A stretch of 64,000 nt of DNA from an uncultured Opitutia bacterium (GTDB lineage: Bacteria > Verrucomicrobiota > Verrucomicrobiia > Opitutales > UBA953). A program made the position numbers and the translations under genes. Of this stretch, positions 1 through 64,000 are shown in pieces. The stretch is taken from the NCBI GenBank assembly GCA_903855995.1, contig CAIOAN010000002.1, positions 62,001 to 126,000 on the forward strand, given 5' to 3'. The notes beneath the pieces were generated by a model. The model searched no databases. It saw only the letters and a program-made list of their open reading frames with translations, and was not told where the DNA came from. Within the stretch, counting starts at the first letter, position 1, and each line of letters starts with the position of its first letter.

Positions 1-345
1 GCCGGTGATATGTTCACCGAGGCTCTACCGACGGGCTACGACGTCCACCTGTTCTCCAACGTCCTCCATGACTGGGACACCGATAAGGTCCGCTTCCTGC
101 TCGCCGCTTCCGCCAAGGCCTTGCCCAAGGGCGGCCTACTCATCGTCCACGACGCCCACCTCAACGACGCCAAGACCGGGCCCGCCCCCGTCGCCGCCTA
201 CTCTGCCCTGCTGATGAGTGTCACCGAAGGCCGTTGCTATGGCACTGGCGAGATGCGCGAGCTCCTGACCGAAGCCGGCTTCAACGACATCCGCCATCAG
301 GACACTGCCTGCGATCGTAGTATTGTCACAGCCGTCCGGAATTAA
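1..345 (+). CDS. SAM-dependent O-methyltransferase, C-terminal part
   Basis: The gene enters from the left edge in frame 1, so its N-terminal dimerisation domain is outside the window. What is left is the end of the Rossmann-type catalytic domain of the plant-O-methyltransferase/hydroxyneurosporene-methyltransferase family: the window opens inside a GD-x-F motif, followed by LFSNVLHDWD, where the HDW segment is the family's usual catalytic-base region, then KALPKGGLLIVHD. The substrate cannot be told from this fragment. The stop codon is 3 bp before the next gene, so the two are probably co-transcribed. The family call is from visible motifs; function beyond methyl transfer is not claimed. 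Confidence 0.8.
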   Translation, partial: AGDMFTEALPTGYDVHLFSNVLHDWDTDKVRFLLAASAKALPKGGLLIVHDAHLNDAKTGPAPVAAYSALLMSVTEGRCYGTGEMRELLTEAGFNDIRHQDTACDRSIVTAVRN

Positions 346-348
346 CGG

Positions 349-2040
349 ATGAAAGTCCCGTCCTTGATCCTGTGGCTATCTGCAGGGATCTTCGCCCACG
401 CCGAGACTCAGCCGTATGAGTTCTGGAAGTCGCGCGAGGTGGCCTTTAATGAGCTCATCTTTTCACGCACACCCGGGACCCACCTCCCCTTGGCCGCGAG
501 CCTCGAGCCCAACGCTTTCAAGCTCCCATCCTATGCGGGGGGCGCACCCAGCGGAGAAGGCATCTGCGTCCTGGGCTTCCTCCTGTCGGCAGACCTCAGC
601 GGCGATGCGCGCGTCAAACCCTTGCTTGCCTCCGCCTTACGGTGGAGCTCACCCGAAGGCATCCCCAGCAATAACATCGGCGGCAAAGCGACCACCAGTT
701 ATTGGTATGAACTCCTTCCCGCCGTCCTACTCACCCAGCTCGCCATGCGGCATCCAGAGTCGACCGAGATGGACGCCAACCTCACCCGCATGGCCGACCG
801 CTATGCGGTAATCATCCGCGAACTCGGAGGCCCTCGGGCAGAATTCAATCAAACGAGCTACATCACTCACGGGCCGAAAAAGGGCCCGGTGATCAACGGA
901 CGATGGACCGAGCCCGATGCCGCCGCCGCTATGGCCTACGTGTGCTACGCTGCCTGGCTTCGGCATCAGCAGCCTGCGCACCTAGAGGCGGCCCGCTGGG
1001 CCATGGATGCGCTTGAGCGGCGCACCCTTACCGACGGAAATCCGCTCTACGAGTTTAGCCTATACTGCGCCCCCGCCCTCGCCGCCCGCATGAACCGTGA
1101 ACAAGGCACGCACTATGATGTTCGTAAATTACTGGACTGGTGCCTGAGCAAGAACGACGGATCGAATAGCACCCGACGCTGGTGGGGCCGCATCGACCAT
1201 GACTTCAATGGGCTCGCGGCCACAGGACTCTGCGGCTCGACGCGAGACGGCGACGCCTACGCTTTCGCGATGAACACTTTTATCGCAGCCTCGATGATCG
1301 CGCCGCTGGCCGCCGAAGACCCAAGCTTCGCACCGGAAATCGGCCGCTGGCTCAGCCAAGTCACCCGCAGCGCCCGTAACTTCTTCCCCGATGAAGTATC
1401 TGCCACCCAACAATCGGGCCCAGAGCATCGCGGCACACGCTTGGCGGCCATTCCCTACGAAGGCCTGCGTGAAAAAAAGCGCCTGAACACCGCTGTCAGC
1501 GAAATCTCCGCCGGCCACTGGCGCGCCGAACTGCCCTCCGGGGCCGGCGACTTCCAATGGCGGGCGGAAATCAAACCTGCGGAGGGCCAAAGCCTTCGCG
1601 TGCGTGTATTGAACAGCGGTGACCAGCAAATCTATCTGGGGAACTATCGCCTCAAAGCCGGACAGACCACCCTGGGCGGGCTGCTTCGTGCCACCCAGAC
1701 TCCGCTCCGACTTGAATTCACGATGGAAGCTAAACCTGTCAGCCTGACTAAGCTCCGCGTTGAAAATCACCCCGGCACCGGCCCTTGGCTCACGGGTGAT
1801 CCAGTTTTCTATAGCTGGGGTCCGACGACAGATTTGGCAATTTACGGCGGTGCCTACATTGGAAGCTTCACCTCCCTGCTGGCCCCCTCCAAGAACCCGA
1901 ACCTCCAAGTCTTCGACGTAGGCATTACCGACCATCTCGGACATGACTCTCGCCCGAAGCTGCTATTCGTGAATAACAGTGAAAGTGAAATCACCCACGA
2001 AGGCCTGAAAATCCCGGCTCACGCGACGCTCCTCCGCTGA
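349..2040 (+). CDS. Secreted protein of unknown function (possible helical-toroid fold)
   Basis: This 563-residue protein starts with a signal peptide (cleavage near AHA-ET, residues 18-20). Residues about 60-340 are rich in helices with repeated Trp/Tyr/Gly-containing turns such as YWYELLP, WWGRIDHDFNG and ATGLCGS, the look of (alpha/alpha) toroid proteins that include many polysaccharide lyases and hydrolases. Residues about 370-563 look beta-rich. I see no catalytic signature that names a family. It starts 3 bp after the methyltransferase and is followed by three more exported proteins on the same strand, so a role in breakdown of an external substrate is plausible, but only from context. 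Confidence 0.6.
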   Translation: MKVPSLILWLSAGIFAHAETQPYEFWKSREVAFNELIFSRTPGTHLPLAASLEPNAFKLPSYAGGAPSGEGICVLGFLLSADLSGDARVKPLLASALRWSSPEGIPSNNIGGKATTSYWYELLPAVLLTQLAMRHPESTEMDANLTRMADRYAVIIRELGGPRAEFNQTSYITHGPKKGPVINGRWTEPDAAAAMAYVCYAAWLRHQQPAHLEAARWAMDALERRTLTDGNPLYEFSLYCAPALAARMNREQGTHYDVRKLLDWCLSKNDGSNSTRRWWGRIDHDFNGLAATGLCGSTRDGDAYAFAMNTFIAASMIAPLAAEDPSFAPEIGRWLSQVTRSARNFFPDEVSATQQSGPEHRGTRLAAIPYEGLREKKRLNTAVSEISAGHWRAELPSGAGDFQWRAEIKPAEGQSLRVRVLNSGDQQIYLGNYRLKAGQTTLGGLLRATQTPLRLEFTMEAKPVSLTKLRVENHPGTGPWLTGDPVFYSWGPTTDLAIYGGAYIGSFTSLLAPSKNPNLQVFDVGITDHLGHDSRPKLLFVNNSESEITHEGLKIPAHATLLR

Positions 2041-2080
2041 TTCCACTCGCCTCCCCTCCGCACGCCTCTCTTTTAAAACC

Positions 2081-2524
2081 ATGCGCACCCTGCTCCTCGC
2101 CCTGCTCGCCGTCATCACCTGCTCGGCGGCCGACAACCCTGAACTCGCCCACATCACCGCCGCTGACGACGCCCGCGTCGCCGCGATGAAGACCCGCGAC
2201 GGCGCCAAGCTCTCCGCTTATCTCTCCGACGACCTTCACTACGCCCACTCGAACGCGCTGGTGGACACGAAAGCCTCGTTCCTCGATCTGATTGTCAGCG
2301 GCAAGGCCAAGTACCAAAAACTCGACTACGTGAAGCGGGAATTCACGTTCCCAGCTCCGGGCATGGCCACCATGACCGGCTTCTTCGACGTGAAGGCCGT
2401 TATCAACGAGGCCACCACCGAGGCGCAGATCTGCTTCCTCGGTGTCTGGCGCCAGGAGAAGGGCGAATGGAAGCTCCTCGCTTGGCAGACCTGCAAGGTC
2501 CCGCCCACGATTCCAGCCAAGTAA
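2081..2524 (+). CDS. Secreted DUF4440/SnoaL-like (NTF2-fold) protein
   Basis: A 147-residue protein with a short signal peptide (MRTLLLALLAVITCSA). The mature part has the pattern of DUF4440/SnoaL-like NTF2-fold domains: an opening helix with ARVAAMKTRDGAKLSAYLSDDL, the HYAHSNALVDTKASFLDLI segment, and closing strands with GVWRQEKGEWKLLAWQT. These cone-shaped folds bind small ligands, and many members have no known enzyme activity. It lies 40 bp after the unknown secreted protein and 46 bp before an esterase, in a run of exported proteins on one strand. The family call is moderately sure; no substrate is implied. Confidence 0.7.
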   Translation: MRTLLLALLAVITCSAADNPELAHITAADDARVAAMKTRDGAKLSAYLSDDLHYAHSNALVDTKASFLDLIVSGKAKYQKLDYVKREFTFPAPGMATMTGFFDVKAVINEATTEAQICFLGVWRQEKGEWKLLAWQTCKVPPTIPAK

Positions 2525-2570
2525 GGTTTTACTCGCAACCGCAGGCGGTTCTGGCTGTCTCAAAGGCAGC

Positions 2571-3587
2571 ATGAACCCCCTGCTCGCTTCCGTCGTCGCC
2601 CTTGCCTTGGGCGCCGCTTCCCTGCTCGCCGCCGACACCCCGGCCAAGCCCAAAGCCGAGACGCCGAAGGCACCCGTTCGCTTCCAGAACGACGGCAACC
2701 CGGAACATCTCAAGTCGCCGCTGGCAATCCAACCCGACGAGAACGTCGCCTACGGCCCGCACCGCATGCAGGTGATGTATTTCTGGCGCGCGAAGTCCGA
2801 TAAGCCCACCCCGCTGCTCTTCTACATCCACGGTGGCGGCTGGACCAATGGCGACCGCTCGTCCGTCAACGGTATGCTTAAGGAAGCCCTCGCGGCCGGC
2901 ATCTCCGTCGTCTCCGTCGAATACCGTTATATCAAGGATGCGACCGAAGACAAAGTCGTCCCCCCGGTGAAAGGACCGATGTTGGATTGCGCCCGTGCGC
3001 TGCAGTTCTGCCGCAGCAAGGCCAAGGAGTGGAATCTCGATAAGACCAAGGTCGGCGCGGCCGGTGGTTCCGCCGGCGCGTGCACGAGCCTCTGGCTCGC
3101 CTTCCATGACGACCTGGCCGACCCGAAGAGCGAAGATCCCATCGCCCGCGAGTCCACCCGACTGACCTGCGCCGCCGTCCAGGTTCCGCAGACTTCCCTC
3201 GATCCGCACCAGATGCGCGAATGGACGCCGAACAGCAGCTATGGCGCCCACGCTTTCGGCATCACTGGCGATGCCAAGAAGAAGATCTCCACCTTCCAGG
3301 CCTTCTACGACGCTCGCGAAAAGATCATGCCTTGGATCAAGGAATACTCGCCTTACGAACTCGTCACCCGCGACGACCCGCCCGTAGGTCTGTTCTTCGG
3401 CACGGTCCCGAATCTCGGCAAGGATGAGAAGGACGCCACCCACACGGCGAATTTCGGCGTGAAGCTCAAGGAGCACTGCGATGAGCTCAAGGCCCCGTGC
3501 GAACTCATCTACCCCGGCGCACCCAACGTCGTGCACGCCAACCCGAACGATTTCATCAAGGCTTACCTCCTGCCCTCCGCCAAATGA
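2571..3587 (+). CDS. Secreted alpha/beta-hydrolase (esterase/lipase type)
   Basis: A 338-residue exported hydrolase. The ATG at 2571 is chosen because it begins a clean signal peptide (MNPLLASVVALALGAASLLA); the open frame extends further upstream only across the end of the preceding gene. FYIHGGGWTNGDR is the oxyanion-hole HGGGW block, and GAAGGSAGA holds the nucleophile serine in a G-x-S-x-G elbow. It resembles carboxylesterases of the BD-FAE/acetylxylan-esterase type. Its stop overlaps the start of the next hydrolase (ATGA at 3584-3587), showing translational coupling. Deacylation of a polysaccharide is likely from context; the acyl group removed is unknown. Confidence 0.8.
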   Translation: MNPLLASVVALALGAASLLAADTPAKPKAETPKAPVRFQNDGNPEHLKSPLAIQPDENVAYGPHRMQVMYFWRAKSDKPTPLLFYIHGGGWTNGDRSSVNGMLKEALAAGISVVSVEYRYIKDATEDKVVPPVKGPMLDCARALQFCRSKAKEWNLDKTKVGAAGGSAGACTSLWLAFHDDLADPKSEDPIARESTRLTCAAVQVPQTSLDPHQMREWTPNSSYGAHAFGITGDAKKKISTFQAFYDAREKIMPWIKEYSPYELVTRDDPPVGLFFGTVPNLGKDEKDATHTANFGVKLKEHCDELKAPCELIYPGAPNVVHANPNDFIKAYLLPSAK

Positions 3588-4636
3588 AGCCCGTCGTCTG
3601 CCTGCTCTCTTGTGTGACGCTCGTCGCGGCTGAACCCGCGAAGCGACCCACCGCGGGCGAGATGAAGGCAGCGGCGCTCAAGATGGCGGTCGACGTGACC
3701 AGCACCAAGGACGGCACCCCGCAGAAAGTCGTCTACTACCAGCCGGACGCGGCGGCTAGGAATCTCCCGGGACCGGCCGTGCCTCTGCTGGTCTTTCTGC
3801 ACAGCTGGAGCGGAAGCATCGAACAAGGTCCGATCCTCGTCGGACTGGCCAAGCAAAGGGGCTGGGTCTTCGCCGCCCCCGATTTCCGCGGCATCAACAA
3901 CCACCCCGAAGCCTGCGCCTCCGACCTCGCCTCTCAGGATATCGTCGACGCGGTGGAATATGCCAAGAGCCACGCCCGCATCGACCCCGACCGCATCTAT
4001 CTCGTCGGCGGTTCCGGCGGCGGCCACATGTCTCTCGTCATGGCGGAGCGCACCCCGCAGCTCTGGGCCGGCGTGAGCGCCTGGGTGCCGATTTCCGACC
4101 TGACCGCATGGCACGCCGAAAGCACGACTCGTAAGAACAATTACGCCAAGATGATGGAGCAGTGCTGCGGCGGAAAACCAGGCCCAGCGACCGAAGCCGA
4201 GTATCGTCACCGCTCCCCTCTCTTTCACCTTGCCGCCGCCAAAGGCCTGCCGCTCGACATCAACACCGGCATCCACGACGGACACACGGGCTCCGTGCCC
4301 GTCAGCCAATCGCTCCACGCCTTCAATGTCGTGGCCGCCGCGAACGGACTACCGGAGCGCCAGCTCGCCGAAGCCGACATCGACATCATCACGCGCGATC
4401 AAAAAATCCCCGCGTCCCTCGCCGCGGAGAAACAGGACGACCCCGAGCGACACAAAGCCGTGCTCTTCCGCCGTATCGCCGGCTCCGTCCGCGTGACAGT
4501 CTTCGAAGGCGGCCACGATTCCGAACCGTCGGCGGCGCTCGACTGGCTCGCCCGCCAGCACAAGGGACAGCCGGCCGACTTCAGCCTGGGCCAGCCGCCC
4601 AAGGATGCGCCCAGCTCGTTCCCGCTGTCGAAGTAA
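3584..4636 (+). CDS. Secreted alpha/beta-hydrolase (prolyl-oligopeptidase/esterase-like)
   Basis: A 350-residue protein whose ATG at 3584 overlaps the TGA of the upstream hydrolase by four bases. It has a signal peptide (MKPVVCLLSCVTLVAA) and an alpha/beta-hydrolase core: PLLVFLHSWSGS for the oxyanion region and LVGGSGGGHM for the nucleophile elbow (G-G-S-G-G). A conserved acid and a late histidine (EGGHDSEPSA) are in place. The FAAPDFRG and IDPDRIYLVGGSGG segments match prolyl-oligopeptidase-like esterases of environmental bacteria. Being translationally coupled to another esterase suggests that both act on the same external substrate. Confidence 0.75.
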   Translation: MKPVVCLLSCVTLVAAEPAKRPTAGEMKAAALKMAVDVTSTKDGTPQKVVYYQPDAAARNLPGPAVPLLVFLHSWSGSIEQGPILVGLAKQRGWVFAAPDFRGINNHPEACASDLASQDIVDAVEYAKSHARIDPDRIYLVGGSGGGHMSLVMAERTPQLWAGVSAWVPISDLTAWHAESTTRKNNYAKMMEQCCGGKPGPATEAEYRHRSPLFHLAAAKGLPLDINTGIHDGHTGSVPVSQSLHAFNVVAAANGLPERQLAEADIDIITRDQKIPASLAAEKQDDPERHKAVLFRRIAGSVRVTVFEGGHDSEPSAALDWLARQHKGQPADFSLGQPPKDAPSSFPLSK

Positions 4637-4773
4637 TCCGCGGGGCGTCGGGACGGCCCGTCGCCTCCTGACGCAATCCCCCTACGGCCCGTCGCAATCA
4701 CCCGCTGAGCGCGGCCCGGCTGGGTTTGTCTGATTGATAATATAAACCGGCGTGGAAGAATGCCCATTCCCCC

Positions 4774-7644
4774 ATGCGTTTCCTTGCCTCCCTGATCCTG
4801 GCCTGCTTCGCGCTCTGCGCGAGCGCCGCCGAGCCGGCGACATTCTCGAAAGAGAACTTCACGATTTTCGAGGAAGCCGGCCGCTACGGTGGCTGGCCCG
4901 CCAATCACGGCCTCTGGCAGTGGGGCGACGAACTGGTCGCAGGCTTCGAAGTGGCCTGGTATAAACACCCGATCAACGACCACGCCGTCGACCGGTCCAA
5001 ACCGTTCGAAAACCGGCAGGCCCGCAGCCTCGACGGCGGCAAGACCTGGAAAATGGAACACGACCTACCCTTCACCTGGCCCGGCAAGGAGAAGCCTGTT
5101 CAGCCGCTCACGACGGCACTCGATTTCACCGCGCCAGATTTTGCGCTCATGTTTCGGTTCGGCGGACTGCATCTCGGACCCTCCTGGTTCTACACCACGA
5201 ACGACCGCTGCAAGACCTGGCAGGGGCCTTATCAGTTCAACGTCAAAGGTATCGAAAAAATCTGCACGCGCACCGACCTCATCGTGCTCGGTCCGCACGA
5301 CTGCCTCATGTTCGGCAGCGCCGCGAAATCCGACGACAAGGAAGGCCGCGTCTTCTGCGCCCGCACAACCGACGGAGGCCTCACCTGGAAACTCGTCTCG
5401 TTGGTCGGCCCCGAGCCGAAGGAAGGCTACGCCATCATGCCCTCCACCGTGCGTCTCCCGACTGGCGCCCTGATTACGACCATCCGCCAGGGCGGTGCCA
5501 AACTCAACAGCATCGCCGTCTGGCGCAGCGATGACCTCGGCCAGCATTGGAATTACCTCGGCGAAGCCACCGGTGATATTGGCGGCAACCCACCCGCCCT
5601 CGTCCGCCTGCAGGACGGGCGCCTCTGCCTCAGCTACGGCTACCGCCGCAAGCCCTTCGGCGCCCGGGCGCGCGTCAGCGCCGACGATGGCCGCACCTGG
5701 GGGCCGGAGATGATTCTCCGCGACGACGGCCTCACCGGCGACCTCGGCTACCCGCGTAGCATCGTGCGCCCCGACGGCAAGGTCCTCACAATTTATTATT
5801 TCAACGGACCGCGCGACGAAGACCGCGCGATTAAAGCGACCCTCTTCACCCCTTACGCCCCAGAGACCCCCGTCAAACCGAGCGCACCCGCCACGCCCGT
5901 GAAGGCCGCCGCCAAGCCCGCACCAGCACCCACTGGCCCTAAGTTTGTCTGGCCGACCATCGTCGACCGCGTCCGCTTCCTCCCAGCGCCTGATCGCGAG
6001 CAAGCCATGGTCGGCGGCAAGTTCACCGGCTCCAACGTCTCACCATTTGAAGGCTACGTGACGTTCGCGGAAATCAAAGAAAAGCCCGCCAAAGGTCAGT
6101 GGGGTGAACTCAAATTCGCCAACACCAAGCCCTACCGCTGGGTGCGCTACGAAGCGCCGGCTGGCTCGCACGGCAACATTGCCGAACTCGAATTCTACGC
6201 CGGGGACAATAAAATCAAAGCCGGCGGCTTCGGTTCGCCAGGCTTCCTCCGCCCCGGCATCCATTGGAAAGGTGCGTTCGACGGCAAGCCCGAGACGTGG
6301 TTCAATTCCAACAACGCCGACGGCCAGTTCGTCGGCCTCGACCTCGGCAGCCTCGCCTCCGCCTGGCAACCCGACATCTCCCCAAACGGCGGCAGCTCAG
6401 ACATGCCCGTCGAAGTGAAGATGACGAGCCGCACCCCGGGCGCCCAAATCCGTTACACCCTCGACGGGACGACGCCGGGACCGAACGACGGCCTCGCCTA
6501 CACCGTTCCATTCACCCTCACAAAGAACGCCACACTCGTCGCCGTCGCCTTCAAGGACGACCTCGCACCCAGCCCCCCCACCACGACCATCATCTGGATC
6601 GGCCCACCGGCGCAGCCACCCTCCCACTCCTTCCACGTGGGCAACAGCCTGACGGGCAATGCCAGCCGCTACACGAGCTTCATTCGCACCGCCGGCGGCG
6701 AAGATAAATTCCCCGCCTACCTCATCGGCGGCTCCCTCACCGTGAAGCTGTGGAACGAATCGCAAGGCTCCGACAAGAAGCGCTGGGATGAAACCTATGC
6801 GAAGGCTGAGCACCCGCTTGACAGCTTTACGATGCAGCCGCGCGATTTCAACGTCGACCAGGAAACCGAATACGCAACCCGCTTCATCAAGCTGATCCGC
6901 GAGAAGTCCCCCGACGTCCAACCGTGGCTCTACGCCGAATGGGTCGAAATGGAACGCGCCCGCCCGACAGATAAAGGTGAAGTTCCGAGCTATCAGATGA
7001 AGAAGACCTTCCCTGCCCTCAGCTGGCAGGAATCCATGGGTGCCATGGTGCTCTACAACGAAGAAGTGCAGCACCGCATCCTCGCCGGTTACCATGAAGG
7101 CAAGCCGGTGCGCATCATCCCCACCGCGGTGGCGCTCGGCTGGGCGCGCACGCTGGTCGACACAGGCAAGTTTCCCGACGTCGCCCCGGGCGAAGCCAAC
7201 TTCTACGCCACGTTCTTCGAAGACCACGTGCACGTGAACGCCGCCGGCTGCTACCTCGTGGCCTGCACGTGGTACGCCGCGCTCCATCGCGAATCACCCG
7301 AAGGCAAGATACTCCCCGTGGGCACCGGCCTGAACGCCGCACAAGCCCGCGTGATCCAACGGCTGGCCTGGGAGGTCGTGTGCAACTACCCCGACTGCGG
7401 CCTATTTGCGGCCGGCACCGAGCCCTGCGCCCAGCCCGTCATCTCCCGCGACGGCCAGCACCTCACCCTGAGCTCGGCGACCCCTGACGCCTTTTTCCGC
7501 TATACACTCGACGGCACCCCCCCGACGCGCTCGTCCGGTTATATTTATAACGGCCTTATCAGCGTCCAACCGGGCATCCAGCTCAAGGCCGTGGCCTACC
7601 GCAGCGGCCACGCCGACAGCGCCATCACCACGGCGGCCCGCTAG
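4774..7644 (+). CDS. Multi-domain exported protein: sialidase-like propeller + discoidin-like + SGNH hydrolase + two CHB_HEX_C-type sandwiches
   Basis: This 956-residue protein has a signal peptide (1-19). Residues about 25-355 are a BNR propeller with Asp-boxes (SLDGGKTW, TTDGGLTW, SADDGRTW). A Pro/Ala linker follows (about 360-392). Residues 393-520 look like a discoidin-type sugar-binding module (RWVRYEAPAGSHGNIAELEFY-like core). Residues 535-605 and 885-956 are small sandwiches with RYTLDGT, as at the C-terminus of chitobiases. Residues 615-850 have SGNH features: HVGNSLTG with the likely nucleophile Ser625, and D817-x-x-H820. It could remove both a terminal sugar and an ester from one polymer. 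Sialic-acid specificity is not shown; many verrucomicrobial 'sialidases' have other substrates. Confidence 0.75.
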   Translation: MRFLASLILACFALCASAAEPATFSKENFTIFEEAGRYGGWPANHGLWQWGDELVAGFEVAWYKHPINDHAVDRSKPFENRQARSLDGGKTWKMEHDLPFTWPGKEKPVQPLTTALDFTAPDFALMFRFGGLHLGPSWFYTTNDRCKTWQGPYQFNVKGIEKICTRTDLIVLGPHDCLMFGSAAKSDDKEGRVFCARTTDGGLTWKLVSLVGPEPKEGYAIMPSTVRLPTGALITTIRQGGAKLNSIAVWRSDDLGQHWNYLGEATGDIGGNPPALVRLQDGRLCLSYGYRRKPFGARARVSADDGRTWGPEMILRDDGLTGDLGYPRSIVRPDGKVLTIYYFNGPRDEDRAIKATLFTPYAPETPVKPSAPATPVKAAAKPAPAPTGPKFVWPTIVDRVRFLPAPDREQAMVGGKFTGSNVSPFEGYVTFAEIKEKPAKGQWGELKFANTKPYRWVRYEAPAGSHGNIAELEFYAGDNKIKAGGFGSPGFLRPGIHWKGAFDGKPETWFNSNNADGQFVGLDLGSLASAWQPDISPNGGSSDMPVEVKMTSRTPGAQIRYTLDGTTPGPNDGLAYTVPFTLTKNATLVAVAFKDDLAPSPPTTTIIWIGPPAQPPSHSFHVGNSLTGNASRYTSFIRTAGGEDKFPAYLIGGSLTVKLWNESQGSDKKRWDETYAKAEHPLDSFTMQPRDFNVDQETEYATRFIKLIREKSPDVQPWLYAEWVEMERARPTDKGEVPSYQMKKTFPALSWQESMGAMVLYNEEVQHRILAGYHEGKPVRIIPTAVALGWARTLVDTGKFPDVAPGEANFYATFFEDHVHVNAAGCYLVACTWYAALHRESPEGKILPVGTGLNAAQARVIQRLAWEVVCNYPDCGLFAAGTEPCAQPVISRDGQHLTLSSATPDAFFRYTLDGTPPTRSSGYIYNGLISVQPGIQLKAVAYRSGHADSAITTAAR

Positions 7645-7659
7645 GCCCTGACGAACCGA

Positions 7660-7680
7660 AGCCCCTCAGAGGGGCTTTTG
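7660..7680 (+). terminator. Rho-independent terminator after the sialidase/SGNH gene
   Basis: A perfect 7-bp stem AGCCCCT/AGGGGCT (7660-7666 and 7670-7676) with a 3-base loop, running into TTTT, 16 bp after the stop codon at 7644. It also separates the rightward gene run from the leftward tRNA-Pro. Confidence 0.85.
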
Positions 7681-7693
7681 CTTCGTTTTCCTC

Positions 7694-7770
<77 letters not shown>

Positions 7771-7870
7771 AGAGAGGAAAGATTGGGTTAAGCCCCAGCC
7801 CGGCAGGGTTGTCAATCCGACAAAGCCAGCCCCTTGGTTTCTGGACTTATCCTAAGCTTAACCCTAGTAA

Positions 7871-9400
7871 ATGCAGATGAGCCGACACCCCTGGATGCTG
7901 CTATGCCTGCTTTATTCCGGACTCTTCGCCGAGTCCCGTCCGAACATCGTCTTCATCCTCGCCGACGACCTTGGCTACGGTGAAGTCGGCTACAACGGCC
8001 AGAAGATCATCCGCACGCCGAACGTCGATCGCCTCGCCCGCGAAGGCATGATCCTCACCCGACACTATTGCGGCAATGCGGTCTGCTCCCCTTCGCGCAC
8101 GGTACTGATGACCGGACGCAACCCCGGCCACGCCACGACCCGCGACAACATCGACGTCGGCAACCAAGAACAGTTCCCCCTGCCCGCCGGCATCACGACG
8201 CTTCCTGCGACACTCAAGTCAGCCGGCTATGCGACCGGGGCCTTCGGTAAATGGGGCATGGGTAGTTTCGAATCGACGGGAAGTCCGCTCAAGCAGGGCT
8301 TCGACCACTTCCTCGGCATCACGAGCCAGTGGGTCGCGCACAGCCACTACCCGCCTTTCATCCAGGACGACGGAAAGAAGATCCCGCTCGATAACGGTCC
8401 GAACGGCACACCCGGCCATGCGAACTTCCCGGCCGACGCCGACCCGAAAGATCCGAAAGCCTTCGCCCCTTATATCGGTAAGGACTTCTCGAGCGACCGC
8501 ACCATTGCCGGCGCCGAAGCCTTCATCGCCGAGAACAAAGGAAGGCCGTTCTTCCTCTACTACGCCTCGCCCCTGCCCCACGTCTCCCTCCAGGTGCCAG
8601 CCGAAGAGCTGAAGCAATACGAAGGCGTGATCACCGAAGCTGCCCCCTATATCCCGACCAAGGGAGGCTACGTGCCCAACCGCACGCCACGGGCGACCTA
8701 CGCTGCGATGATCTCGCGCCTCGACAAGGAAGTCGGTCGCATCCTCGCCGCGCTCGAGAAGGCCGGCATTGCCGATAACACGATCATCGTCTTCTCCGGC
8801 GACAACGGCGCCACGCACGACGCCGGTGGCGTCGACACGAAGTACTTTGATTCCGCCGGCGGTCTCAAGGGCCTCAAGGGCTCGCTCCATGAAGGCGGCG
8901 TGCGCGAACCCACCGTGGTCCGCTGGCCTGCCGGCATCAAGGCTGGCACGCGCTCGAACCGTATCTCCGGTTTCGAGGATTGGCTGCTGACCTTCTCCGA
9001 ACTCGCCGGCGTCAAGCTCGAGCGCACCGCCGATATCGCCAGCGAGAGCCTCGTACCCGCGCTCAAGGGCACCGATGCACCCCGCGCCGCCCCGCTCTAT
9101 CGCGAATTCCCGGGCTACGGTTCGCAACAAGCCATCTGGGACGGCAAGTGGAAGGCCATCCGCACCGACATGACCAAGAAGGTCCAAGCCAAGGCGCCCA
9201 TCGTCACCCAGCTCTACGACCTCGACGCCGACCCGAACGAGACGACCGACCTCGCCGCGAAATATCCCGAGATCGTCAAGGAACTCGAAGCGAAGATGAC
9301 CGCCGCGCGCGTCCCGAATCCGGATTTCCCGCTGATTGGCGTGGATCCGACTCCGGCCAACGCCGGCAAGGGCAAGAAGAAGGCCGCGGCGAAGAAGTAA
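7871..9400 (+). CDS. Exported type I sulfatase (arylsulfatase family)
   Basis: A 509-residue sulfatase with an N-terminal signal peptide. RPNIVFILADDLGYG supplies the metal-binding Asp pair. The signature VCSPSRTVLMTGR carries Cys72 in C-x-P-x-R, the residue that a maturase converts to formylglycine. VFSGDNGA holds the later metal ligands. The C-terminus ends in a Lys/Ala-rich tail (GKGKKKAAAKK). It hydrolyses sulfate esters, presumably on extracellular or periplasmic glycans. No maturase gene (FGE or anSME) is in the window. The gene is a single unit between tRNA-Pro and repeat-rich spacer DNA. The sulfated substrate is not determinable from sequence alone. Confidence 0.9.
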   Translation: MQMSRHPWMLLCLLYSGLFAESRPNIVFILADDLGYGEVGYNGQKIIRTPNVDRLAREGMILTRHYCGNAVCSPSRTVLMTGRNPGHATTRDNIDVGNQEQFPLPAGITTLPATLKSAGYATGAFGKWGMGSFESTGSPLKQGFDHFLGITSQWVAHSHYPPFIQDDGKKIPLDNGPNGTPGHANFPADADPKDPKAFAPYIGKDFSSDRTIAGAEAFIAENKGRPFFLYYASPLPHVSLQVPAEELKQYEGVITEAAPYIPTKGGYVPNRTPRATYAAMISRLDKEVGRILAALEKAGIADNTIIVFSGDNGATHDAGGVDTKYFDSAGGLKGLKGSLHEGGVREPTVVRWPAGIKAGTRSNRISGFEDWLLTFSELAGVKLERTADIASESLVPALKGTDAPRAAPLYREFPGYGSQQAIWDGKWKAIRTDMTKKVQAKAPIVTQLYDLDADPNETTDLAAKYPEIVKELEAKMTAARVPNPDFPLIGVDPTPANAGKGKKKAAAKK

Positions 9401-9420
9401 ACGTCAGAGATTCAAAGTTA

Positions 9421-9459
9421 CGGGTGGCAGGTGGCGGCCCCAGGTGGCCGGTGGCGGGA
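9421..9459 (+). repeat. Dispersed 39-bp G-rich repeat, copy 1
   Basis: The segment beginning CGGGTGGCAGGTGGC is repeated nearly unchanged at 12715-12753. Both copies are intergenic, on either side of the photolyase-helicase pair. It has no coding potential. Its role is unknown. Confidence 0.6.
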
Positions 9460-9504
9460 TTGTGATACGCACAAAGGGTAACCGGAGACCGGCGTGGGCC
9501 CTGA

Positions 9505-9530
9505 GGTAGGGGCGCGACTGCGTCGCGTCC
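9505..9530. repeat. GGTAGGG hairpin repeat
   Basis: GGTAGGGG followed by a perfect stem CGCGAC/GTCGCG (9513-9518 and 9522-9527) around the loop TGC. An inverted copy with the identical stem lies at 14491-14516, and one with a changed but still paired stem is at 9590-9615. It is one of a family of intergenic hairpins in this window. Confidence 0.7.
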
Positions 9531-9589
9531 GTCGGCCGGAGTCGCTGAGAATAGTTAAGTGGCACTAATTCGCACGTCACGACGCGAAC

Positions 9590-9615
9590 GGACGCCACGC
9601 AGTGGCGCCCCTACC
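9590..9615. repeat. GGTAGGG hairpin repeat, inverted copy
   Basis: Reads in the opposite direction to the copy at 9505. The stem is CGCCAC/GTGGCG around GCA and ends in CCCCTACC. Compared with the 9505 copy, one base pair has changed on both sides of the stem, so pairing is kept. It sits 2 bp from the photolyase stop codon and may double as a transcript end. Confidence 0.7.
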
Positions 9616-9617
9616 TT

Positions 9618-11159
9618 TTACAATTCTTCGATACCCTCGCGCAGCTCCGCCGCCTTTTTGCGCACGGCGGCTTGTTCGGCGGGTGACATATTGGCGGCCT
9701 GCCGCACGGCCATGCCGATGCGTGGGTTGTTCAGGAAGCGGTCCTGATGCCTCAGCCAGAAATCCCAGTAGAGCGCATTGAGCGGGCACGCCAATGGACC
9801 CGTGCGATCCTTGGGCTCGTACGGGCAGCCTCCGCAGTAGTTCGACATCTTGGAGACGTAGCTCGCGGCGCAGCAATACGGCTTGCTGGCCAGGAAGCCT
9901 CCATCCGCATGCTGACTCATGCCGATCACGTTCGGGAGTTCGACCCACTGGAAGGCGTCGATGTAGACGCCGAGATACCAACGCTCGACCTCAGCCGGGT
10001 CCACGCCGGCGGTCAGGCAGAACGAGCCGATGACCATGAGGCGCTGAATATGGTGCGCATACGCCGTGTCGAGCGACTGTCCGACGGAGTGGCGCATGCA
10101 GTTCATCTTCACCTTACCGGTCCAGAACCAGGATGGCAGCGTGAGCGTGTGGCCGAGGCCGTTGGCGGTCTCATACCCGGGCATCTTGGCCCAGTACACC
10201 CCGCGGACGTATTCACGCCAGCCGATGATCTGCCGGACAAATCCCTCGGTCGCGGCCAGCGGATAACGCTGAGGGTCCCGCGCATGGGCGTCGGCCGCGG
10301 CCTGCGCGACTTCCATCGGCGAAAGTAGCTTCACGTTCAGCGCGAAAGAGAGCCGCGAGTGGAATAGCCGGTCCGACGACGTGTGCATCGCGTCTTCGTA
10401 ATCGCCGAAATCCGGCAGGCCGCGCTCGATGAAGGCGTCCAGTTGGTCCAAGGCCTCCTTGCGGTCGACCGGCCAGGGGAAGTCTTTCTCCGACGGCTTC
10501 CCCATCGTCTTCACGCCGGCGGCCTGGATCTCCGCCCAGATGTCCGAATGGTCATGGGACACATCCCACGACTTCGGCGGCGGCGGTGTCCCCTTCCATG
10601 GCTTCCGGTTCTCTTTGTCGTAATTCCATTCGCCGCCGAGGGGCGAACCGTCCTCCTCGAGGAGCAGACGCGTACGGATGCGCATCTTGCGATAATACGA
10701 CTCCATCAGCCAGCGCTTGGCGTCCTTCTGGAAATGCGCCGCCACACCGCCACGGCCATCGAGGAAGTGCTCGGAGCTCACGCAGGCCGTGACTAGCCCG
10801 CAACCCGCGGCGAAAGTGCGCAAGTCCTGGTCGAGTCGCCATTCGTCAGGCTCCTGATATTCGAACCGCGCGGCCTTCGTTTCTGCGAAGACCGTGCGAA
10901 GATTATCCGCGAAGGACTGGTGGTTATCCTTGTCGCCCAAACGGAAGTAACGGACCTGATGGCCTTTCCTCCCCAGTTGCTCCGCCATCCGGCGCATCCC
11001 GGCGAAGATCGCGATGACCTTCTGCGCATGATGCACGACGTAGTCCGTCTCGGAACGGACTTCCATGAAGACATACGTCACCGATGCATCTTTCTTCCCG
11101 AACCAGGAATGCTCCGGGTTCAGCTGATCGCCAAGGACGAGACGGACGGCAGAGGACAC
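9618..11159 (-). CDS. FeS cluster-containing photolyase/cryptochrome-related protein (FeS-BCP, PhrB type)
   Basis: A 513-residue cytoplasmic flavoprotein. The start is a GTG at 11159; no nearby in-frame ATG fits better. The opening SSAVRLVLGDQLNPEHSW is the hallmark of the 'deoxyribodipyrimidine photolyase-related' branch, as is the late block KPYCCAAS...YCGGCPY...GPLACPLNALYWDF, whose cysteines can hold the 4Fe-4S cluster known from the Agrobacterium (6-4) photolyase PhrB. Family members use FAD and light to repair UV photoproducts in DNA. The gene converges with nothing and is read leftward, like the helicase upstream of it. Exact lesion specificity is inferred. Confidence 0.88.
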   Translation of the reverse strand: MSSAVRLVLGDQLNPEHSWFGKKDASVTYVFMEVRSETDYVVHHAQKVIAIFAGMRRMAEQLGRKGHQVRYFRLGDKDNHQSFADNLRTVFAETKAARFEYQEPDEWRLDQDLRTFAAGCGLVTACVSSEHFLDGRGGVAAHFQKDAKRWLMESYYRKMRIRTRLLLEEDGSPLGGEWNYDKENRKPWKGTPPPPKSWDVSHDHSDIWAEIQAAGVKTMGKPSEKDFPWPVDRKEALDQLDAFIERGLPDFGDYEDAMHTSSDRLFHSRLSFALNVKLLSPMEVAQAAADAHARDPQRYPLAATEGFVRQIIGWREYVRGVYWAKMPGYETANGLGHTLTLPSWFWTGKVKMNCMRHSVGQSLDTAYAHHIQRLMVIGSFCLTAGVDPAEVERWYLGVYIDAFQWVELPNVIGMSQHADGGFLASKPYCCAASYVSKMSNYCGGCPYEPKDRTGPLACPLNALYWDFWLRHQDRFLNNPRIGMAVRQAANMSPAEQAAVRKKAAELREGIEEL

Positions 11160-11205
11160 GCCTCTAAGGGAGGGATTCGCTGCTGAATGGCAAACGTAGC
11201 ATTCA

Positions 11206-11266
11206 GGTAGGGTTGAGCGGCCCGCTCAACCGGACGGCTGACCTGTCCGGCCAGCCCTACCCGATG
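11206..11266. repeat. GGTAGGG hairpin repeat, double form
   Basis: Begins GGTAGG with the perfect stem GTTGAGCG/CGCTCAAC (11212-11219 and 11223-11230), then a second imperfect hairpin (CGGACGGCTG...CAG) ending in CCCTACC. So two GTAGGG-type units are set head to head. It lies between the photolyase start and the helicase terminator. Confidence 0.6.
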
Positions 11267-11273
11267 CAGGTAC

Positions 11274-11297
11274 AAAAAAGCCCGGGGTCGCCGGGCT
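11274..11297 (-). terminator. Rho-independent terminator of the DEAD-box helicase gene
   Basis: On the minus strand a 7-bp stem AGCCCGG/CCGGGCT (11291-11297 and 11279-11285) with a 5-base loop runs into TTTTTT, 24 bp after the helicase stop. Confidence 0.85.
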
Positions 11298-11320
11298 GAT
11301 TTTCTGAGCCTCTACTGGTT

Positions 11321-12637
11321 TTACTTAGGTCCGCCTTGGCGACGGGTGCCTGGGCGGCCGAAGGGGCGGTAGTTACCTTGGGCGGCACGGTATCCGCCAT
11401 TGCGACCACCCTGCGGGCGGTTGTCGCGCTCGCTGTGGTGAGCGCCGGCGCGCGGATCGCGATCGCGGACAAAGTCATCCGGCGTGCGGGGCGGGGCCTG
11501 CTGAGTGTAATCAAAGCCCTGCAGCTTGCCGCAATGGAGGTGCTTACCGACAATCTTCTCGAGGCGACGGAGTTCGCCGAGATCCTCGCGCGTCACAAAG
11601 GTGATGGCGGTGCCGGTCGCAAGCGCGCGGCCGGTGCGGCCGATGCGGTGGACGTAATCTTCCAACTGGTCAGGGAAGTCGAAATTGAAGACGTGCGAGA
11701 TGCCGTCGACGTCGATACCGCGCGAGGCGATATCGGTCGCGACGAGGACCCGAACTTCGCCGTTCTTGAAGGCCTGCAAGGCGCGCTGACGCTGGCTCTG
11801 CGAGCGATTGGCGTGAATGGCGGCGCAACTGATGCCAGCGGCGTCAAGCTTGCGGCAGACGCGGTCGGCGCCGTGCTTGGTGCGCGCGAAGACGAGCACG
11901 CACTTGAGGGCTTCATCCTTCAGGAGATGGAGCAGCATGACCTGCTTGAGCGCGCCGGGGCACTCATAGAGGAGCTGGGTGACCGTCTCGGCTGGAGAAG
12001 TGCGGCGGCCGACCTCGATGAGCTTCGGCGAGCGCTGATATTGCTTCGTGAGGGTTTCGATCTCGCGGGAGAGCGTGGCCGAGAACATCAGGGTCTGACG
12101 TTCCGGAGGGAGGGCTCGGACGATGGTATTGATCGCGGGCAGAAAGCCCATGTCGAGCATACGGTCAGCTTCGTCGAGCACGAGGTACTCAACGGCAGAG
12201 AAGTCGCCATGGCCTTGACCACCGAGATCGAGCAGACGGCCTGGAGTGGCGATCAGGAAGTCACAGCCGCGGCGAAGAGCGGCGATCTGGGGGCGCTCGG
12301 AGACGCCGCCGTAACAGGTGGCGACGGTCACGCCGGCATAACGGGAATAAGCGGCGACGTTCTCGGCAATCTGCACAACAAGTTCGCGGGTCGGGGCCAG
12401 GATCAGGCAGCGGACGCGGCCCTGGTGGGCGCCGTTCTTCGTGCGAATCAGACGGGTGAGCAAAGGAAGCGTGAACGCGGCGGTCTTGCCGGTACCCGTC
12501 TGGGCCACGCCGATGACATCCGTGCCCTCGATAATGACCGGAATGGATGCCTTCTGAATCGGCGTCGGTTCGGTGTAGCCCTGGTCGGCCACGGCTTTGA
12601 GGATGGAGGCGTCGAGGCCTAAGGATGCAAACGGCAT
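11321..12637 (-). CDS. DEAD-box ATP-dependent RNA helicase (RhlE-like)
   Basis: A 438-residue helicase. The ATG at 12637 (MPFASLGLD) is chosen because the Q motif begins right after it; the longer open frame upstream runs through a non-coding repeat. Motifs in order: FASLGL...GYTEPTPIQ (Q motif), AQTGTGKT (Walker A, Lys51), PTREL, VLDEADRMLDMGF (DEAD), SAT, and HRIGRTGR (motif VI). The tail is rich in Arg, Gly and Gln (GGRNGGYRAAQGNYR), typical of RhlE/DeaD proteins that bind RNA non-specifically. It probably helps in ribosome assembly and mRNA turnover, especially in the cold, as for the family. Confidence 0.92.
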   Translation of the reverse strand: MPFASLGLDASILKAVADQGYTEPTPIQKASIPVIIEGTDVIGVAQTGTGKTAAFTLPLLTRLIRTKNGAHQGRVRCLILAPTRELVVQIAENVAAYSRYAGVTVATCYGGVSERPQIAALRRGCDFLIATPGRLLDLGGQGHGDFSAVEYLVLDEADRMLDMGFLPAINTIVRALPPERQTLMFSATLSREIETLTKQYQRSPKLIEVGRRTSPAETVTQLLYECPGALKQVMLLHLLKDEALKCVLVFARTKHGADRVCRKLDAAGISCAAIHANRSQSQRQRALQAFKNGEVRVLVATDIASRGIDVDGISHVFNFDFPDQLEDYVHRIGRTGRALATGTAITFVTREDLGELRRLEKIVGKHLHCGKLQGFDYTQQAPPRTPDDFVRDRDPRAGAHHSERDNRPQGGRNGGYRAAQGNYRPFGRPGTRRQGGPK

Positions 12638-12714
12638 TAGCGCAAAGTGAGTAGGGGAAATGGAAAGGGCGAGAACATTAGGGAATGACTCAAAGTAGGG
12701 TAAAAGGCACGTTT

Positions 12715-12753
12715 CGGGTGGCAGGTGGCAGCCCCAGGTGGCGGGTCGCAGGA
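12715..12753 (+). repeat. Dispersed 39-bp G-rich repeat, copy 2
   Basis: Near-identical to 9421-9459 with a few substitutions. It lies in the 280-bp divergent gap between the helicase and the permease. The rest of that gap has no clear promoter that I can name. Confidence 0.55.
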
Positions 12754-12917
12754 AAATCAGAACACTGAAGCGTACTAAAATCCTCCAGCCTCCCGCCACT
12801 TGAAGCTGCCTTACATCACCTGCTGAAGACTCAAATCCTACCCCTGACCCGACCCCTACCCCGCTGCCCCCATCCTCAACGATTGCACTCCCGTGCTTCC
12901 TCCCTAAGAAACTGACC

Positions 12918-14402
12918 ATGAGCCTGTTCGCCCGTAAAAGCATCGCAGCCCTCCAAAACGAAGCCGCCTCGACCGGCGAAGGGACACTCAAGCGCTCCCT
13001 CTCCGCCACGAACCTGGTGATGATCGGCATCGGTGGCATCATCGGCGCCGGTATCTTCGTGCTGACGGGGCATGCCGCCGCCTCGCACGCCGGCCCGGCA
13101 GTCGTCCTTTCCTTCGTCATCAGCGCCATCACCTGCGCCCTCGCCGGCCTCTGCTACTCCGAGATGGCCGCCGCGGTGCCTGTCGCCGGCAGCGCCTACA
13201 CCTACTCCTACGCGACGCTCGGCGAACTGATGGCCTGGATCATCGGCTGGGACCTCGTCCTCGAATACGGCGTCGGCGCCGTGACGGTCGCCGTCGGCTG
13301 GGCGGGCTATCTCAAAGGATTCCTCGAAGGCTTCGGCGTCAAGATTTCCGAGGCTTACGCCTCCGCGCCATTCGACTGGGTCACAGACCCGACGACGCAC
13401 GTCGAACATTTCGTCCGCACGGGTGCGGTCGTGAATCTTCCCGCAATGCTCATCATCGCGCTTGTCACCGCCCTGCTCGTCATCGGCATCGAGGCTTCTG
13501 CCAAGGTCAACGCGGCCTTCGTGGTCCTTAAAGTCTCCATCGTCGTGCTCTTCATCGCGGTCGGCCTCGGCCACGTGCTGCACGCCAACTGGGTCACCGC
13601 CGCCAATCCGCAAGGCCTGTTCATCCCGCCGAACCTCGGCGTGGGTCAGTTCGGCTGGGATGGCATCATCCGCGCCTCAGGCGTGGTCTTCTTCGCCTAT
13701 ATTGGCTTCGACGCCGTCTCGACTGCCGCGCAGGAATCCAAGAACCCGCAGCGCGATATGCCGATCGGGATGCTCGGTTCGCTCGGCATCTGCACCGTGC
13801 TCTACATCCTCGTAGCCTACGTGCTCACGGGCGTCGTCCCCTACGACCAGCTCAACGTCGCCCAGCCAATCGCCAAAGGCATCGACGCCATGGGCCTCCC
13901 CTGGCTCGCCCCGTTCATCAAGTTCGGCGCCATCCTCGGCCTAAGCTCGGTGATTTTAGTGCTCATGCTTGGCCAGACGCGCGTGTTCTTCTCGATGTCC
14001 AAAGACGGCCTCCTGCCAGTCGCCTTCGGCAAGGTCCACCCGACGTTCCGCACGCCTGTTCGCATCACGCTCGTCACGGGCATGGCCATCATGGTCGCCG
14101 CGGGCCTCGCGCCCATCGGCCTCGTCGGCGAACTCTGCAGCATCGGCACCCTCTTCGCCTTCGCGCTCGTGTGCCTCGGCGTGATGGCCCTGCGCATCAT
14201 CGACCCAAAGCTACACCGTCCGTTCCGCACGCCGTTCATCTGGGTCGTCGGCCCAGCCGGCGCCCTCGCCAGCTTCTACCTGATGCTCGCCCTCCCCGCC
14301 GACACCTGGATCCGCCTCATCGTCTGGATGGCCATCGGTCTCGTGGTTTATTTCGCCTTCGGCCAACGCAACGCCGCTCGCGTCCGCGCCGAGCGTTCAT
14401 AA
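12918..14402 (+). CDS. APC-family amino acid permease (CAT/YfnA-like)
   Basis: A 494-residue integral inner-membrane protein with about 12-14 hydrophobic segments. The opening KRSLSATNLVMIGIGGIIGAG is the conserved first helix of the APC superfamily, with the GIGGIIGAGIF turn that binds the amino-acid backbone. CYSEMAAAVPVAGSAYTYSY and FFAYIGFDAVSTAAQESKNPQRD are the other family blocks, matching the cationic amino acid transporter (CAT) branch. It imports amino acids with protons. The substrate (basic or small neutral amino acids) cannot be fixed from sequence. It stands alone, divergent from the helicase. Confidence 0.9.
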   Translation: MSLFARKSIAALQNEAASTGEGTLKRSLSATNLVMIGIGGIIGAGIFVLTGHAAASHAGPAVVLSFVISAITCALAGLCYSEMAAAVPVAGSAYTYSYATLGELMAWIIGWDLVLEYGVGAVTVAVGWAGYLKGFLEGFGVKISEAYASAPFDWVTDPTTHVEHFVRTGAVVNLPAMLIIALVTALLVIGIEASAKVNAAFVVLKVSIVVLFIAVGLGHVLHANWVTAANPQGLFIPPNLGVGQFGWDGIIRASGVVFFAYIGFDAVSTAAQESKNPQRDMPIGMLGSLGICTVLYILVAYVLTGVVPYDQLNVAQPIAKGIDAMGLPWLAPFIKFGAILGLSSVILVLMLGQTRVFFSMSKDGLLPVAFGKVHPTFRTPVRITLVTGMAIMVAAGLAPIGLVGELCSIGTLFAFALVCLGVMALRIIDPKLHRPFRTPFIWVVGPAGALASFYLMLALPADTWIRLIVWMAIGLVVYFAFGQRNAARVRAERS

Positions 14403-14429
14403 GGTAGGGTCAGCACTGCGTGCTGACCG
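14403..14429. repeat. GGTAGGG hairpin repeat
   Basis: GGTAGG plus the perfect 8-bp stem GTCAGCAC/GTGCTGAC around a TGC loop. It starts 1 bp after the permease stop, so it may serve as its transcript end, though no T-run follows. Confidence 0.65.
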
Positions 14430-14490
14430 TTCGCCACGCAACATTCGTGTCACCGGACACGCCTTGAACGTATGACATCCGTCCTCCGAC

Positions 14491-14516
14491 GGACGCGACG
14501 CAGTCGCGCCCCTACC
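14491..14516. repeat. GGTAGGG hairpin repeat, inverted copy
   Basis: The exact reverse complement of the copy at 9505-9530 (stem CGCGAC/GTCGCG, loop GCA, ending CCCCTACC), 5 kb away. It lies in the gap between the permease and the leftward secreted protein. Confidence 0.7.
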
Positions 14517-14583
14517 TCTACATCCTCAAACCTCGCTGCAACTTCCACGTGCCCTCCCGTCCTCCGGTCCTCCCGTCCACGCT

Positions 14584-16221
14584 CTACTTCGCCAGCTCCT
14601 GTCGCGTGGCGATGGGGACGTAGCCGATCTCGAGCCCCTTGGGCGGGGTCAGGACCTGCGCCGGATCGAGCGCGGCCAGCTTGCCGACGGTCGGAGGCGC
14701 GAGGTAGTCCCGATCCTTGGTCCAAGAGCGATGCAGCTTCTCGACCTTGACCTGAAGGGCTTCGCGTTCGGCCGACGTCAGATCGGCGTTGAGCATCGCG
14801 GGCTGGTCGGCGAAGCGATACCAATAGTAAGTGACGACGCTACCGTCGCCGAGGAAGGCCTGGAACGGGCCGGCCTTCGGACCGGGCACCTTCCAGCTCG
14901 TCTGCGCGCCGGCGGGAGTGGTGCGAGGATCCTGCGGCTTCTCCTTCGGGCGATCAAAGGTCATTTCCTTCAGCCCGGTCGCAGCGGGTACTTCGGCCGA
15001 CTTCACCACGACCCACTGCTTGTTCTTGGGACCTTCGTTGAGGCGGAAATATTGCGGCAGCGTCACGAGACCGGGCGTACTGCGCGAGACGAGTTCATCG
15101 CTCCACTTGAAGCCGTAGGTCATCGGGTCCGGCGAATGCGGCGTCGCGAAAGACTTCCAGGCTAGCGGGATCTTCTGGTCGCGCGGCGTGCCTTCGGGAT
15201 AGATGCGCCAGGTCGACCCGCCATCCTTCTTGAAATTCTGGATAAACGCGCCAGCGGGGTTGATCGCGCCGCTGACCGCCGGGCCGCCTTCGAACCAGGC
15301 CTTCACGCCGTCGTACAGCGCGCGGCGATCATACGACGTCAGTCGATGCAACACGACCGTAGTGCCGTCGGGCCCGACCGGGAAAGACGTCGGCGCGACG
15401 CGCGCATAGGTGTCGCCCTTGGCATCCTTGGCCTGCACGGCCGGCACATACTGGGTCTCCATCTGGAAATGCTTGTTCGGATCCGAGCCACGGGAATCGA
15501 GCATCAGGCCGGCGACGGCGGGATTGCGGAGGGCCGCGCGCGACCAGAAGTTGGGCGTGAAGAAACAGACCGGCCCCTTGAAGTTCGATGAGTTCAGGAA
15601 GAGCGTCCAGCAGTTGTCGCCGGTGGGGACGTCCTTGCCTTCGGTCTTCGCCTTGGGCTGAGCGAAAGGCATCGGGAGATAACCGTAGCCGAAGAGCTCG
15701 CCGTTGACGCCCTGCTTGAGGTTAAGGCCGTCAGGCGGGAAGAGCAGCCAAGGGGTGAGCTGCGCGACGCCGTAGAGCCCGCGCGGATCCTCCCAGCTGC
15801 CGCGTCCGTAAGCCGGCCCGTTGGCGATGTCGTAGAAATTCACGCCGACACCGCCCATGATAAACTTCGGCGTCTCGGTCGGGAAATGCGTGTCGCGCCA
15901 CCAGCCGAGCCCGCCTTCGATGTCGTTATAAAGGTCCTTGGGCTTCTCACCCAGATACTGCGGGTGCATCCACGTGCCGAACAGTCCGGTCTGGAAGCGA
16001 TGGCCGGGGTACTGCTTCAGCAACGGCCAGGCGGCGGCGTAGATCGAGAAACCGGCGTTGTAGATGTCGGGCACGCTTTCAGTCGGGACGATCAGGTAGC
16101 CGGCCATCTCGACCTTCGGAGGGACGGCGAGAGGCGTCGCTGCCTTCTCGACCTTCGGGGGTTCGGCGGCGGGAAGCGTCGCGGCCAGCAGGCAGGCGAC
16201 CAGGAGTGCGGGGGTGCGCAT
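14584..16221 (-). CDS. Secreted protein of unknown function
   Basis: A 545-residue protein. The ATG at 16221 gives a typical signal peptide (MRTPALLVACLLAATLPAA). A much longer open frame continues upstream antisense to aspS and is rejected. The mature protein is rich in aromatic and Pro/Gly residues, with segments such as YLIVPTESVPDIYNAGFS, GLGWWRDTHFPTETPKFIMGGVG and TWRIYPEGTPRDQK. It carries about 15 Trp and few Cys. I do not recognise a domain or catalytic motif. It is divergent from aspS (159-bp gap). No neighbour gives a hint about its job, beyond the general abundance of exported enzymes here. Confidence 0.65.
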   Translation of the reverse strand: MRTPALLVACLLAATLPAAEPPKVEKAATPLAVPPKVEMAGYLIVPTESVPDIYNAGFSIYAAAWPLLKQYPGHRFQTGLFGTWMHPQYLGEKPKDLYNDIEGGLGWWRDTHFPTETPKFIMGGVGVNFYDIANGPAYGRGSWEDPRGLYGVAQLTPWLLFPPDGLNLKQGVNGELFGYGYLPMPFAQPKAKTEGKDVPTGDNCWTLFLNSSNFKGPVCFFTPNFWSRAALRNPAVAGLMLDSRGSDPNKHFQMETQYVPAVQAKDAKGDTYARVAPTSFPVGPDGTTVVLHRLTSYDRRALYDGVKAWFEGGPAVSGAINPAGAFIQNFKKDGGSTWRIYPEGTPRDQKIPLAWKSFATPHSPDPMTYGFKWSDELVSRSTPGLVTLPQYFRLNEGPKNKQWVVVKSAEVPAATGLKEMTFDRPKEKPQDPRTTPAGAQTSWKVPGPKAGPFQAFLGDGSVVTYYWYRFADQPAMLNADLTSAEREALQVKVEKLHRSWTKDRDYLAPPTVGKLAALDPAQVLTPPKGLEIGYVPIATRQELAK

Positions 16222-16380
16222 GGGTGGGAGATAAACCCATTTCCCCAGCCAGCACACTCGAATTATCCGCCCCAGAGCCCTCCCCACCCCGCAGGCCCGC
16301 CGACCCCGCCCAATTGGGCTTTGACTAGGGTTTTCCCCGTCCGTTAACCATACCCCTCGATTCCGTCCGTCCACGCCCCC

Positions 16381-18183
16381 ATGAAACGCACCCATACCTG
16401 CAACGCCCTCCGCCCCGCCGACGCCGGCCAGACCGTAACCCTCGTGGGTTGGGTCGACACCAAGCGCGACCTCGGAGGCGTGACCTTCGTCGACCTTCGC
16501 GACCGCGAAGGGATGACCCAGGTGGTCTTCAATCCGGGCGCCGACGGCATCCAGGAAATCGCCCAGCGCCTGAAGACGGAATCCGTCATCGAGATCACCG
16601 GCAAGGTCCGCGCCCGCTCGGCCGAGACCATCAACGCCAAGCTCGCCACGGGTAGCATCGAAATCGCCGCCGAGACCCTCGTGGTCCACAACATCTGCGC
16701 CGACCTGCCGTTCCCGATGGACGACGATAAGGCCGACAAGGTGAACGAAGACCTCCGCCTCGAATATCGCTTCCTCGACCTCCGTCGCCCGCGCAATATC
16801 GGCCTCCTGAAGCTCCGCGCCAAGGCCGCCCGCGCCATCCGCGCTGAACTCGACGGACAGGACTTCCTCGAGATCGAGACCCCGACTCTCTTCAAGAGCA
16901 CGCCCGAAGGCGCCCGCGAGTTCCTCGTGCCGAGCCGCACCAACCCCGGCGAATTCTACGCCCTCACGCAGTCCCCGCAGCAGTACAAGCAGATGCTCAT
17001 GGTGGCCGGCGTCGAACGCTACTACCAGATGGCCCGTTGCTACCGCGACGAAGACCTGCGCGCCGACCGCCAGCCTGAGTTCACGCAGGTCGACTTGGAA
17101 ATGTCCTTCATCGACCGCGAGGACATGTACAAGCTGATCGAAGGCATCCTCAAGCGCACCTGGAAGGAAACCCTCGGCATCGACATCCCGACGCCCTTCC
17201 CGCGCATGGCCTACCAGGAAGCGATGGACCGCTTCGGCATCGACAAGCCGGACACCCGCTTCGGCATGGAGATCCAGGACCTGACGGCCCTGTTCAAGAA
17301 CTCCTCCTTCAAGGTCTTCAACGGCGCCGCCAACACCCCGGGCTCCGTGGTCCGCGCGATCAACGCCAAGGGCCTCGCCGACATCACCCAGGGCGAGCTC
17401 ACCAACTTCGAAACCATCGCCAAGAGCCAAGGCGCCAAGGGCCTCGCGTTCATCAAGTGCGAAGCGGGCGAATGGAAGTCCCCGATCGTGAAGTTCTTCT
17501 CCGACGAAGAGAAGGCCGCACTGAAGCAGCAGCTCAACATCGAGGACGGCGACATCGTCTTCTTCGCGGCCGCTCCCTGGTCGCAGGCTTCGACCATCCT
17601 CGGTCGTATCCGCCTCGAGTCCTCCTTCCTCCTCAAGGCCCGCGGTCGCATGAACCTCCCGGCCAACCAGTACAACTTCCTCTGGGTCATCGAATTCCCG
17701 CTGATGCTCTGGGACGAAGAAGAGAAGCGCTACCTTTCCGCCCACCACCCGTTCACCGCCCCGGTCGTCGAAGACGAGCCTCTGCTCGCCACCGATCCCG
17801 CCAAGGTACGCGGCCAGCACTACGACATCGTCCTTAACGGCGTCGAACTCGGTGGCGGCTCAATCCGCATCCATAACCCGGCCGTCCAGAAGCGCGTCTT
17901 CGAGGATATCCTCAAGATCCCGCAGGACCTCGTGGACAGCCGCTTCGGTTACATGCTCAAGGCCTTCTCGTACGGTGCCCCGCCCCACGGCGGCATCGCT
18001 CTCGGCTTCGACCGCGTGGTCGCCATGCTCGCCGGCCGCTCCTCGATCCGCGACATCCTCGCCTTCCCAAAGAACCAGAACGGCCGCGACCTGATGGCCG
18101 ACTGTCCGAGCCCCGTCGCCCCGAAGCAGCTACGCGACCTGCGCATCCGCCTCGTGGAAGACGAGCCTAAGCCGAAGGCCTAA
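16381..18183 (+). CDS. aspS: Aspartyl-tRNA synthetase
   Basis: A 600-residue class II synthetase of the bacterial (long) type. It charges tRNA-Asp with aspartate in the cytoplasm. The N-terminal OB-fold anticodon domain (TVTLVGWVDTKRDLGGVTFVDLRDR) is followed by class II motif 1 (around DFLEIETPTLFKSTPEGAR), motif 2 (YYQMARCYRDEDLRADRQPEFTQ) and motif 3 (GIALGFDRVVAMLAG). Between motifs 2 and 3 is the large GAD insertion that only bacterial AspRS have. Full length for the family (about 590-600). It is a single-gene unit with its own terminator. The window cannot show whether it also charges tRNA-Asn. Confidence 0.98.
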   Translation: MKRTHTCNALRPADAGQTVTLVGWVDTKRDLGGVTFVDLRDREGMTQVVFNPGADGIQEIAQRLKTESVIEITGKVRARSAETINAKLATGSIEIAAETLVVHNICADLPFPMDDDKADKVNEDLRLEYRFLDLRRPRNIGLLKLRAKAARAIRAELDGQDFLEIETPTLFKSTPEGAREFLVPSRTNPGEFYALTQSPQQYKQMLMVAGVERYYQMARCYRDEDLRADRQPEFTQVDLEMSFIDREDMYKLIEGILKRTWKETLGIDIPTPFPRMAYQEAMDRFGIDKPDTRFGMEIQDLTALFKNSSFKVFNGAANTPGSVVRAINAKGLADITQGELTNFETIAKSQGAKGLAFIKCEAGEWKSPIVKFFSDEEKAALKQQLNIEDGDIVFFAAAPWSQASTILGRIRLESSFLLKARGRMNLPANQYNFLWVIEFPLMLWDEEEKRYLSAHHPFTAPVVEDEPLLATDPAKVRGQHYDIVLNGVELGGGSIRIHNPAVQKRVFEDILKIPQDLVDSRFGYMLKAFSYGAPPHGGIALGFDRVVAMLAGRSSIRDILAFPKNQNGRDLMADCPSPVAPKQLRDLRIRLVEDEPKPKA

Positions 18184-18202
18184 GGCCCCCGGACTCCCCA
18201 CG

Positions 18203-18228
18203 AAAGGCACGCGCAAGCGTGCCTTTTT
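18203..18228 (+). terminator. Rho-independent terminator of aspS
   Basis: A perfect 10-bp stem AAAGGCACGC/GCGTGCCTTT (18203-18212 and 18217-18226) with a GCAA tetraloop and a T-run, 19 bp after the aspS stop. Confidence 0.92.
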
Positions 18229-18282
18229 CGTTTACCGGGATTTAGCCTTCCCCCTCGCGGAGGGGATGCCTATCCCTATCGC

Positions 18283-18699
18283 ATGTCTGACGCTTCGCCT
18301 TCTCCTGCTCCCCACGTCGTGGGCGAGAGCTACGAGTTCAACGAGGTCCGGACCTTCCTCGGCGGCGACCCGAAGCCCCCGAACTTCGTCATCCATAAGA
18401 GCGGCGAAGTCATCGGCGTCTGCCTCGGCCTCGGCTGGAATCCGCGCGCCGACAGCGACCCATGCGAAGTCTGGGTCGGCCGCAAGGACGACCAGGCCAA
18501 ATGGGGCATCAAACTCGCCGAGACCCGCGGCCCTCTGCCGGTCTACGTCCGCCGCACCGAAGGCGGTAAGTGGTTCTACAACGGCCTCTACCATGTGACG
18601 AGCCATACCACCGACCCGGCGCTCATCCGCCCACGCCTGCTGCCGCCGAAGATCGTCGCGATCGCCCAGTTGATTTTCCTCAAACGCAACGTTGCCTGA
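18283..18699 (+). CDS. Small cytoplasmic protein of unknown function
   Basis: A 138-residue protein without signal peptide or membrane segment. It has the layout seen in small beta-rich domains beside some endonucleases: a strand with GEVIGVCLGLGWNPRADSD, one with EVWVGRKDDQAKWG, then LPVYVRRTEGGKWFYNGLYHV. The last block (PVY/F-hhR...W.Y.G.Y.V) recalls SRA/DUF6697-like modules, but the match is by eye and weak. It sits 84 bp after aspS, behind its terminator, and 5 bp before a VF530-type gene, so the two small genes are probably one unit. Confidence 0.55.
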   Translation: MSDASPSPAPHVVGESYEFNEVRTFLGGDPKPPNFVIHKSGEVIGVCLGLGWNPRADSDPCEVWVGRKDDQAKWGIKLAETRGPLPVYVRRTEGGKWFYNGLYHVTSHTTDPALIRPRLLPPKIVAIAQLIFLKRNVA

Positions 18700-18704
18700 A
18701 CGCC

Positions 18705-18950
18705 GTGACCGAAGAACGCCCCCATCCCCGTGACCCGCTGCACGGCCTGACCCTGCAGAAACTCCTCGAAGCGATGGTGAAAAAACACGGCTGGAACGAG
18801 ATGGCCCACCGCATCCCGATCCGCTGCTTCATGTTCGACCCGTCGATCAAATCGGCGCTCACCTTCCTGCGCAAGAACCCCTGGGCCCGCGAGAAACTCG
18901 AGAACTGGTACGTCGGCGAGATCCGCAAGTCGCAGGGCTTGGGACTCTGA
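18705..18950 (+). CDS. VF530 family (DUF2132) DNA-binding protein
   Basis: An 81-residue protein. The GTG at 18705 is chosen: it lies 5 bp after the upstream stop and gives the usual VF530 length; the longer open frame is antisense-like and overlaps the previous gene. The core DPLHGLTLQKLLEAMVKKHGW and the segment CFMFDPSIKSALTFLRKNPWAREKLENWY are diagnostic of the VF530 family, whose solved member folds like a small helical DNA-binding protein. Its physiological role is not known in any organism. The neighbour at 18283 is likely co-transcribed. Confidence 0.85.
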   Translation: MTEERPHPRDPLHGLTLQKLLEAMVKKHGWNEMAHRIPIRCFMFDPSIKSALTFLRKNPWAREKLENWYVGEIRKSQGLGL

Positions 18951-19027
18951 GGTTCGCCGCAGGGCGAACCAAGGCAGGGGCACGCTTCGCCGCGCCCCCT
19001 ACCCTCGGCCGCCCTGCGGCGGCGTGA
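18951..19027. repeat. Compound intergenic hairpin block (GTAGGG family)
   Basis: Starts on the base after the VF530 stop with a perfect 8-bp stem GGTTCGCC/GGCGAACC (18951-18958 and 18963-18970). It continues with an imperfect hairpin ending CCCCCTACCC (18974-19004), then a third GC-rich palindrome CGCC-GCAGGG-type. A short tandem AACTCGATACTC-like repeat follows at about 19033-19060. No coding potential. Confidence 0.55.
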
Positions 19028-19061
19028 CATCCCCTATACTCGATACTCCAAACTCGATACT

Positions 19062-20225
19062 CTATTTAACTATCTTCCACTTCGCTTGGCGGAGCACAGC
19101 TTTCCCGAGGTCTTTCATATTCTCATACCAGACGGTGAGCAGCGTGCCGTCGGCGAGCTCCACGGTCGATGGATAGCCGAGGTCGCCCGCCGCACCGTCG
19201 CCGGAGATAATCATGGGCTCGCTCCAGGTGCGTCCCTGATCCGTGCTCACGCGGGCCTGATTCCCGAAGGGCTTGCGACGATGGCCGTAAGTCATGAGCA
19301 GTCGGCCATCACGCAGTTTCAACAGCTGGGAAGGAATCCCAAAAGTGAGCGGACGCGGAATCGTCCAGGTCTTACCACCGTCGGCGGATTCCGTCTGCAG
19401 CGTCCAGTTCGTGTCGACCTTCCCTTCGTGGCGAATCTGCGCGACGATGCGCCCGCCGGCGGTTTCGACGGCATGAAGTTCATGATAATTGCGAGCGGTA
19501 TCATCGCCGGGTCGACCCGGAATCTCGCTCAGCCAAGTCCAGGTGAGACCGTCATCCGTGGATTCGGCGGCGCCGATTCGGTGTTCCTTGGTCCAGAGCT
19601 GCTTGCCGACATAGAGCAGCCGGCCGTCTTGCAGTTGAATCGGACCGTGCGGACTGTTGACGATGGTGGGGATGCGCGCGGAAAAATTCAGGCCGCCATC
19701 GGTTGAACGAATCGCCCACTCGCCAAGTTCCGCCTGACGCTCCTCTGCCGTTAGGCGATTCTGTGCGGCCTGCCAGCGGGCAATGCGCTCCGGCGACATG
19801 GATTGCATCGAGGACCCCTTGCCGTCCGGCAGATAGATCATGGATTTGGCCAGATGCGCCTCGTACGCCAGTGAGGTGAAAGTGGTGACGAGCAACGTCC
19901 CCCTGGCGGTCACCAAGGCCCCTGAGTCGCGATCATCGATCGGGCTGTCGAGCAAGACGCGCGGATACGTCCAAGTCGCCCCGTCATCGCGGGAAGTCAT
20001 CGCCCGCACCTGCCCCATCGGACAGACATGGCCGTCGCGTCCGCCAGACCAGACCGTCCAGAGTTCGCCGTTGGCGCGTCGGGCCACCGTGGGCCAACCG
20101 CCGTAAGGCTCTTCGGGCGGCGTGATGGTCTTCATTTCGAGCATCTGGGCCGTCTGGGCGCACAAAGCGACCGCAGCAAACAGAGGCCAAATACGGCGTA
20201 GGCACGCACCCGGGGCAGGATTCAT
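19062..20225 (-). CDS. Exported sialidase-like (BNR/Asp-box) protein
   Basis: A 387-residue secreted six-bladed propeller. An N-terminal signal peptide (to about residue 24) is followed by PYGGWPTVARRANGELWTVWSGG, the opening of the sialidase superfamily fold, and Asp-boxes spaced through the chain: SRDDGATW, STDGGLNF, STDDGLTW, SADGGKTW and STDQGRTW. The C-terminal YPSTVELADGTLLTVWYE resembles the last blade. It is about the size of a single-domain exo-sialidase, but the active-site arginine triad cannot be confirmed by eye, so specificity for sialic acid is unproven. It is transcribed away from the oxidoreductase next to it. Confidence 0.8.
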   Translation of the reverse strand: MNPAPGACLRRIWPLFAAVALCAQTAQMLEMKTITPPEEPYGGWPTVARRANGELWTVWSGGRDGHVCPMGQVRAMTSRDDGATWTYPRVLLDSPIDDRDSGALVTARGTLLVTTFTSLAYEAHLAKSMIYLPDGKGSSMQSMSPERIARWQAAQNRLTAEERQAELGEWAIRSTDGGLNFSARIPTIVNSPHGPIQLQDGRLLYVGKQLWTKEHRIGAAESTDDGLTWTWLSEIPGRPGDDTARNYHELHAVETAGGRIVAQIRHEGKVDTNWTLQTESADGGKTWTIPRPLTFGIPSQLLKLRDGRLLMTYGHRRKPFGNQARVSTDQGRTWSEPMIISGDGAAGDLGYPSTVELADGTLLTVWYENMKDLGKAVLRQAKWKIVK

Positions 20226-20326
20226 AATAATCTTCTAGGTCCGGGCCGCAGAGACCGCAACGACCGCTTTCAAGCGATACCACGGGTTGAATCCGGCAGG
20301 CGAGACGCGAGGATGACCGCACCCCC

Positions 20327-21541
20327 ATGAACACCCGTCGTGATTTCCTCCTCCAAAGCACGTTGCTCGGCGCCACCGTGGCGACGGCGATGCTGTTCGG
20401 CCAAACCGGCTTCACGACCCCGGCCCGCAAGGTCCGCGTGGCGATCGTCGGGGGCCGCTTCGGCCTCGGCTTCCAATTCCACGAACATCCGGACTGCATT
20501 GTCGAAGCCGTCGCCGAACTCCGTCCCGAGCGCCTCGCGGCCCTGCAGAAGGTCTACAAGTGCGCCAAGGGCTACCCTTCGCTCGAAGCGATGCTCAAAG
20601 ACCCCAAGGTCGAAGCGGTCTTCCTCGCCACGCCGGCACCGGACCACGTCCGCCATACCCTGCTCTGCCTGGCCGCCGGCAAGCACGTGCTCAGTGCCGT
20701 GCCCGCCGCGATGACGCTCGAGGAGTGCGGCCAGCTCGCCGGCGCGGTGAAGCAGTCCGGCCTCACCTACATGATGGGCGAGACCAGCTGCTGGCAACAG
20801 CTCACGATCTCGGCCCGCAAGTTCCACGCCGAGGGACGCTTCGGCCACCTGTATTACACCGAATCGGAATATCATCATCCGGGACTCGAATCGCTCTACT
20901 TTGAGAACGGTAAACGCACGTGGCGCCACGGCCTCCCGCCGATGCATTACCCCACGCACTGCACCTCGCACCTGCTCAGCATCACCGGCGAACGGCTCAC
21001 GGAAGTCAGCTGTCACGGCTGGGGCGACGATCATCCGATCGTGAAGGATAACGCCTACCACAACCCTTTCTGGAACGAGACGGCCCTCTTCCGCACCGAC
21101 CGCGGCAACAGCATGCGCGTGGCCATCTGGTGGCGCGGCGCCCAGAAAGGCGGCGAGCGCGCCCGCTATTTCGGCGATAAGATGAGTTTTTATTTCACGG
21201 ACTCCACCGGGACCGGCGGCCCGGCCATCGTGCGGTCGCAGGCGATTCCCACGCAGGAGAAAGACAGCGGCGGCTTCGAGCGCAGCGCTCAGGTACTCGA
21301 GAAATACGACGAGGTCAAATGGTGGAAGACCGACCTGCTCCCGGAACCGCTGCGCCACGACAGCGGTCACGAAGGCTCGCACGGCTTCATCACGCATGAG
21401 TTCATCGATTCACTCGCGAAAGGCCGCAAGCCGTTCGTGGACATCAACGCCGCGCTGGCGTTTACGGTCCCCGGCATGATCGCCCACCAGTCGGCCCTCC
21501 GCGGCGGTGAATCGATGAAAATCCCGTCGATCACGGCCTGA
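20327..21541 (+). CDS. Tat-exported Gfo/Idh/MocA family oxidoreductase
   Basis: A 404-residue protein with a twin-arginine signal (TRRDFLLQSTLLGATVA). After it, RKVRVAIVGGRFGLGF is a Rossmann nucleotide-binding turn (here GGRFGLG rather than the usual GxGxxG), EAVFLATPAPDHVRHTLLCLAAGKHV is the strand-helix pair typical of the family, and the C-terminal half is the alpha/beta substrate domain. Family members oxidise or reduce sugars with bound NAD(P), and exported members fold with their cofactor in the cytoplasm. Verrucomicrobia and Planctomycetes carry many of these with unknown sugar substrates. It precedes the GH128 gene by 52 bp, so a joint role is possible. Confidence 0.85.
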   Translation: MNTRRDFLLQSTLLGATVATAMLFGQTGFTTPARKVRVAIVGGRFGLGFQFHEHPDCIVEAVAELRPERLAALQKVYKCAKGYPSLEAMLKDPKVEAVFLATPAPDHVRHTLLCLAAGKHVLSAVPAAMTLEECGQLAGAVKQSGLTYMMGETSCWQQLTISARKFHAEGRFGHLYYTESEYHHPGLESLYFENGKRTWRHGLPPMHYPTHCTSHLLSITGERLTEVSCHGWGDDHPIVKDNAYHNPFWNETALFRTDRGNSMRVAIWWRGAQKGGERARYFGDKMSFYFTDSTGTGGPAIVRSQAIPTQEKDSGGFERSAQVLEKYDEVKWWKTDLLPEPLRHDSGHEGSHGFITHEFIDSLAKGRKPFVDINAALAFTVPGMIAHQSALRGGESMKIPSITA

Positions 21542-21593
21542 AGATCGACTTTCTTGACTGGAACCAGGGCCGCCACTCTTTTAAAAAATCCCC

Positions 21594-22373
21594 ATGCGTC
21601 CGTTCCCCCGACGAGCCTTTCTCTCCTTGGCCCTGCTGCTGTGCGTCGCCGCCGGCGCCGCGGATGAACCCGCGAATGAAAAAGCCGCGGTCCGCAAGAA
21701 AGGCTATGGCCTCCCCGAGCGCCACGGGCAGGACGCCCATCAGCTCGACCTGCTCAAGGTCGGCTGGTTTTACAACTGGGGTTCACAGACCAAAATCTCC
21801 GGCCGGATCGCGTTTGTGCCGATGATGTTCTCCCTCAAGACCGTCGCCCCCAAGAACAGCAGCAACGATTTCATCCTGGGCTACAACGAGCCCGACAACT
21901 CGAAGCAATCCGACATCTCCGTCAAAGACGCCCTCAAAAACTGGAATGAGGTGACGGCGAAAGGAAAGAATATCGTCAGCCCGGCGATGGCGGGCAACCC
22001 GCTCACGAAAGACTGGCTCAAGGATTTCCTGAAAGAAAAACCCAAGGTCGACTGCATCGCGGTACACTGGTACAAGGGCGTGGAGGCCGCGAAGTTCATC
22101 AAGGACCTCGAAGAGCTCCACACCCACTTCAAGAAGCCGCTCTGGGTCACGGAATTCGCCCCGCAGACCGCGGCCAGTTCCGAGGAGAAGCCCGACAAGT
22201 TCACCCAAGCCCAGGTGAATGCGTTCATCGCGGCCACCACGGACTTCATGGAGAAGACTTCCTGGGTGCAGCGCTACGCCTGGCATGACTCACACGTCGG
22301 CACCTCCGCCCTGTTCACCGCCAAAGGTGAACTGACGGAAACAGGTAAAGCCTACGCGGGCGCGGGCAAGTAA
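21594..22373 (+). CDS. Secreted glycoside hydrolase, GH128/Asl1-like
   Basis: A 259-residue exported TIM-barrel protein. After a signal peptide (to about residue 23), KVGWFYNWGS and FVPMMF open the barrel. Glu99 in ILGYNEPDN and Glu187 in PLWVTEFAPQ fit the acid/base and nucleophile positions of the glycosyl-hydrolase 'catalytic core' family PF11790, which includes GH128 endo-beta-1,3-glucanases. CIAVHWYKG is the usual middle motif. It probably cuts a beta-1,3-linked glucan (laminarin, curdlan or fungal wall). It is read in the same direction as the oxidoreductase and converges with the symporter gene, only 4 bp between stops. Confidence 0.85.
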   Translation: MRPFPRRAFLSLALLLCVAAGAADEPANEKAAVRKKGYGLPERHGQDAHQLDLLKVGWFYNWGSQTKISGRIAFVPMMFSLKTVAPKNSSNDFILGYNEPDNSKQSDISVKDALKNWNEVTAKGKNIVSPAMAGNPLTKDWLKDFLKEKPKVDCIAVHWYKGVEAAKFIKDLEELHTHFKKPLWVTEFAPQTAASSEEKPDKFTQAQVNAFIAATTDFMEKTSWVQRYAWHDSHVGTSALFTAKGELTETGKAYAGAGK

Positions 22374-22377
22374 AGGC

Positions 22378-23976
22378 CTACCAGTAGACGGCGTAGAGTG
22401 CGGCGAGGGCGCCAACGAAGAGCACGAAGCCGATCATGAACGCCGGGCCTGGTCGGAAATCGCCCGGCGAAAGCTCCATCGCCTTGGCCTCATCCTCGGG
22501 GCGATGCGTCACGAGGCTCACGATAATCATGAGGGCAGCCAGAATCAGGAAGACGTAGCCCATCCGATCGAGGAACGGCATGAGCGGCGTCCAGAATTTG
22601 AAAGCCGCGGAAAGCGGAATCGTGAGTAGCGCGACCGTCAGGGCACCGGCGTTATTCGCCCGCTTCCAGAAGAAGCCGAGCAGGAAGATCGCGCACACGC
22701 CTGGGCTGATGAAACCGGTATATTCCTGAATATACTGCACGGCCTGATCGAGTCGGCTGAGTTGCGGCGCCATCACGACGGCGACCCCCAACGCGCCGAG
22801 AATCGCCCAACGGCCGACGCGGATGAGCTTGGCCTCCGAGGCAAGGGGGTCGACATATCGCTTGTAGAGGTCGAGCGAGAAGATGGTGCCGATACTGTTG
22901 GCCTTACCAGCGAGCGAAGCCACCACGGCCGCCGTCAACGCCGCAAAAGAGAGGCCCTTCAAGCCGTCGGGAAGGAGCTGAATCAAGGCCGAGTAACTCT
23001 TGTCGGGCTTCACTTCTCCCGCGGCGTTCAGCATCTCCTGCTGAAAAAGGCCGTCTTGGTGCAGAACGTAAACGGCGATGCCGGGGATGACCACGATGAG
23101 CGGCATGATCAGCTTCAATCCGCCGGCGAAAAGCATGCCCGCCCGGGCGGTCTCCAACTTCGCGCCGAGCGCGCGTTGGGTGATGTACTGATTGCAACCC
23201 CAGTAGTTGATATTGGCGACCCACATGCCACCCAGCAGGATGCCCAGCCCGGGCAGATCACCGTAACTCGGGTGGTTCTTCGGGAAGATCATGTGGAAGT
23301 GCGACGCGGCCTTGGCCTGCAGGAGACCGAAGCCCGCCCCCACCCCGCTCTGTCCGAAATGCGTCGCGACCAGATCCAAGGCCAGCCAGGTCGTCACCAG
23401 CCCGCCGATGACCAGTACGACCACCTGGACCACGTCGGTGTAGCCGATGACTTTCATGCCGCCGAGGGTGATGATCAGCGCGAAGACCGCGAGGAAGAGC
23501 ACGCACGTGAAGAAGCCGCAGCCCGACATGCTCTGCACGGTCAGGGCCCCGAGATACAGGATGCTGGTGAGATTGACGAAGACATACACCAGCAACCAGA
23601 ACACGGCCATGATCGTCGCCACGAGTGGCCCGAAGCGCTGCGTGAGGAACTGCGGCATGGTATGGATCTTATTCTTGATATACCCGGGCAGGAGGAACAG
23701 CGCGACGAGCAGCAGAGCCAGACCGCCCAGCCACTCGTAACTGGCGATCGCAAGGCCCAACTTGAACCCCGAACCACTCATGCCGATGAACTGCTCGGCG
23801 GAGATATTGGAGGCGATGACGGACGCGCCGATGGCCCACCACGTCAGCGAGCCTTCCGCGAGGAAGAAGTCGGCGGAGGAAGCCTCCCCGGTGCGCCGGC
23901 GGCGGTAGATCCACAGGCCGTAGGCCGAGACGAGGACGAAGTAGGCAAGGAAGACGAGGGCGTCCAGGGTGCGCAT
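22378..23976 (-). CDS. Sodium:solute symporter (SSS family, sugar type)
   Basis: A 532-residue inner-membrane protein with about 13-14 hydrophobic helices. YFLV and the block DFFLAEGSLTWWAIGASVIASNISAEQFIGMSG are the conserved TM1-TM2 region of SSS transporters of the SGLT type, including the Ser/Asn residues around the Na+ site. YWGCNQYITQRALGA is the sugar-transporter motif seen in vSGLT. It imports a sugar with sodium. It is the last gene of a leftward unit, 15 bp after galactokinase, so galactose or a galactose-containing product is the most likely substrate. That assignment is from context. Confidence 0.9.
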   Translation of the reverse strand: MRTLDALVFLAYFVLVSAYGLWIYRRRRTGEASSADFFLAEGSLTWWAIGASVIASNISAEQFIGMSGSGFKLGLAIASYEWLGGLALLLVALFLLPGYIKNKIHTMPQFLTQRFGPLVATIMAVFWLLVYVFVNLTSILYLGALTVQSMSGCGFFTCVLFLAVFALIITLGGMKVIGYTDVVQVVVLVIGGLVTTWLALDLVATHFGQSGVGAGFGLLQAKAASHFHMIFPKNHPSYGDLPGLGILLGGMWVANINYWGCNQYITQRALGAKLETARAGMLFAGGLKLIMPLIVVIPGIAVYVLHQDGLFQQEMLNAAGEVKPDKSYSALIQLLPDGLKGLSFAALTAAVVASLAGKANSIGTIFSLDLYKRYVDPLASEAKLIRVGRWAILGALGVAVVMAPQLSRLDQAVQYIQEYTGFISPGVCAIFLLGFFWKRANNAGALTVALLTIPLSAAFKFWTPLMPFLDRMGYVFLILAALMIIVSLVTHRPEDEAKAMELSPGDFRPGPAFMIGFVLFVGALAALYAVYW

Positions 23977-23991
23977 AGGGGTAGGGGTAAG

Positions 23992-25092
23992 TTAAACCAA
24001 AGGGGTCACCTTCGCGCCAGGGGCGGCGCGGGTCAGGAACGACACTGGGGCTAGGCCGCTGGCCTGGCGATAACGCAGTAGGAGCTCGGCCCGGGCGGTC
24101 TCCGCATTCGCGACTTCCACCAAGGCCACCACGCACCCACCGAAGCCACCCCCAGTCAGGCGGCAGCCATGGATGCCGGGAATATGACTGGCGAGTTCGA
24201 CGAGGAGATCGAGTTCGGGACACGAGACCTCGTAGTCATCGCGCAGCGAGGCGTGGCTGGCACCCATCGCGACCCCGGCGGCCGGCCAGTCGCGGGCCTC
24301 AAGGGCGGCGACGAACGCCTGCACGCGCGCGTTCTCGGTGATGACGTGCCGGGCCCGGCGGAATTCGAGATTGGGCAATGCGTTCGGATTCAAATCACCC
24401 AGGCTCACCTCCCGGAGCGACCGCACCCCGAGCATCCGGCAGGCGCTGACGCACTGCTTTCGCCGGAGCGCATATTCACCATCGACGAGGGCGTGCTTCA
24501 CGCCGCTATGCACGACGAGGACAGCGATCTGTGGCGACGTGAGGTCGACCTGGCGGATCGCACGCGAACGGCAATCCAACAACAGCGCGCGGCCTTCCTG
24601 GCAGAGCGTCACGGCGAATTGATCCATGATGCCGCACGGCACGCCGGCGAATTCATGCTCAGCCCGCTGACAGAGTAGCGCCTTATCCACCGGCGAAAGG
24701 GCACGATCGCAGAGTTTTTCGATCGCCGTGGCGACGGCCACCTCAAGGGCCGCGCTGCTGCTCAGGCCGGCCCCCTCGGGCAAGGTCGCCGATAAGGTGG
24801 CGGTAAATCCGGGAATCTGCCAACCAAGTCGCTGATAGCCGGCGACGACTCCCGCCACATAACGACCCCAGTCCTGACGTCCGGCCTCAATGGGCTGAGC
24901 CAAGTCGATAACCACCTCGCCCTCCACCTGGGCGCTCCGCAAAACGATCCGTCGGTCAGCCGTAGGCCGCACCTCTATGACCACCGAGCGCTCGATGGCC
25001 ATCGGGAGCACGAAGCCGTCGTTATAATCCGTATGCTCGCCGATCAGGTTAACTCGCCCGGGGGCGGTGATGCGGAAGGCTTCAGACGACAT
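23992..25092 (-). CDS. galK: Galactokinase
   Basis: A 366-residue GHMP kinase that phosphorylates galactose at C1 with ATP, the first step of the Leloir pathway. The ATG at 25092 (MSSEAFRITAPG) fits the family start; the open frame upstream runs into the sulfatase gene. GRVNLIGEHTDYNDGFVLPMA is the galactokinase signature with the sugar-binding GEHTDY. LPEGAGLSSSAALEVA is the ATP-binding motif 2, and TGGGFGGCVVALV is motif 3. It starts 4 bp after the sulfatase stop and is followed 15 bp later by a Na+/sugar symporter, a compact operon for uptake and use of desulfated galactose. Confidence 0.96.
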   Translation of the reverse strand: MSSEAFRITAPGRVNLIGEHTDYNDGFVLPMAIERSVVIEVRPTADRRIVLRSAQVEGEVVIDLAQPIEAGRQDWGRYVAGVVAGYQRLGWQIPGFTATLSATLPEGAGLSSSAALEVAVATAIEKLCDRALSPVDKALLCQRAEHEFAGVPCGIMDQFAVTLCQEGRALLLDCRSRAIRQVDLTSPQIAVLVVHSGVKHALVDGEYALRRKQCVSACRMLGVRSLREVSLGDLNPNALPNLEFRRARHVITENARVQAFVAALEARDWPAAGVAMGASHASLRDDYEVSCPELDLLVELASHIPGIHGCRLTGGGFGGCVVALVEVANAETARAELLLRYRQASGLAPVSFLTRAAPGAKVTPLV

Positions 25093-25096
25093 GCCG

Positions 25097-26983
25097 TTAC
25101 TTGGCCAGCTGAGTGACGTCCGGATACACCAGGGCGGCGACGCGGCCTTCGAGGACATCGATCGAGTGCAGCAAGATATGAGTCGGCGCATACTTGCCGC
25201 CTTCAAGCTTAGCCGAGGCCTCACCAGCGAAGACGCGCTTCATGACGGGCAGCGAAGGACGCGCCAGCTCGCCGAGACGGTCGATGACATTGGCCGCGAT
25301 CATGACCGTACCATCGGCGTCCTTCATTTGAATCAGTCGCTCCAAGGCCCGCAGGGCATCGGCGGGTTTACCGAGGCGGGCCAGCGCCTCCGCAGCGGCG
25401 GCCGCGACGGCGCCCGACTTATCATCCAAGGCGGCCCGCAGGGCGGCTTCGGCACCCGCGGCCTTCGGCCCGAGAATTGTGCAGCCTTGGGCGCCCCACC
25501 AGCGCATCGGCTCACTCGGATCAACCAAGGCAGCAATGAACTTGGGGAGATTAGCCGGATCGCGATCCGAGGCCAGACAGGCCAGCGCATAGACTTTTTC
25601 GACATCCCAGGCGCCGGCCGCCCGCGAAGCGTCATACCCTTCCAACGGAGAACCTTCGGGCAAGAGCCCGTTGTCCTTCACGCGGAGCGTCTGCCCGTGG
25701 AGCGCGGTGCGCATCTTTTCCAGGGTCGCGCGATGTTCAGGCGCGGCGGCGAGATTATGCACGCTATCCGGGTCGCTTTCCATGTCATAGAGTTCCTCCG
25801 AAGGCTTGGCACCCCAGAACTGCGCCGTGGCGGCGGTCAGGTGGCCGGCGGCGGCCTCGCGCGCCCAGGACTGATAGCCGCGGGCTTGGAACATGTATTC
25901 CAGGCGCTGCACATAGGGCAGGTCGGGACGGAAATTGCGGATGTAGAGGAAACGCGAGCCGGCGACGCCGCGCATCATGTCGTAGCAGGAATCCATGCGA
26001 TCACGCGTCGTGAACACGAACTCATTGGGCGCCGCCCTGGCCGGTCCGGCCATCGCCCTGCCCTGCATGTATTCCGGAATCTTTACGCCCGCAAGCGAGA
26101 GCATCGTCGGGGCGAAGTCGACGAAATGGACGGGGTCCTTGATGCGCGACCCCGGCGCGGCGGGCGCGAGATGCCGCCACTTCGGCGGGTAATAGACGAT
26201 CAACGGCACATGCACGCCGCTCTCCTGCAGGAAGCGTTTGCTACGGGGCAGCACGCCGCCGTTATCACCGTAATAAAACACAATCGTGTTATCCGCGAGG
26301 CCGTCCTTCTCGAGGTCGCGCAGCTTGGCCGCAATCTGTCCGTCCATCACGAGCATATGATTATAATAGCGGGCCCAGTCGGCCCGGATCTCTGGGGTGT
26401 CCGGCTGATACGGAGGGATGCGCACCTCAGAGGGCTTCAGCGGAACGAAATCAAACGCCAGCTCCCTGACCGGGAAGAGGCAGCTCTCGTGGGTCACTTC
26501 ATGATTGAAGACGCTGAAGAACGGTTTGGATTTATCCGGATTATCGCGCCAGTGGGCTCTCTTGCCCTGATCGTTCCAAGCATCCTTGATGCTGATCGGG
26601 GAATTATAATCCGTCTTCGCGTTGTTCGAGGTGAAGTAGCCCGCCTCGCGGAGATAGGCCGGGAAACCGCGCAGCCAGGCGGGGATGTTGCCTTGGGCGC
26701 GCATATGTTCCGCTGGGCCGCAGGTGACGGGGCTCATGCCCGAGATAATATTAAACCGGGACGGCGCGCAGACCGGGCAAGTGAAGCAGCGTTCATAGAC
26801 CACCCCTTCGCGGGCGAGCTTGTCGAGCGTCGGCGTACGGGCGAGCTTGTCGCCGAAGGAACCCAGGAAGGTATCATTGTCCTCACTGACCAGGCAGAGG
26901 ATATTGGGCCGATCCGGCTGGGCGGCGCCGAGGGACATGCCGCTAAAAACGAGCAGCAGACAAAACAGGGTGCGGAGACTCAT
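25097..26983 (-). CDS. Exported type I sulfatase with C-terminal HEAT-like repeats
   Basis: A 628-residue sulfatase, first gene of the sulfatase-galK-symporter operon. A signal peptide (to about residue 21) is followed by RPNILCLVSEDND, where one of the usual metal Asp residues is replaced in the SED form typical of the heparan-N-sulfatase-like branch. Cys72 in PVCAPSRFNIISG is the residue converted to formylglycine. FYYGDNGG gives later metal ligands. Residues about 490-620 are short helical pairs rich in Ala and Leu (AAEALARLGKPADALRALERL) that look like HEAT repeats. Coupling to galK and a sugar symporter suggests that it desulfates a galactose-based glycan such as a sulfated galactan or mucin glycan. 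Confidence 0.9.
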   Translation of the reverse strand: MSLRTLFCLLLVFSGMSLGAAQPDRPNILCLVSEDNDTFLGSFGDKLARTPTLDKLAREGVVYERCFTCPVCAPSRFNIISGMSPVTCGPAEHMRAQGNIPAWLRGFPAYLREAGYFTSNNAKTDYNSPISIKDAWNDQGKRAHWRDNPDKSKPFFSVFNHEVTHESCLFPVRELAFDFVPLKPSEVRIPPYQPDTPEIRADWARYYNHMLVMDGQIAAKLRDLEKDGLADNTIVFYYGDNGGVLPRSKRFLQESGVHVPLIVYYPPKWRHLAPAAPGSRIKDPVHFVDFAPTMLSLAGVKIPEYMQGRAMAGPARAAPNEFVFTTRDRMDSCYDMMRGVAGSRFLYIRNFRPDLPYVQRLEYMFQARGYQSWAREAAAGHLTAATAQFWGAKPSEELYDMESDPDSVHNLAAAPEHRATLEKMRTALHGQTLRVKDNGLLPEGSPLEGYDASRAAGAWDVEKVYALACLASDRDPANLPKFIAALVDPSEPMRWWGAQGCTILGPKAAGAEAALRAALDDKSGAVAAAAAEALARLGKPADALRALERLIQMKDADGTVMIAANVIDRLGELARPSLPVMKRVFAGEASAKLEGGKYAPTHILLHSIDVLEGRVAALVYPDVTQLAK

Positions 26984-27080
26984 GGGGTGGCAGTTTTATG
27001 AACAGGATTAGCAGGCGTGGAAAGACGCAAAAAGGGGCCTTAACCCTTGCCAAAATAGTTCCCGCCGGGACGATGCCACC
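26984..27080 (+). promoter_or_regulatory. Divergent gap with a possible structured leader
   Basis: Between the sulfatase (leftward) and the beta-barrel gene (rightward). Two adjacent short hairpins can form: GCGT/ACGC (27015-27018 and 27025-27028) and AAGGG/CCCTT (27032-27036 and 27044-27048), then a small TCCC/GGGA stem. The section GGAAAGACGCAA recalls riboswitch joining segments, but no known class fits on inspection. Treat as unassigned. Confidence 0.2.
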
Positions 27081-28031
27081 ATGTCTGGGAAACTGAAAAA
27101 TAGTGTGGTTTGGGCCGCCTTACTAAGCGCGTACTCCGCGTCGGCCTGCTCCACCTGCGGCTGCTCCTTTTGCTCGGACTGGGAAACCCAGGGCCTCGCC
27201 ACCGGTGCCGGCCTCCGCTACGACCTACGCTTCGACACCTTCACGCAGAATCAGATGCGCTCGGGCACGGATATCGCCAACCCTTGGCCAGCAGCTGGCC
27301 ATGAGCAGGAACTCTACACGCGCAATCATTACACCACGGTGGGACTCGACTATAGCCCATCGGCGAATTGGGGCCTTAACTTGCAGGTGCCGTATATCGA
27401 ACGCACGCACGCCACCAACGGCGTGACTGGCCTCGGCACCGATGATGGCACCTCGAGCGCCAGCGGCTTAGGCGACCTCCGCCTGACCGTCCGCTACCAA
27501 GGCTTCAACCCCGGTCATGACGTTGGCGTCCAGCTCGGCCTAAAACTACCCACGGGTGGATTTCATCAAACCTTCAACGGCGGTTCGCTCGCAGGCGACG
27601 CGCTTGATCGCGGGCTGCAGTTGGGCACGGGCACGACGGACCTCTTGGTCGGCGTCTTCCGCTTCGGTCAGCTCGGCACGCAGTTCGATTACTTCGCACA
27701 GGCGCTGGCACAGGTGCCGCTGAAAAGCCGGGAAGACTATCGTCCGGGCAAGTCGCTGAATCTTAATCTCGGCTTCCGCTACCTTGGCTTCGGTAACATC
27801 ATCCCCCAGCTACAACTCAACGGCAAGGTTTCTGGCCGCGACTCCGGGGCGAATGCTTCGCCCGATGACACCGGTGGCCGCACGCTCAACGTGAGCCCTG
27901 GCGTGACATTTCCGGTCACCGCAACCTTACGCGGCTACGCGTTCTGGCAGCTGCCGGTTTATCAAAACCTCAACGGCTACCAACTCGCCCCGAAATCTAT
28001 CCTGACAATCGGTGCCCGCTTCGAATACTGA
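27081..28031 (+). CDS. Outer-membrane beta-barrel protein with N-terminal cysteine cluster
   Basis: A 316-residue exported protein. The signal peptide is followed at once by four cysteines, C23, C26, C28 and C31, in a CSTCGCSFC arrangement that could bind a metal ion. The rest alternates polar and hydrophobic residues in strand-like stretches (TTVGLDYSPSANWGLNLQVPY, LGDLRLTVRYQGF, LNLNLGFRYLGFG) and ends GARFEY, as in outer-membrane barrels. It resembles the 'transporter'/Phenol_MetA_deg-type barrels often annotated in Gram-negatives. It lies directly upstream of the copper-resistance cluster, so a role in metal handling is possible. That is inference from context and the Cys cluster. Confidence 0.65.
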   Translation: MSGKLKNSVVWAALLSAYSASACSTCGCSFCSDWETQGLATGAGLRYDLRFDTFTQNQMRSGTDIANPWPAAGHEQELYTRNHYTTVGLDYSPSANWGLNLQVPYIERTHATNGVTGLGTDDGTSSASGLGDLRLTVRYQGFNPGHDVGVQLGLKLPTGGFHQTFNGGSLAGDALDRGLQLGTGTTDLLVGVFRFGQLGTQFDYFAQALAQVPLKSREDYRPGKSLNLNLGFRYLGFGNIIPQLQLNGKVSGRDSGANASPDDTGGRTLNVSPGVTFPVTATLRGYAFWQLPVYQNLNGYQLAPKSILTIGARFEY

Positions 28032-28055
28032 GGCGGAACCGACCAAGGACGAACC

Positions 28056-28083
28056 AAGGCCGCCCACCCGGGGCGGCCTTTTT
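28056..28083 (+). terminator. Rho-independent terminator after the barrel gene
   Basis: A 10-bp stem AAGGCCGCCC/GGGCGGCCTT (28056-28065 and 28071-28080) and a TTTT tract, 25 bp after the stop. Because the left arm is preceded by few A residues it is best for the rightward transcript, but it lies between convergent genes. Confidence 0.9.
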
Positions 28084-28091
28084 ATTGCCGC

Positions 28092-28859
28092 TTACTTGCC
28101 GACGTACTGGCCGCAGGTCTTGGTGACCCACCCTTCCTGGGCGAGGAAGGCGGCGATCTTGGTGAAGTCGGCGAAGGACTTGTCATCCCACATGCCGCAG
28201 TGGCCCTGGAGCAACATCATGGCCGGCTGTGACTTGGCCTGGTAGGCCTTCATGAAGGCATCGTAACTCACTTTACCCGTCGCGATCTCCATGTTAATCG
28301 AACGCGGCAGGATCGTACGCTGCTTGTCTTCCTTGGGACCGTACATCCAGATGGAAAGCGCCGGCACGGCGTTCATCGCCGCCGGGGTATGCACATCAAT
28401 CTGATTATAAGGAGAACCAAAGACATGGAAAATGAGCCCGGTGGTCTTGGTGAAAAGTTCGCAGGAATCCGTGAGATGCTTGGTCTGATGCTCGACCGGA
28501 GTACCTTTGAACTCGGAAATCTTCACGCCCTTCTCCTCCCAGGATTTATGGTCCCAGCCATGCAACCAGAACTCGACACGCCCACCGTTCTCGATGGCAT
28601 GCTTCTTAATCCAAGCGATGTCGTCGGCATTGGGCTTCGAAAGGCTTTCGCAGATGACCCCCAGGGTGATCACGGTCTTCTTCTCGTCAGCCCAATCCGC
28701 CACGCGCTTGAATCCCGGGACGACCCGACGTTTCTCGCCGGCCGTCAGGTCGTCGAGTTTCCAGATGACGACCTTAGCCGGCACGTCGGCCGCTGAAAGC
28801 ATGACAGTAAGGACAGCCAGGCCGAGGCCAGTCAGGAGGCATTTGCAGGGGAAGCGCAT
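28092..28859 (-). CDS. Secreted polysaccharide-deacetylase-like protein
   Basis: A 255-residue exported protein. The ATG at 28859 starts a good signal peptide (MRFPCKCLLTGLGLAVLTVML); the open frame continues 19 codons upstream without a better start. VVIWKLDDLT looks like the first NodB motif (with paired Asp), EFWLHGWDHKSW resembles the H-x-x-x-H/D metal motif, and VFGSPYNQID the third block. This pattern suits distant carbohydrate-esterase-4/DUF2334-type deacetylases. It probably removes acetyl groups from a polysaccharide, but the metal triad is not perfectly canonical, so activity is not assured. Confidence 0.65.
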   Translation of the reverse strand: MRFPCKCLLTGLGLAVLTVMLSAADVPAKVVIWKLDDLTAGEKRRVVPGFKRVADWADEKKTVITLGVICESLSKPNADDIAWIKKHAIENGGRVEFWLHGWDHKSWEEKGVKISEFKGTPVEHQTKHLTDSCELFTKTTGLIFHVFGSPYNQIDVHTPAAMNAVPALSIWMYGPKEDKQRTILPRSINMEIATGKVSYDAFMKAYQAKSQPAMMLLQGHCGMWDDKSFADFTKIAAFLAQEGWVTKTCGQYVGK

Positions 28860-28891
28860 GGGACAAACCCAAGGGTGTGAGTTATGAGAAT

Positions 28892-28980
28892 GCAAATCTT
28901 TGCCGAGTTTCATCACTAAAACGGCTTTTGATCAAGAAATCGCCCCGACTAATCGCCCCGAAATCTCCGAGTAGATTTGC
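28892..28980 (+). promoter_or_regulatory. Control region upstream of the copper cluster
   Basis: Holds an inverted repeat GCAAATCT/AGATTTGC (28892-28899 and 28973-28980) enclosing two direct copies of AATCGCCCCGA, 13 bp apart (28938-28948 and 28951-28961). This lies 35-120 bp before the multicopper oxidase start and is a candidate metal-regulator site. No regulator gene is nearby. Confidence 0.35.
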
Positions 28981-29014
28981 GGAGAACCATTATTTACCAA
29001 AAATGGAGGGAGTA

Positions 29015-31135
29015 ATGTCACCCCGCCCTAAGCATCCGCGCCGAAGCATCGGCCAAGCCCTGATCGCCTGGATAATCTTGGGTGCAGGGATGACCCAGGC
29101 CTGCGAACTCTGCCGCAAGGCCTATTACGATGCGATGGAAGCGGCCCCGAAGGCTTCCGCCCTGCACCCCCAAGCGCACGTCGTTGAATATAAGCTCACC
29201 ATTGCGGAGCAAACGCTCAGCCCCGCCGGCAAGCCCGTTCAGGTGCTGACCATCAATGGCACTTCACCCGGGCCGGTGCTTCACTTCCGCGAAGGGGACG
29301 TCGCCCGCATCACGGTCACGAACGGGCTCACCGACGACACCACCTCGTTGCACTGGCACGGCGTGCTCGTGCCCAACCTCGAAGACGGCGTGCCGGTGGT
29401 GACCACCCCAATCATCGCTCCCGGAAAATCGCGCACCTTCGAATTCCTCGTCCGCCAACACGGCACCTATTGGTATCACAGCCACACGGGGCACCAGGAA
29501 CAACGCGGCATCCAAGGGGCCATCGTCATCGAACCGAAAGCAAAGACCACGGAGACCACGCATGACCAAGTCATCGTGCTCGGCGACTGGACCAATGAAC
29601 ACCCCGCCGAAGTCCAGCGCACGCTCCTACGTGGCAGCGATTGGTACTCTTTCCGCAAGGGCACATCCCAGTCTCTCTTCGGGGCCTACCAAGCTGGCAA
29701 ACTCGGCGAATACCTTGGCCGCGAGAAAGCACTCGTGCCGCCAATGGATCTTTCCGATGTGGCCTACGATGCGTTCCTGATGAACGGGCAGCGCCGCTTA
29801 AAACTTCCCGGCAAACCTGGGGATACCCTTCGCCTGCGCCTCATCAACGCCGGGGCGGCCAGCTATTTTTATATCGATGCAGCTGCCGGCAGCGTGCGCA
29901 TTGTGTCGGCCGACGGACAAGACGTCGTCCCGTTTGACCAGAAACGCCTGCTCATGGGCCCCGCCGAAACCTACGACCTAGTGGCGACCGTCCCCGTCTC
30001 TGGCTCCTGGGAACTGCGTGCCACCGCCCAAGACGGCAGTGGCTTCGTCTCCGCCTGGATGGGAGAAGGCGAAGCGCACCCCGCCACCCCGCCGCCCACG
30101 CCGGAACGCTACGGCATGAACAGCTACCTAACTTCGATCCTCGATCAGCTCGACCCCGAACCAGGCGCCAAGGAATCCGACCGTCCGCTATCCCCATACG
30201 CTAAACTGCGCGCCGCGACTCCGCATGCAGTCGCATCCTCGCACCGCGAGCTGACGCTCAAGCTGACGGGCGATATGATCCGTTACGAATGGAGCTTCGA
30301 CGGGCTCGATCCGCATGAGGCCGAGGCGATTAAGGTCAAGGAGGGCGAGACGCTCCGCCTGCGCTTGGTGAACAACACCATGATGCATCACCCGATTCAC
30401 TTCCACGGGCATTTCTTCCGACTCATCGAGGCGAACGACAAAGACCCAGCGACTTCTCCACTGAAGCACACGGTCGACGTGCCGCCGATGAGCGTGCGCA
30501 CGATTGAGTTCACGGCGAATGAAGGCCAAGGCGACTGGCTCATCCATTGCCACCTGCTCTATCACCATATCACCGGCATGGTGCGCACCATCCGCGTGAC
30601 AACCGCCGACGGCGGCGAACCGCCCCACCCCGCCGCCACCCATTCAATGGCGACGACTTATACCTGGGGCGAAGCCAGTTTCACTACCGCCAAGGCCGCC
30701 GGTTTCGTGACACTGCAAGATGGGCGCGACAACCTTAACCTACGCTGGGAAGAAGGCATGCACCGCCTTGATGGCCACGAACGCGAACTCAGTTACGCCC
30801 GCTACGTCGACACGCGCCTCTCCCTCATCGCCGGCTACCGCTTCAATACGATGGACGGCGGGCGAGACGGGCTCTTCGCCGGTGCCTCTTTCCGTCTCCC
30901 GTACTTTATCGACCTCGGCCTCACCCAACAATCCGCAGGTGAAAGCCGAGCAATGCTGGCCAAGAGCCTCCAACTCACCGACCGTCTTTCCCTTGATCTT
31001 GGCTATCGCTATGGTCGCCAGACTGGCACCTCTACCTCCGCCGATTTCCGCTTCCTACTCACCAAGCAGTTCTCACTTACCGCGGGATATAGCTCAGACT
31101 TCGGTGCAGGGATTGGTCTACTCACGCGTTTTTAA
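29015..31135 (+). CDS. Multicopper oxidase fused to a C-terminal beta-barrel-like domain (copper resistance)
   Basis: A 706-residue exported protein. The ATG at 29015 follows a strong GGAGGG ribosome site by about five bases. Residues about 50-535 are a three-domain multicopper oxidase of the CopA type with all four copper blocks: HWHG (H113/H115), WYHSHTG (H155/H157), HPIHFHGH (H459-H466) and HCHLLYHHITGM (C512, H517, M522 for the type 1 site). Residues about 545-706 are different: alternating strands with DLGYRYG and FSLTAGYSSDFG, ending LLTRF with a terminal Phe, like CopB-type outer-membrane barrels. CopA and CopB are usually separate genes. It probably oxidises Cu(I) to Cu(II) at the outer membrane. 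Confidence 0.88.
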   Translation: MSPRPKHPRRSIGQALIAWIILGAGMTQACELCRKAYYDAMEAAPKASALHPQAHVVEYKLTIAEQTLSPAGKPVQVLTINGTSPGPVLHFREGDVARITVTNGLTDDTTSLHWHGVLVPNLEDGVPVVTTPIIAPGKSRTFEFLVRQHGTYWYHSHTGHQEQRGIQGAIVIEPKAKTTETTHDQVIVLGDWTNEHPAEVQRTLLRGSDWYSFRKGTSQSLFGAYQAGKLGEYLGREKALVPPMDLSDVAYDAFLMNGQRRLKLPGKPGDTLRLRLINAGAASYFYIDAAAGSVRIVSADGQDVVPFDQKRLLMGPAETYDLVATVPVSGSWELRATAQDGSGFVSAWMGEGEAHPATPPPTPERYGMNSYLTSILDQLDPEPGAKESDRPLSPYAKLRAATPHAVASSHRELTLKLTGDMIRYEWSFDGLDPHEAEAIKVKEGETLRLRLVNNTMMHHPIHFHGHFFRLIEANDKDPATSPLKHTVDVPPMSVRTIEFTANEGQGDWLIHCHLLYHHITGMVRTIRVTTADGGEPPHPAATHSMATTYTWGEASFTTAKAAGFVTLQDGRDNLNLRWEEGMHRLDGHERELSYARYVDTRLSLIAGYRFNTMDGGRDGLFAGASFRLPYFIDLGLTQQSAGESRAMLAKSLQLTDRLSLDLGYRYGRQTGTSTSADFRFLLTKQFSLTAGYSSDFGAGIGLLTRF

Positions 31136-31145
31136 CTTTATATCA

Positions 31146-31628
31146 ATGAAATCAATCCTCCTCACCACCCTGATGGCTTTTCTCGCCACCGTTCCGACAT
31201 TTGGTGCCGAAAAATCCGTCAAACCCTACCCGCTCGATAAGTGCATCGTGTCGGACGAAAAACTCGGCGTCGAAGGTAAGCCCACCGTCTTCGTCTACGA
31301 AGGCCAAGAGATTAAACTCTGCTGTGCCGATTGTCGCAAAGAATTCGATGCCAACCCAGCCAAGTTCCTCGCCAAGCTGCCCAAGGCCGATGCCGCCCCC
31401 AAGATCGACAAGGCGGCACCCGCCAAGCCGGCCGAGCCCACCAAGGACGCGCCCGCCAAGCCCTACCCACTGAAGACCTGCATCGTCTCCGACAACGACC
31501 TGGATTCGATGGGCGAACAGGCCTCGTTCGTCTACCAAGGCCTGACGATCAAGGTCTGCTGCAAGGCTTGCATCGCCAAGTTCGAGAAGAACCCGGCGAA
31601 ATACCTGAAGAAAATCGAGGGTAAATAA
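31146..31628 (+). CDS. Periplasmic protein with two TRASH/YHS-like metal-binding repeats
   Basis: A 160-residue exported protein (signal peptide to about residue 21) built from two copies of one module joined by a Lys/Ala/Pro linker. Each has the order YPL-x-x-CIVSD, then VYEGQEIKLCC-x-x-C or VYQGLTIKVCC-x-x-C, then a Phe-x-x-NPAK helix. This cysteine layout resembles TRASH/YHS-type heavy-metal-binding domains. It starts 10 bp after the multicopper oxidase and is followed by a terminator and then a copper ATPase, so copper binding in the periplasm is the likely job. A weak ribosome site precedes it. Confidence 0.8.
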   Translation: MKSILLTTLMAFLATVPTFGAEKSVKPYPLDKCIVSDEKLGVEGKPTVFVYEGQEIKLCCADCRKEFDANPAKFLAKLPKADAAPKIDKAAPAKPAEPTKDAPAKPYPLKTCIVSDNDLDSMGEQASFVYQGLTIKVCCKACIAKFEKNPAKYLKKIEGK

Positions 31629-31635
31629 GCCCCCC

Positions 31636-31664
31636 GAAGCCCCGCAGAAGCGGGGCTTCTGTTT
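31636..31664 (+). terminator. Rho-independent terminator inside the copper cluster
   Basis: A perfect 10-bp stem GAAGCCCCGC/GCGGGGCTTC (31636-31645 and 31650-31659) with an AGAA loop and TGTTT after it. It separates the oxidase/metal-binding unit from the ATPase gene, so the ATPase may have its own promoter or depend on read-through. Confidence 0.82.
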
Positions 31665-31719
31665 GGGCAAGAGATAGTCGACGCCTCGCCAAGCCGCTCC
31701 CTTCGAGCATCCTTTCATC

Positions 31720-34029
31720 ATGATGTCCACGCCAACCAGAGACCATCGGGATCCGGTCTGCGGCATGATGGTCAACGACACTGCGAAACTGCACTTCACC
31801 CACGAGGGCACGACCTATTACTTCTGCAACACGAGTTGCCTGCAGAAATTCCAGGCTGAGCCACGGAAATACCTGGTCGCATCTCCCGCCACCGATGGCG
31901 GTAACTCGTGCTGTACGGTCGAACCGACAGATGGGCTGACCTATTCCTGCCCGATGCACCCGGAGGTGACGCAGGCTGGTCCGGGCACCTGCCCGAAATG
32001 CGGCATGGCCCTCGAGGCGATCATCCCCGACGCCACCCGACCTGACCCGGAGCTCGCAGACTTCCGTCGCCGTTTCTGGTTCACGCTCCCGTTCACGCTC
32101 ATCCTCGCGGTAGCAGAGATGTTCGGCCACTCCCTCCACGCCATCCCACACAACGCCTGGCCTTGGATTGAACTATCACTCGCGTTGCCCGTCGTGATCT
32201 GGGGAGGGAGCACGCTGTTTAGCCGCTTCGCCGCCTCACTTGCGCACCGCAACTTCAACATGTGGACACTCATCGGCCTCGGCGCTGGCGCGGCCTTCGG
32301 TTACAGCCTGGCAGCCACCTTCTTGCCAGACTGGTTCCCGACCTCGTTCCGCGACATGGGCCGGCTCGCGGTCTACTACGAAGCCGCCGCCGAGATCGTC
32401 AGCCTAACCCTGCTCGGACAGATACTCGAACTCCGCGCCCGCGCCAGCACCTCCGGCGCGCTCGCCGCCCTGCTGGGCTTGGCCCCTAAGACCGCCCGAC
32501 GCATTACCGCTGGCGGACTGGAGGAGACCATCCCCCTCGGCCACATTCGCGTCGGCGACCACCTGCGGGTAAGACCAGGAGAGAAGGTGCCCGTCGATGG
32601 CGTGATTAGCATCGGCGGGAGTGCGGTCGATGAATCGATGCTCACCGGCGAACCTTTCCCCGTGGCTAAACATGCGGGCGATAAAGTCACGGGGGCCACG
32701 CTCAACATCGACGGCAGTTTCGTCCTGCGGGCCGAAAAAGTCGGCGCCGATACGATGTTATCGCAAATCGTCCAGATGGTCGTCGAAGCCCGCCGCTCGA
32801 AGGCCCCGATGCAAAAGATGGCCGATATTATCGCGGGCTATTTCGTGGTGGTGGTCGTGGCCATCGCGCTCCTGACATTTTTTGCCTGGGGCTTCTCGGG
32901 AGCCGAACGGGGATGGGTCTTCGGCTTAATCTGCTCCGTCTCGGTCCTCATCATTGCCTGCCCTTGCGTCCTCGGTCTGGCCACTCCGATGTCCATCCTG
33001 ATTGCGACTGGTCGGGGCGCGACGCAAGGCATCCTCTTCCGCGACGCGACGGCAATCGAGACGCTTGAGAAAGTCGACACGCTGGTCATCGACAAGACCG
33101 GCACGCTGACCGAGGGGAAACCACGGCTCACGCTGATCCTCCCCTGCGAAGGCTTCACGTCCGACGAAGTCCTGCGGCTCGCAGCCTCGCTCGAACAGGG
33201 CAGCGAACACCCCCTGGCCTCGGCGATAGTCAAGGCAGCCAAAGATCGAAGCCTCGCATTACAGGAGAGCACCGACTTCCGGGCCATCACCGGTCAAGGC
33301 ATCCGTGGACGGCTCGATGGACACGCGTTAGTTCTCGGGAACGCCACCCTGCTCCGTTCCGTTGGCGCAAACCCCGACGCCTTGGTCGCCATGGCGGAAT
33401 CCCATCGTCGCTCCGGCGCCAGCGTCCTCTTCCTCGCCGTCGACGGACATGCCGCCGGCGCCTTGGTCGCCGCCGACAACCTCAAGCCCACGACCGTGCA
33501 GGCCCTGCGAGAAATCCGCGCCGCTGGGCTGCGGATTATCATGGCGACGGGCGACGCCGAAGCGACCGCCCAGGCCATCGGTCGTGAACTCGGACTCGAC
33601 GAGATCCATGGCGACGCCACCCCAGCTCACAAGTTGCGCCTCGTCGAACGGCTCCGCAGTGAAGGCCGCATCGTCGCCATGGCGGGCGATGGCATCAACG
33701 ATGCCCCGGCGCTTGCGCAAGCCCACGTGGGCATCGCGATGGGCGATGGCACCGACGTCGCCATCCGCAACGCGCAGGTAACCTTAGTCAAAGGTGACCT
33801 GCGCGGGATCGCACACGCCGTCACCCTCTCCCGGGAAACCGTCGCCAACATGCGCCAGAACCTCGGCTTCGCCCTCGGCTACAACGCCCTCGGGATCCCC
33901 TTGGCCGCTGGCGTATTCTATCCCCTGACCGGCTGGACGCTTTCGCCCATGATCGCCGCCGCCGCCATGAGCCTCAGCTGCGTCTCGCTCATCGCCAACG
34001 CCCTGCGCCTGCGGAATCGGAAGGCCTGA
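31720..34029 (+). CDS. Copper/silver-translocating P1B-type ATPase with N-terminal YHS domain
   Basis: A 769-residue inner-membrane pump. Residues 10-53 are a YHS domain (RDPVCGMMV...[12 protein letters not shown]), followed by a heavy-metal-binding segment YSCPMHPEV...CPKCGM at about 74-100. Then comes the ATPase: eight hydrophobic helices, TGEP actuator loop, CPC in the membrane (C414-P-C416) marking P1B-1 specificity for Cu+/Ag+, the phosphorylated Asp458 in DKTGTLTEG, the SEHPLA motif and [10 protein letters not shown]. The layout matches CopA/SilP-type exporters, which use ATP to remove copper from the cytoplasm. It is the third member of the copper cluster. Confidence 0.93.
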
Positions 34030-34035
34030 GCCGAC

Positions 34036-34293
34036 TCAGTAATGATAGCGGGCTTGGAGGACGTAAATGATGCCCTTCTCAACCCGATAGACCAAGCGAT
34101 GCTCGAGGGTGATGCGCCGAGACCACCAGCCCGAGAGGTCACCTTTTAATGGCTCAGGCTTACCGATACCTTTGCAGGGCGTCTTGGCGATGTCAGCCAA
34201 GAGCCTCTCGATCCTTTCATAGGTGCGCCGCTCCTCATGCTGCCAGTGCGCCCGGTCTTCCAGGGCGGCCGACGACCAGCGCACGTCAGCCAC
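34036..34293 (-). CDS. yoeB: Toxin of the YoeB/RelE family
   Basis: An 85-residue mRNA interferase. Translation starts at GTG 34293, overlapping the end of the antitoxin gene by 8 bases; an upstream in-frame extension would overlap the antitoxin wholly. It matches YoeB in length (84) and sequence: the centre KGIGKPEPLKGDLSGWWSRRI and the end HRLVYRV...QARYHY contain the catalytic Arg and the terminal His-Tyr needed by the family. YoeB binds the ribosome A site and cuts mRNA during translation when free of its antitoxin. It sits just after the copper ATPase, convergent with it (6 bp between stops). Confidence 0.93.
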   Translation of the reverse strand: MADVRWSSAALEDRAHWQHEERRTYERIERLLADIAKTPCKGIGKPEPLKGDLSGWWSRRITLEHRLVYRVEKGIIYVLQARYHY

Positions 34294-34534
34294 GGGGAGC
34301 CTTCTTGAATTTGCCGGCCTTGAAGTCGGCCAGGCCCTTGCGGAGGCGATCGGCGTTACGCGGCGAGGACAGTAGATGGAATGTTTCCGCCATCGCCGCG
34401 TATTCGGCGGCGTCGACGAGCACGACAGAAGCGGCGCCATTGCGGGTGATGGCCACGGGCTCGCGATCCGCGTTGGCAGCCTCCATGAGGCTGGCGAGCT
34501 GATTGCGTGCGTCGGTATAGGAAACGGTCTTCAT
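34286..34534 (-). CDS. yefM: Antitoxin of the Phd/YefM family
   Basis: An 82-residue antitoxin. The ATG at 34534 (MKTVSYTDARNQLASLMEA) is the usual family start; the open frame runs 30 codons further up without similarity. The N-terminal half with AVAITRNGAASVVLV-like strands (PVAITRNG, ASVVLVDAAEYAAM) folds into the Phd/YefM DNA-binding dimer. The C-terminal tail (ETFHLLSSPRNADRLRKGLADFKAG) is the toxin-wrapping part. It neutralises YoeB and represses its own operon, most likely through the TGTACA site 18 bp upstream. Confidence 0.93.
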   Translation of the reverse strand: MKTVSYTDARNQLASLMEAANADREPVAITRNGAASVVLVDAAEYAAMAETFHLLSSPRNADRLRKGLADFKAGKFKKAPRG

Positions 34535-34540
34535 GCCACC

Positions 34541-34570
34541 ACTGTGTAACCTGTACAGAATTCTGTCAAG
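34541..34570 (-). promoter_or_regulatory. Probable yefM-yoeB promoter/operator
   Basis: Just upstream of yefM on the minus strand are TTGACA (34569-34564), a candidate -35 box, the palindrome ACAGAATTCTGT (34555-34566), and TGTACA (34552-34557), the core hexamer reported for YefM-YoeB operators in E. coli. Only one exact TGTACA is present here; a second, weaker TGTGTA is at 34543-34548. Confidence 0.5.
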
Positions 34571-34729
34571 TTGGCCGATGGACGATTGAAGGGAGAATTC
34601 GGATCGCATGCCCCATCTTACCATCTGAGCAGGCCGTAAAAAATGGGCCTAAACCATCAGGCCTGAGCCGATAATTCCCCCCGGCTTGCATCTCGGGTGA
34701 ATCCGCCTAACGGTGGGGACTTCCTTTCC

Positions 34730-35785
34730 ATGACTACTCCTGCTCAGGCCTACGGCAATACTTCTGCGACCGCCCCCCTCGCCCCGCTGCACATCGCGCG
34801 TCGTGAACCGGGTCCGACCGATGTCCAGATGGAGATCCTTTTCTGCGGCGTCTGCCACTCCGACGTCCATACGGCCCGCGGCGAATGGCCGGGCACAAAC
34901 TACGCCTGCGTGCCAGGCCATGAAATCGTCGGCCGCGTGACCGCCGTCGGCGCCAAGGTCACGAAGCTCAAGGTCGGCGACATCGGTGCGACGGGTTGCA
35001 TGGTGGACTCCTGCCGCACCTGCCCGAGCTGCCAGAAGGGACTGGAACAGTTCTGCCTCACCGGGGCGACCTTCACCTACAACAGCCCCGACAAGCATAT
35101 CGGCGGCCACACTTTAGGTGGTTACTCGTCCAGCATTGTCGTCGACGAAGCCTTCACCCTCCGCGTCCCGCAGGGCATGGACCTCGCTGCGACCGCCCCG
35201 CTTCTCTGCGCCGGCATCACGACCTATTCCCCTCTCCGCCATTGGAAGGTCGGCCCCGGCCAGAAGGTCGGCATCGTCGGCCTCGGCGGCCTCGGCCACA
35301 TGGGCGTGAAGCTCGCCCGCGCCTTCGGCGCCCACGTCGTGCTCTTCACGACCTCCCCCTCCAAGGTTGCGGATGGCCTTCGCCTCGGTGCCCATGAAGT
35401 CGTCGTGTCCACCGATGCTGCCGCGATGGCCAAGCATGCGTCGTCGCTCGACTTCATCCTAGACTGCGTCTCCGCCAAGCACGACCTTAACGCCTACCTC
35501 TCTCTCCTGCGCGTCGACGGCACCCTCTGCATCGTCGGCGTACCCGAGCAGCCGCTCGCCGTCCATGCCTTCAGCGTGATTATGCCGCGCCGCAACTTCA
35601 GCGGCTCTTGTATCGGCGGCATCGCCGAGACCCAGGAGATGCTGGATTTCTGCGCGAAGCACGGCATCGTCTCGGATATCGAGCTCATCCCCATTCAGAA
35701 GATCAACGAAGCCTGGGAACGCATGATCAAGCAAGACGTCCGCTACCGCTTTGTCATCGACATGGCGTCGATTAGGCAGGCCTGA
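34730..35785 (+). CDS. Zinc-dependent alcohol dehydrogenase (CAD/YahK-like)
   Basis: A 351-residue medium-chain dehydrogenase. The ATG at 34730 is preferred over one 33 bp upstream, since the family begins near TTPAQAYG. CGVCHSDVHTARGEWPG and PGHEIVGRV hold the catalytic zinc ligands. CRTCPSCQKGLEQFC has the four cysteines of the structural zinc. GLGGLGHMGVKLARAFGA is the Rossmann nucleotide site. The pattern matches the cinnamyl-alcohol-dehydrogenase branch (YahK, YjgB), which reduces many aldehydes with NADPH. It is probably an aldehyde-detoxifying enzyme. It stands alone, divergent from yefM-yoeB. Confidence 0.92.
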   Translation: MTTPAQAYGNTSATAPLAPLHIARREPGPTDVQMEILFCGVCHSDVHTARGEWPGTNYACVPGHEIVGRVTAVGAKVTKLKVGDIGATGCMVDSCRTCPSCQKGLEQFCLTGATFTYNSPDKHIGGHTLGGYSSSIVVDEAFTLRVPQGMDLAATAPLLCAGITTYSPLRHWKVGPGQKVGIVGLGGLGHMGVKLARAFGAHVVLFTTSPSKVADGLRLGAHEVVVSTDAAAMAKHASSLDFILDCVSAKHDLNAYLSLLRVDGTLCIVGVPEQPLAVHAFSVIMPRRNFSGSCIGGIAETQEMLDFCAKHGIVSDIELIPIQKINEAWERMIKQDVRYRFVIDMASIRQA

Positions 35786-35790
35786 GCGAG

Positions 35791-37437
35791 TTACTTCGCT
35801 TCAGTCTTGGATGCGGCCGATGCGGCATCCGCAGGAGTCCTCGCCAACATTTGGTAAAGCGGGCTGGATGCTGGAATAGTGAGCTCTTGGCGGATATTGC
35901 GGAAGAACTCCTGAAGCCGATTGGTCTTGGCTAGGAGGATCGGGTCCGTCGCCAGTCGGCCGTAAAAGACTTGGTCGGCGACCATCATGCGCGCGTACAT
36001 CGTCGCGCGGTCATCGGTGGCGATGTTCATACCATAGGCTTCGGCGAAGCCCTTCCGGCTCGCATTGTCCTTGGAATAAGTAGGTTGCCCTTCGGCACCG
36101 ACGGAGTTCGGACCAATCCGATATTTGAAACCGGGTTCGTTCAGCGTATCCCAACTCGCGCCGAACAGCGGGCCACCCGCGGTCGTGAACTGGCGTTCCA
36201 TCGCGTGAAACACCTCATGGTGCGTGGTGCGGCTGAAGAAGGCCCGGGAGTTGGCATCCTCGGGCTTGAACGAATTCAAGCCGTAGGCGACGGCGGGCTT
36301 GGGCAACCAGCTGAAGCTCTGCCCGGCCAGCTTCACGTCGCGGAAGACAAACTCGTCCAAGATGTAGATATTACCGAAGCCCAAGCGGGTGACGATCGCT
36401 TCCGGATAGATGTCGAGCTCCTCGCGCAGCATGCGCACGAAGGCCTTAAATTGGGCGATTTTCTTGTCGGTGAAATAGGAATAGACTAAGCGCACCTTCG
36501 CGGGCATCGGCGGGGCCGGCGAGCCGGGAGCCCAGAGCACCGTGATCCCCCACTTCTGCTCGATGCGACGCAAGTCGGCCTGGATCTCGGGGTCTTTCTT
36601 GATCTGGTCGACGCTTGTCAGGTCACTGAGGTCGTTGGTGCAAATGGTACGCTGGGACTCTGGGATGACCGCAAGCTGATCGAAGAACGCCTGATCGAAG
36701 CCAGCATCGAGGCGGGCGAGGGCTGTCTTTATCACGGCCAGCTTCCTGGCAAGGGCGGCGTCGCCTTGGGCCGCCGCGTTCAAATCGACAAGATCAAACG
36801 GGTCCCAGAATAAGCCGAAGAGTACGCTACGTGAATCGAGGCCGCCCAATCGCCGGCCGATGGCCGTGGTCGGTACCCCCGGGGACGTCGGCAACTTCTT
36901 CCAAGCAACGAGCGAAATCGGGTCCTCGGGGGCCTTGTGAGCCTCGAGGAGGAAAGACGCCAATGCCTGATGGATGTGCCGTGCCTTCGAATACTCCTGC
37001 ACCGCAGTAAGGAAATCGGGCACGGCCACCGCGACGGCGTCACCCGCCTTGAAGGCAAAGGAAGAAACCGGCGAGGACTTCGTGAAGGCGGCTTGACGCT
37101 TATCGGTAAAGCCGCTCGCCAGAAGTAGGTTGCGCGGGCCATGGTGCTTCAGGAAGCCGGCGGGATATCTTTTCAGTTCGTCCTCGACCCAGCCCAGAAC
37201 CTTGAGGGTGTTCGCGAGATTCTCCGGCGAGACCGGCTTCACCTCATAAGCAGCGGCGAGCGCCTTGTCGGTCGGCTGGGCGAGCTGGATTGTGAGACCA
37301 TAGTCCGCCTGCAACCTGCCCGCCAGAGCGGCCAGTGGCGGGCTCGGCGGAAGGGATTCCGCCGCAATCAACAACCCCAGCCCGAATCCAAAAAATGAGA
37401 GCAGCGTGCGGAGTGCGGGGTACATCGGCGGGGTCAT
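35791..37437 (-). CDS. Secreted putative zinc metallopeptidase
   Basis: A 548-residue exported protein. The start is uncertain: ATG at 37437 (MTPPMYPALR) is used, ATG at 37425 gives an equally good signal peptide, and a TTG at 37452 is possible. Residues 407-411 are HEVFH, an HExxH zinc site preceded by another His (HHEVFHAMERQF), and about 60 residues later KGFAEAYGMN offers a glutamate that could be the third ligand, as in gluzincins. The rest has no domain I recognise, although the N-terminal part PLAALAGRLQADYGLTIQLAQ may be a propeptide-like module. It is convergent with the alcohol dehydrogenase (5 bp gap). Confidence 0.65.
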   Translation of the reverse strand: MTPPMYPALRTLLSFFGFGLGLLIAAESLPPSPPLAALAGRLQADYGLTIQLAQPTDKALAAAYEVKPVSPENLANTLKVLGWVEDELKRYPAGFLKHHGPRNLLLASGFTDKRQAAFTKSSPVSSFAFKAGDAVAVAVPDFLTAVQEYSKARHIHQALASFLLEAHKAPEDPISLVAWKKLPTSPGVPTTAIGRRLGGLDSRSVLFGLFWDPFDLVDLNAAAQGDAALARKLAVIKTALARLDAGFDQAFFDQLAVIPESQRTICTNDLSDLTSVDQIKKDPEIQADLRRIEQKWGITVLWAPGSPAPPMPAKVRLVYSYFTDKKIAQFKAFVRMLREELDIYPEAIVTRLGFGNIYILDEFVFRDVKLAGQSFSWLPKPAVAYGLNSFKPEDANSRAFFSRTTHHEVFHAMERQFTTAGGPLFGASWDTLNEPGFKYRIGPNSVGAEGQPTYSKDNASRKGFAEAYGMNIATDDRATMYARMMVADQVFYGRLATDPILLAKTNRLQEFFRNIRQELTIPASSPLYQMLARTPADAASAASKTEAK

Positions 37438-37526
37438 CCTAATCTGAGCCAACCCTCCCCAATGACCACCCTAAGTTTCGAACCGTGCGAGTCCCTCTAG
37501 GGCAATCGACCAATCGCGATGCCTTG

Positions 37527-37553
37527 GGTAGGGCGGGTTGTCCCCAACCCGCC
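37527..37553. repeat. GGTAGGG hairpin repeat
   Basis: GGTAGG with stem GCGGGTTG/CCAACCCGC-type pairing around a TCC loop. It lies 49 bp before an inverted copy at 37576, in the 205-bp gap between the metallopeptidase and the SGNH gene. Confidence 0.65.
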
Positions 37554-37575
37554 GTTGACCGAGGAGAGGTAATTA

Positions 37576-37601
37576 GGACAGCACGTGGTGCTGTCCCTAC
37601 C
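37576..37601. repeat. GGTAGGG hairpin repeat, inverted copy
   Basis: A perfect 9-bp stem GGACAGCAC/GTGCTGTCC around GTG, followed by CTACC. It lies directly beside a rho-independent terminator. Confidence 0.65.
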
Positions 37602-37610
37602 TTAAAAATA

Positions 37611-37638
37611 AAAGGGCCGCCCAAATAGGCGGCCCTTT
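37611..37638 (-). terminator. Terminator of the SGNH hydrolase gene (bidirectional shape)
   Basis: An 11-bp stem AAAGGGCCGCC/GGCGGCCCTTT (37611-37621 and 37628-37638) with A-rich sequence on the left and T-rich on the right, so it can work for both strands. It is 20 bp after the stop of the leftward SGNH gene. Confidence 0.88.
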
Positions 37639-37657
37639 TTACATCTATTACGCAGGT

Positions 37658-38395
37658 TTACTTGAGCAGCTCCTTGACCTTCGCTTCCATGGCGTCGGTC
37701 CAGATTTGGTAACCCTTTTCGTTCGGGTGCAGAAGGTCGGGCATGATGGTCTTGGACAGCGTGCCATCGGCCTCGAGGAACTTGGCGCCAATATCGAGGA
37801 AGAAGACCTTCTTGTCGTCAGCGAAGCCCTTCACGATGGCGTTAGTGGCTTCGTTCTGCTGGCGGAACTTGTCGTCCTTGTTCGCGCCGCGGGGGAAGAT
37901 GGCGAGGATCAGGATCTTGGCGTCAGGGCACTTCTTCTGGAGGCTGGCGATGATCGCCTTGATACCTTCGGCGGTCTGTTCAGCGGTGCACTGGTAGACG
38001 GCTCCGTTGAGCTCCTTCTGGGCGCGTCCCTGGTGGCCGGTATTATTGGTGCCGATCATCAGAACAATCTCCTTCGGCTTCAGGCCGTCGAAATTCCCGT
38101 GCTCGAGACGCCAGAGGACGTGCTCGGTGCGGTCGCCGCCGATGCCAAAGTTAGCGGCCTTGAGCGGGGCCCAGTTCTTTTCCCAGACGGCCTTGCCCTT
38201 GCCGTCCCAACCGTGGGTGATCGAGTCGCCGAGGAAGACGAGCTGCGCTTCGCCCTGCTTCGAGATCACGTTGAAGGATTCATGGCGCTTTTCCGTGCCA
38301 GGGTGGAGCACCGGCTGGATGGCGTAGTTCGTGTCAGCCGAAGCGGCGACGAGGGACGCCACGAGGGCGACGAGGGACGTGAGGCGGGTCTTCAT
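37658..38395 (-). CDS. Secreted SGNH/GDSL hydrolase (PAF-acetylhydrolase beta/gamma-like)
   Basis: A 245-residue exported esterase. After a signal peptide (to about residue 20) the catalytic blocks are intact: FLGDSITHGW with nucleophile Ser58 (block I), the GGDRTEHVLWRLEHG stretch with the block II glycine, IGTNNTGH with the block III Asn, and PDLLHPNEKGY with Asp220 and His223 (block V). This sequence type is close to mammalian PAF-acetylhydrolase subunits and to bacterial rhamnogalacturonan/acetyl-xylan esterases. It probably removes acetyl groups from glycans. A paralogue 0.8 kb away (39229-40020) shares the scaffold but lacks the nucleophile and His. Confidence 0.9.
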   Translation of the reverse strand: MKTRLTSLVALVASLVAASADTNYAIQPVLHPGTEKRHESFNVISKQGEAQLVFLGDSITHGWDGKGKAVWEKNWAPLKAANFGIGGDRTEHVLWRLEHGNFDGLKPKEIVLMIGTNNTGHQGRAQKELNGAVYQCTAEQTAEGIKAIIASLQKKCPDAKILILAIFPRGANKDDKFRQQNEATNAIVKGFADDKKVFFLDIGAKFLEADGTLSKTIMPDLLHPNEKGYQIWTDAMEAKVKELLK

Positions 38396-38544
38396 AAGGG
38401 TAGACGCACTCTGCCCTCACCATGGCGGCTGGCAAGCCCCAGTCAGGCAGGGAAATCAAGGTATAGGCATTGAAAGCGTATTAAATTTGCCTTTCGTACC
38501 TTGGTAGCGCCCTGCCACCACCCCTTACCCCGATTCATTTCCCT

Positions 38545-39192
38545 ATGAGCAAATCTCTCAAAATTTTTCTCGCCGTCGCCTTCCTACTCTCCGCCACTCT
38601 GGGTGCCATCCTGCTTCGGAAAGAATCCAAACCGACATGGGACGGAACGGCCATGCTGGCGCGCGCCGAGGCATCGCTCGAGGGCTTACCCGCGAAGGAG
38701 GCTGGTGAAATCCGCGCCCTGCTCGTGTCTTCAGGTCCGCAACGCTACGACGACCGCGCCAGCGCCTGGATCAAGATTTCCACCAAGGATGAGCTTAAGC
38801 CGGCAGCGGATTACGCCACGGCGAGCCTACGCGCGATGGCCGAGACCGGCGACACCGAGGCGATGTGGCATCTTTACTTCGTCCTGACGATGCGCATCGC
38901 CACGGCCGATGAAGGCTTCAAGTGGCTGCACAAGGCGGCCCAGCTGGGACACCCTCGCTCGAAATTCGACGTGGAAAAGCGCGCCCTCAGCGATCGCCCG
39001 GAAAAACTCCTCGAAGCAATGACCGCTTGGGCTAAGCAAGAAAACATGGGCGGCTACCAGGCCTTGCATTGGTTTGCACATGAATATGAAATCGGGGGAA
39101 TCCTGCCTAAGGATCCGACGAAGAGTGCGGAATACCGTAACCGCGCCATGGCGTTGGGCGAGAAACTCTCCCCGTTGGCGGCCAAGAAGTAA
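38545..39192 (+). CDS. Membrane-anchored or exported Sel1/TPR-like helical protein
   Basis: A 215-residue protein with an N-terminal hydrophobic segment (residues 6-24) that could be a signal peptide or anchor. The segment MAETGDTEAMWHLYFVL...GFKWLHKAAQLGHPRSKFDV has the A-x-x-G-x-x-x-A helix-turn pattern of Sel1-like repeats, and a second less clear copy follows near GGYQALHWFAHEYEIGG. Such solenoids bind other proteins. Its partner is unknown. It lies between two leftward SGNH paralogues but is read in the other direction. Confidence 0.6.
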   Translation: MSKSLKIFLAVAFLLSATLGAILLRKESKPTWDGTAMLARAEASLEGLPAKEAGEIRALLVSSGPQRYDDRASAWIKISTKDELKPAADYATASLRAMAETGDTEAMWHLYFVLTMRIATADEGFKWLHKAAQLGHPRSKFDVEKRALSDRPEKLLEAMTAWAKQENMGGYQALHWFAHEYEIGGILPKDPTKSAEYRNRAMALGEKLSPLAAKK

Positions 39193-39228
39193 GCCGACTC
39201 CAAGCGGGAATTCGGGCAGGCCGCTGAC

Positions 39229-40020
39229 TTACTTCATCAATTCCAGCATTTTGGGCAAGATCGCGTCAGCCCACACCTGATAACCGTTGCCGCTCAGTCG
39301 CTCACTGTCAGGCAGCAGCTTGAGGTTGACGGCTCCGGCGGGCGTCAGGAATTTCGGGCTGAGATCCATATAGTAAACCCGGCGATTGTCTTCGTAGTTA
39401 CGGATGATCGAATTCGTGGCGCGGATCTGGAGCCGAATTTTATCATCCTTGGGGCCCATCGGGAAGATGCCCAGCAGGACAATCTTTGAGGTGGGGCATT
39501 TCTTCTGCAGCCGATCGATGATCGCCTTCACGCCCTCGGCGGTTTCCTTCGGCGTGCAATGGTAGATCACCCCGGGCAGCTCGGGCACCGTCCGGCCCTG
39601 GGCGACGATATTATTCTTGCCGATCAGCAGCACAATCACCTTGGGCTTGAGGCCGTCCATCATGCCCTGATCGATGCGCCAGAGCACGTTTTCCGTGCGA
39701 TCGCCGCCGAGTCCGAAGTTCGCCGCCCGGAGCGGCTCCCACACCTTCTCCCACACCTTGAAACCGGTCAGCGGAGAATCGACGTCGGGCGTATTCTCGT
39801 CCCAGAGATTGGTGAGCTCATCCCCGATGAAGACGATGTCGGCCCCGCCGTGGCTGGCGGTTTCCTTCATCTGGGCCAGACTGGCCTCGGTGTCCGGATG
39901 AACAATCGGCTGAATCGCCAGGTTCGCCGGCTTGGCCGGCGAGCCGGTGGCGGCGAGGGCGGCGGCGGTGAGGGCGGCGGCGGTGAGAAGGAAGTCCAAA
40001 ATCCGGCAGAGGGTTTTCAT
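39229..40020 (-). CDS. SGNH-fold paralogue with substituted catalytic residues (probable pseudoenzyme)
   Basis: A 263-residue exported protein (ATG at 40020, signal peptide to about residue 24). It aligns along its whole length with the SGNH esterase at 37658-38395, including NLAIQPIVHPDTE, WEPLRAANFGLGGDRTENVLWR, IYHCTPKETAEGVKAII and GYQVWADA. Yet block I reads FIGDELT, with Glu68 where the nucleophile Ser should be, and block V reads PDSERLSGNGY, with Arg241 in place of His. The Asp and Asn positions remain. The frame is open and the fold residues are kept, which argues for a selected non-catalytic protein (sugar-binding or regulatory) rather than decay. A new mechanism using Glu cannot be excluded. 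Confidence 0.8.
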   Translation of the reverse strand: MKTLCRILDFLLTAAALTAAALAATGSPAKPANLAIQPIVHPDTEASLAQMKETASHGGADIVFIGDELTNLWDENTPDVDSPLTGFKVWEKVWEPLRAANFGLGGDRTENVLWRIDQGMMDGLKPKVIVLLIGKNNIVAQGRTVPELPGVIYHCTPKETAEGVKAIIDRLQKKCPTSKIVLLGIFPMGPKDDKIRLQIRATNSIIRNYEDNRRVYYMDLSPKFLTPAGAVNLKLLPDSERLSGNGYQVWADAILPKMLELMK

Positions 40021-40087
40021 GGCGGGTGGGTTTATATAAATAATAAGCCAAGCCCGGCCCCGCACAAGACCGATGAACTCCGGTCGG

Positions 40088-42373
40088 CTATTTAAGCGGT
40101 GGCAGAGCGTAATACGCACACTCGGCGAAGAAGAATTCCGCCATATTGATCCGCGCATAGTCATAAGACCCTACGGCCTTGAGGATTGACGCGCGGCCAG
40201 ACTCGTCACCCGCCAAGGCGACAATCGCCGCGGCGGCGAGCGGGTTGCGCATCCAGGTCGATTCGTAGTGCTTGCGCGTTCCCCGCTTCTTCATGTCGCC
40301 CGTCTCGGAGAGGCGCTGAGCGTCGGCCTGCGTGACCTGCGGGAACCAGGTCGTGTAGACGGCCCGCCAATCGGCGCTACCGAAAATCTTCTGGTCGGCG
40401 TTGTCGAACTGGGCATGCGTCGCGACGGCCGGCAAAGCAAACTGTGCGTTGACCTCGAGACCCTTGAGATACACGGCCTTCACGACTGGGTCCGTTTCGG
40501 CGGCGGCGAGTTTCGCGAGGCCGGCCTGGCTGCCGACATAGATCCAGAGCTGCCCTTTCTCGATGTGCGGGATAAACTCGAGGTCACGGGGGCATCCCAG
40601 CGCACAGATTTCCTGACGCGTCTCGGCGGATTTTGCCGGCTTCTCGGTGAGGGCCTTCCGGTAACGCTCCAGCCAGACGCCGTCGCCGGTCATTTCATGC
40701 GTGGCCCGGAGCAGATACAGGTAACGCACGACATCCCGGAAGTGCTCCCCTTTGAAGCCGCCGCGGAAATCACCCTTGAACGCGCCATCGCACGGGACCT
40801 TCCAGCCGTAACCCTCCAGCGACTCGGCGACCTCGCGAACCTTGGCCACGAGCACATTCCGCTCCTCGGTGCTCGGGATGTCGCTCAGGAGGTACGCGTG
40901 CATGCCGAGGAACCACGGGTGCATCTGGTCGTCGGAGCTCAGCGGATAGTGGCACTTGCCGTCGGAACCGACGCCACGGGCAACGAAGCCAGGGACGTCC
41001 GATACGGAAGCGCACTTGAGGAGGCCCCGCGAAAGCTTGCGGGCCTGCTCCTTGTCCGCGGCCGCACCGGAGCGGCGGGCGCGTTCGACCATGGCGTTCA
41101 GGTACATTCCGGTGAACATCGGCCCATTCTCGATCGGGCTCCACCAGCCGATGGCGTTGGGCTTACCCAGACGGCAGTCCTCTGGGGTAGGCAACTCGCC
41201 CACGTAATCACGGACGATACCATGCTCGTCGACAAAACGCTTCCAGATCTCGGCATGGGCCTTCTCGATGGCCTGGGCCGGCTCAGCCTTGACTACGAGT
41301 TCCTTGACCACGGCATCGTAGGCCGGCTTGGGCTTGCCCTGCCGATCGAAGAGCAGCGGGTGGTTCACGCGCTTCCACGGGAAATCGTTAAGCCAGCTCT
41401 GGCCGTCGTGGAGATTCCAAAATGAAACGCGGTCGATGACATCGCCATACTTGCGGAAGAGGCGGAACAGCTGGGCGTATTGCTCCGCCTGCCGGGCGAG
41501 GACCTCGGGCGGGCAGCCGTCCACGTATGGGTTGATCTTCGCCATCTCGGCGCGGTGCTTGTTGCCGTCGGCCCACCAGCGGCCGCGCGGGATGACGTCG
41601 ATATCGAGCTCGCTGACCACGACCTTCATACCGATGCCCCGCAGGGCGATCAGCGTCTTCTCGAGCGCCTCATAGGGCACGCGATCGAGCTCGTAGTGCC
41701 CTTGGAGACCGACGGCATGGAGCGGGGTATTGCGCGCCTTCAGCCTGGCGAGCAGGCCCAGCATCTTCTCCCGCTTGCCGTCGAGTTCGTTGTTATAGTC
41801 GTTGTAGATGAGCATGGCCGAGGGATCGGCGGCATGGGCATATTCGAAGGCCAACGCGATGAAGTCCTCGCCGGCGGCCCGGGTCCAACCCGACTCACGC
41901 AACTCGGCCTTGCCGTCATCGAGCGCCTCGTTGACCACGTCCCAAGACGAGATCTTGCCCTTGTAGCGGCCTACGACGGTATCGATGTACGACTTCATTC
42001 GGGCCAGCAGGACCTCCTTCGTGGCCGGCGCGGCGCCATCCTGATAGAACCAAGCCGGAGTGCGGTCGTCCTTGGCCCAGACCAGGCAATGCCCGACTAC
42101 TTTGAGATCCTTGGAGTTCGCAAAGGAGACGAACTTATCCGCCTGCTCGAAATTCCAAGCCTTGTCCGTCTGACGCAGCGCTGCGGGCTTCATGCAGTTC
42201 TCAGGAGTGACGTGGCTGAACTGAGCCGTCAGCAACGACCAGTCTGCCGGCCGATCGGGAATCCGGTCAGCTAGGCCTACCCCGGACGCCCAAGGCGAAG
42301 CCTGCCGGAGCGTCTGGGCCATGCCCAGGCACGAACACCATAAGACGGCAAGCAGAAGCGACAGGCGGGGCAT
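40088..42373 (-). CDS. Secreted GH10 endo-xylanase with a large C-terminal helical domain
   Basis: A 761-residue exported enzyme (ATG at 42373; a TTG six codons upstream is less likely). Residues about 25-355 are a GH10 barrel: FSHVTPENCMKP, VGHCLVWAKD, Glu149 in SSWDVVNEAL as acid/base, and Glu255 in VVVSELDID as nucleophile. GH10 enzymes cut beta-1,4-xylan internally. The last 390 residues (from about 370) are not a known binding module by eye: they have helices with Trp/Tyr/His-rich turns (MHPWFLGMHAYLLSD, DVVRYLYLLRATHEMTGDGVW), like an (alpha/alpha) toroid. This may be a second catalytic domain. It is read in the same direction as the SGNH pseudoenzyme (67 bp away). Confidence 0.88.
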   Translation of the reverse strand: MPRLSLLLAVLWCSCLGMAQTLRQASPWASGVGLADRIPDRPADWSLLTAQFSHVTPENCMKPAALRQTDKAWNFEQADKFVSFANSKDLKVVGHCLVWAKDDRTPAWFYQDGAAPATKEVLLARMKSYIDTVVGRYKGKISSWDVVNEALDDGKAELRESGWTRAAGEDFIALAFEYAHAADPSAMLIYNDYNNELDGKREKMLGLLARLKARNTPLHAVGLQGHYELDRVPYEALEKTLIALRGIGMKVVVSELDIDVIPRGRWWADGNKHRAEMAKINPYVDGCPPEVLARQAEQYAQLFRLFRKYGDVIDRVSFWNLHDGQSWLNDFPWKRVNHPLLFDRQGKPKPAYDAVVKELVVKAEPAQAIEKAHAEIWKRFVDEHGIVRDYVGELPTPEDCRLGKPNAIGWWSPIENGPMFTGMYLNAMVERARRSGAAADKEQARKLSRGLLKCASVSDVPGFVARGVGSDGKCHYPLSSDDQMHPWFLGMHAYLLSDIPSTEERNVLVAKVREVAESLEGYGWKVPCDGAFKGDFRGGFKGEHFRDVVRYLYLLRATHEMTGDGVWLERYRKALTEKPAKSAETRQEICALGCPRDLEFIPHIEKGQLWIYVGSQAGLAKLAAAETDPVVKAVYLKGLEVNAQFALPAVATHAQFDNADQKIFGSADWRAVYTTWFPQVTQADAQRLSETGDMKKRGTRKHYESTWMRNPLAAAAIVALAGDESGRASILKAVGSYDYARINMAEFFFAECAYYALPPLK

Positions 42374-42484
42374 GAGCCAAACAAAACTCAATTAGTGGCT
42401 GGTGTAAACATCGCTCCAACTCGCCGTCATGCAAAGCTCTTAGCGTTATTGGACATTTTTACGAAACTGACTATCCATGGACCT

Positions 42485-42547
42485 ATGCAAATCGCACTTA
42501 TCACGGGCGGCAGTCGCGGCCTCGGCAAAGACATGGCACACCGTTGA
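42485..42547 (+). pseudogene. 5' fragment of a short-chain dehydrogenase/reductase gene
   Basis: Twenty codons starting at ATG 42485 encode MQIALITGGSRGLGKDMA, the first strand and TGGSRGLG cofactor-binding turn of an SDR enzyme, and then run into a stop inside the MITE-like element that begins at 42544. No rest of the gene is found on the other side of that element. So the gene was broken by the insertion and its 3' part lost. Confidence 0.7.
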
Positions 42548-42634
42548 TCGGGTCACGCTAAATGGGGCCAGTTGAAATGTTACTCGGGGGGTTGCCCAAC
42601 CACCAAACCACCCCCACAAACCGTCCCCGATCAA
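42544..42634. mobile_element. MITE-like element with 9-bp perfect terminal inverted repeats
   Basis: This 91-bp segment begins TTGATCGGG and ends CCCGATCAA, perfect inverted termini. Its interior sequences recur about 2.6 kb to the right: TTGAAATGTTACT (42572-42584) is inverted at 45146-45173, and CCCCACAAACCGTCCCC (42612-42628) is direct at 45169-45185. Multiple subterminal repeats at the ends are a known trait of IS21-family elements, so this may be an internal-deletion relic of such an IS. The stretch 42635-42850 after it has no gene that I can support. Confidence 0.55.
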
Positions 42635-42850
42635 TAGCCCTCCGGGGGGCCAGTCGCACTCTTTTAAAAGAACGGAGGCCCGGAACCACTGATCACCTGA
42701 GCCATCGGGGCAGGCATCCCCATCGTTGACATAAGAAATCTCCAAAACTAACTTCGGAGTCAGCAACCCAACCACGCCCCTGGTTGATCTCACCAATCGC
42801 CCCGCCCCACCGCCCGGCGACTATCCGTTGGCATTACCCACGCTCAATTT

Positions 42851-43396
42851 ATGGACACCAAAAATACCGACCGCAATCCCGCCACCTCCTCGGACGGCTC
42901 CGATAAGCATCACTTCCGTTTCCACCTTCCCCATCTGCACCTCGCCAATGTCTTCGGTGGCGATTGGTTCGCGTTGAAAGCGGAAGCCTTCGCCCGCTTC
43001 TTCGGCACCCCGGTTTTCCTCATCGCCCAAACGGTCATCGTGGCGGTCTGGATCGGGCTGAATGTCTTTGGTTTCACCTCTTTCGACATCTACCCCTTCG
43101 TCTTCCTGAACCTCGCGTTCAGTCTTCAGGCCGCCTATGCCGCACCGCTCATCCTGCTGGCACAAACCCGGCAGGCTGATCGCGACAAAGTGCACGCGGA
43201 GGCCGACGCCCAGCACCGGGAAGACCTCGCCAAGGCCAGCGAAGAAAGACAGATCCTCGCCGCCAAGGAAAACGCCGTGCTGGCCGAGCTGCTGAAACAG
43301 AACACCCAGCTCACCGAAATCACCCGGAAACTCACCGAGCGCATTGAAGCCCTCACCGAAGAGATGCACCGCAAAGTCATCGAAGGTGGCAAGTGA
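42851..43396 (+). CDS. DUF1003 family membrane protein
   Basis: A 181-residue inner-membrane protein. A His-rich start (KHHFRFHLPHLHL) precedes two hydrophobic helices with the DUF1003 pattern: FLIAQTVIVAVWIGLNV, then DIYPFVFLNLAFSLQAAYAAPLILLAQTRQADRDK. The rest (residues about 110-181) is a charged coiled coil. DUF1003 proteins occur across bacteria and have no established function. It lies within the segment bracketed by inverted MITE-like ends, in front of the palindromic repeat and the Fic gene. Confidence 0.85.
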   Translation: MDTKNTDRNPATSSDGSDKHHFRFHLPHLHLANVFGGDWFALKAEAFARFFGTPVFLIAQTVIVAVWIGLNVFGFTSFDIYPFVFLNLAFSLQAAYAAPLILLAQTRQADRDKVHAEADAQHREDLAKASEERQILAAKENAVLAELLKQNTQLTEITRKLTERIEALTEEMHRKVIEGGK

Positions 43397-43446
43397 GCGT
43401 TGGCCTGTAACGCTGACACGACTGCAGGCATACCTGCAAATACAGT

Positions 43447-43585
43447 ATGGGGTCAGGCCTGCGTTAGGGGCGAACACGGGGTCAGGCCGTACCCTGGTTC
43501 AGGGTGTAACTAAAAACGCCTGAAATGCTCGAATCTAGTTACGCCTACGTTAGGGGTACGGCCTGACCCCATGGGCCTGACCGCA
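43447..43585. repeat. Long palindromic intergenic element built on GGGGTCAGGCC
   Basis: Two direct copies of GGGGTCAGGCC (43449-43459 and 43478-43488) face two inverted ones, GGCCTGACCCC (43560-43570) and GGGCCTGACC (43573-43582). The inner pair extends to an 18-bp arm (GGGGTCAGGCCGTACCC) with one mismatch, and within it GTAACTA/TAGTTAC can also pair. A related single copy, GAGGTCAGGCCGTACT, is at about 45109. This resembles REP/RAYT-associated or MITE hairpins. Confidence 0.6.
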
Positions 43586-43590
43586 TAACA

Positions 43591-43637
43591 TGTCGATTTA
43601 ATCATCTTAAGTCGACATATCGACTTTGACATGTCGA
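43591..43637 (+). promoter_or_regulatory. Operator-like TGTCGA repeats upstream of the fic gene
   Basis: TGTCGA occurs at 43591-43596 and 43632-43637 and inverted as TCGACA at 43612-43617. Between them lies the perfect palindrome AAGTCGA-CATA-TCGACTT (43609-43626), overlapping a TTGACA box (43626-43631). It is 34-70 bp before the fic start. Probably a repressor site; the Fic protein has a C-terminal winged-helix-like part that could bind it. Confidence 0.45.
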
Positions 43638-43659
43638 TTGGCAGTGGATTGCCTAAGTC

Positions 43660-44760
43660 ATGGCCAACAAGCCCGTGAAAGGATGGAAACCTGATGCGCC
43701 CTACAACGAGCTCCCTCCCCTACCCCCGTTGATGCCGCTGCAGACTCCAACCGTCCTCAAGGCGACGATTCGGGCCCGCGTGGCTTTAGCCGAGCTGAAT
43801 CGCCTAGCCGGCAAGCTACCCAATCCGGGAATCCTGGTGCGGACCCTCCCTCTGATGGAGGCGCGATGCTCCTCTGAGATCGAGAACATCGTGACGACGG
43901 ACGACATGCTCTTCCAGCGCGCCGACCTGCCAAGCGAGTCCACGCCACCCATCGTGCGCGAGGCTAGCCGTCACGCCGAGGCATTGCTCGAAGCCTACCA
44001 CGGGCTGAAGAAACTCCCGGTCTGCTCAAGGCTCGCGCAGCAGGTCTGCTCGCGGATCAAGGGACACCCCATGCCCATTCGCAAACTGCCCGGCACCGTC
44101 ATCGCGAGCCGCAAGCAGGTCATGTACACTCCGCCGGTCGGCGAGTCCGTAATCCGCGGGCTCCTGGCCAATTGGGAGACCTACCTTCACTCCGACGACG
44201 ACACGGATCCGCTCATCCGCATGGCTGTCGCGCATTATCAGTTCGAGGCCATCCACCCGTTCACGGACGGCAACGGTCGCACCGGCCGCATCCTCAACAG
44301 CCTTTACCTCACGGAAGCAGGCCTCTTGGAGCAACCGATTCTCTACCTCAGCCGCTACATCCTCGCCCATCGATCAGATTATTACCGACTACTGAACGCC
44401 GTCACAAGCCACGAGGCCTGGGAAGAGTGGGTGCTCTATATCCTTAATGGTGTCGTCGAAGTCGCCACCTGGACCGCAGGCAAGGTGCGGGAAATCCACA
44501 CCCTCTTGGAATCAACGCAGAAGCAAATCGTCAAGAAGTGCCCCGACCTACCCTTGGACGAGATCATGCGGGCCATCTTCGAGCAGCCCTACTGCCGGAT
44601 TCGCCACCTCGTGGACGCCGGCATCGCGAAGCGTGAAACCGCGTCGCTCTATCTCGTCCAGCTGACCAAGGCGGGCGTGCTCACCGAAATCAAGCAGGGG
44701 CGCGATAAACTCTTCCTTAATCACCGTCTCCTCCACCTACTGACCAACCCCGAAGGCTGA
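43660..44760 (+). CDS. Fic family protein, class II (N-terminal inhibitory helix)
   Basis: A 366-residue Fic protein that most likely transfers AMP from ATP to a Tyr, Ser or Thr of a target protein. The Fic motif is complete: HPFTDGNGRTGR, with catalytic His199. The inhibitory (S/T)xxxE(G/N) helix is in front of the Fic core, at Ser71-Glu75-Asn76 (SSEIENI), so the enzyme is class II and self-blocked by Glu75. An N-terminal Fic_N-type segment (LPPLPPLMPLQTPTVL) and a C-terminal winged-helix-like part (about 290-366) complete the common SoFic-type layout. Its target is unknown. No antitoxin gene is adjacent, consistent with internal inhibition. Confidence 0.93.
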   Translation: MANKPVKGWKPDAPYNELPPLPPLMPLQTPTVLKATIRARVALAELNRLAGKLPNPGILVRTLPLMEARCSSEIENIVTTDDMLFQRADLPSESTPPIVREASRHAEALLEAYHGLKKLPVCSRLAQQVCSRIKGHPMPIRKLPGTVIASRKQVMYTPPVGESVIRGLLANWETYLHSDDDTDPLIRMAVAHYQFEAIHPFTDGNGRTGRILNSLYLTEAGLLEQPILYLSRYILAHRSDYYRLLNAVTSHEAWEEWVLYILNGVVEVATWTAGKVREIHTLLESTQKQIVKKCPDLPLDEIMRAIFEQPYCRIRHLVDAGIAKRETASLYLVQLTKAGVLTEIKQGRDKLFLNHRLLHLLTNPEG

Positions 44761-44822
44761 CGATCGTAGACGTTTTGAAATGGTCATAGTTCTTGGTCAT
44801 ACCCGGACCGGCCCACTCGATC

Positions 44823-44844
44823 TTTGGTAGAGTTTTTGTTAACA
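44823..44844. repeat. Degenerate paired repeat, possible end of an older integrative element
   Basis: TTTGGTAGAG followed 12 bp later by TTTGTTAACA. Compare TTTGCTAGAG, present twice at the same 12-bp step at 54051-54072. It lies 91 bp before att copy 1, close to the distances seen for the other right-end pairs (73 and 85 bp). Confidence 0.4.
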
Positions 44845-44935
44845 TCAGGCCAATCAGACTCAGCCGAAGCCCCCTTTCAGGCCCGCTCCTGATACGTAAA
44901 GCACGCAAACTCCGTCAGTTCGGATTTTGCGGAAC

Positions 44936-44962
44936 AAAGTGGCGGAGAGGATGGGATTCGAA
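44936..44962 (-). other. att site 1: 3' end of a tRNA-Ser gene
   Basis: A 27-bp sequence shared exactly with 48924-48950 and 53945-53971. On the minus strand it reads TTCGAATCCCATCCTCTCC-G-CCA: T loop, T-stem 3' arm, acceptor 3' strand, discriminator G73 and CCA of a tRNA with the serine pattern. The rest of the tRNA is absent. Such 3' tRNA duplicates are the attachment sites left by tyrosine integrases. Confidence 0.8.
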
Positions 44963-45012
44963 GTCCTTTCCTCATAGCAGAAACCTTAATGTTTATTGGT
45001 ATTTGGCGTTTC

Positions 45013-45034
45013 GTTGGACAAATCATTGGACAAC
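45013..45034. repeat. Paired TTGGACAA repeat, left end of element 1
   Basis: Two direct copies of TTGGACAA (45014-45021 and 45026-45033), 12 bp apart, 51 bp inside att 1. The spacing of about one helical turn suits arm-type integrase binding sites. Confidence 0.6.
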
Positions 45035-45145
45035 TTAACGACTAAATCAGCCTAATCCTGCAGAACGTGCAAACAAGTGAAATCTTTCCGGCATATGAAC
45101 CATGAGGTCAGGCCGTACTCAGACGATGCCTAAACCAGCGTTCGG

Positions 45146-45190
45146 CCCCCAAGTAACATTTCAATCGGCCCCACAAACCGTCCCCAATCA
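45146..45190. mobile_element. Inverted MITE/IS-like end matching 42544-42590
   Basis: The 28 bases at 45146-45173 match the reverse complement of 42563-42590 at 25 positions, and the bases beyond (to CCCCAATCA at 45190) still resemble the outer end TGATCGGG. With the left end it brackets 2.6 kb holding DUF1003 and fic. It also lies inside element 1, just after its left repeat pair, so it may instead be an independent relic. The remainder of 44963-45283 has no gene. Confidence 0.5.
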
Positions 45191-45229
45191 GGTTATTCCA
45201 AACTGCGACAAACATCCGTTGACATGCCG

Positions 45230-45354
45230 CCCTGCCGACTCAGGGTGGCCCTCGCAGTCGTAGTGCATCTCGCAAGACGGTAGGTGAGAGAACGACCGCA
45301 TAGTCCATTCAACGGAAAAGCTTTTTTTAAAAAACGGGCAATCCACCCGTTTTT
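45230..45354 (+). promoter_or_regulatory. Structured leader with intrinsic terminator ahead of the autotransporter gene
   Basis: Three stems can form in order: CCCTG/CAGGG (45230-45234 and 45241-45245), GCAGTCGT/ACGACCGC with one mismatch (45254-45261 and 45292-45299), and a terminator AAAAACGGG/CCCGTTTTT (45330-45338 and 45346-45354). The terminator falls upstream of the signal-peptide codons and inside the formal reading frame. This is the layout of an attenuator or riboswitch, but no known class is recognised. Confidence 0.4.
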
Positions 45355-48300
45355 AGTCAAAAATTCACTCCAACTTCCGCCCTTCGGGCATCAGCGAAAT
45401 AAATCGAAGGGGAACTCCGAGCGGACGACTGGTCGACTTCGAAGGGCGGGCTTCGCTCTATCCGTTAGTTTGGCTCTCTGCACCTTTAAGCTACAGGCTG
45501 CCAACTACATCTTCCAGGGCGACGCGAGCATCCCGGCTGGCATCTCCGGGGATGTCTACACGGTATCTGGCCTACTCACCGCCGACGTCTCCGGGGGCAC
45601 GATCTACGCAGGCTCACTCGCCGCTTCTGCCGTCTCTGGCGGCGATATGCATGTGGTCGGTGAAGCCAGCGTCACCACGATGACCGCGGGCGTGATTGAA
45701 GCAGCATCACTCACTTCGGCAACAGTCTCCGGCGGCACGATTCGCACCTCCGGTGATGCGACTATCGCAACATTCAGCAACACAAGCCTAGTCGCGGGCG
45801 GCATGGTTACGGTCACGACGATGACCTCAGGGAGCATCAGCGCCGGCTCGCTGTACGCGACAACGGTGACCGGTGGCTCAATCCATACGACCGGCGATGC
45901 ACATATCACCACCCTGAGCGGTGCCTCCATGGTCGTCGATGGCGCCGCCTTCTTCACGACGATTGCTTCCGGCACACTTACCGTCAACGGACCAGTTACG
46001 ATCACCACGATCTCGTCTGGCTCCTTCACGCTGAACGGCAACGTCGTCCTCACCACCTTCTCGGCCGGCTCTCTCAGCCTCAACGGCATGACTACGAGTA
46101 TCCTCACGCTAAGCGGAGGCACCATCGACCTCGGGGCGACGAACCTGACACTTTCCAGCGGCATCTTCGCTGGTACATTCACGGGGGGCACGGGCACCAT
46201 CACCAAGGAGGGAGCCGGGACCCTCACGTTCGCTCAAACCAACGCCTTCGGCGGTTCGCTTCTGATTACCGGCGGCATCCTGGCCGCCACGGTGCCCGGC
46301 GCCCTCAGCGGCGTCACGGCCATCAGCGTGCAGGGCGCCAGCTTGCTCGCCGTGGATTATAACACCGCAGCAACCTTACGCCTGGATGCCACAGCCACCG
46401 CGGCCATCTCGGGCTCGAACCTCACTCTCGGGGCGGTGATCAATGAGAATTCTTCGACGGCGCAAGCGTTGGATTTCACCGGTATCGCTGGCACCATCAC
46501 CCTGCTCTCCCTCACGGGCTCTGGCATCAGCAGCTTCGATAGCCAGGCCACGATTCTCGGCGGCATCCCGAGCGGCACGGTCATCGTGACTGGCCTCCTA
46601 ACCGCTAACATCACCGGCGGCACCGTCACCGCTGCCGCGCTGACCGGCAATATCTCTGGCGGCAACGTCGCCGTCACCGGCCTCCTCACAGGTAACGTGA
46701 GTGCGGGTGCTGGGATGGTTTCAGCCGGATCCATGACAGGAGACGCCGGTAGCTCCGTCAGCGTAACGGGCCTGCTGACCGGCAACATCACCGGCGGAAC
46801 CAACGCCTTTGGTTCGGTCTCCGCGATCACGGTCTCAGGCGGCACCAACAGCGTGGGTGGCGCGGCCACGATTGGCTCGGTCTCGGGCGGGACTACCACC
46901 GTGAGTGGCGTCGCCGCCCTGACGACCGTCTCCGACGGCACGCTCCATCTCAACGGCGCCACCGCGACCATCACCCACCTCAACGGTGGTACCATTGCCT
47001 TGGGCTCGACCATCCTGACTGTCGACGACGGCACCTCTGCCGGCGTCATCGCCGGCGCGACCGGTTCGCTGATCAAGAACTCCGCCGGCACCCTCATCCT
47101 CTCCGGCGCCAACACCTACGGCGGCACCACGACAATCACGGCCGGCATATTGCAGGTCGGCAATGGCGGTGCGGCGGGTACGCTCGGGGTCGGCGACATC
47201 ACGAATAACGCCGCCTTTGTCCATAAACGGAGCGATGATCTAACTTTCGGTAAAACAATTACCGGCACCGGTAGCTTCACCCAGGCTGGCACGGGCAACC
47301 TGACCCTTTCCGGCGCCAATACCTACTCTGGCGCCACCACGGTCTCCGCGGGGACGCTCACGGTCACTGCCCTGGGCGACGGTACTCACGCCAGCCCCAT
47401 GGGCATCACCGCTTTGACCGATCCCACGAAGCTGATCGTGGGCTTGGGAGCCGTGCTGAACATCGAAGCCAGCTCTACCCAGACCACCGACCGAAGCATG
47501 ACTATGGCCGCAGGCGCCGTGCTCGCCTCCTCGGGGGCCGGGGCGGTGAAATTTAGCAGCAACGCCCAAGTCGCCCTCGCAGGTGCTAGTCCAACGCTCA
47601 GCCTCAGTGGAAGCGGCTTGGGTGAAAACACGTTCGGCGCGTCGCTAGCCGATGGATCCAGTCCGATCGGCGTGGTTATCAAAGATGGGGTCGGCACCTG
47701 GGTGCTCTCGGGCGCCCCGAATCGCTTCAGGGGCGACATCCGGCTGGAAGTGTCGGGCGGCACTATCGGCCTAGGTAACGACGCCCTACCGTCGACCGTC
47801 ACGATTGCGGTTTCTAATGCCGCTCCGGTGACCGTGCGCTGGGAGTCGGGTAACACAATGGACATTTCCGCGAATCTCAATCTCGCCGCCGGCGCGAAAG
47901 TGACGCTTAACATGTCCGGCAACGTTACCCTTGCCAACCCGATCACCTTCCCAAGCGGGGCGGCCGTCGACCTGACCAAAGCCGGCGCCGGTACGATGAC
48001 CCTAGGTGCCGGTAATTCCGGCTTCACGGGAACGTTTACGCAGGCCTCCGGCGCCACCAATGTTACCCACTCCGCGGCGCTCGGCTCGGCGGCGGTGAAC
48101 GTCAGCGGCGGGCACCTCGCGATTAATGCAGCAATCACGAATACCGTGACCGTTGGCCCGGGCGGTACTCTGGATGGATCTGGCTCAACCGGCGCGGTCA
48201 TCGTCTATGCAGGCGGCATCCTTAGTCCCGGCAATTCGCCAGGCACGCACACCGAGTCTTCGACCACAATGGCGGGTGGCTCAACCTTCGAGTGGCAAGT

Positions 48301-48742
48301 GCAGGATGCGACCGATCTAGGTAAGTATGATCATCTGAACGTCAGCGGCACGCTCGACCTCAGCGGGGCTTCGATCGCCAATCCGATTCACTTCAAGATT
48401 GTGGCGCTGGATGGCACCGTCGGCGGCTCTACGCCCGGTGCGCCGGATAATTTCTCTTCGCACACGATTCGAACCTTTAACGTCTTTACAGTGGGCTCGG
48501 TAAATCTTGGTTCAAATTCCAACATCAGCGACGTCTTCAGTTTTGATGTGAGTCAGTTCCAGTACACTGAGAGCACGGCTTCGAACGCTGGACTTTGGTC
48601 ACTGGATTACAACGCGACCAATGGGGTTGTCACGCTGACCGCTATACCCGAGCCATCGACTTATGGACTAAGCATCGGTGCTCTCGCCTTAGCCTTGGCC
48701 GCTACCAAAAGACGTCGGCCCAAGCTTCATCCAGACGCCTGA
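45284..48742 (+). CDS. Autotransporter-associated beta-strand repeat protein with PEP-CTERM sorting tag
   Basis: A 1152-codon frame for a surface/exopolysaccharide-associated beta-helix protein. The start is uncertain: the only usual start codon before the signal peptide (RRAGFALSVSLALCTFKLQAA, about residues 53-73) is GTG 45284, which lies inside a structured leader. The body is Gly/Thr/Ser-rich, with many VTGLLTxNxTGG strands and at least three PATR-type units: KEGAGTLTFAQTNAFGG, KNSAGTLILSGANTYGG and QAGTGNLTLSGANTYSG. The C-terminus has PEPSTYGLSIGALALALAA followed by KRRR, a PEP-CTERM tag recognised by exosortase/EpsH systems. There is no outer-membrane barrel domain. It is the sole cargo of element 1. 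Confidence 0.85.
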   Translation: MRERPHSPFNGKAFFKKRAIHPFLVKNSLQLPPFGHQRNKSKGNSERTTGRLRRAGFALSVSLALCTFKLQAANYIFQGDASIPAGISGDVYTVSGLLTADVSGGTIYAGSLAASAVSGGDMHVVGEASVTTMTAGVIEAASLTSATVSGGTIRTSGDATIATFSNTSLVAGGMVTVTTMTSGSISAGSLYATTVTGGSIHTTGDAHITTLSGASMVVDGAAFFTTIASGTLTVNGPVTITTISSGSFTLNGNVVLTTFSAGSLSLNGMTTSILTLSGGTIDLGATNLTLSSGIFAGTFTGGTGTITKEGAGTLTFAQTNAFGGSLLITGGILAATVPGALSGVTAISVQGASLLAVDYNTAATLRLDATATAAISGSNLTLGAVINENSSTAQALDFTGIAGTITLLSLTGSGISSFDSQATILGGIPSGTVIVTGLLTANITGGTVTAAALTGNISGGNVAVTGLLTGNVSAGAGMVSAGSMTGDAGSSVSVTGLLTGNITGGTNAFGSVSAITVSGGTNSVGGAATIGSVSGGTTTVSGVAALTTVSDGTLHLNGATATITHLNGGTIALGSTILTVDDGTSAGVIAGATGSLIKNSAGTLILSGANTYGGTTTITAGILQVGNGGAAGTLGVGDITNNAAFVHKRSDDLTFGKTITGTGSFTQAGTGNLTLSGANTYSGATTVSAGTLTVTALGDGTHASPMGITALTDPTKLIVGLGAVLNIEASSTQTTDRSMTMAAGAVLASSGAGAVKFSSNAQVALAGASPTLSLSGSGLGENTFGASLADGSSPIGVVIKDGVGTWVLSGAPNRFRGDIRLEVSGGTIGLGNDALPSTVTIAVSNAAPVTVRWESGNTMDISANLNLAAGAKVTLNMSGNVTLANPITFPSGAAVDLTKAGAGTMTLGAGNSGFTGTFTQASGATNVTHSAALGSAAVNVSGGHLAINAAITNTVTVGPGGTLDGSGSTGAVIVYAGGILSPGNSPGTHTESSTTMAGGSTFEWQVQDATDLGKYDHLNVSGTLDLSGASIANPIHFKIVALDGTVGGSTPGAPDNFSSHTIRTFNVFTVGSVNLGSNSNISDVFSFDVSQFQYTESTASNAGLWSLDYNATNGVVTLTAIPEPSTYGLSIGALALALAATKRRRPKLHPDA

Positions 48743-48831
48743 CTGACCAGGTCAATCTAAGCGAGGCCAGCTGAAATTTAGCCGATATAGCGAAATCCGA
48801 TTTTACCTCAGCAAAGAGAGCGTGGGTTTCA

Positions 48832-48850
48832 TTGGACAACCATTGGACAA
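48832..48850. repeat. Paired TTGGACAA repeat, right end of element 1
   Basis: Two direct copies of TTGGACAA (48832-48839 and 48843-48850), 11 bp apart, 73 bp before att 2. Same type and same direction as the left-end pair of this element. Confidence 0.6.
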
Positions 48851-48882
48851 GATATGATCTAATTTGCATAAAAGCCTGACAA

Positions 48883-48907
48883 AAAAACCGCGTTGTGCGC
48901 GGTTTTT
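48883..48907 (+). terminator. Rho-independent terminator near the right end of element 1
   Basis: A perfect 10-bp stem AAAAACCGCG/CGCGGTTTTT (48883-48892 and 48898-48907) with a 5-base loop. It is 140 bp after the autotransporter stop and 17 bp before att 2. Its A/T flanks let it act on both strands, shielding the junction. Confidence 0.85.
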
Positions 48908-48923
48908 AAGTCGGATTTGAGCG

Positions 48924-48950
48924 AAAGTGGCGGAGAGGATGGGATTCGAA
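48924..48950 (-). other. att site 2: 3' end of a tRNA-Ser gene
   Basis: Exact 27-bp copy of the tRNA-Ser 3' end found at att 1 and att 3. To the right, GTCAGACTTT departs from tRNA sequence, so no complete tRNA is present. It marks the junction between elements 1 and 2. Confidence 0.8.
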
Positions 48951-48997
48951 GTCAGACTTTGCGTCTGTATGTCGTTGACCTTCAACGACCGAGCTTT

Positions 48998-49018
48998 TTT
49001 GCGGACAGTTTGCGGACA
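48998..49018. repeat. Paired TTTGCGGACA repeat, left end of element 2
   Basis: TTTGCGGACA at 48998-49007 and 49009-49018, an 11-bp step, 48 bp inside att 2. Confidence 0.6.
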
Positions 49019-49099
49019 AATTAACTGCCAACTCTGCTAATTTACCCGACTGATTTTAGCGCGCAAGCCTGAACCTTTTAGGCGCTCCCAAGCCTTCCA

Positions 49100-49618
49100 C
49101 TACTTCGGCGCCTTCTCGGCGTTCAGTTTGTTGAGCATCTCGGTCCTCTCGTTGAGCAGGCGCACGACTTCATTGCGGTCGTCGACGACCTTCTTGAAGG
49201 CCTCATTCTGCCGCCGGATCGCATCGTTCTGTTCGGCAATGACGGCGTTCTGCTTACGGATGGAATCATTCTGCCTAGCGATGGCATCATGGGCCGCGCC
49301 GAGATCCGCCTTGGCCTGCAGCAAACCAGCCTCGGCCTTGCGCAGTGAGGTCGTGGTCTTCAGTGCCTCAGATTTGAGCAGGGCTTCAGATTTCTTCAGT
49401 TCCGTCACGCGCGATTCCAGCGTACGAATCTCCGCCGCATAGGTGTCGGCAAGCTTCGCCGCATCGAAAGCCTTCTTCTCCGTAACCGCTACCTGTCCGC
49501 CGACCTCGGTGAGCTCGGCGCGGAGCAAAGCCTCCCGTCGCCACTGCGCGACGCAGAAGCACGCCAAAGCCACGGAAAGCGCCGCAAAAACAATGGTCCA
49601 GCGCGAAGGGGTGCTCAT
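49100..49618 (-). CDS. Membrane-anchored coiled-coil protein
   Basis: A 172-residue protein with one N-terminal membrane helix (WTIVFAALSVALACFCVAQW, residues 7-26), the rest a long coiled coil. Near residues 112-145 there are heptad-like repeats of the form RQNDSIR-KQNAVIA-EQNDAIR-RQNEAFK. Its start overlaps the exbD stop by 4 bases, so it belongs to the TonB operon. It might span the periplasm or space the ExbBD complex, but nothing in the sequence shows its function. Confidence 0.75.
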   Translation of the reverse strand: MSTPSRWTIVFAALSVALACFCVAQWRREALLRAELTEVGGQVAVTEKKAFDAAKLADTYAAEIRTLESRVTELKKSEALLKSEALKTTTSLRKAEAGLLQAKADLGAAHDAIARQNDSIRKQNAVIAEQNDAIRRQNEAFKKVVDDRNEVVRLLNERTEMLNKLNAEKAPK

Positions 49619-50031
49619 TTGGATTCAGCGGACTTGACGGTGAAGGCGACTTTCTGGACGCCGGCACCACGCACGAAGTCGAGGACGGAGATCATCTTGC
49701 CGTGCGGCGTATCGCGATCGCCAGCAATATAGACCGTGACGGCGGCGTTATCCTTCACGCGCTTGAGCAGCAAGGCGCGCAGGTCGGGCAGAGTGACGAG
49801 GTCCTTTTCGACGAAAACCTTACCATCACGGTCGATGGACAGCGTCACGGCGTCGGGCTTGAAATCGGTCTTTGCGTTCGAGGCACCTTCAAGGTTCACC
49901 GGCATGCTGCGATTCTTGTGCATGGTGAGACTGACCATCATAAAGGCGGCCAGTAGGAAGAACATGATGTCAATCAGTGGGATGATTTCCAACCGCGGCC
50001 GGCGATGGCCGATGGGCGAGGCGATTTTCAT
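49615..50031 (-). CDS. exbD: ExbD/TolR family biopolymer transport protein
   Basis: A 138-residue inner-membrane protein. A short cytoplasmic start (IGHRRPRLEIIPLID) leads into one membrane helix, IDIMFFLLAAFMMVSL, whose Asp is the proton-carrying residue of ExbD/TolR. The periplasmic domain ends in HGKMISVLDFVRGAGVQKVAF, the typical fold. With ExbB it forms the proton-driven motor that powers TonB. Its ends overlap both neighbours by 4 bases (exbB upstream, the coiled-coil gene downstream), so the operon is tightly coupled. Confidence 0.92.
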   Translation of the reverse strand: MKIASPIGHRRPRLEIIPLIDIMFFLLAAFMMVSLTMHKNRSMPVNLEGASNAKTDFKPDAVTLSIDRDGKVFVEKDLVTLPDLRALLLKRVKDNAAVTVYIAGDRDTPHGKMISVLDFVRGAGVQKVAFTVKSAESK

Positions 50032-50654
50032 CGGCGGGCCTGCTTTTGGGCGGCTACCTGCAGGGTAGTCGCCGCGGACTCGATGTCGGCCTGCAGGCCG
50101 GCGAGACGGGTTGTCAGGATGTTCAGCGGAATCAACGTCGTGATGGCGATGCCCAGGCCCGCCGCGGTCGCGATGAGCGCCTCGCCGATGCCGCCCGTGA
50201 CCTTGGAGACCGCCAGCTCATCGGTGCCGATAGAATTAAAGGAGGCCATGATACCCGTGACCGTACCCAGCAGGCCGAGCAATGGTGCGAGGGTCACCAG
50301 GGTGTCAAGAGTCGGAATGAAACGGCCGGCCTCCCGGAGTTCACGGGAAGCAGCCACTTGAATCGCACCCTCCATTGAGGTCTCGCGATGCTCAAGCCCT
50401 GCGGCCAGGACCTTGGCCACGGGATCCTGCGAGGATTCGGCGAGTTTGGCGGCTTCTTCCCAGCGACCATGCTCGGCCGACTCCAGCACCTTGGCGACGA
50501 GGGTGGTATCGCGACGGGCAGTCTGCCGGAACCACCAAAGCAGGCGTTCGCCGGCTACGGCGACCGCGACGACCGCCGCGATGAGCAGCGGATACATGAT
50601 GGGGCCGCCCTTGATGAAAAGGTCGACCACGACGTTAGCGAGGATGGGTTGCAT
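50028..50654 (-). CDS. exbB: ExbB/TolQ/MotA family proton channel protein
   Basis: A 208-residue protein with three membrane helices: one near the N-terminus (MYPLLIAAVVAVAVAGERLLWW) and two around residues 115-190 (LVTLAPLLGLLGTVTGIMASF and GGIGEALIATAAGLGIAITTLIPLN). LAPLLGLLGTVTGIM and GEALIATAAGLGIAI are the signature of the MotA/TolQ/ExbB channel family. It assembles as a pentamer around ExbD and uses the proton gradient to energise TonB. It lies 6 bp after tonB and overlaps exbD by 4 bp. Confidence 0.93.
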   Translation of the reverse strand: MQPILANVVVDLFIKGGPIMYPLLIAAVVAVAVAGERLLWWFRQTARRDTTLVAKVLESAEHGRWEEAAKLAESSQDPVAKVLAAGLEHRETSMEGAIQVAASRELREAGRFIPTLDTLVTLAPLLGLLGTVTGIMASFNSIGTDELAVSKVTGGIGEALIATAAGLGIAITTLIPLNILTTRLAGLQADIESAATTLQVAAQKQARR

Positions 50655-50660
50655 GAGTGA

Positions 50661-51290
50661 TTATTGGAGTTCGAAGATGAAAGGAATCAGGTAAAGGCGA
50701 CGAGCGCCGGGAGCCCAAGACCAGTTGGCCTTGACCCAATCGAGCACATGACGGTCGAGCAGGTCATGCCCGGAGGTCTCGCGTAACTTAAGGTCGGTGA
50801 TGCTACCCGAAGGTGAGATCTCGACGAGCAGCTGCAGTTTACCCTGCATCCCCTGCTGCCTCGCCCACCGCGGATAAGGCGGATTCGGGAAAACGCCGGC
50901 GGAATTTGGCGTGAAAGCAATCGGTGCGGCCAGCGAGCGCGGCGCCGAAGAATCGAAAGGCTTGAGGGAAGATAATCCAGGCATCACTGGCGCGACCAAA
51001 GGTGCCACCGCTTCGGCGACGGGTACGACAGTAGGAATCGCGGGCGCGGCCGCCGGCGTCGCGACTTCTGGAGCAACTTCCGACGGAACCGCAACTGGCG
51101 CGGGGGCCTGCGGGGGCGGTACGAAGACCTCGGCAGCCAAATCATCGGAACGGGTCTTCTTATCAAAATGCGCGATAACCACTGGCCGGGCGAAGAAACC
51201 GACCGCGCAAATGACCACGACTGATGCGACCAAGGCTGCTAGCCAGGCCAGGGTGCGGTCCGTGCGATGATCTTCAGCGGCGGAGAGCAT
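50661..51290 (-). CDS. tonB: TonB family energy transducer
   Basis: A 209-residue protein: an N-terminal membrane anchor (LAWLAALVASVVVICAVGFFA), a Pro/Ala/Val-rich periplasm-spanning stretch (residues about 55-110), and a C-terminal TonB domain with NPPYPRWARQQGMQGKLQL and VEISPSGSITDLKL, ending FIFELQ. It passes energy from ExbBD to the TonB-dependent receptor, whose stop is 2 bp upstream. Having a private TonB beside its receptor implies a dedicated uptake system. Confidence 0.92.
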   Translation of the reverse strand: MLSAAEDHRTDRTLAWLAALVASVVVICAVGFFARPVVIAHFDKKTRSDDLAAEVFVPPPQAPAPVAVPSEVAPEVATPAAAPAIPTVVPVAEAVAPLVAPVMPGLSSLKPFDSSAPRSLAAPIAFTPNSAGVFPNPPYPRWARQQGMQGKLQLLVEISPSGSITDLKLRETSGHDLLDRHVLDWVKANWSWAPGARRLYLIPFIFELQ

Positions 51291-51292
51291 AA

Positions 51293-53278
51293 TCAGAAGA
51301 CGAGTTTCACGCTGGCCTCGATACCCCGCCCAGGCATCGGCAACGTGTCCTTCAGAAACGACGAAGCGTCGCGACCAAGGCTGTTAAACATATTGGTTAG
51401 GCGAAGATTGAAATCCCCCTCCCCCCCTTCGATTTTGAAACCATGTGAGAACGATGCGCCAGCCAGCGCGTAACCAGCAGTGGGAGTCTCGTTAGCCGAG
51501 ACCTCATGCTGGCCTAGGTGATAAGTAAAATCGACGCGCCAGTTCCAGCCGGCGTCTAATCCATCCAGCGCCACCCCAAACCGACCTGGCGAAAGTCGCG
51601 GAATGGCCTCACCCGTATCGTGATTTCGTCCGCGGACATAGTCGCCGAAGAATTCCAATTTACTCTTAGGCGAGCCGAGCTCGAAGGCCGTCTTGGCCTC
51701 CAGCCCGTAGAAATCCGCGGCGATCTGAGTGTAATCATATCTGGGCACGGCGGAGTAATCCGCGCCGCCGACGCCCGTCAGATTCGGACCGAAGCCATTG
51801 CGTTGCTGTGATACGTAGGAACTGAAACGATTATAGTAACCAGAGATACTCCCAGAGACCTTCCCCTTGGTCTTGGCCAGTTCCAACTCAAGCCCGACGG
51901 CCTTCTCGGTTTCAAGCGAACGCGAGCCGACCTCATAGGCATTGGTGCCGAGGTGAGGTCCGTCGGCGTAGAGTTCCTGCATATTCGGCGCCCGTTCCGT
52001 CCGCGAAAGCGTCACGCTCGTCTCCCAGTGGTCAGCGAGTTCCTTGACCAGACCCAGCGACAGGGCCAGCGGCGTGAAATCGCGCGCGGCGGCTGGGTGA
52101 GAGGCCTGGATACCATCATGAGTCCAGGCCTGCGCGGTGACCTTGTCGGATTCCAGACGGAAGCCCGAGCGCAGCTTCCAGGAGGAGTCGGCCAATCGGT
52201 TCGTGAATGAACCGAAGCAGGCCTCGTTGGTCGAGCGCGTGACGGGGAGAAAAGCTTCGTCGCCCGCCACGGTGAAATCGGAAATGCCACCAGCGACGCC
52301 GACCACGCCCTCGAAACCCTTCTTGTTATCGAGGGCTACGTCGACGCGCCCATCCCAGCCCTTGTTCGAAAAAGTGGTTCCGACGATGCCGTTGTCATAC
52401 TCCGAATGATGATAATCGGAGATGCCTAGTTTATAGTCGATGCTCTTGACGTTATCGAAAGGATGTTCGGTAGCCCCGGAGAAATCCCAACGACGTTGGT
52501 GCAGGCCGATGAGCACCCCAGGGTCGGAAACACCGTAGCTGCTATCCAAGCCGGAATAAGCGAAACCAAAGTGACTTGTTTTTCCGATATAGGCAAACCC
52601 TACCCCGGCACCATCGGAGACGCTGGCCGTATCGGAAATCACGCCAACGGGCGTGGAGAGATTGTCCGTCGTCTTATGAAAACCGTCGACGTGATAGGCC
52701 CAGTTGCCGGCGGAACCTTCGGCAAGCAGCGAAGTCGCACGGAGGCCGTCGACCGAACCGATGCGCCCTAGCAGCGTGACCTGGTTGGGCTGCAGTTCGA
52801 ACGGCACGCGATTATCGATGAGATTGATCACCCCGCCGAGGATGCTCGTGGAATAAAGCAAACCCGCTGGGCCGCGAAGCACTTCGATTTGGCGAATAGT
52901 CAGAGGGTCGGCGCTGATTGCATGGTCAGGGCTGACGCTGGAGGCGTCCAAGGTCGCGGTCCCGTTCTGCGTGATCTTCACGCGATCGCCTTCGAGTCCG
53001 CGCACGATGGGCCGACCGGCGTTGGGGCCGAAATAACTTGAACTGACACCCGGAACCTCCGCGAGCAGGTCGCCCACGTTGCCTTGGGACATCGTCTCGA
53101 TCTTCAGGGTGCTCAAAACCACCGCAGGGGTGGCTGAATCCTGGTCGGGCCCCTCGGCCGAAGCCTTGACCACGACAGGCGCGAGGACCTGTGTGGCGGG
53201 CGCCGGGTCGGCGGCGAAACCTGGGACAGCTAATATGCACGCTGAGATGAGGAATAGCTGGGAAAGATTTGTTTTCAT
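51293..53278 (-). CDS. TonB-dependent outer-membrane receptor, ZnuD-like
   Basis: A 661-residue outer-membrane transporter. The ATG at 53278 begins a clear signal peptide (MKTNLSQLFLISACILAVPGFA); the frame upstream runs through the leader gap. The plug domain has VKASAEGPDQDSATPAVV, GLEGDRVKITQNG, SPDHAISADPLTIRQIEVLRGPAGLLY and GGVINLIDNRVPF. This order, with 'LDASSVSPDHA', is typical of the zinc-type receptors of the ZnuD/CirA-like group. The C-terminus ends SVKLVF, as in porin-like barrels. It probably takes up a metal ion, perhaps zinc; the metal is inferred from similarity only. It heads the receptor-tonB-exbB-exbD unit. Confidence 0.88.
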   Translation of the reverse strand: MKTNLSQLFLISACILAVPGFAADPAPATQVLAPVVVKASAEGPDQDSATPAVVLSTLKIETMSQGNVGDLLAEVPGVSSSYFGPNAGRPIVRGLEGDRVKITQNGTATLDASSVSPDHAISADPLTIRQIEVLRGPAGLLYSTSILGGVINLIDNRVPFELQPNQVTLLGRIGSVDGLRATSLLAEGSAGNWAYHVDGFHKTTDNLSTPVGVISDTASVSDGAGVGFAYIGKTSHFGFAYSGLDSSYGVSDPGVLIGLHQRRWDFSGATEHPFDNVKSIDYKLGISDYHHSEYDNGIVGTTFSNKGWDGRVDVALDNKKGFEGVVGVAGGISDFTVAGDEAFLPVTRSTNEACFGSFTNRLADSSWKLRSGFRLESDKVTAQAWTHDGIQASHPAAARDFTPLALSLGLVKELADHWETSVTLSRTERAPNMQELYADGPHLGTNAYEVGSRSLETEKAVGLELELAKTKGKVSGSISGYYNRFSSYVSQQRNGFGPNLTGVGGADYSAVPRYDYTQIAADFYGLEAKTAFELGSPKSKLEFFGDYVRGRNHDTGEAIPRLSPGRFGVALDGLDAGWNWRVDFTYHLGQHEVSANETPTAGYALAGASFSHGFKIEGGEGDFNLRLTNMFNSLGRDASSFLKDTLPMPGRGIEASVKLVF

Positions 53279-53409
53279 GGGATGCCTGATACGGTTGAAT
53301 TGCCTCGAGAAACCCGTGTGGCTAAACGGGCCCTGAAGAGGCGAGACGCGCAGCGGGAGACGCGCGCAAGGGATGAAGCCACGGTCGGACCCTAGGTCCG
53401 GAGACCGAC

Positions 53410-53784
53410 TCAGACCGAGGCTTCGGGGGGCGGCACCGGCACTTCGCAGATCAGCTCCGGACAATCCGCCGAGATGACGACCTCACGAAAAGTTTTGCCC
53501 GCAGTCAGTGCAATGGACGGCAGACGCACCGACCAGACGGCGCCATCGGCCTTGACCTTAATCTTGGCGACTTCGTGCTTCACCGGCGCGGCATGGTCGG
53601 AAGCATCACGAGCGGCATCGACAGCCAAGCATGGCCCGCAGTGGTCCTTCGCCGTCACCGCGACGCCCTTGGCCACGTGATCGGCGTAGGCGAATACCTG
53701 CAATAAGTCGGCAGACACTCCGGATGCCACCAGCCAGGCGACCAAGGCCGCCCAGGCTAAAGTGACTTGGAGGAACTTCCGCAC
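53410..53784 (-). CDS. Small exported protein upstream of the TonB-dependent receptor
   Basis: A 124-residue protein with a signal peptide or anchor at its N-terminus (LQVTLAWAALVAWLVASGVSA). It carries an HCGPC motif at about residues 48-52, two further Cys (CPELIC) and a His-containing middle, which could bind a metal. It has an AGGAGG ribosome site very close to its start. Similar small His/Cys proteins (DUF2946-like) often lie next to metal-responsive TonB receptors. It is 131 bp upstream of the receptor, likely the first gene of the operon. No function is established. Confidence 0.6.
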   Translation of the reverse strand: MRKFLQVTLAWAALVAWLVASGVSADLLQVFAYADHVAKGVAVTAKDHCGPCLAVDAARDASDHAAPVKHEVAKIKVKADGAVWSVRLPSIALTAGKTFREVVISADCPELICEVPVPPPEASV

Positions 53785-53838
53785 GCATACCTCCTACATC
53801 CTTCTGACCCACGGAGACAAACGCAAAAGCCTTGGCGC

Positions 53839-53859
53839 GTTGCGGGCAGTTTGCGGACA
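53839..53859. repeat. Paired TTTGCGGACA repeat, right end of element 2
   Basis: GTTGCGGGCA (53839-53848) and TTTGCGGACA (53850-53859), an 11-bp step, 85 bp before att 3. Matches the left-end pair of element 2 with two differences in the first copy. Confidence 0.6.
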
Positions 53860-53906
53860 AGCTTTTGCCCAACTGCGCTAAAATCGCCTAAATCTGCTAA
53901 TGACTC

Positions 53907-53928
53907 ACCCCTAAATTCAGGGGTTTTA
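53907..53928 (+). terminator. Terminator-like hairpin near the right end of element 2
   Basis: A stem ACCCCT/AGGGGT (53907-53912 and 53919-53924) followed by TTTTA, 17 bp before att 3. No rightward gene ends here, so it may insulate the att junction, like the hairpin at the end of element 1. Confidence 0.6.
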
Positions 53929-53944
53929 GCCATATAACAAAATG

Positions 53945-53971
53945 AAAGTGGCGGAGAGGATGGGATTCGAA
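53945..53971 (-). other. att site 3: 3' end of a tRNA-Ser gene
   Basis: The 27-bp core shared with att 1 and att 2. Here the tRNA match goes on to the right (CCCACGATACG, completing the T stem GTGGG and part of the variable arm), then stops at TTCAGGGTG. So att 3 keeps the longest piece, about 34 bases, of the tRNA-Ser 3' end. The tyrosine integrase gene begins 120 bp further on. Confidence 0.85.
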
Positions 53972-54050
53972 CCCACGATACGTTCAGGGTGTCAAAAATC
54001 GCTGTTTTTATTGGTTTTTCCTAGGTTTAGACCCCCTCAGACGACCTTGA

Positions 54051-54072
54051 TTTGCTAGAGTTTTTGCTAGAG
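54051..54072. repeat. Paired TTTGCTAGAG repeat, left end of element 3
   Basis: Two exact copies of TTTGCTAGAG (54051-54060 and 54063-54072), 12 bp apart, 79 bp inside att 3 and 19 bp before the integrase start. A matching pair is expected near the unseen right end. Confidence 0.65.
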
Positions 54073-54091
54073 CGTAAGAGCACGAAATCCG

Positions 54092-55255
54092 ATGGGCTCA
54101 CTCCTCAGACAACTAGACCGCTCGAAGAACTGGCTGGCACGATACAAAGGTCCGCTTGGAAAATGGCTCCAGCGCAGCACCGGCACACCCGACAAGAGAT
54201 TGGCCGAACAGATCATGCAGCAGTATGAGCGCGACGCTCGCACGGCCGAGATGGACGGTGGCTTGATTACGAAAAAGGTAATCGCCAACGCCATCGAGAT
54301 GGAACGTCTCGCGACGGGACGTGAGCTGCGCTTCCCTTCCCTGCGCTCCTTTCTCAAGGACTTCCTGGAGGCCAAGACGATCAACAAGAAGACGGCCACC
54401 ATCGCCTCCTATCGCAAGACGGTTAACCTGTTCCTGGAGCACATGGGTGAGGAAGCCGACAAGGCCGTCAACCGGGTGCGCTCTTCAGACGTCCAGGCAT
54501 TCATCCAGGCGCGGATGGACCAAGGCGCCGCGCCGGCGACGGTCCGCCAGGGCATCGTCGTCCTACGGATGATGTTCAAGCGGGCGGTCGATGAAGGAAT
54601 CTGCGCCATCAACCCCGTCGCCACGGTCGAGGTGCCGGAGGGGGAAAGCAGCGCCAAGCTCCCCTTCACGGACGCGGAGGTCGAGGCGATCCTGAAGGCC
54701 TGCCCGGACGACGAGTGGCGCACCCTGGTCTACTTCGGCTACTACACAGGAGCCCGCATGAGCGACTGCGTTAGTTTCACCTGGGACTCCTTTGACCTGG
54801 GCGACACCCCCAAGCTCACCTACCGCCAAAAGAAGACCGGCAAGGGATCTAAAGGCTGGGTGACCATAGCGGTCCACCCTTCCCTCAAGAAACGGCTCCT
54901 GGAGTGGCGCAAGAACTCTAAAGGCCCCAAGGAGGGGCACGTCCTACCCGGGCTGGCCGGGAAGCCCCTAGGGGGCAACAAAGGCCCTAGCACCCTCTTC
55001 ATGCACATCGTCAAGGCGGCCGGCATCGACCCCTGTCATTCCGTGACCGGCCGGAGCAAGCAGCCGCGTAAGTGTTTCCACAGCTTCCGGACCACCCTCG
55101 TCAGCCGGCTCCAGAGCCTGGAGGTCCCCCTCGAGACCCGCATGGATATCGTCGGCCACGCCAGCGCCGACGTCCATAAGGGCTACAGCCAGGGCCAATG
55201 GAACTCCGTCAAGTCAGCCATCAACAAGCTGCCCGACCTCACCGAGCGGGCCTGA
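54092..55255 (+). CDS. Tyrosine-type site-specific integrase
   Basis: A 387-residue recombinase, presumably acting at the adjacent tRNA-Ser att site. An N-terminal arm-binding part (about 1-85), a SAM-like core-binding domain (about 85-180) and the catalytic domain follow. The catalytic residues are all there: Arg222 in TGARMSD, His330-x-x-Arg333 in CFHSFRTT, His356 in VGHAS, and the nucleophile Tyr365 in HKGYSQ. It is read away from att 3, with the TTTGCTAGAG pair directly upstream, where arm-type sites are commonly found. The usual accessory excisionase gene is not seen nearby. Confidence 0.94.
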   Translation: MGSLLRQLDRSKNWLARYKGPLGKWLQRSTGTPDKRLAEQIMQQYERDARTAEMDGGLITKKVIANAIEMERLATGRELRFPSLRSFLKDFLEAKTINKKTATIASYRKTVNLFLEHMGEEADKAVNRVRSSDVQAFIQARMDQGAAPATVRQGIVVLRMMFKRAVDEGICAINPVATVEVPEGESSAKLPFTDAEVEAILKACPDDEWRTLVYFGYYTGARMSDCVSFTWDSFDLGDTPKLTYRQKKTGKGSKGWVTIAVHPSLKKRLLEWRKNSKGPKEGHVLPGLAGKPLGGNKGPSTLFMHIVKAAGIDPCHSVTGRSKQPRKCFHSFRTTLVSRLQSLEVPLETRMDIVGHASADVHKGYSQGQWNSVKSAINKLPDLTERA

Positions 55256-55344
55256 AATCAACAGACTCTCAGAGTAGCTGACCGTCATCACCCCACGAGA
55301 CCGCCCAACCTAATCTAAAACAGTTGGAGCAAATAGGCATCTCG

Positions 55345-55869
55345 CTATGCCAACTCACCTGACGTTTCCCCGCGCGCTATCTCAATGATTTCACCGAGAG
55401 CCTTACGATGAACAGACAGCTGCTCATCGTAATACTCATAAACGGAAACTTCCCCCGAGGTTGGATCTTTTATTTCACCCTTCCGTAAACGATCTAGTAC
55501 AGCCATGACATTTGCCGGGAAATAAAAGGCGCCGATATCGGTAGCTTTTCTTATTTTCCTAAGTCCTTCGCGATACTTGGCCCGAAAAACTAGTTCATCG
55601 GGATGATTCGCCTCACGCTGGGACTCAGTGATTTCCAGCCAAATTTGAAGCGGGTCGATTACATCATGAAATGCCTCAATAAGCTCTATGTATGCCTTCT
55701 CTTTCCTCTCAAGCAGACGAGACTCGTACAGATACTTGATGGCACGCCTTGCTGAGACATACGTAGCCAAAACTGCGGCTAGTACACCAAACGTACCACT
55801 GACAATAAGCGCAGGGATTGATTCCATTTTCTCTAGCATATTCATCATCAAAAACATTGGGTCGTTCAA
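55345..55869 (-). CDS. Membrane-anchored helical protein of unknown function
   Basis: A 174-residue protein with one membrane helix (IPALIVSGTFGVLAAVLATYVSA, residues 18-40) and a long, charged helical cytoplasmic part (SRLLERKEKAYIELIEAFHDVID and later helices). I recognise no family. Its base composition is more AT-rich than its neighbours. It lies between the integrase and the restriction-modification operon, read in the opposite direction, so it may be cargo of element 3, possibly defence-related. That is a guess from position only. Confidence 0.65.
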   Translation of the reverse strand: MNDPMFLMMNMLEKMESIPALIVSGTFGVLAAVLATYVSARRAIKYLYESRLLERKEKAYIELIEAFHDVIDPLQIWLEITESQREANHPDELVFRAKYREGLRKIRKATDIGAFYFPANVMAVLDRLRKGEIKDPTSGEVSVYEYYDEQLSVHRKALGEIIEIARGETSGELA

Positions 55870-56276
55870 GCGGATAGCATATGAACCTGAAGCGCTTTCC
55901 GCCTACTGTGTCAGCACTTGGGAAACGGAAGGCGAGCATCGTCGCATCGACCTAGCAGCATTTGAGACCTCCAGACGTCAATCAGAGGGCATGTAAACGT
56001 CTCAATAGAAGGAGCCGGCCGACCCTGCGCTCCAGACCCATCGCCAAGATCTAGGCAAGACAAGGGTGCTCATCCTGGAATACTTCCATTATAAAGCAGG
56101 GGCAGATCAACCGTCTGGAATTAGGTAGCCCTTAAAATGCTCCCGAATGCCACCACCTGGGCACCAAGAGAACGACTTAGGGCAAATTGTAACTGTTTTG
56201 TCCACCAAGGGATTGCCACCACCAGCAGCAAAGATATCCCTCTAGAGCTGCCCCTCAGGGCCTACCCCCTTCACAG
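55870..56276. other. 407-bp gap before hsdM with no supported gene
   Basis: Only short frames without a ribosome site are found. The AT-richer left half belongs to the upstream region of the leftward membrane protein; the right half must hold the hsdM promoter. I see no clear -35/-10 pair, repeat or hairpin. Confidence 0.5.
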
Positions 56277-58709
56277 ATGCCGATCAAGAAGTCCGACCTC
56301 TACTCTTCCCTCTGGACCGCCTGCGACTCCCTCCGGGGAGGCATGGACGCCAGCCAGTACAAGGACTACGTCCTGACCCTCCTGTTCATCAAGTACGTCA
56401 GCGACAAGTATGCCAACAGCAAGGACCTACGCCCGGCGGTCATCATCCCTAAGGGTGCAAGCTTCGCCGACATGGTGGCGCTCAAGGGCAAGAACGACAT
56501 CGGGGATAAGATAAACAAGCAGATCATCGGCCCCCTTACCGAGAAGAACGAGCGACTGGCCCGCAGCGACTTCCCGGACTTCAACGACCCCAACAAGTTG
56601 GGCGAAGGCAAGGCGATGGTCGATCGCCTGACCGAACTGATAAGCATCTTCCAGAAGCCCGAACTAGACTTCTCCGGCAACCGCGCCGATCACGACGACA
56701 TCCTGGGCGACGCCTACGAGTACCTGATGCGCCACTTCGCATCGGAAAGCGGCAAGAGCAAGGGTCAGTTCTACACCCCGTCGGAGGTCAGCCGCATCAT
56801 CGCGCACGTGATCGGCATCTCTCCCAAGAACGCCAAGGCGTCCACGACCGTATATGACCCTACGAGCGGCTCGGGCTCGCTGCTCCTCAAGGTAGCTACC
56901 CAATCTGGCGTGCGAATCACGATCGAAGGCCAGGAGATGGACGTGACCACCGCCGGCTTGGCCCGCATGAACATGATCCTTCACGACTTCCCGACGGCCA
57001 CCATCGCCAGCGGGAACACCCTGTCTGACCCCAAGTTCAAGGACGGCAATAAGCTCCGGACCTACGACTACGTCGTAGCCAATCCGCCCTTCTCGGTGAA
57101 GACCTGGACGACCGGCCTCACCCCGGAGAACGACCCTTATGAGCGGTTCGCCTGGGGAGTTCCTCCCACCAAGCAAGGCGACTATGCTTTCCTGCTCCAC
57201 ATCCTACGTTCGATGAAGAGTACCGGGAAGGCCGCCTGCATTCTCCCCCACGGCGTCCTGTTCCGTGGCGGCGCCGAAGGCGTCATCAGATCGCAGCTTG
57301 TCCGTTCCGGCTACCTCAAGGGTATCATCGGCCTTCCTGCCAATCTGTTCTACGGCACCGGCATCCCTGCCTGCATCCTTGTCCTGGACAAGGAGAACGC
57401 CACCGCCCGCAAGGGCATCTTCATGATGGATGCCTCCAAGGGCTTCATGAAGGACGGCAACAAGAACCGCCTCCGGGAGCGAGATATCCACCGCATCGTG
57501 GACACCTTCACCAAGCAGTCGGATGAGGCCAAGTTCGCGCGCATGGTCCCCGTGGCCGAGATCGCCGACCCCAAGAATGACTTCAACCTCAACCTACCGC
57601 GCTACATCGATACCACGGAACCGGAAGACCTCCAGGACATCGACGGACACTTACGCGGAGGCATCCCTGAGCGCGACCTGACCGGAGAAGACAGCCTAAT
57701 CGCTCCTTACTGGAAGGTCCTACCCACGGTCTACAAGGACTTGTTCGAGTCAGCGGGCCGCCCGGGCTATGTCCGACTCAAAGTACCGCAATCGGATGTC
57801 AAAGCGGCCATTCTTAGCCACCCGGAGTTCGTCGCCTTCCAGAAGAAAGCCGCCAAAGGCTTCACGGAATGGCGCCAAGCGACCACGCCACACCTCACCG
57901 GTTTCGGGAAGGGCGGGCACCCTAAGGCTGTGATCGCCGAAATAGCTGAGTCCCTCCTCCAGGCCTATGGCAAGACCCCGTTGATTGATGCCTATGACGT
58001 CTACCAGCACCTGATGGACTACTGGGCTGAGGTCATGCAGGATGACTGCTACCTTATCGCTGCTGAAGGATGGGTCGCCAAGACCTACCGGATACAGGAG
58101 ACCGACAAAAAGGGTAAGACCAAGGACAAGGGCTGGGCTTGTGACTTGGTGCCCAAGGATCTCATCTTAGCTCGATACTTCGCTAAGGAACAGACCGCCC
58201 TCGAGACCAAGCGAGCCGAACTCGATGCCGCGACTTCCGCCCTCGCCGAACTGGAGGAGGAGCACGGAGGTGATGAAGGGGTCTTCGTTGCGCTGGAAAA
58301 AATCGCCAAGGCCGAAATCAACGCCCGCCTAAAGGAGATCAAAGGTGACAGAGATGCCAAGGATGAGACCGACATTCTCAAGCAGTGGCTAGACCTGGCC
58401 GATCGAGAGACCGAGCTCAAGCGCGAGGCAAAGGAACAAGACGCTGCGCTAGACGAGCTCGCATACGCCAAGCACCCCAAGCTCAGCTCGGCCGACATCA
58501 AGACACTGGTGCTAGAAGATAAATGGATGAAAAGCATCTCGAACGCCGTGCAGGGCGAGCTCGACCGCGTCTCGCAGACTATCACCGGGCGCATCCGTGA
58601 GCTCAACGAAAGATACGCCACATCCCTACCGAAACTCAGCGAAGAGGTGAATAGGCTTACGACCCTTGTTGATGCTAGCCTTAAGAAGATGGTGAGGGAT
58701 TCAAAATGA
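56277..58709 (+). CDS. hsdM: Type I restriction-modification methyltransferase subunit, long form
   Basis: An 810-residue N6-adenine methyltransferase subunit. The N-terminal HsdM domain (SDLYSSLWTACDSLRGGMDASQYKDYVL) is followed by the SAM site YDPTSGSGSLL (Asp194) and the catalytic N269-P-P-F272 motif. Standard HsdM ends near residue 500. Here about 300 more residues follow, mostly charged coiled coil (AALEELEEEHGGDEGVF, LKREAKEQDAALDELAYAKHP). It modifies adenine in the site set by HsdS. Its stop overlaps hsdS by 4 bases. Longer HsdM of this kind are known in operons that also hold a YgjP-like peptidase, so the extension is probably a family trait. Confidence 0.95.
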   Translation: MPIKKSDLYSSLWTACDSLRGGMDASQYKDYVLTLLFIKYVSDKYANSKDLRPAVIIPKGASFADMVALKGKNDIGDKINKQIIGPLTEKNERLARSDFPDFNDPNKLGEGKAMVDRLTELISIFQKPELDFSGNRADHDDILGDAYEYLMRHFASESGKSKGQFYTPSEVSRIIAHVIGISPKNAKASTTVYDPTSGSGSLLLKVATQSGVRITIEGQEMDVTTAGLARMNMILHDFPTATIASGNTLSDPKFKDGNKLRTYDYVVANPPFSVKTWTTGLTPENDPYERFAWGVPPTKQGDYAFLLHILRSMKSTGKAACILPHGVLFRGGAEGVIRSQLVRSGYLKGIIGLPANLFYGTGIPACILVLDKENATARKGIFMMDASKGFMKDGNKNRLRERDIHRIVDTFTKQSDEAKFARMVPVAEIADPKNDFNLNLPRYIDTTEPEDLQDIDGHLRGGIPERDLTGEDSLIAPYWKVLPTVYKDLFESAGRPGYVRLKVPQSDVKAAILSHPEFVAFQKKAAKGFTEWRQATTPHLTGFGKGGHPKAVIAEIAESLLQAYGKTPLIDAYDVYQHLMDYWAEVMQDDCYLIAAEGWVAKTYRIQETDKKGKTKDKGWACDLVPKDLILARYFAKEQTALETKRAELDAATSALAELEEEHGGDEGVFVALEKIAKAEINARLKEIKGDRDAKDETDILKQWLDLADRETELKREAKEQDAALDELAYAKHPKLSSADIKTLVLEDKWMKSISNAVQGELDRVSQTITGRIRELNERYATSLPKLSEEVNRLTTLVDASLKKMVRDSK

Positions 58710-59926
58710 CGCCCGCGTTCAAACAAACCGAAATTGGAGCAATCCCAGAAGACTGGGCTGTAACGACTTTAGGAACGCTGCTTGCGTTCACCAATGGGCT
58801 CAACGCAGACAAGGCTGCTTACGGAAAGGGCATGCCATTTATTAATGTGATGGAACCGATCACTCGCTCGCACATTTACGGCCCTGAGATTCCTGGCCGC
58901 ATTCAAATCCCAAGCGAGGCAGCTCTGGCTTACTTGGTTAAGCCTAACGACATAGTCTTCAATCGTACATCCGAGACAGATTCAGAACTTGGACTCGCTG
59001 CTGTCTATCTTGGAGATGAGAGGGTGGTTTTTGGAGGCTTCGTTATTCGCGGCAGGCCAATTAGCGATGCGCTAGATCCGAAGTACTCTGGCTATGCACT
59101 TCGCGCAAAAACAATTCGTTCACAAATTATTTCGATGGGGCAAGGCGCCATTCGGGCGAACATCGGACAACAGAACCTGCAGCGAGTATTAGTCGCAGTT
59201 CCTCCAAAATGCGAACAACGCGCCATCGCTCAGGCGCTCAGCGACATCGACGCCCTGATCACAGCCTTGGATTGCCTCATCGCCAAGAAGCGCGACATCA
59301 AGCAGGCGATGATGCAGCAGCTACTGACCGGCAAGACCCGTCTGCCTGGATTCAGCGGCAAGTGGGAGGTGAAGACATTCGGGCAAGCAGTAGTTCCCCG
59401 GCGTGAAAGAATCGACCCGAGGAGAAATGGTGTTCACGCCTTCTGTATCGAACTGGAGCACATCGAATCTGCAAGCGGGCAGATTCTAGGAAACACTAGC
59501 ACGGGAAATCATTCATCTCTGAAGTCTGTGTTCTATAACGGTGACATTCTTTTCGGAAAACTTCGCGCTTACCTCCGCAAGTATTGGCGAGCAACCCGCC
59601 ATGGAGTCTGTTCAACAGAAATCTGGGTTCTCGTTCCACGAGCTGAGACCATCACGTCTGAGTTTCTTTTCCAGATCATCCAGACCGACGAATTCATCGA
59701 TGCCGCCAGTAATTCATACGGAACTCACATGCCTCGCTCGGACTGGAATATAGTGAAAAACTACGAATTTAAGCTGCCCACAGTACCCGAACAGGTCGCC
59801 ATCGCTGCCGTCCTCTCTGATATGGACGCGGAGCTGACGGCCCTTGAGGCCCGCCGCGACAAGACCCGCGCCATCAAGCAGGGCATGATGCAGGAGCTGC
59901 TCACCGGGAAGACCCGACTTATTTAA
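58706..59926 (+). CDS. hsdS: Type I restriction-modification specificity subunit
   Basis: A 406-residue subunit with two target-recognition domains, each followed by a conserved helix. The opening [19 protein letters not shown] and central [34 protein letters not shown]-type spacer are repeated at the C-terminus as [34 protein letters not shown]-type sequence. The pseudo-twofold repeat sets the bipartite target sequence. The DNA of the recognition domains (about 58760-59200 and 59400-59750) is visibly more AT-rich than the flanking hsdM and hsdR, as is usual for regions that are swapped between strains. It overlaps hsdM by 4 bp and precedes hsdR by 11 bp. Confidence 0.95.
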
Positions 59927-59937
59927 CCAAGACACCC

Positions 59938-62900
59938 ATGGCCGAGACACCCCGATCAGAGCGCAAAACGCAGAACCGCGTCATCGACCTCTTCACTGCC
60001 CCCAAGGGCCTTGGCTACCGCTACCTTGGCGAGTGGCACAAGCGCGACAACAACCGCTGCGTCGAAGTCGAACTACTTCACGCCAATCTAGCCACCCGGG
60101 GCTATGCACCCGCTCAGATCGCTGCCGCCATCAAGAAGCTCGAGGACGCGGCCGACACGACCGGCATCAACCTGTATCAGGCGAACCTCCGGACCTACCA
60201 GCTCCTCCGCTACGGCGTCTCGGTCCAAACGGCAGTGGGTAGGCCACATGACACCGTCAAGTTGATCGACTGGGATAACCCTGAGAAGAACGACTTCGCC
60301 TTGGCTGAGGAGGTCACCCTCAAGGGCGGCTACGAACGCCGGCCCGACATCGTCCTCTACGTCAACGGTATTGCCGTGGCCGTGATCGAGCTTAAGCGCG
60401 GTTCCGTCGAGATCGCCAACGGGGTTCGCCAGCTGATCACCAACCAGGAGCCCATCTTCAACATGGGCTTCTTCAGCACCGTCCAGCTCGTCCTGGCCGG
60501 AAACGACACCCAGGGCCTGCGCTACGGTACGGCCGGCACCAAGGAAGAGTTCTTCGTTACCTGGAAGGGTGAAGGCGAAGTCGAGGCGTCTGACACCACC
60601 CCGGGGGCCCATCTGGATCGCCCGCTGTCCCAGATGTGCAACAAGACCAGGCTGTTGGACCTGATCCGGAACTTCATCATCTTCGACGCCGGCGTTAAGA
60701 AGGTCCCTCGCCCCCACCAATACTTCGGGGTCAAGTCAGCCCAAGAGCGCATCGCCAAGCGCGAAGGCGGCGTTATCTGGCACACCCAGGGTAGCGGCAA
60801 GAGCATCCTGATGGTTCTGATCGCCAAGTGGCTCATGGAGCACGACCCGGAGGCCCGCATACTCATCATCACCGACCGTGACGAGCTGGATAAGCAGATC
60901 GAGGGGGTGATGATGAACGCCGACGTCATCCCCAAGACTTCCAAGTCTCCCCGCATCAGCTCGCGGGCTGAGCTTATCGAGAAACTCGGGGCCACCTCCC
61001 CTCGCCTACTCTGCGCGCTGATCCACAAGTTCGACACCGCAGACCTCAAGGGCGAGCCGCCCAAGATCTCAGGCCGCTTCTACGTCTTCGTCGACGAGTG
61101 CCACCGCACCCAGGGCGGAGACATGAACCGGCAGATGAAGCGCTGGATGCAGGACGCCATCTTCATCGGCTTCACGGGCACCCCACTGCTCCGCAAGGAC
61201 AAGCAGCTCACCCGGGACATCTTCGGCACCTACATCCACACCTACAAGTTCCACCAAGCCGTCGCTGACAAGGTCGTCCTCGACCTCAAGTACGAGGCCA
61301 GGAACGTGCCGCAGCAGCTCACCAACCGCGACTCCATCGATAAGTGGTTCGAGCAGAAGACCAAGGGTCTGAACGACTACCAGAAGGCCGTCCTCCGCAA
61401 TAAGTGGGCGACCATGGAATCCCTCCTTAGCGCCGGCGAACGCAAGCAGCGCATCATCGCTGACATCATCGAGGACTTCGGCCTGAAGCCCCGTCTCAAT
61501 AGCGATCGCGGCACCGCGATCCTAGTCGCCGACGAGATCTACGACGCCTGTCATTACTTCAAGCTGTTCCAGAACACTGAGTTCGGCAGCCACGTGGGCA
61601 TCGTGACCTCATACGAGCCTAACCCGACCGCAATCTCATGCGAGCCACCCGGCAGCACTGAGCGCTACAAGTTCGACGTCTACACGAACTTGGTCCTGAA
61701 GGATAAGGGGAAGACCACCAAGCAGTACGAGGATGATTTGAAGAAACGCTTCAAGGAAGAGCCGGCCAACATGAAGCTGCTCATCGTAGTCAGCAAGCTG
61801 CTGACCGGCTTCGACGCCCCGAGCTGCACCTACATCTACCTAGATCACCGGCTCCGGGATCATACCCTCTTCCAGGCCATCTGCCGAACCAATCGCTTGG
61901 ACGGCGAAGACAAGGACTACGGCTACATCGTCGACTACAAGGAGATGCTGGGCAACGTCCAGGAGGCTCTCGCCGTCTACAACTCCGACGAGCTCGACAC
62001 CGACCTGGGCGGTGGCGGCACCAATGACGTGAACATCAAGAACTGGCTGCAGGAAGGAAAGAAGCAGCTCGATGACTCACTCGAGGCCCTGCGCCACCTT
62101 TGCGAGCCCGTCGCCCACCCTCGCGAGATCGAACAGTACCTACGCTACTTCTGCGGAGACGCAGCCGATGCCGAGGCCCTGGGCCAGACCGGCCCGATGC
62201 GCGACTCGTTCTACAAGTCTGTCGCAGGCTTCGTACGAGCCTATGCAGCCATTTCGGCCGACATGACCGAGGCGGGCTATTCAGAGGCCCAGGCCACAGC
62301 CATCCAGAAGGAGGTCGAGCTCTACAGCGAAATCCGCTCAGCCATCAAGAAGCACTCGGGCGAGGAGCTGGACACCAAGCCCTACGAGGCCGACATGCGC
62401 CACCTGCTAAACACCTACGTCCAGGCCGATTCGGTCAGGGATCTGGGCAACCTGGGTAACCTCACCCTCACTGAGCTCATCATCAAGACCGGCATGCACG
62501 ATGCCATCGCCCAGAAGCTTAACGCCAAGGGTAAGCTGTCCAAGAACGCCGTCGCTGAGAGCATCATCAACAACATCCGCATCACCCTGAAGCGCGACCA
62601 GCTCACCGACCCCCAGTTCTACGAGCAGATGTCCAAGCTTCTGGATGACCTGATCGCCAAGCGCCGCGATGACTCCGCTGACTACGAGGCCTTCCTGAAG
62701 GACGCCGAAGCCTTGGTGAAGAAGATCTCCACCAAGCACTACAGCGCCGGCGTACCCCAGGCCCTCCAAGGCAGGCCCCTGGCGACCGTGGTCTACAACA
62801 ACCTGCCTCGAATCCTGACGGCAGCGGCCCCTGACGCCACGGCTGACCAGAGCGCTGAATACGGCGAACGGCTAGTAAACCTAGCCCTATCCATCGATCA

Positions 62901-63048
62901 GGTGATGCGCGAAAGCGCGCCTGCCGGATGGAAGGGGGATTCGGCTCGCGAGGCCCAGGTACTGAACGCCCTCTTCCCGGTCATGAACTACGACCGTGCC
63001 GCGACTGAGGCGCTCTTTGAGCTACTCATGAATCAACCCGGCAACTGA
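59938..63048 (+). CDS. hsdR: Type I restriction-modification endonuclease/translocase subunit
   Basis: A 1036-residue motor and nuclease that cuts unmodified DNA far from its recognition site. The N-terminal nuclease has the PD...ELK triad (Asp137 in RPDIVLYV, Glu151-x-Lys153 in VIELKRG). The SF2 translocase follows: Walker A TQGSGKS (Lys288), DECH box D386-H389 in [19 protein letters not shown] (motif III), and the later motifs [13 protein letters not shown] and QAICRTNR. The C-terminal part (about 800-1036) is helical, for docking to HsdM/HsdS. The stop shares one base with the next start (TGATG). Confidence 0.96.
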
Positions 63049-63764
63049 TGTCTGAAACCATCAAGTTCGGGGACCTCGAGATCCCTGTCGCCCGGAAGTC
63101 GGTTAAGAACGTCCACCTATCCGTATACCCCCCTCACGGGAAGGTGACCCTGGTCGCGCCTAACGGGACACGGCTTGAGGTCGTACGCGCCTACGTGGCA
63201 ACGAAGCTCGCCTGGATCAAGGCCCAGCAGCGCAGGATGAAGGAACAGGCCAGAGAGACGCCCCGGATCTTCGTGGAACGGGAAAGCCATCACATCTGGG
63301 GGCGCCGCAGGCTCCTCAGCGTGGTCGAGAAGGACGAGAAGCCATCGGTCCGGATGGATCACCGCCGGCTCATCCTCACGGTCAGACCCAAAACCCCCAC
63401 CCCCAAGCGCAACGACATCATGCAGGAGTGGCATCGCTCCCTGCTGCATGAGGCCATCCCTCCCCTGATCGCCAAGTGGGAGCGGAAGCTACGCGTCAAG
63501 ACATCGGCCTACTTCCTTCAGCGCATGAAGACCCGCTGGGGTGGCTGCAACCCCAAGGCCAAGACGCTCCGGTTCAATACCGAGCTGATCAAGAAGCCCA
63601 AGGACCTGCTGGAGTACGTCGTCGTCCACGAGATGATCCACCTCCTGGAGCCAAGGCACAGCGAACGGTTCATGGCCCTCATGACCGAACACTACCCTTC
63701 CTGGCAGGAAGCCAGGGCCGAACTCAACGCCCTGCCCCTCGCCTCGGAGATCTGGCGCGAATGA
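63048..63764 (+). CDS. YgjP-like (SprT/M48-type) zinc metallopeptidase
   Basis: A 238-residue protein of the DUF45/YgjP family. After a beta-rich start (IPVARKSVKNVHLSVYPPHGKV) the catalytic part holds H194-E-M-I-H198 (VVHEMIHLLEPRHSERF), with RHSERF giving the third zinc ligand. TRWGGCNPKAKTLRFNTEL is the conserved strand before it. It begins on the last base of hsdR, so it is co-translated with the type I system. Genes of this family are common partners of hsdMSR, but their role there (perhaps controlling subunit turnover) is not established. Confidence 0.9.
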   Translation: MSETIKFGDLEIPVARKSVKNVHLSVYPPHGKVTLVAPNGTRLEVVRAYVATKLAWIKAQQRRMKEQARETPRIFVERESHHIWGRRRLLSVVEKDEKPSVRMDHRRLILTVRPKTPTPKRNDIMQEWHRSLLHEAIPPLIAKWERKLRVKTSAYFLQRMKTRWGGCNPKAKTLRFNTELIKKPKDLLEYVVVHEMIHLLEPRHSERFMALMTEHYPSWQEARAELNALPLASEIWRE

Positions 63765-64000
63765 AAGGCAACGAAGCATTCGGCGCCGATCTCCGACCAA
63801 AATCAGGGGCACACTATATTTCCATACTCGAGACCGGCTGCCAGGAACTCGAAGCGCTCGTGAAGCTCATCGCGGTGCACCACAACGCTTCAATTAGCAT
63901 AGTTGAACCAAAATCGAGGGCACTCGCAAGGGCCAGCGAGGAAGCAATCTCCCAGTTGGCATGCATTAAGGCCTGCTCGTTGCTCTTTGACGAGAGAAGG
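63761..64000 (+). CDS. Unknown protein, N-terminal 80 residues (runs off the edge)
   Basis: An ATG at 63761 overlaps the peptidase stop (ATGA), and the frame is open to the end of the window. The visible part (ETGCQELEALVKLIAVHHNA, then LARASEEAISQLACIKAC) looks helical, soluble and without a signal peptide. The coupling to the restriction-modification operon suggests an accessory factor of the same system. No family is recognised. Confidence 0.6.
   Translation, partial: MKGNEAFGADLRPKSGAHYISILETGCQELEALVKLIAVHHNASISIVEPKSRALARASEEAISQLACIKACSLLFDERR

Follow-up and report, generated by a model that had tools for sequence, protein, structure and literature searches.

Our data suggest that P0003, one of two neighboring SGNH-family genes in the window (the whole 64,000-nucleotide stretch of DNA analyzed here, from an uncultured Opitutia bacterium), encodes a secreted, catalytically dead paralog of the esterase P0002 that has been kept by selection and acts without ester hydrolysis, likely as a binder of a partner or of substrate; we put the probability of this reading at roughly 60%. 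Both are encoded by the minus strand. P0002 (positions 37658..38395) encodes a putatively secreted SGNH esterase of 245 aa, assigned by its translation and a match to PF13472, and P0003 (39229..40020) encodes a putatively secreted, candidate SGNH-fold pseudoenzyme of 263 aa, assigned by its translation, PF13472 (58.1 bits), an AlphaFold2 model and a PDB match. The earlier note placed the two genes correctly and was right that their products align end to end, with 120 of 254 positions identical (47%; BLASTP E value 2e-85). A longer open reading frame called for P0003 (39229-40164) runs into the neighboring GH10 gene, and the ATG at 40020 is the likelier start, as it begins a stretch that resembles, by eye, a signal peptide. 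N-termini of this kind, again judged by eye, suggest that both P0003 and P0002 are exported. An assembly error behind P0003 is unlikely; the gene lies well within a contig of a 13-contig genome.

The motifs of P0002 (GDSIT...GTNN...PDLLH) make up the full SGNH set of Ser58, block-II Gly, block-III Asn, Asp and His223. Those of P0003 are GDELT...GKNN...PDSER, which bears out the block-I and block-V residues first read by the earlier note in both proteins. The SGNH nucleophile is missing from P0003, with Glu68 (codon GAG, positions 39817..39819, minus strand) in place of the block-I Ser, and of the block-V Asp and His, Asp238 is present and the His is replaced by Arg241 (codon CGA, 39298..39300, minus strand). 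Thus, of a Ser-Asp-His triad like that of the alpha subunits of PAF-acetylhydrolase (PAF-AH) Ib, Asp alone is left. The oxyanion-hole residues Gly106 (block II) and Asn136 (block III) are retained, aligned to Gly74 and Asn104 of PAF-AH. Besides Ser and His, much of the remainder of the pocket wall is altered too. At the nucleophile, the codons are TCG in P0002, GAG in P0003 and GAC (Asp) in P0004, a P0003-type gene from a second genome of the genus (G023); starting from TCG, a change to GAG requires at least two base substitutions. The codon at the His position is CAC in P0002 and in P0004, and CGA in P0003. Because SGNH catalysis requires Ser and His, P0003 is predicted to lack esterase activity.

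Both proteins exceed the PF13472 cut-off of 32.9 bits in Pfam (P0002 at 107, P0003 at 58.1), P0003 matches the family along the whole domain (positions 1-177 of 178), and annotation by PF13472 alone would label it an esterase, which calls for caution; an NCBIfam search gave no match for P0003. The nearest solved relatives of both proteins are PAF-AH Ib alpha subunits (phmmer E values: P0002, about 1e-34; P0003, about 6e-23). The AlphaFold2 model of P0003 has a pLDDT of 80.9, with values below 50 confined to the signal peptide region and an insert at residues 72-83, and it matches PAF-AH Ib alpha1 and alpha2 with Z scores of 26.6-27.2 and an rmsd of about 2 Å over about 202 residues. The top nine matches are all PAF-AH Ib entries, after which Z drops from 26.6 to 21.2 at the next group; from these matches, the fold of P0003 is predicted to be intact. 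The matches include 1fxw, an alpha1/alpha2 heterodimer entry.

Orthologs of P0002 were found in 26 other genomes among 55 from the genus, with 77-98% identity across the matched stretch, and the next paralog group beyond them lies at about 54-61%. GDSIT and PDLLH are kept in every ortholog with readable motifs (in a few, cut at a contig end, the motifs are unreadable). A P0003-type gene is rare, occurring in 2 of the 55 genomes (this one and G023, as P0004); samples of 372 genomes from the order and 387 from the phylum yielded no third member, and a search of genome contigs with P0003 returned just two distant matches from Terriglobia, both having Ser. P0003 and P0004 are 47-48% identical in amino acids and no nearer to each other than to the active gene. 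The earlier note had proposed asking whether GDELT/DSER is conserved among homologs, and it is not: P0004, the sole relative found, has GDD at the nucleophile (Asp62) and keeps both the Asp and the His of block V, in DGMH. Of these motif changes, the two proteins share no more than the acidic character of the nucleophile residue, Glu itself being unshared and the change from His to Arg private to this genome. The nearest outgroup, made up of six members of a different family in the class (f33), has GDSIT and PD.LH throughout, and because all six proteins have Ser and His, the loss is derived.

Three trees, each with its own outgroup, unite P0003 and P0004 at 100/99 support, and four alternatives (either copy with its own active gene, or either outside the pair) were rejected in AU tests (p 0.001-0.007), ruling out independent origins. 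Both have long branches, and the pair is placed within the active clade of the genus or sister to it, depending on the tree (AU p 0.32). The two share 22 residues absent from all active orthologs, including M188 in place of an Arg and A140 in place of a His that are both invariant in the active set, and in both the loops that connect block I to block II are longer; given these shared features, their common ancestor probably had an altered pocket already. We infer that the nucleophile position of this ancestor was acidic as well; Glu and Asp could also have arisen separately. In the history that we propose, one duplication in the genus, predating its radiation or falling early within it, would have given a second copy of a P0002-type esterase, and the catalytic pocket of that copy would have been rebuilt, with the nucleophile position turned acidic and with His121 and Arg169 (P0002 numbering) replaced by Ala and Met, while the fold, the oxyanion Gly and Asn and the triad Asp were retained. 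Purifying selection would then have maintained the copy in two species or more, one of which later lost the His too, and P0003 would most likely partner the active esterase, or bind the same substrate, beside the GH10 xylanase.

Several findings count against this reading: a P0003-type gene was found in two species only, P0003 and P0004 resemble each other no more than they resemble the active gene, their former pocket is not conserved, and P0004 keeps its His. The gene might instead be a decaying or barely constrained duplicate, drifting and passed between species by a recombining locus without any specific function, which we consider unlikely. Its patchy occurrence in 2 of 55 genomes and the long branches would fit such drift, as would the pocket residues that differ between P0003 and P0004 and the genome G028, which has an insert at neither the P0003 site nor the P0004 site, though its P0002 is the most similar (98%). 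However, the frames of P0003 and P0004 are both intact, with no stop and no frameshift, and in a pairwise codon model of the two copies omega = 1 was strongly rejected (2dlnL 128, or 127 without the signal peptide), as the dN/dS comparison suggested in the earlier note called for, with dS saturated and the omega value itself therefore not quoted. On these two grounds we do not regard P0003 as decaying. Neutral simulation from P0002 to a similar divergence gave about 4-5 stops and an amino-acid identity of about 0.3, compared with 0 stops and 0.48 observed, and differences between P0003 and P0004 are distributed over the three codon positions as 0.38/0.29/0.58. The signal-peptide-like N-termini are also retained, as judged by eye. 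Provided that the shared pocket losses predate the split of P0003 and P0004, P0003 is retained by purifying selection after loss.

Of 133 columns invariant in the active orthologs, 63 are retained in both P0003 and P0004. The segments best kept between the two copies are blocks II and III (32 of 39 residues identical), which also speaks against drift, and residues 153-176 (17 of 24); block I (6 of 14), the insert (5 of 25) and block V (6 of 14) are poorly kept. Judged from this alignment, the conserved part is a structural half of the domain and not the old pocket mouth, which fits a retained scaffold or interface and speaks against a shared new active site. Other residues of the former pocket differ between the copies (Lys135/Met127, Glu240/Met233 and Arg241/His234), so that a new ligand site common to both cannot be seen. 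The view of P0003 as a selected pseudoenzyme, put forward in the earlier note, therefore gains from purifying selection, from intact frames in two species and from the 63 retained columns, and loses the conservation of GDELT/DSER; of the opposing picture sketched there, substitutions unique to one genome amid decay, only the uniqueness of the change from His to Arg holds, since the acidic residue is shared and the gene does not look decayed.

The usual gene order in the genus is ADH, a metallopeptidase-like gene, the P0002 ortholog, a Sel1-like gene on the opposite strand, and GH10. In the window, a 13-pair terminator-like hairpin lies 3' of P0002 (37610..37639, minus strand), a protein that looks like a Sel1-like-repeat protein and has no Pfam match is encoded between the two SGNH genes (38545..39192, plus strand), and a GH10 xylanase that carries a C-terminal domain of some 390 aa follows (40088..42391, minus strand). 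P0003 sits 67 bp downstream of GH10 on the same strand, with the Sel1-like gene on its other side; in G023, P0004 is flanked by the Sel1-like gene and the active gene, about 70 bp upstream of the latter and on the same strand. Each is no more than about 1 kb from the active gene, and in G023 a similar short leader precedes both P0004 and the active gene, as a tandem duplication would leave. Because identity in the Sel1-like gene and spacer shifts abruptly between species pairs (from 99-100% to 71-83% for G044 versus G023, and from 49% to 96% for G000 versus G023), recombination seems to have turned the locus into a mosaic, which probably explains both the patchy presence and the differing position of the P0003-type gene. 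Blocks of near-100% identity stand beside blocks of 50-80% among sister species over this stretch (38395-39192; L082, L083 and L085). G044 contains two different active copies, 93% and 97% identical to P0002, with partly identical flanks and on separate contigs (at the end of L085 and the start of L084); we did not count them as a tandem of two active copies, and they may be alleles split by the assembler, because the final stretch of contig C48 matches the sequence flanking the C83 copy without any difference. The C-terminal domain of the GH10 protein (about 390 aa) has no Pfam match, the two halves of GH10 lie about 2 kb apart in G002 and G041, and G017 matches the C-terminal part alone within the stretch examined.

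The GH10 neighbor suggests a xylan context for the pair. It is nonetheless improbable that P0003 partners the xylanase and not the esterase: P0003 is the next gene after GH10 here, close behind it on the same strand, whereas P0004 immediately precedes the active esterase gene in the same orientation and does not adjoin GH10. A partnership of P0003 with the active esterase is suggested by the PAF-AH Ib alpha subunits, which form both homodimers and heterodimers (1fxw). The glycan-binding or partner-regulating role raised in the earlier note would be plausible. Very improbable is new chemistry, in which the Glu or Asp at the nucleophile position would work on a different substrate together with the retained oxyanion hole, be it as acid, as base or as nucleophile: an acidic residue does occupy the same position in both copies and Gly106, Asn136 and Asp238 are kept, but Glu and Asp differ in reach and the three residue pairs named above differ between the copies. 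We would give an equally slim chance to the acidic residue being itself catalytic or ligand-coordinating, making P0003 an enzyme or sensor of different chemistry, carried in a cassette exchanged among sister species within a xylanase-esterase locus that recombines.

PAF-AH Ib alpha and SGNH proteins without catalysis have been described before, and P0003, though a real case, is not unprecedented. PAF-AH Ib alpha (1wab, 1fxw and 3dt6) is its best match in sequence and fold and has the oxyanion Gly and Asn and the Asp at the same positions, but the mammalian protein has Ser47 and His195 where P0003 has Glu and Arg, and P0003 has in addition a signal peptide and the insert between blocks I and II. 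In insect PAF-AH Ib alpha homologs the nucleophile and His are replaced, and the Drosophila protein is described as inactive and as having a non-catalytic role (PMC3281379, citing Sheffield 2000); as described there, these are animal genes with Cys and Asn, whereas P0003 is a secreted bacterial paralog with Glu and Arg beside its active twin. The OSK domain of Oskar (5a4a and 5cd9), which the P0003 model also matches (Z of about 15.6), has an SGNH fold that binds RNA (PMC6191285) and has been called catalytically inactive (PMC12247748), and thus resembles P0003 as an SGNH fold without catalysis kept for binding; it differs in having 15% identity, in belonging to a two-domain protein and in being intracellular. 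Plant GDSL pseudoenzymes, members of the GDSL family without catalytic sites or blocks that are retained in genomes (PMC4757993), represent another SGNH branch in other hosts. To these examples P0003 adds a bacterial, seemingly secreted paralog that lies beside its active twin and in which the nucleophile position is acidic. If P0003 is indeed a selected dead twin that binds the esterase or its substrate, the pair would offer a compact bacterial test case for the non-hydrolytic role of the PAF-AH Ib family, a question about its non-hydrolyzing members that the insect subunits leave open.

The same genome contains 25 PF13472 matches. Four large proteins (L019, L020, L022 and L024) have an SGNH-like domain without GDS (GDN in L019 and L024, GDV in L020 and GQE in L022), a block-V-like G-I/L-HL motif and a long C-terminal region after it, and are possibly another set of non-Ser SGNH domains. 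A further protein (L007) has two SGNH domains and keeps GDSIT in both.
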